A stretch of 12,755 nucleotides of DNA from assembly GCA_002323775.1 (NCBI GenBank), contig DCPV01000198.1, positions 1-12,755 on the forward strand, read 5' to 3'. Positions within the stretch are counted from its first letter, which is position 1, and every line of letters starts with the position of its first letter. This DNA comes from Firmicutes bacterium UBA1535 (lineage in GTDB: Bacteria > Bacillota > Clostridia > Tissierellales > Sedimentibacteraceae). Position numbers and translations under genes: made by a program. Below are positions 1-12,755 of this stretch, in pieces. The notes under the pieces are model-generated. The model did no database searches and had not been told where the DNA came from. It was given only the letters and a program-made list of their open reading frames with translations.

Positions 1-40
1 ATAAAATAAAAGGATATCCTATCGTTATTTTAGGATACCC
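1..40 (-). terminator. Rho-independent terminator after the cheY/cheX-like operon
   Basis: Read on the minus strand, GGGTATCCTA pairs with TAGGATATCC over 10 bp with one G-U wobble and a 9-nt loop. A T-rich tail (TTTTATTTTAT) follows at the window edge. The arms are at 31-40 and 12-21 on the plus strand, 17 nt past the stop codon of the CheX-like gene. It closes the two-gene unit. Confidence 0.8.
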
Positions 41-57
41 ATTATATTAATTATTAA

Positions 58-957
58 TTATATTGCTGTAGGTACGTTGCCGGCAATTAAAAAATTTACT
101 ATTCCGAAAGTAAATTTAATTGGTATGCAAAAGGCATTTTTCATCCTTATAATCTTCTTATCTCTGCCAAAAATCTGTGGTGTCAAGTCGAGTTCCATTC
201 TATCTGCATTTGACATATTTACGCAGAATATACCATTAGTGAGATTCATGAACTCACTAAACGATGCCTTTACATATTCATCAAGCTCAGGATACTCCTC
301 ATCGCTAAATCTGGATGCAAATTTAATCAATGTATTATTGTCTGCTTCTAAGGCTGTATATGCGCTGAATTCGCCCTCTATTCTTTGACAAGTAAAATTC
401 TTGCACTCAAAATCCCTTATTGTGATTGATTTCATTGGAATAAAATCATCTCCAACAAATCTGACTAAGTTTTTAAATAACAATGAAATATATTCGGTGT
501 AAAGTGCTGCATCTTCAAACGCTTCAAATTCATAGAAATTTTCTATAACTTCAAGCATTTTTTCACTTTGAGTTAATGTGAAGTCTGTATCTTTAATTTT
601 ACATTCTTTTTTGTATTCTTCTATAGCATTTTCAAAACGGCTGTTGGTCATATACCCCTTATCTACGAGTGCTTGTCCTAGTAAAATGTATCCGATATTT
701 TGGGACTTTAAGAGTTCTGAAACCTGATCATCTGTCAAATATCCCATCTCTACAGCAATGCTTCCGAACATTTTATCAATTCTTGCTTGCAGTCTGTGAA
801 CCTTATTAACTTGGTCTGCTGTCATATATCCAGCATTGATAGCAAGGACTCCCAGCTTTAATCTAACATTTTTTTGAAATTCTAAAACTTCTATTAATTG
901 GTTTATTGTAATATATTCTTTGTTTAATAAATAGCTGCCAAAAAATTGAGTATACAT
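58..957 (-). CDS. CheX-like phosphatase domain protein with four N-terminal MshEN-like repeats
   Basis: This 299-residue soluble protein has no signal peptide or membrane segment. Residues 5-115 are four tandem repeats with an exact 29-residue period: glycines at 7, 36, 65 and 94, each followed by a (G/E)Y(I/M/L)T turn. They resemble the half-motifs of the MshEN (GspE/PilB N-terminal) domain. A linker of about residues 116-150 leads to a C-terminal domain of the CheX/CheC type. There Glu235-x-x-Asn238 followed by Asn241-Gly242 matches the E-x-x-N motif by which CheX dephosphorylates CheY-P. The gene starts 2 nt after the CheY-like stop codon, with an AAGGATGGTGA ribosome site inside the upstream gene, so translational coupling is likely. 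Its probable role is phosphatase for that receiver. The CheX assignment is fairly firm. The MshEN assignment is by pattern only: the Arg of the RLG signature is absent (Lys34 in repeat 2), so cyclic-di-GMP binding is uncertain. Confidence 0.82.
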   Translation of the reverse strand: MYTQFFGSYLLNKEYITINQLIEVLEFQKNVRLKLGVLAINAGYMTADQVNKVHRLQARIDKMFGSIAVEMGYLTDDQVSELLKSQNIGYILLGQALVDKGYMTNSRFENAIEEYKKECKIKDTDFTLTQSEKMLEVIENFYEFEAFEDAALYTEYISLLFKNLVRFVGDDFIPMKSITIRDFECKNFTCQRIEGEFSAYTALEADNNTLIKFASRFSDEEYPELDEYVKASFSEFMNLTNGIFCVNMSNADRMELDLTPQIFGRDKKIIRMKNAFCIPIKFTFGIVNFLIAGNVPTAI

Positions 958-959
958 TA

Positions 960-1340
960 TTATTCACCATCCTTTAGCAGTTTACCTACGACCTTTTTAA
1001 CATCTTCTGCAAAAACAGGCTTATGTATAAAGTCAAAGGCACCAGCTTCTATTGCTAATTTTAAATATTTTTGTGTAATTACTGAGGAAGCTATAACAAC
1101 CTTTGCCCCTGGATCAGAATTAGTTATCTCTTTTAAAGCTTCGACTCCTGTTATTTCAGGCATGATAATATCCATGAAAACTATATCAGGCGTAATCTCC
1201 TTATATCTACTTATCGCCTCTCTACCATTCGAGGCATAGGATATATCTGTACATCCCATTGAATTTAGAATATCGCTAATTTGCTTTCTAACCAATATAG
1301 AGTCATCGCTAATAAGCACTTTTAAATCGTTTATAAGCAT
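960..1340 (-). CDS. CheY-like single-domain response regulator
   Basis: This stand-alone receiver domain has 126 residues and no output domain. With the ATG at 1340, the acidic pocket is Asp12-Asp13, the phosphoacceptor is Asp57 (in FMDIIMP), the switch hydroxyl is Ser85 or Ser86, and the conserved lysine is Lys107 (in HKP). These positions match E. coli CheY closely. TTG at 1352 and GTG at 1349 are in frame and would add four or three residues. I prefer 1340 because GGTGA lies five bases upstream of it, the same arrangement as the next gene, and because the domain then begins normally. The next gene encodes its likely phosphatase. No histidine kinase or chemoreceptor is nearby, so the input is unknown. 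It could serve chemotaxis or another phosphorelay. Confidence 0.9.
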   Translation of the reverse strand: MLINDLKVLISDDSILVRKQISDILNSMGCTDISYASNGREAISRYKEITPDIVFMDIIMPEITGVEALKEITNSDPGAKVVIASSVITQKYLKLAIEAGAFDFIHKPVFAEDVKKVVGKLLKDGE

Positions 1341-1352
1341 CTTTTTCACCAA

Positions 1353-1663
1353 CCATCCTTTTATTTTATAAAAAAATATATAGTATATATTTTATACTGT
1401 TTAGGTATTATTTGCAAGTATTTTTGTAATATTATGGCGAAAAATGTAAATATTTTTTGCTTGTTAATGTTTTCCAATGAAAATTTTATTATCTTAATCA
1501 AAAGCATTATTATAAAAGCATATTTGCATATTAATTTGTTTGGTAAAATGCTTTATGCTTTACTTTTTTAGAACGAAAATGAAGAAGTGCGTCAATCGAC
1601 AAAAAATTGGATACTCATGTTGTATTGCTTTGTTTTATATACTTGTTATGGATGCTTTATAAT
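1353..1663. other. AT-rich intergenic region upstream of the cheY-like gene
   Basis: I find no gene of convincing length or composition in these 311 bases. The cheY promoter should lie here on the minus strand. The best candidate is TTGCAA, then 15 nt, then TATAAA near 1395-1420, which is a weak match. A cluster of short repeats occurs at 1501-1561: AAAGCAT twice (1501, 1515), then ATGCTTT twice (1548, 1555). ATGCTTTAT occurs again at 1652. These could be regulator half-sites or chance in AT-rich DNA. I saw no sigma-28 (motility) promoter pattern. Confidence 0.45.
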
Positions 1664-1723
1664 GTCAATCAAAAAACTAAAAACACCAATAGTTTTGAAT
1701 TCTATTCAAAAACTATTGGTGTT
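1664..1723 (-). terminator. Rho-independent terminator after the M32 carboxypeptidase gene
   Basis: Arms at 1704-1723 and 1682-1700 form a 19-bp stem with a single bulged A and a 3-nt loop. On the minus strand the stem is followed by GTTTTTAGTTTTTTG, a good U-tract. The plus-strand side has no T-run, so it acts on minus-strand transcripts. It begins 10 nt past the stop codon of the carboxypeptidase gene. Confidence 0.9.
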
Positions 1724-1733
1724 AAAATCTATA

Positions 1734-3233
1734 TTATAAATTATAAATCTTAGAATATTTGTCTTTTAGATAATTTACATAATACATAGGGTTAAAATCT
1801 TCCCCTGTTGCAAGCTTTAATATCTCCTTAGGATACTTTGTGCTTCCATACTTATGTATTTTCTCCTTAAGCCACTCATTAATTTCCTTAGTTGTACCGC
1901 TTTCAAGTATTTTCTCAATATCAATTTCCTGCTTCATCTTATTGTATATTTGAGCTGCATATGCAGAGCCTAGAGCATATGTTGGGAAATATCCAAACAT
2001 TCCGCCCGCCCAATGTACATCCTGAAGAACTCCTTGACTTACACTAGGCACATCAATACCTAGATATTCTTTTACCATTTTATTCCAAACTGTAGGTAAT
2101 TCTGAAACTTCAACCTCATTATTCAAAATCATTCTTTCGATATCATATCTTATCATGATATGCAAAGGATAAGTAAGCTCATCAGCTTCAACTCTTATAA
2201 GTGAGTTTTCAACCTTATTTATAGACTTATAAAAATCTTCAAGACTTATATCCTTTAATTGCTCCTTAAATATCTCCTGAAGCTTGCTATAGTGTATTTC
2301 CCAGAACTTATGGCTTCTTCCTATTATGTTTTCAAAAAATCTGGATTGAGACTCGTGCATTGCCATAGAAGCACCATCACCTACATTAGTATCATCAAGC
2401 TCAGGGTCTATCTGCTGATTATATGTAGCATGACCAAGCTCGTGGATTGCTGAAAATATGCTTGAAGTAAACATATTCTCATAGTAGTGAACTGTAAATC
2501 TTACATCCTTTGTAGAAACACCTGAAGTAAACGGATGCTCGCTTTCTTTCATCAATCCGTGATTTGTGTCATAGCACATAACCTTTTGTATATATTTTGC
2601 AAATTCAATCTGATCTAATCTAGGATAAGTTTTGCTTTCAAAACTATTGTTGTACTCTAATTTTTTGCTAGTAATCTCCTTCACAAACGGAACTAATTCT
2701 TTCTTTAAAATTCCAAAAAATTCATCATACTCAACAGTAGTGAATTCAGGCTCGAAATCATCAAGCAAAAGGTCATAGCCTTTAAGCTTTTCAGTTTCTA
2801 GGTATTTAGCAAATTTTTTTCCGTATGAGATTATTTCCTCCAAGCTAGGTTTAAACATTTCAAAATCATTTTTTGTCTTTGCCTCAGCCCATGTATTTTC
2901 GCTTGTTGCTAAAAGCATTCTGTATTGTACATATTCTTCCATAGGTATCTTGAGAATTTTGTCTACACTCTTTTTTGCCTCTACAATTTCGTGAGCTAAA
3001 ACACTATCAAGCTTATCTTTACCTGCATATAGCTTATTTATTATATCTATACGCTCCGATGAGGTTTGTAGCTTATATGATTCTTCTGATAATACGCCCG
3101 TATATTTTGCTCTTTCTCCAAAGCAACCCTTTGGAGCTTCAGTAGCTGAATCCCAGCTTATCATCCACATAGCGTAATGATATGCTTTAAGCCTTTTCCT
3201 ATACTCCTCATATTTACTAATTAATTCCTTCAT
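1734..3233 (-). CDS. M32-family zinc metallocarboxypeptidase (carboxypeptidase Taq type)
   Basis: This 499-residue cytoplasmic enzyme removes C-terminal residues from peptides with broad specificity. All M32 signatures are visible in order: HPF (233-235), DVRFT (243-247), the zinc motif His264-Glu-Leu-Gly-His268, His293-Glu294-Ser-Gln with Glu294 as third zinc ligand, IRVEAD (346-351) and GVLQDVHW (401-408). Length is normal for the family, and there is no signal peptide. The ATG at 3233 has an ideal AGGAGG seven bases upstream. It lies 72 bp after the chimeric proS gene with no terminator between, so the two may share a transcript. A peptide-degrading role fits the peptide and amino-acid lifestyle suggested by iadA and the YfcC-type carrier. 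Confidence 0.95.
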   Translation of the reverse strand: MKELISKYEEYRKRLKAYHYAMWMISWDSATEAPKGCFGERAKYTGVLSEESYKLQTSSERIDIINKLYAGKDKLDSVLAHEIVEAKKSVDKILKIPMEEYVQYRMLLATSENTWAEAKTKNDFEMFKPSLEEIISYGKKFAKYLETEKLKGYDLLLDDFEPEFTTVEYDEFFGILKKELVPFVKEITSKKLEYNNSFESKTYPRLDQIEFAKYIQKVMCYDTNHGLMKESEHPFTSGVSTKDVRFTVHYYENMFTSSIFSAIHELGHATYNQQIDPELDDTNVGDGASMAMHESQSRFFENIIGRSHKFWEIHYSKLQEIFKEQLKDISLEDFYKSINKVENSLIRVEADELTYPLHIMIRYDIERMILNNEVEVSELPTVWNKMVKEYLGIDVPSVSQGVLQDVHWAGGMFGYFPTYALGSAYAAQIYNKMKQEIDIEKILESGTTKEINEWLKEKIHKYGSTKYPKEILKLATGEDFNPMYYVNYLKDKYSKIYNL

Positions 3234-3305
3234 TTTAAAGCCTCCTAGATTTTATTATTTGATACTTCAAATATTCTTACTATGATTTTAAAAATATGTG
3301 AAAAA

Positions 3306-4547
3306 TTAATACGCTCTTGCAATATAAACCATATGCTTTGCTTCTTTGCCGCAGAAATGGCATTTATCTGATAACTGCTCCTGTTCAAACGGCATACATC
3401 TTATTGTTGCACCTGTTTCTTCTTTTAGCTTTGCTTCACATTCCGGACAGCCACACCACATAGCTTTTGCAAATCCCGGTTTGTCTGTTATGCTTTTCTT
3501 GTAATCCTCGTAGCTTTCCATAGTGTATGTATGTGCTTCCCTGTGCTGTCTTGCTTTTTCTAACATATCCTTTTGCATCGTTTCTAGCATTGATTTTACA
3601 GTCTCGCCAATATTATCTAAAGAAATAATTTCTTTTTCCAGCTTATCTCTCCTTACCGCTACCGCTTGGTTGTTTTCTATATCCTTTGGTCCTATTTCTA
3701 TTCTCATTGGATAGCCTTTCATTTCGTATTGGTTAAATTTCCAGCCCGGTGAGTTAGCAGTATCATCATCTAATTCAACTCTTATTCCCTTTGATTTTAG
3801 CTCGTCAAATAAAGCATTAGCCTTTTCTAATACTCCCTCTTTTTTCTGAGCAATCGGTATTATAACAACCTGTGTTGGTGCAACTCTTGGCGGTAGTACC
3901 AGCCCTCTGTTGTCACCGTGAACCATTATAAGTCCACCTATTAATCGTGTGGATATACCCCATGATGTATGATAAGGATATTCTTGCTTTCCTGTTCTTC
4001 CTAAGTAATTTATATCAAAGGCTTTTGTAAAATGCTGCCCTAAGTTATGAGAAGTACCCGCTTGAAGCGCTTGACCATCGTGCATAAGTGCTTCCATTGT
4101 ATACGTAGCAAAAGCTCCGGCAAATTTTTCTTTTTCACTTTTTTGTCCCACAACAACAGGCATAGCAAGTAAATCTTCTGCTACCTCTTTATATATCCCA
4201 AGAATTTTCAATGTTTCTTCTTGAGCCTCATCATATGTTTCATGGAGAGTATGGCCCTCCTGCCATAAAAATTCTGATGTTCTTAGGAATGGACGTGTTG
4301 CTTTCTCCCAACGCACTACACTGCACCACTGATTGTAAAGATATGGTAAATCCCTGTATGAATTTAACCATTTACTGTACATATTGCAAATTATAGTTTC
4401 TGATGTAGGTCTAACGCACAATCTCTCTCCAAGCTCTGTGCTTCCTCCATGTGTAACCCATGCAACCTCCGGAGCAAAGCCCTCTACATGCTCTTTTTCT
4501 TTATTTAATAAGCTTATAATTATTCCTAATAATCTATCAATTTTCAT
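3306..4547 (-). CDS. proS: Chimeric, N-terminally truncated proline--tRNA ligase (ProS type 3)
   Basis: Residues from about 12 to 413 are a clear archaeal/eukaryotic-type prolyl-tRNA synthetase. Visible features are RPTSE (46-50), class II motif 2 (Arg79 to His98, with [13 protein letters not shown]), motif 3 (about 196-223, [11 protein letters not shown]), an anticodon-binding domain, and a C-terminal zinc domain with Cys365, Cys367, Cys370, Cys384, Cys396 and Cys399, ending in the family's terminal Tyr. The family is normally about 480 residues, so about 67 N-terminal residues are missing, including motif 1 (dimer interface). In their place the protein starts [11 protein letters not shown], which is typical of WYL/YafY-type helix-turn-helix regulators. 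The join falls at a shared Leu-Leu-Asn-Lys (4500-4511). The reading frame is otherwise intact. Charging of tRNA-Pro is unlikely without motif 1, so a second proS elsewhere is expected. No T-box is visible upstream. The start site is a weak AAAAGG then ATG. Functionally it is probably a pseudogene or an assembly chimera. Confidence 0.85.
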
Positions 4548-4700
4548 ATCTTATTTACCTTTTCACAAATATTCTACAAGAGTATCAACTGCTTATCCAT
4601 CATGCCAAATATTCAACTATATCTCGTCTGTACATCAATCAAAAATAATCATCTTTTATCTTACAGCTTTTGAAATTATTTTATCACAATATGTATTATC

Positions 4701-4714
4701 TGTAAATATTTACA
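4701..4714. repeat. Perfect 14-bp palindrome, possible operator
   Basis: TGTAAATATTTACA is a perfect inverted repeat in the 216-bp gap between the uvrA-like stop codon and the chimeric proS start. It is about 155 bp upstream of that start. A possible weak minus-strand promoter (TTGATT at 4637-4642, TATAGT at 4616-4621, 15-bp spacer) lies between. It may be an operator for the regulator gene whose first codons remain fused to proS, or chance in AT-rich DNA. I do not recognise the binding family. Confidence 0.35.
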
Positions 4715-4763
4715 TTTTATATTTATTTTGTGTCTATCGCTTGAAAGCATTATTATATAAAAA

Positions 4764-7613
4764 TCACTCAATATATTTTCTTAAATATCTTCCTGTATGT
4801 GATTTATCAGATGCTATAACTTCCTCCGGTGTCCCCTCTGTCACAATTTCTCCGCCATCTTCTCCTGCATCAGGCCCAATATCAATTATGTAATCTGCTG
4901 TTTTTATAAAATCCAGATTATGCTCTATCACCAGTACAGAATTACCAAGTTCAACAAGTTCATTTAAGGAAATCAGTAATTTCTCAATATCTTGTGTATG
5001 CAGTCCTGTAGTTGGCTCATCTAAAATATACATATTGCCGGTTTCTTTTTTTGTTTTTCCCAGCTCCCTTCCAAGCTTTAATCTTTGGGCTTCACCTCCT
5101 GACAGGGTCAAAGATGATTGTCCCAATTTCAGATATCCAAGTCCCAGCTTATTTAATACTTGAAGCTTATTATGAATAAGCTTCACATCTTTAAAAAACT
5201 CTATGCCTTCTTCTATTGTTAGCTCCAGTACCTCAGCAATACTCTTTTCTTTGAATTTAACCTCAAGCATCTCATTTTTATATCTCTTGCCATTACATAC
5301 CGGACAAATAGTTGTGATATCCTGCATAAATTGCAGCTCCATCACAATACTTCCCTCTCCCGTACAGGTCTCACATCTTCCGCCTTTATTATTAAAGCTA
5401 AAACTTGAGATATCATATCCTCTGGCTTGAGCTTCCTCTGTATTGGCATATATTTCTCTTATCTTATCATAAATATTTAGGTAAGTTGCCGGATTAGAGC
5501 GTGAACTTCTTCCAATTGGGGATTGGTCAATATACCTTACATCTTTAATAAAATCAATCCCTTCAATTTTGTCATGTAGTCCGGGTTTTATTCTTGCATC
5601 ATATAGCTTTGAAGCTATCCCTTTATATAATATCTCATTTATTAAACTACTTTTCCCTGACCCTGACACACCTGTTATACACACAAAAACATCTAATGGT
5701 ATATTAAGATTAATATTTTTAAGATTATTTTCTCTTGCACCTTTAATCTTAATCCATTTCCCCTGTCCTTTACGCCTTAGTTTTGGAACTACTATTCCTT
5801 TCTTATTTGTCAGATACTGTCCTGTCAAAGATTTATCTGTGTTTATAACTTTTTGAATATCACCACTTACCATGATTTCTCCGCCATATGCACCAGCTCC
5901 CGGTCCTAGTTCAATAATATGGTCTGCACTTTTAATAGTTTCCATATCATGCTCAACCACTACCACAGTATTTCCAATATCTCTAAGCTTTTTTAATGCC
6001 TTGATTATTTTAAATGTGTCTTTCTCATGAAGCCCTATGCTTGGTTCATCTAATATATACAACATTCCCATAAGATTTGAGCCTATTTGTGATGATAAGC
6101 GTATTCTTTGAGTTTCTCCTCCCGAAAGTGAGTCTGCACTTCTGCCTATATTTAGATATTCTAGTCCTATTTCTGAAAGTGATACTAGCTTATTAAGTAT
6201 TTCGTTGATAATTTGTTGTGCACTCTCTTTTTTGTCATCTGGTACTTTTAGGTTTGTTAAAAATTTTATCAATTCTTTTATCTGTAAATTACATAAATCA
6301 TATATGTCTAAGCCATCTATCTTAACTAACAATCTTTCTTTCTTTAATTTTTTACCGCTGCAATCAGGACAAATATGGGAAGTAAATAGCTTTTCATTTT
6401 CTTTACTCTTAGACCCATCAGCTAAACCTTTTTTGTAGAGTCGTGTTACGTAATTCACTAATCCTTCATAGCTTACATATCTTCGTTTTTCCGCTTGCTC
6501 TCTTTCTCCGTCAGCCTTAAGTATCTCGTATCGTTCTCCATTAGTTCCAAAAAATATCACATCCTTTATTTTATCAGGAAGCTCCTTGAATGGCGTATCT
6601 ACGCTGAAATTATAATGCTTAGCAAGGCTATATAGCCTTGCTGCACCATTTTTATCACTTATACTAAATTGAGATACATACAGAGGGTCATTCCTCATAC
6701 TCTTATTTTCGTCTTTAACTAACAAATATGGCTCTGTCATTTTATATGTTCCCAAGCCTTGGCATGTTGAACATGCTCCACTGACATCATTTGCAGAGAA
6801 GTTTTTAGGCAGAAATTTATTTGCTATCATATTATGTTCGCAATTAATAAATCCCTTATTAAATTTATTTATTTCTTCTATTGAAATATCCTCGCTTATT
6901 ATCTTAAATCGCATTAAATTCTGACCTAATTCAGATGCCTTTTCTATCGCACTCGCTAATTGTTCATAGTTTCTTTTATTTACTGCAACTTCATCAACTA
7001 TTACTTCTATAAAATATGTTTCATTTTCCAATAATTCTATTTTATTTTTCATATTATGTACTTCGTCATTAACGATAATTTTTCTAAAGCCCTTATTTCT
7101 TAGCTCTGTTAATAAATAATCATAATTCTCGTCATATATTTTGCTCACAGGAGCAATAATTTCTATTCTAGTGCCTTCGGGAAGATTCAAAATATGCTCT
7201 GCTATCTGATTAGTTGGCTGGCTTTCGATTTTCTTGCTGCAAACAGGACAATGTGGAATTCCTAGCACCACATATAACAGCCTTATATAGTTAGATATAT
7301 CAGCCATACTTGCTACTGATGAACGTGGATTGACAATTCCCCTTTTCTGTGGGATTGAAATAACAGGGGATAATCCCATGACAATGTCAACATCAGGCTT
7401 TTCCATATTCATTATATTGGCTCTTGAAGAAGATGATATCGATTGTAAAAATCTTCTTTGTCCTTCACCATATAATATATTATAAGCAAGAGAAGATTTC
7501 CCAGACCCACTCACTCCTGTAACAACAGTAAGTGCTTCTCTCGGTATTTCAACGCTAATATTTTTTAAATTATTCTCTCTTGCTCCTTTTATGCTTATGT
7601 TTTTTCTTATCAA
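4764..7613 (-). CDS. uvrA: UvrA-family excinuclease ABC ATPase (likely paralogue, UvrA2-like)
   Basis: This 949-residue protein has two fused ABC ATPase modules. Module 1 has Walker [10 protein letters not shown] (33-41), signature LSGGETQR (496-503) and Walker B LYILDEPS (518-525). Module 2 has Walker [10 protein letters not shown] (648-656), signature LSGGEAQR (837-844) and Walker [11 protein letters not shown] (861-870), with His898. Zinc-binding cysteines are Cys122/125, Cys281/284, Cys415/418 and the DNA-contact finger Cys747/750/770/773. UvrA finds distorted or modified DNA and loads UvrB. The divergent sequence around the Walker regions ([20 protein letters not shown]) suggests a paralogue rather than the housekeeping copy, but residues 130-250 still resemble a UvrB-binding domain. 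The start is TTG at 7613: AGGGAG sits seven bases upstream, no ATG lies nearby, and the [10 protein letters not shown] motif begins at residue 9. It follows the nucleotidyltransferase gene by 58 bp and is probably cotranscribed. Related UvrA2/DrrC proteins protect against DNA-binding drugs. Confidence 0.93.
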
Positions 7614-7641
7614 ATTATATTCTCCCTTACTTTTCCTTTAA

Positions 7642-7673
7642 AGCTGATTTGTTAAGTAATGTAATAATCAGCT
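7642..7673 (-). other. Intercistronic hairpin overlapping the nucleotidyltransferase stop codon
   Basis: AGCTGATT (7642-7649) and AATCAGCT (7666-7673) form a perfect 8-bp stem with a 16-nt loop. The stem overlaps the TAG stop codon. Only a short TTT follows on the minus strand, so it is a poor terminator. It could stabilise the upstream message or lower expression of the uvrA-like gene. Confidence 0.4.
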
Positions 7674-8619
7674 ACATGTTATTATCAAAATCGTAAGAAT
7701 AAGCCGCCTCATCAAAGTAAACCTTACTTTTATCTAAAAGCTTTATTGACCCACTTGTTCTTATTAGTATTTTCTTTTCTGTAAGCCAGTTGTATACATC
7801 TGTAAGCTCATTCCCGTCATTACTGATATTGTACTTTCTTTTTATATATTCGTTGATTTCTGACGCTCCTCTAACTTCCCCTTCAGTTCTTAACCACTTG
7901 ACAATTGGTTCAAAAACAAGGTCATTTTTATCATCTAAGTATTTTTTACACTTTGATAGCTTGCTTTCTATACTTAATAAATCAACTTTACTGTTTACTA
8001 AATCAACATATATATCATTAAAGAAATCATAGTTCAGGTTTAAAGCCTGACTTTCAACCTCTCTGCATGGATATTGATTATTATAAGCTACCTCGATATT
8101 AGCTAAATTCTTCACTAATCTTAACATTACACTAAATGCTGATAGTGTATCTTCACTCAGCTTTAAAATTTTTTCTATTTTTTTTACACATACAACTCCA
8201 TAAATAGCAGCTTTTAATAAATTTTCTTCTTTATCTCTATTCCCTAAATCATGTTTTTCATTAAATAAGTTTTCTATAGCTTTATCTTTTGAATATATTA
8301 ACTTACTTTGCAACAGAACTGCTCTAAAGAAGCTCTGAGCATGCGGACTATCCACTAATTCAAAAAAATAATTTCTGCTATATAGTTCCACTTGAAAGTC
8401 TATATCATCTACAATAAGTGAATATTGATTATATATTTTCTTGCTGTTTTCCTTTGATATTAGCCAAATATCAATATCTGATTTTTCCCATAACTTACCG
8501 CTGACTATACTTCCATACGCAAATGCTGCGATTATGTTGCTATCCTCTTTTATTTTTTCTGCAAAAGCCTCTAAAGCTTCCTCATATTTATTTTTAATAT
8601 CTAATTTCTCAACTTCCAT
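7672..8619 (-). CDS. Nucleotidyltransferase-domain protein with apparent C-terminal winged helix
   Basis: This 315-residue soluble protein has an N-terminal polymerase-beta-type nucleotidyltransferase fold. Gly36-Ser37 is followed by Asp48-x-Asp50 (YGSIVSGKLWEKSDIDIWL), and Asp74 in a downstream strand is a candidate third metal ligand. A helical middle (about 130-230) follows. Residues 237-308 look like a winged helix: predicted helices around GASEINEYIKRKY and NELTDVYNWLTEKK, then a basic beta-turn. Such enzymes move a nucleotide onto a small molecule, RNA or protein; the substrate cannot be told here. It is not a clear match to AadA, LnuB or a MNT antitoxin. The ATG at 8619 has AAGGAGAGG upstream and a recognisable promoter at 8647-8677. 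It is the first gene of an operon with the uvrA-like gene, which hints at a stress or drug-response role. The winged-helix call is my reading of the pattern, not a search result. Confidence 0.8.
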   Translation of the reverse strand: MEVEKLDIKNKYEEALEAFAEKIKEDSNIIAAFAYGSIVSGKLWEKSDIDIWLISKENSKKIYNQYSLIVDDIDFQVELYSRNYFFELVDSPHAQSFFRAVLLQSKLIYSKDKAIENLFNEKHDLGNRDKEENLLKAAIYGVVCVKKIEKILKLSEDTLSAFSVMLRLVKNLANIEVAYNNQYPCREVESQALNLNYDFFNDIYVDLVNSKVDLLSIESKLSKCKKYLDDKNDLVFEPIVKWLRTEGEVRGASEINEYIKRKYNISNDGNELTDVYNWLTEKKILIRTSGSIKLLDKSKVYFDEAAYSYDFDNNM

Positions 8620-8646
8620 GAAAATTACCTCTCCTTTATATTTTAA

Positions 8647-8677
8647 ATTATAAAGTACGACACAGTGTCAATGTCAA
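8647..8677 (-). promoter_or_regulatory. Promoter with dyad operator for the nucleotidyltransferase-uvrA operon
   Basis: On the minus strand TTGACA occurs twice in tandem (plus 8672-8677 and 8666-8671), and a perfect TATAAT is at 8647-8652. Spacing is 19 bp from the first hexamer and 13 bp from the second. A perfect 11-bp dyad, GACACTGTGTC (8659-8669), sits between the elements. A 19-bp spacer with a dyad is typical of MerR-controlled promoters, while GACAC-type dyads are also seen with TetR-type repressors. The ribosome site follows about 12-20 bases past the -10, so the leader is short. Confidence 0.6.
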
Positions 8678-8711
8678 TAGTAAGGTTTATTTTAATTTTT
8701 ATTCCAATAAA

Positions 8712-8775
8712 AATATGCTCCCTCTTAATAGCAATCAGTTTCATTTTTTACTGTTTGCCTTAAGGGGAGCATATT
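8712..8775 (-). terminator. Long two-tier hairpin terminator after iadA
   Basis: The outer stem pairs AATATGCTCCC-CTTAA with TTAAGGGGAGCATATT, 16 bp with one bulged base. An inner stem pairs GCAATCAGT with ACTGTTTGC, 9 bp with one mismatch. The loop is about 10 nt. On the minus strand the structure ends in GAGCATATTTTTATT, giving a short U-tract. It lies about 30 bp past the iadA stop codon. Confidence 0.8.
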
Positions 8776-8806
8776 ATATTTTGATTTCTATTTATTTTTT
8801 AGTCTT

Positions 8807-9994
8807 TTAATATCTTTCCTCAAATGTTCCGAACACAATTGGGGTTTTATCCTTAACCATCACTTTTCCTTTTGCAAGAACTGTATCTATGTCTAAATTT
8901 TTGTCTAGTAAACATAAGTCTGCATCAAAGCCTTTTTCTATTTTTCCTTTGTTTTTTAGTTTAAAGGCTTTAGCTGGATTAGATGTCAAAGCTCTTATTG
9001 CAATTTCAAGAGGGATATTTTGTTTTTTTACAGAATCCTTTATTGCCTTTATTAAACATCTCGATGTTCCTACTCCCAGGCCTACTAATTCACCTTTTTC
9101 ATTAAATACAGGCAAGCTTCCTTGCCCATCCGATGTAAGCGTGAAGTTGTCCATACTCACATTTTCTTCCATAAGTCTTTTTAGCCCTTTGCTAAACGGA
9201 ACTTCACCATCTAGTTTTTCGTTGTAATCAGGGTCTTCACTTCCTGTAAAATCAATATACCCACCTTTTTTAGCATATTGCACGCATTTTTCAAAAAGCT
9301 CTGGATTTCTGTTCACATGTGTTGGTACAAATTGAGTTATAGGAATTTCTGTCTCAGAAACAATTCTTTCAAGAAGTTCAATCTGTCTTTTCCCATCTCC
9401 TAAATGGACATTTACTACTCCTGCCTTGCCCGACAACATTCCAGCAACTCTTGCATCAGCAACTGCTTTTGCAAACTCATCAAATGAAGGTTGGGATGAT
9501 CTATGGTCAGATATTGCAACTTCTCCGATTCCGATTATTTTGTCAATAGCAATTATATCCTTCATTATTTCGCCGGTTATAGTTTTTAGTGGCAATCTAT
9601 ATGAACCTGCATAAATAAAGGTTGTTATACCTTCTTCTTCTAAGGCTTTTGCTTTTGCTAGCAATGACATTAAATCTCTTGTTACTCCATCTGTTCCCAA
9701 GCATCCTATTACAGTTGTAACTCCAGATTTTGTAAGTGAGCTAAGTGTAGCTTCGGGAGTTCTTGTTACAAAACCACCCTCTCCGCCGCCTCCCAAGAGA
9801 TGAACATGAGAATCAATAAATCCCGGAACTGCAATTTTACCACTTCCATCAATTTCATTGAATTCTACATCACAATTTAGCTCAATCGAAATATTATCTT
9901 CAACAGTTGCAATTTTATTTCCAATTATCAAGATGTCTTTTTTACCAATATACTCCGGTTTATAGACATCTACATTTCTTATTATTGTTATCAT
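8807..9994 (-). CDS. iadA: Isoaspartyl dipeptidase (beta-aspartyl peptidase)
   Basis: This 395-residue cytoplasmic amidohydrolase cleaves beta-aspartyl (isoAsp) dipeptides left by breakdown of damaged proteins. The binuclear metal site is visible: His63-x-His65 in IDSHVHLLGGGGEGG, His197 (VNVHLGDG), His226 (PTHVNRN) and Asp289 (TSDGQGS). These correspond to E. coli His68, His70, His201, His230 and Asp285. The bridging residue is Glu158 (IGIGEVAISDHR), where the E. coli enzyme has carboxylated Lys162. The ATG at 9994 is preferred because GGGAAGG lies nine bases upstream. An in-frame TTG at 10003 would sit directly against that site. It follows the YfcC-type carrier gene by about 61 bp, the expected partner for uptake of its substrates or products, and ends before a strong terminator. 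Confidence 0.95.
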   Translation of the reverse strand: MITIIRNVDVYKPEYIGKKDILIIGNKIATVEDNISIELNCDVEFNEIDGSGKIAVPGFIDSHVHLLGGGGEGGFVTRTPEATLSSLTKSGVTTVIGCLGTDGVTRDLMSLLAKAKALEEEGITTFIYAGSYRLPLKTITGEIMKDIIAIDKIIGIGEVAISDHRSSQPSFDEFAKAVADARVAGMLSGKAGVVNVHLGDGKRQIELLERIVSETEIPITQFVPTHVNRNPELFEKCVQYAKKGGYIDFTGSEDPDYNEKLDGEVPFSKGLKRLMEENVSMDNFTLTSDGQGSLPVFNEKGELVGLGVGTSRCLIKAIKDSVKKQNIPLEIAIRALTSNPAKAFKLKNKGKIEKGFDADLCLLDKNLDIDTVLAKGKVMVKDKTPIVFGTFEERY

Positions 9995-10055
9995 CCTTTT
10001 CAACCTTCCCTTTGTCTATTTATATATTCTCGCTTTGCAATCTATTTGTAAAATA

Positions 10056-11798
10056 TTATTGTAATCCCATCATTACTGCTATTACAATTATTATCGTACC
10101 AATTAGGAATAAGAAGCCCTGCATTTTAATCTGCTCTTTAGCCCATTTAGCCCAATCAATTCTTGCAACACCTAGAACGCCTATTAAGCTTGCTGATACT
10201 GGAGTAAATGCGTCAACAAAGCCAGAACCAAGCTGATAAGCAAGAACTGAAATTTGTCTTGATACTCCTATCAAATCTGATAATGGTGCCATTATCGGCA
10301 TAGTCAAAGCCGCTTGACCTGAATTTGATGTTACAACTAGGTTAAATAAGCTTTGGAATATATACATAAACCATGCTCCGATAACCGATGGAACTCCTGA
10401 TAGAAGTTGACCTATTCCATGTAAAACTGTATTCAGTGTAGAAGCTACATTGGCATTTGAGCCACCAAGTACTAACAGAATACCCTTAGCCATACCAACA
10501 ACTATAGCTGTACCAGCCAAATCTGCTGCTCCTCTTTGGAACGATGATGCCATCTCATTTATAGTCATATCATTTAATTTGAATATAATCGCTGTTATAC
10601 CGGTTACAAATCCCATTACGAAGAACTGCGAAGCAATTTCTGGTATATAGTAAGCCTTTTTAGTAACTCCATAGATTATCCAAATTAAAACTGCAAGCAT
10701 TTCTAAAAGTATAATTTTATGTCCTAATGTAAATTTAACTTGCTCTCCTGCTGTTTTTTCTAATCTTTCTCTAAAGTATCCATCACTTTCATATACTACT
10801 GAACTCTTTGGATTTTTTCTAATCTTTTCAGCATAAAACATTGTATATCCTGCTGCTAATGCCGTTACAACAACCCACATTATCAATCTGAATGTCGCTG
10901 CTGAAAGAACAGGAATTCCTGCTATTCCTTGGGCTATAGCTACGCTGAACGGACTCATCCATGATGCTGCATTTCCTACCTGCGAAGCAACATATGTAAC
11001 TGTAACCGCTACAATTGAGTCGTAACCGAGTGCTATTACAAAAGGTACCATTATCATTGAAAATGGAATTACTTCCTCTGCCATACCGAATGTTGCACCG
11101 CCTAGAGAGAATAAGAAGAATATTACAGGAAGTGCTAGTCTTTCGAGTCCTTTTGATTTGTTGATAAACGCATATATACCAGCGTCTATAGCTCCTGTTC
11201 TCATTATTATAGCGAAAGAGCCTCCAACAACTAATATAAGCGCTACTATACCAACTGCTGAGCCACCCTTATCTCCGGTAACTAGTCCCTCAAATACATA
11301 GTTTAAAAATCCAAAACCACCAAAGTCATCAGTTCCCCAAACCTTAGCCGTCTTGTGTAATTTTTTTGATGTGTCATACATAGACATACCGTACAAATCG
11401 TACAAAACATCATCATTAAGTCCTAACTCATCAAGCTGTGCTTGTGTCCATGTTGATGAATCTGTTGCTACAAACTCTTTTAATGCAGCTTGATCAACTC
11501 CTAGTTCTTCAAGCTTAGCAGTATCTTCAGAAAGAGTTTTTAAATGTTCAGATAAATTTTTAGTGTTTAAATTGTAGCTGTATCTGAACGAATCATCCTT
11601 TAAAACCGTTCTTGATTTTTCTGCTCCATTCGCATCAATATAAGTAACCTTATGAGTGCTGAATTTTCCTGCCGGCACGATAAATGTTAACAACCAGCTG
11701 AATAATACTACCGCAAAAATAATAGCATAGGTATGCGGCGTTCTGATTTTTGTCAAATCTTTAGAAATCTTTACTTGTTTGCCTTTATTTTCTTTCAT
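10056..11798 (-). CDS. yfcC: YfcC-family membrane carrier (DcuC/AbgT-like) with enlarged external loop
   Basis: This 580-residue polytopic membrane protein has hydrophobic segments at about 24-42, 180-199, 221-238, 245-265, 300-320, 360-378, 388-406, 427-446, 468-489 and 560-578. Family motifs are clear: GATFGMAEEVIPF (234-246), the QVGNAASWMSPF stretch (273-284), PEIASQFF (386-393) and SNSGQAALTMPIMAP (491-505). E. coli YfcC is 506 residues. Most of the extra length is in the loop after the first membrane segment (about 78-155), rich in acidic helices with two copies of LxELGhxxxxL (97 and 122). YfcC proteins are thought to carry amino acids, peptides or dicarboxylates; adjacency to iadA suggests aspartyl peptides or related amino acids. 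The ATG at 11798 has GGAGG six bases upstream. A weak promoter candidate is TTAATT (11854-11859) with TATAAC (11831-11836). Confidence 0.92.
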   Translation of the reverse strand: MKENKGKQVKISKDLTKIRTPHTYAIIFAVVLFSWLLTFIVPAGKFSTHKVTYIDANGAEKSRTVLKDDSFRYSYNLNTKNLSEHLKTLSEDTAKLEELGVDQAALKEFVATDSSTWTQAQLDELGLNDDVLYDLYGMSMYDTSKKLHKTAKVWGTDDFGGFGFLNYVFEGLVTGDKGGSAVGIVALILVVGGSFAIIMRTGAIDAGIYAFINKSKGLERLALPVIFFLFSLGGATFGMAEEVIPFSMIMVPFVIALGYDSIVAVTVTYVASQVGNAASWMSPFSVAIAQGIAGIPVLSAATFRLIMWVVVTALAAGYTMFYAEKIRKNPKSSVVYESDGYFRERLEKTAGEQVKFTLGHKIILLEMLAVLIWIIYGVTKKAYYIPEIASQFFVMGFVTGITAIIFKLNDMTINEMASSFQRGAADLAGTAIVVGMAKGILLVLGGSNANVASTLNTVLHGIGQLLSGVPSVIGAWFMYIFQSLFNLVVTSNSGQAALTMPIMAPLSDLIGVSRQISVLAYQLGSGFVDAFTPVSASLIGVLGVARIDWAKWAKEQIKMQGFLFLIGTIIIVIAVMMGLQ

Positions 11799-11887
11799 GG
11801 CAATCCTCCATAATAATTTATAATTGCTTAGTTATAATATTAATAAATATTACAATTAAGTTATCTTGCATTTATTATGCCAAGAAA

Positions 11888-11927
11888 AAAAAACGTATAT
11901 ACAAATGTTTTTGTAAATACGTTTTTT
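11888..11927 (-). terminator. Rho-independent terminator after psuG
   Basis: Arms 11888-11905 and 11910-11927 pair over 18 bp with one mismatch and a TGTT loop. On the minus strand the stem runs into nine Ts. The plus strand also ends in TTTTTT, so it could act in both directions, but only minus-strand genes flank it. Confidence 0.88.
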
Positions 11928-11974
11928 GTTTGGTTAATTATTATGCAAAACATGTAACCAAATAGAACCAAATT

Positions 11975-12755
11975 CTATCCAATTATTTTACTGTACTCAA
12001 CAGCAAGCAAGGCTGCGACCTTTGCATTGTTTAAAACTAACTCTATGTTTGAAGCTAAGCTTACACCCTTTGTTATTTCTTTTAATTTTGATAATAAAAA
12101 CGGAGTAGCTGCCTTTCCTTTGATACCTTGTTTTTCTGCTTCCTTAACGGCTTCATCTATAGCACCATTTATAAAGGCACTGTCTAGTGCAAATTCCTTT
12201 GGTATAGGGTTTGCTACGACCATTCCACCTGCCAGACCTAATTCCTGCTTTGTTTTAAATGCTCTGGCTATTTCTTCAATTGTGTCTAATCTATAATCAA
12301 CCTTAAATCCGCTTTCTCTTGTGTAAAATCCCGGCAAATCCTCTGTTTGGTATCCTACAACAGGAACGCCCTTTGTCTCAAGATATTCCATCGTCAAGCC
12401 TAAATCAAGAATAGATTTTGCTCCGGCACATACAACTGCAACATCAGTCATTGCAAGTTCTTCTAAGTCTGCCGATATATCCATAGTAGTTTGTGCACCT
12501 CTATGAACTCCACCTATTCCTCCTGTTGCAAACACCTTTATTCCAGCCATTTTTGCTAAAATCATTGTTGTTGCAACGGTAGTAGCTCCGTCTAGCTTTT
12601 GAGAAACGAGTATTGCCAAATCTCTCCTGCTCGCTTTTCTTACCTCATACCCTTTTTTACCAAGGTAATGAATTTCCTCATCACTTAGTCCAACTTTTAA
12701 TTTTCCTCCAATTACTGCAACTGTAGCTGGTATTGCACCATGCTCTCTTATTTTA
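11975..12755 (-). CDS. psuG: Pseudouridine-5'-phosphate glycosidase, 5' end beyond window
   Basis: The enzyme splits pseudouridine 5'-phosphate into uracil and ribose 5-phosphate, the second step of pseudouridine breakdown after PsuK. About 259 of the usual ~305 residues are inside the window, and the frame is open to the right edge. The upstream part encodes REHGAIPATVAVIGGK and KASRRDLAILVSQ, both typical of PsuG, so a TTG at 12619 is an internal codon and not the start. Numbering from that codon, Asp51 (DISAD), Lys68 (AGAKSILD) and Asn191 (ASNIELVLNN) have the spacing of E. coli Asp149, catalytic Lys166 and Asn289. The other active-site residue, E. coli Glu31, would be outside the window. 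The gene is last in its transcript; psuK or a nucleoside carrier may lie upstream, out of view. Confidence 0.96.
   Translation of the reverse strand, partial: KIREHGAIPATVAVIGGKLKVGLSDEEIHYLGKKGYEVRKASRRDLAILVSQKLDGATTVATTMILAKMAGIKVFATGGIGGVHRGAQTTMDISADLEELAMTDVAVVCAGAKSILDLGLTMEYLETKGVPVVGYQTEDLPGFYTRESGFKVDYRLDTIEEIARAFKTKQELGLAGGMVVANPIPKEFALDSAFINGAIDEAVKEAEKQGIKGKAATPFLLSKLKEITKGVSLASNIELVLNNAKVAALLAVEYSKIIG

Follow-up and report, generated by a model that had tools for sequence, protein, structure and literature searches.

Features of the locus

The stretch of DNA that we analysed (12,755 nucleotides; hereafter, the window) carries genes that all run in the same direction. Between a uvrA paralog and the gene for an M32 carboxypeptidase lies an open reading frame (ORF) whose first 11 residues resemble the start of a WYL/YafY-type regulator and whose remainder resembles a prolyl-tRNA synthetase (ProRS, encoded by proS); an in-frame TAA stands two codons upstream of its ATG (Table 1). 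The leader ahead of the ORF contained the ribosome-site-like sequence AAAAGG followed by 10 bases and the ATG, and no terminator-like site was found within it. Promoter-like matches on both strands of positions 4400–4900 numbered 6, compared with 2.9 (sd 1.6) in shuffled sequence; judging only from position, the regulator's promoter would drive the ORF. Searches of the window returned no tRNA or Rfam matches and no match to plasmids (near mode), and ProS, represented by protein P0001 (see below), was not found in viral contigs.

Table 1. Coordinates of features at the fused reading frame and its two neighbours
Feature	Position	Strand	Remark
Fused ORF: regulator-like start (residues 1–11) and ProRS residues 79–480 (P0001 numbering), in frame	3306..4547	minus	413 aa
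ProRS body with 78 N-terminal residues missing; comprises the class II core, the anticodon-binding domain and the ProRS C-terminal domain	3309..4514	minus	
Junction zone, from the end of codon 11 through the LLN codons	4503..4516	minus	
Codons 1–11, WYL/YafY regulator N-terminus	4515..4547	minus	regulator profile, tblastn, DNA matches on WYL starts
Leader running from the uvrA stop to the fused ORF, presumed to hold the regulator's promoter and a ribosome site	4548..4763	minus	
uvrA paralog, neighbour on the regulator side	4764..7613	minus	
M32 carboxypeptidase, neighbour on the proS side	1734..3233	minus	

The synthetase part

The NCBIfam profile TIGR00408 (proS_fam_I) matched residues 11–413 of the ORF at profile positions 68–475 of 475. 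The score of 536.4 bits exceeded the family cut-off of 437, placing the ORF in family I ProRS, and profile positions 1–67 had no match, so that the N-terminal catalytic part is incomplete. Pfam recovered tRNA-synt_2b, HGTP_anticodon and ProRS-C_1, with the core, anticodon-binding and C-terminal domains intact. The closest protein, P0001 (480 aa), was 95% identical over 97% of the query, and its alignment began at S79, which corresponds to ORF residue 12 and window position 4514. From residue 12 onward, then, the ORF is a family I ProRS. The original prediction had about 67 residues missing; the loss of the N-terminal part is supported, and the figure proved to be a net one, since 78 residues of P0001 are lost and 11 are gained. 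Several of the ProS matches at 82–84% identity carry the name Sedimentibacter.

The ProS body showed no sign of decay. We compared it with the 115 of 120 listed homologues that were 470–500 aa long. At columns conserved in at least 97% of sequences the ORF had 0 changes, as did 68 of the 115 relatives (mean 0.58), and it carried two residues absent from the relatives, for which the mean was 2.7 (n = 115). A body without decay implies that the join is either very recent or absent from the cell.

Residues 12–413 are thus like family I ProRS (TIGR00408; PDB 1h4q) in core, anticodon-binding and C-terminal domains; the ORF differs in having 11 regulator-like residues in place of the first 78. A caution for annotation follows: because the score lies above the family cut-off, the fused ORF would be annotated as a normal proline--tRNA ligase despite its missing first 78 residues.

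The regulator-like start

A regulator-start profile was built from 188 WYL/YafY proteins, of which 13 without an alignable start were left out (leaving 175, with 39 unique 11-mers). It was used to score every candidate start in open frames no shorter than 60 codons, in the relatives' loci and the window. Residues 1–11 of the ORF ranked 3rd, with a score of 33.3, among 44,683 distinct candidate starts. Apart from the ORF itself, all of the top 20 starts (19 of 19) read on as WYL-type regulators; two of these (L187, L175) had supplied queries behind the profile. The best non-regulator start scored 13.4, and some true regulators also scored low, down to 7.5. The ORF matched the characteristic WYL/YafY start MK[IV]xRLLxI; MKIDRLL opens 106 of the 175 alignable regulators, and MKIDRLLGI opens 81.

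Direct searches agreed. When six WYL proteins were compared with the window by tblastn, each of the six had its top match at 4547 (P0133 matched a second place equally well), with E values of 0.001–0.22 and ends at window residue 17–29. A DNA search with window positions 4500–4770 gave short matches in 53 of 249 genomes; at least 3 of the 60 listed matches (G023, G165, G022) sit on WYL start codons that had been located independently by protein. A regulator named Sedimentibacter hydroxybenzoicus DSM 7310 matched that of G165 at 100% identity; together with the Sedimentibacter names among the ProS matches, this places the window in the neighbourhood of that genus. On these matches we take residues 1–11 to be the start of a WYL/YafY regulator, a likeness beyond chance, as the original prediction had proposed. 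The likeness to WYL/YafY helix-turn-helix (HTH) regulators (Pfam HTH_11, WYL, WCX; e.g. P0190, which bears the name Sedimentibacter hydroxybenzoicus DSM 7310) is confined to these 11 residues. Pfam found neither an HTH nor a WYL domain in the ORF, whereas P0190 has both; the ORF lacks the HTH, WYL and WCX domains, and about 290 residues are absent.

The join at codons 11 and 12

On the minus strand, codons 1–5 of the ORF read ATG AAA ATT GAT AGA, codons 6–11 TTA TTA GGA ATA ATT ATA, and codons 12–17, across the join, AGC TTA TTA AAT AAA GAA. A switch into ProS at S-L-L-N-K had been predicted, and the P0001 alignment begins at exactly that serine. Among the 175 regulators, position 12 is occupied by I (92), T (37), V (20), L (14), M (9), and K, Y or Q (1 each), and never by Ser; the equivalent residue is Ser in 11 of the 11 ProS loci printed for comparison. 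Because Ser12 is ProS-like, the simplest reading would place the breakpoint at codon 11/12. If Ser12 derives from ProS, the sequence surely shared at the join comes to about 2 bases (AA). A longer shared run is possible and would require either a regulator with Ser12 or annealing across a mismatch.

The original prediction also invoked deletion through shared LLN codons. That proposal is now less sure: the leucine register is common among regulators (L13 L14 in 149 of 175, LLN at 13–15 in 35, LLNK[ED] in 10), while the serine is seen in none of the 175. The common LL(N) register favours an in-register alignment of both parents; a long exact microhomology at TTATTAAAT is weakened by the lack of Ser12 in these regulators. 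The hexamer AAGCTT does lie at the join (4510–4515) and, as also noted in that prediction, is common in the window (17 copies). Its suggested bearing on a chimera did not survive, since the proS of 2 of 11 relatives (L115, L119) naturally carries AAGCTT at the same codons; the site is no evidence for a HindIII cloning chimera.

The proS locus in relatives

We assembled 132 ProS loci, comprising the best 80 of a longer contig-search list, 32 more, and 20 wider stretches. In 129 of them the tblastn match to P0001 began no later than residue 35, and the other 3 start at contig ends; after removal of 21 loci contained in longer ones, 108 of 111 distinct loci matched from near the N-terminus. Among the best 120 of 7,995 protein homologues, 108 had the ESLL motif at an offset of at least 76, 10 had an ordinary start with the searched motif absent, and 2 were shortened (P0037, 422 aa; P0070, 454 aa), neither with a regulator start. 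Query residues 1–8 appeared in no ProS match among the matches listed (249 genomes, order-wide). Relatives sharing the regulator-start form of ProS, which would have spoken against a fusion, were looked for, and none turned up among those examined.

With five WYL queries, a WYL-like gene was found in 1 of the 132 loci, as a weak match (19% identity) about 7 kb from proS, and no locus of the 132 had a regulator immediately next to proS. Neither the uvrA nor the M32 peptidase of the window had a match in the 20 wider ProS stretches. Across 20 related genomes none of uvrA, M32 peptidase, YfcC, the CheX-like gene, the nucleotidyltransferase, the PsuG-like gene or IadA was found beside proS, except in G170, where distant relatives of YfcC (33%) and IadA (47%) occur near proS (L131). 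The closest relatives of the window's genes were mixed: G189 for proS (89%, among the matches listed), M32 peptidase (72%) and the CheX-like protein (58%); G163 for uvrA (64%) and the nucleotidyltransferase (55%); G171, G172 and G166 for YfcC (79–80%); G184 for IadA (72%); and G188 and G178 for the PsuG-like protein (67–68%). These genes are mostly accessory, and their mixed best relatives do not separate a chimera from a mosaic genome.

No clear second copy of proS was seen in the group. G187 has two copies near both ends of one 3.6-Mb contig (L126, L127), with neighbours repeated. One of these end sets is split into shorter frames, and the arrangement looks like an untrimmed circular overlap. 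In G171 a second, partly masked proS lies on a 12.8-kb contig with N-runs (L128) beside an intact one, which may be a duplicate or contamination. The ProS matches of G168 and G176 are interrupted by N-runs or a contig end.

Composition across the join

Composition was compared between disjoint 4-kb segments. Between the proS side and the two segments on the regulator side the distances were 0.228 and 0.186; those two segments were 0.277 apart. For 97 pairs within a locus the 5–95% range was 0.179–0.453; for 64 pairs of different loci in the same genome, drawn from just two genomes, it was 0.276–0.527; and for 1,984 pairs from different genomes it was 0.243–0.662. Both proS-side distances were thus inside the same-locus range and smaller than 0.276, the 5% point for different loci sharing a genome, and 2.7% and 0.9% of the 1,984 different-genome pairs were as close as 0.228 and 0.186, respectively. 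The sign of the GC skew did not change across the join. The difference between the two sides that would be expected of a chimera was not found, and composition speaks against a chimera of two species; a chimera within one genome or between strains is still compatible with it. Because the distances are as small as within one locus, the result leans towards a true neighbourhood.

Origin of the fused frame

A ProS whose N-terminus has decayed or been misread might merely resemble a regulator start by chance, and the regulator-like part is indeed just 11 residues long. This explanation is strongly disfavoured by the profile (3rd of 44,683, and well above the best unrelated start) and by the fate of the P0001 N-terminus: of its first 95 residues only the last 17 are present, at 4514–4464, and other matches in the window had E values of at least 2.9. 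We regard it as the least probable account of all. Hardly more credible is a functional fused protein, ProRS-like and missing its N-terminal part, placed under the regulator's promoter and serving a new role. The frame is kept, the start codon and AAAAGG are in place, and the domains that remain are whole, with their conserved positions unchanged, but there is no sign of selection for the fused form, which none of the relatives examined has, and an in-frame join is expected by chance in 1 of 3 cases. The loss also falls on a critical part of the enzyme. Motif 1 of the class II synthetases, which we take to be a helix and a strand ending YFPLLIP, presumably lies within the lost 78 residues, and P0001 residues 9–78 align to residues 5–74 of the ProRS chain 1h4q. 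In class IIa synthetases, which form dimers, motif I marks the dimer interface (PMC6366043). With the interface at motif I and the lost stretch aligned to 1h4q, loss of synthetase function would be expected, and a working fused protein is unlikely. One version would be a fusion gene at its birth, a motif-1-less ProRS on a WYL promoter with an intact proS kept, giving a synthetase-like protein under stress or ligand control; we consider this very improbable too. The one paper that a literature search listed is, judging by its title and the opening of its abstract, on something other than a fusion of this kind. Rather than a new kind of enzyme, the ORF is most likely either a false join or the product of a recent, gene-breaking rearrangement.

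A false join, created by chimerism in the assembly or the library and linking two loci of either a single Sedimentibacter-like genome or two very close strains, has in our judgement slightly better than an even chance of being the explanation. A WYL/YafY regulator downstream of uvrA would have contributed its leader and first 11 codons, a family I proS everything from codon 79 on, and a similar AT-rich stretch in the same register (xLLNKE / SLLNKE) would have helped the false join. The living cell would then hold an intact proS and an intact regulator, both elsewhere, and we infer that the join is absent from it. ProRS is essential. In favour of a false join count the regulator parentage of residues 1–11, the ordinary N-terminus of ProS in the relatives examined, the undecayed ProS body and the lack of this uvrA and M32 peptidase in the 20 wider ProS stretches; an essential single-copy gene is not expected to lose motif 1, and the group offered no clear second copy. 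Counting against a false join, Ser12 occurs in none of the 175 regulators, so that the two parents may share too little exact sequence here for assembly to have linked them through common k-mers. Chimeric contigs are known to arise in assembly when related genomes have k-mers in common (PMC7299287), and the putative case here resembles such metagenome contigs in that two unrelated genes meet at a short similar stretch. Nearly as likely as a false join, and a serious possibility, is a real and recent rearrangement, in which illegitimate recombination at short similar stretches broke a spare copy of proS. Either the remainder of the regulator and the first 78 proS codons would have been deleted, or a proS fragment would have moved behind the regulator; the product would be a dead or dying ORF, with an intact proS elsewhere charging tRNA-Pro. 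Composition, strand and skew agree on the two sides of the join, with composition as near as within one locus. The LL register is common to both parents (149 of 175 regulators, and LLN in 35), a recent event fits a ProS body without decay, and the surroundings of proS do change, as in G189, whose gene neighbours are unlike those of other relatives. Against a real rearrangement stands its need for a second intact proS, since the G187 pair is an apparent contig overlap and the G171 pair is ambiguous. Moreover, a regulator adjoins proS in none of the 132 loci, and searches of the window for a regulator remnant or a proS N-terminus gave only weak matches. If the join is real, the ORF would show an essential gene just after recombination at a very short match had broken it or given it a new promoter.

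Neighbouring genes

At window positions 58–1352 (minus strand), a CheY-like regulator stands ahead of a second protein that has a weak CheX match and carries an MshE-type c-di-GMP-binding motif. Of 20 related genomes, only G189 and G164 have full-length relatives of this CheX-like protein. The UvrA paralog is divergent: its best full-length match shows 44–47% identity in 18 of the 20 genomes and 64% in G163. It is preceded by a Pol-beta-type nucleotidyltransferase (window 4764–8619 for the two genes, minus strand). The pair is kept in G163 (L168, 8503–12340), and the two WYL matches of that genome lie on other contigs than this pair. IadA, an isoaspartyl dipeptidase, adjoins a YfcC/DcuC-type transporter at 8807–11798 (minus strand). 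The two are also neighbours by position in G166, G170, G171, G172, G173, G184 and G189, with their order reversed in G170.
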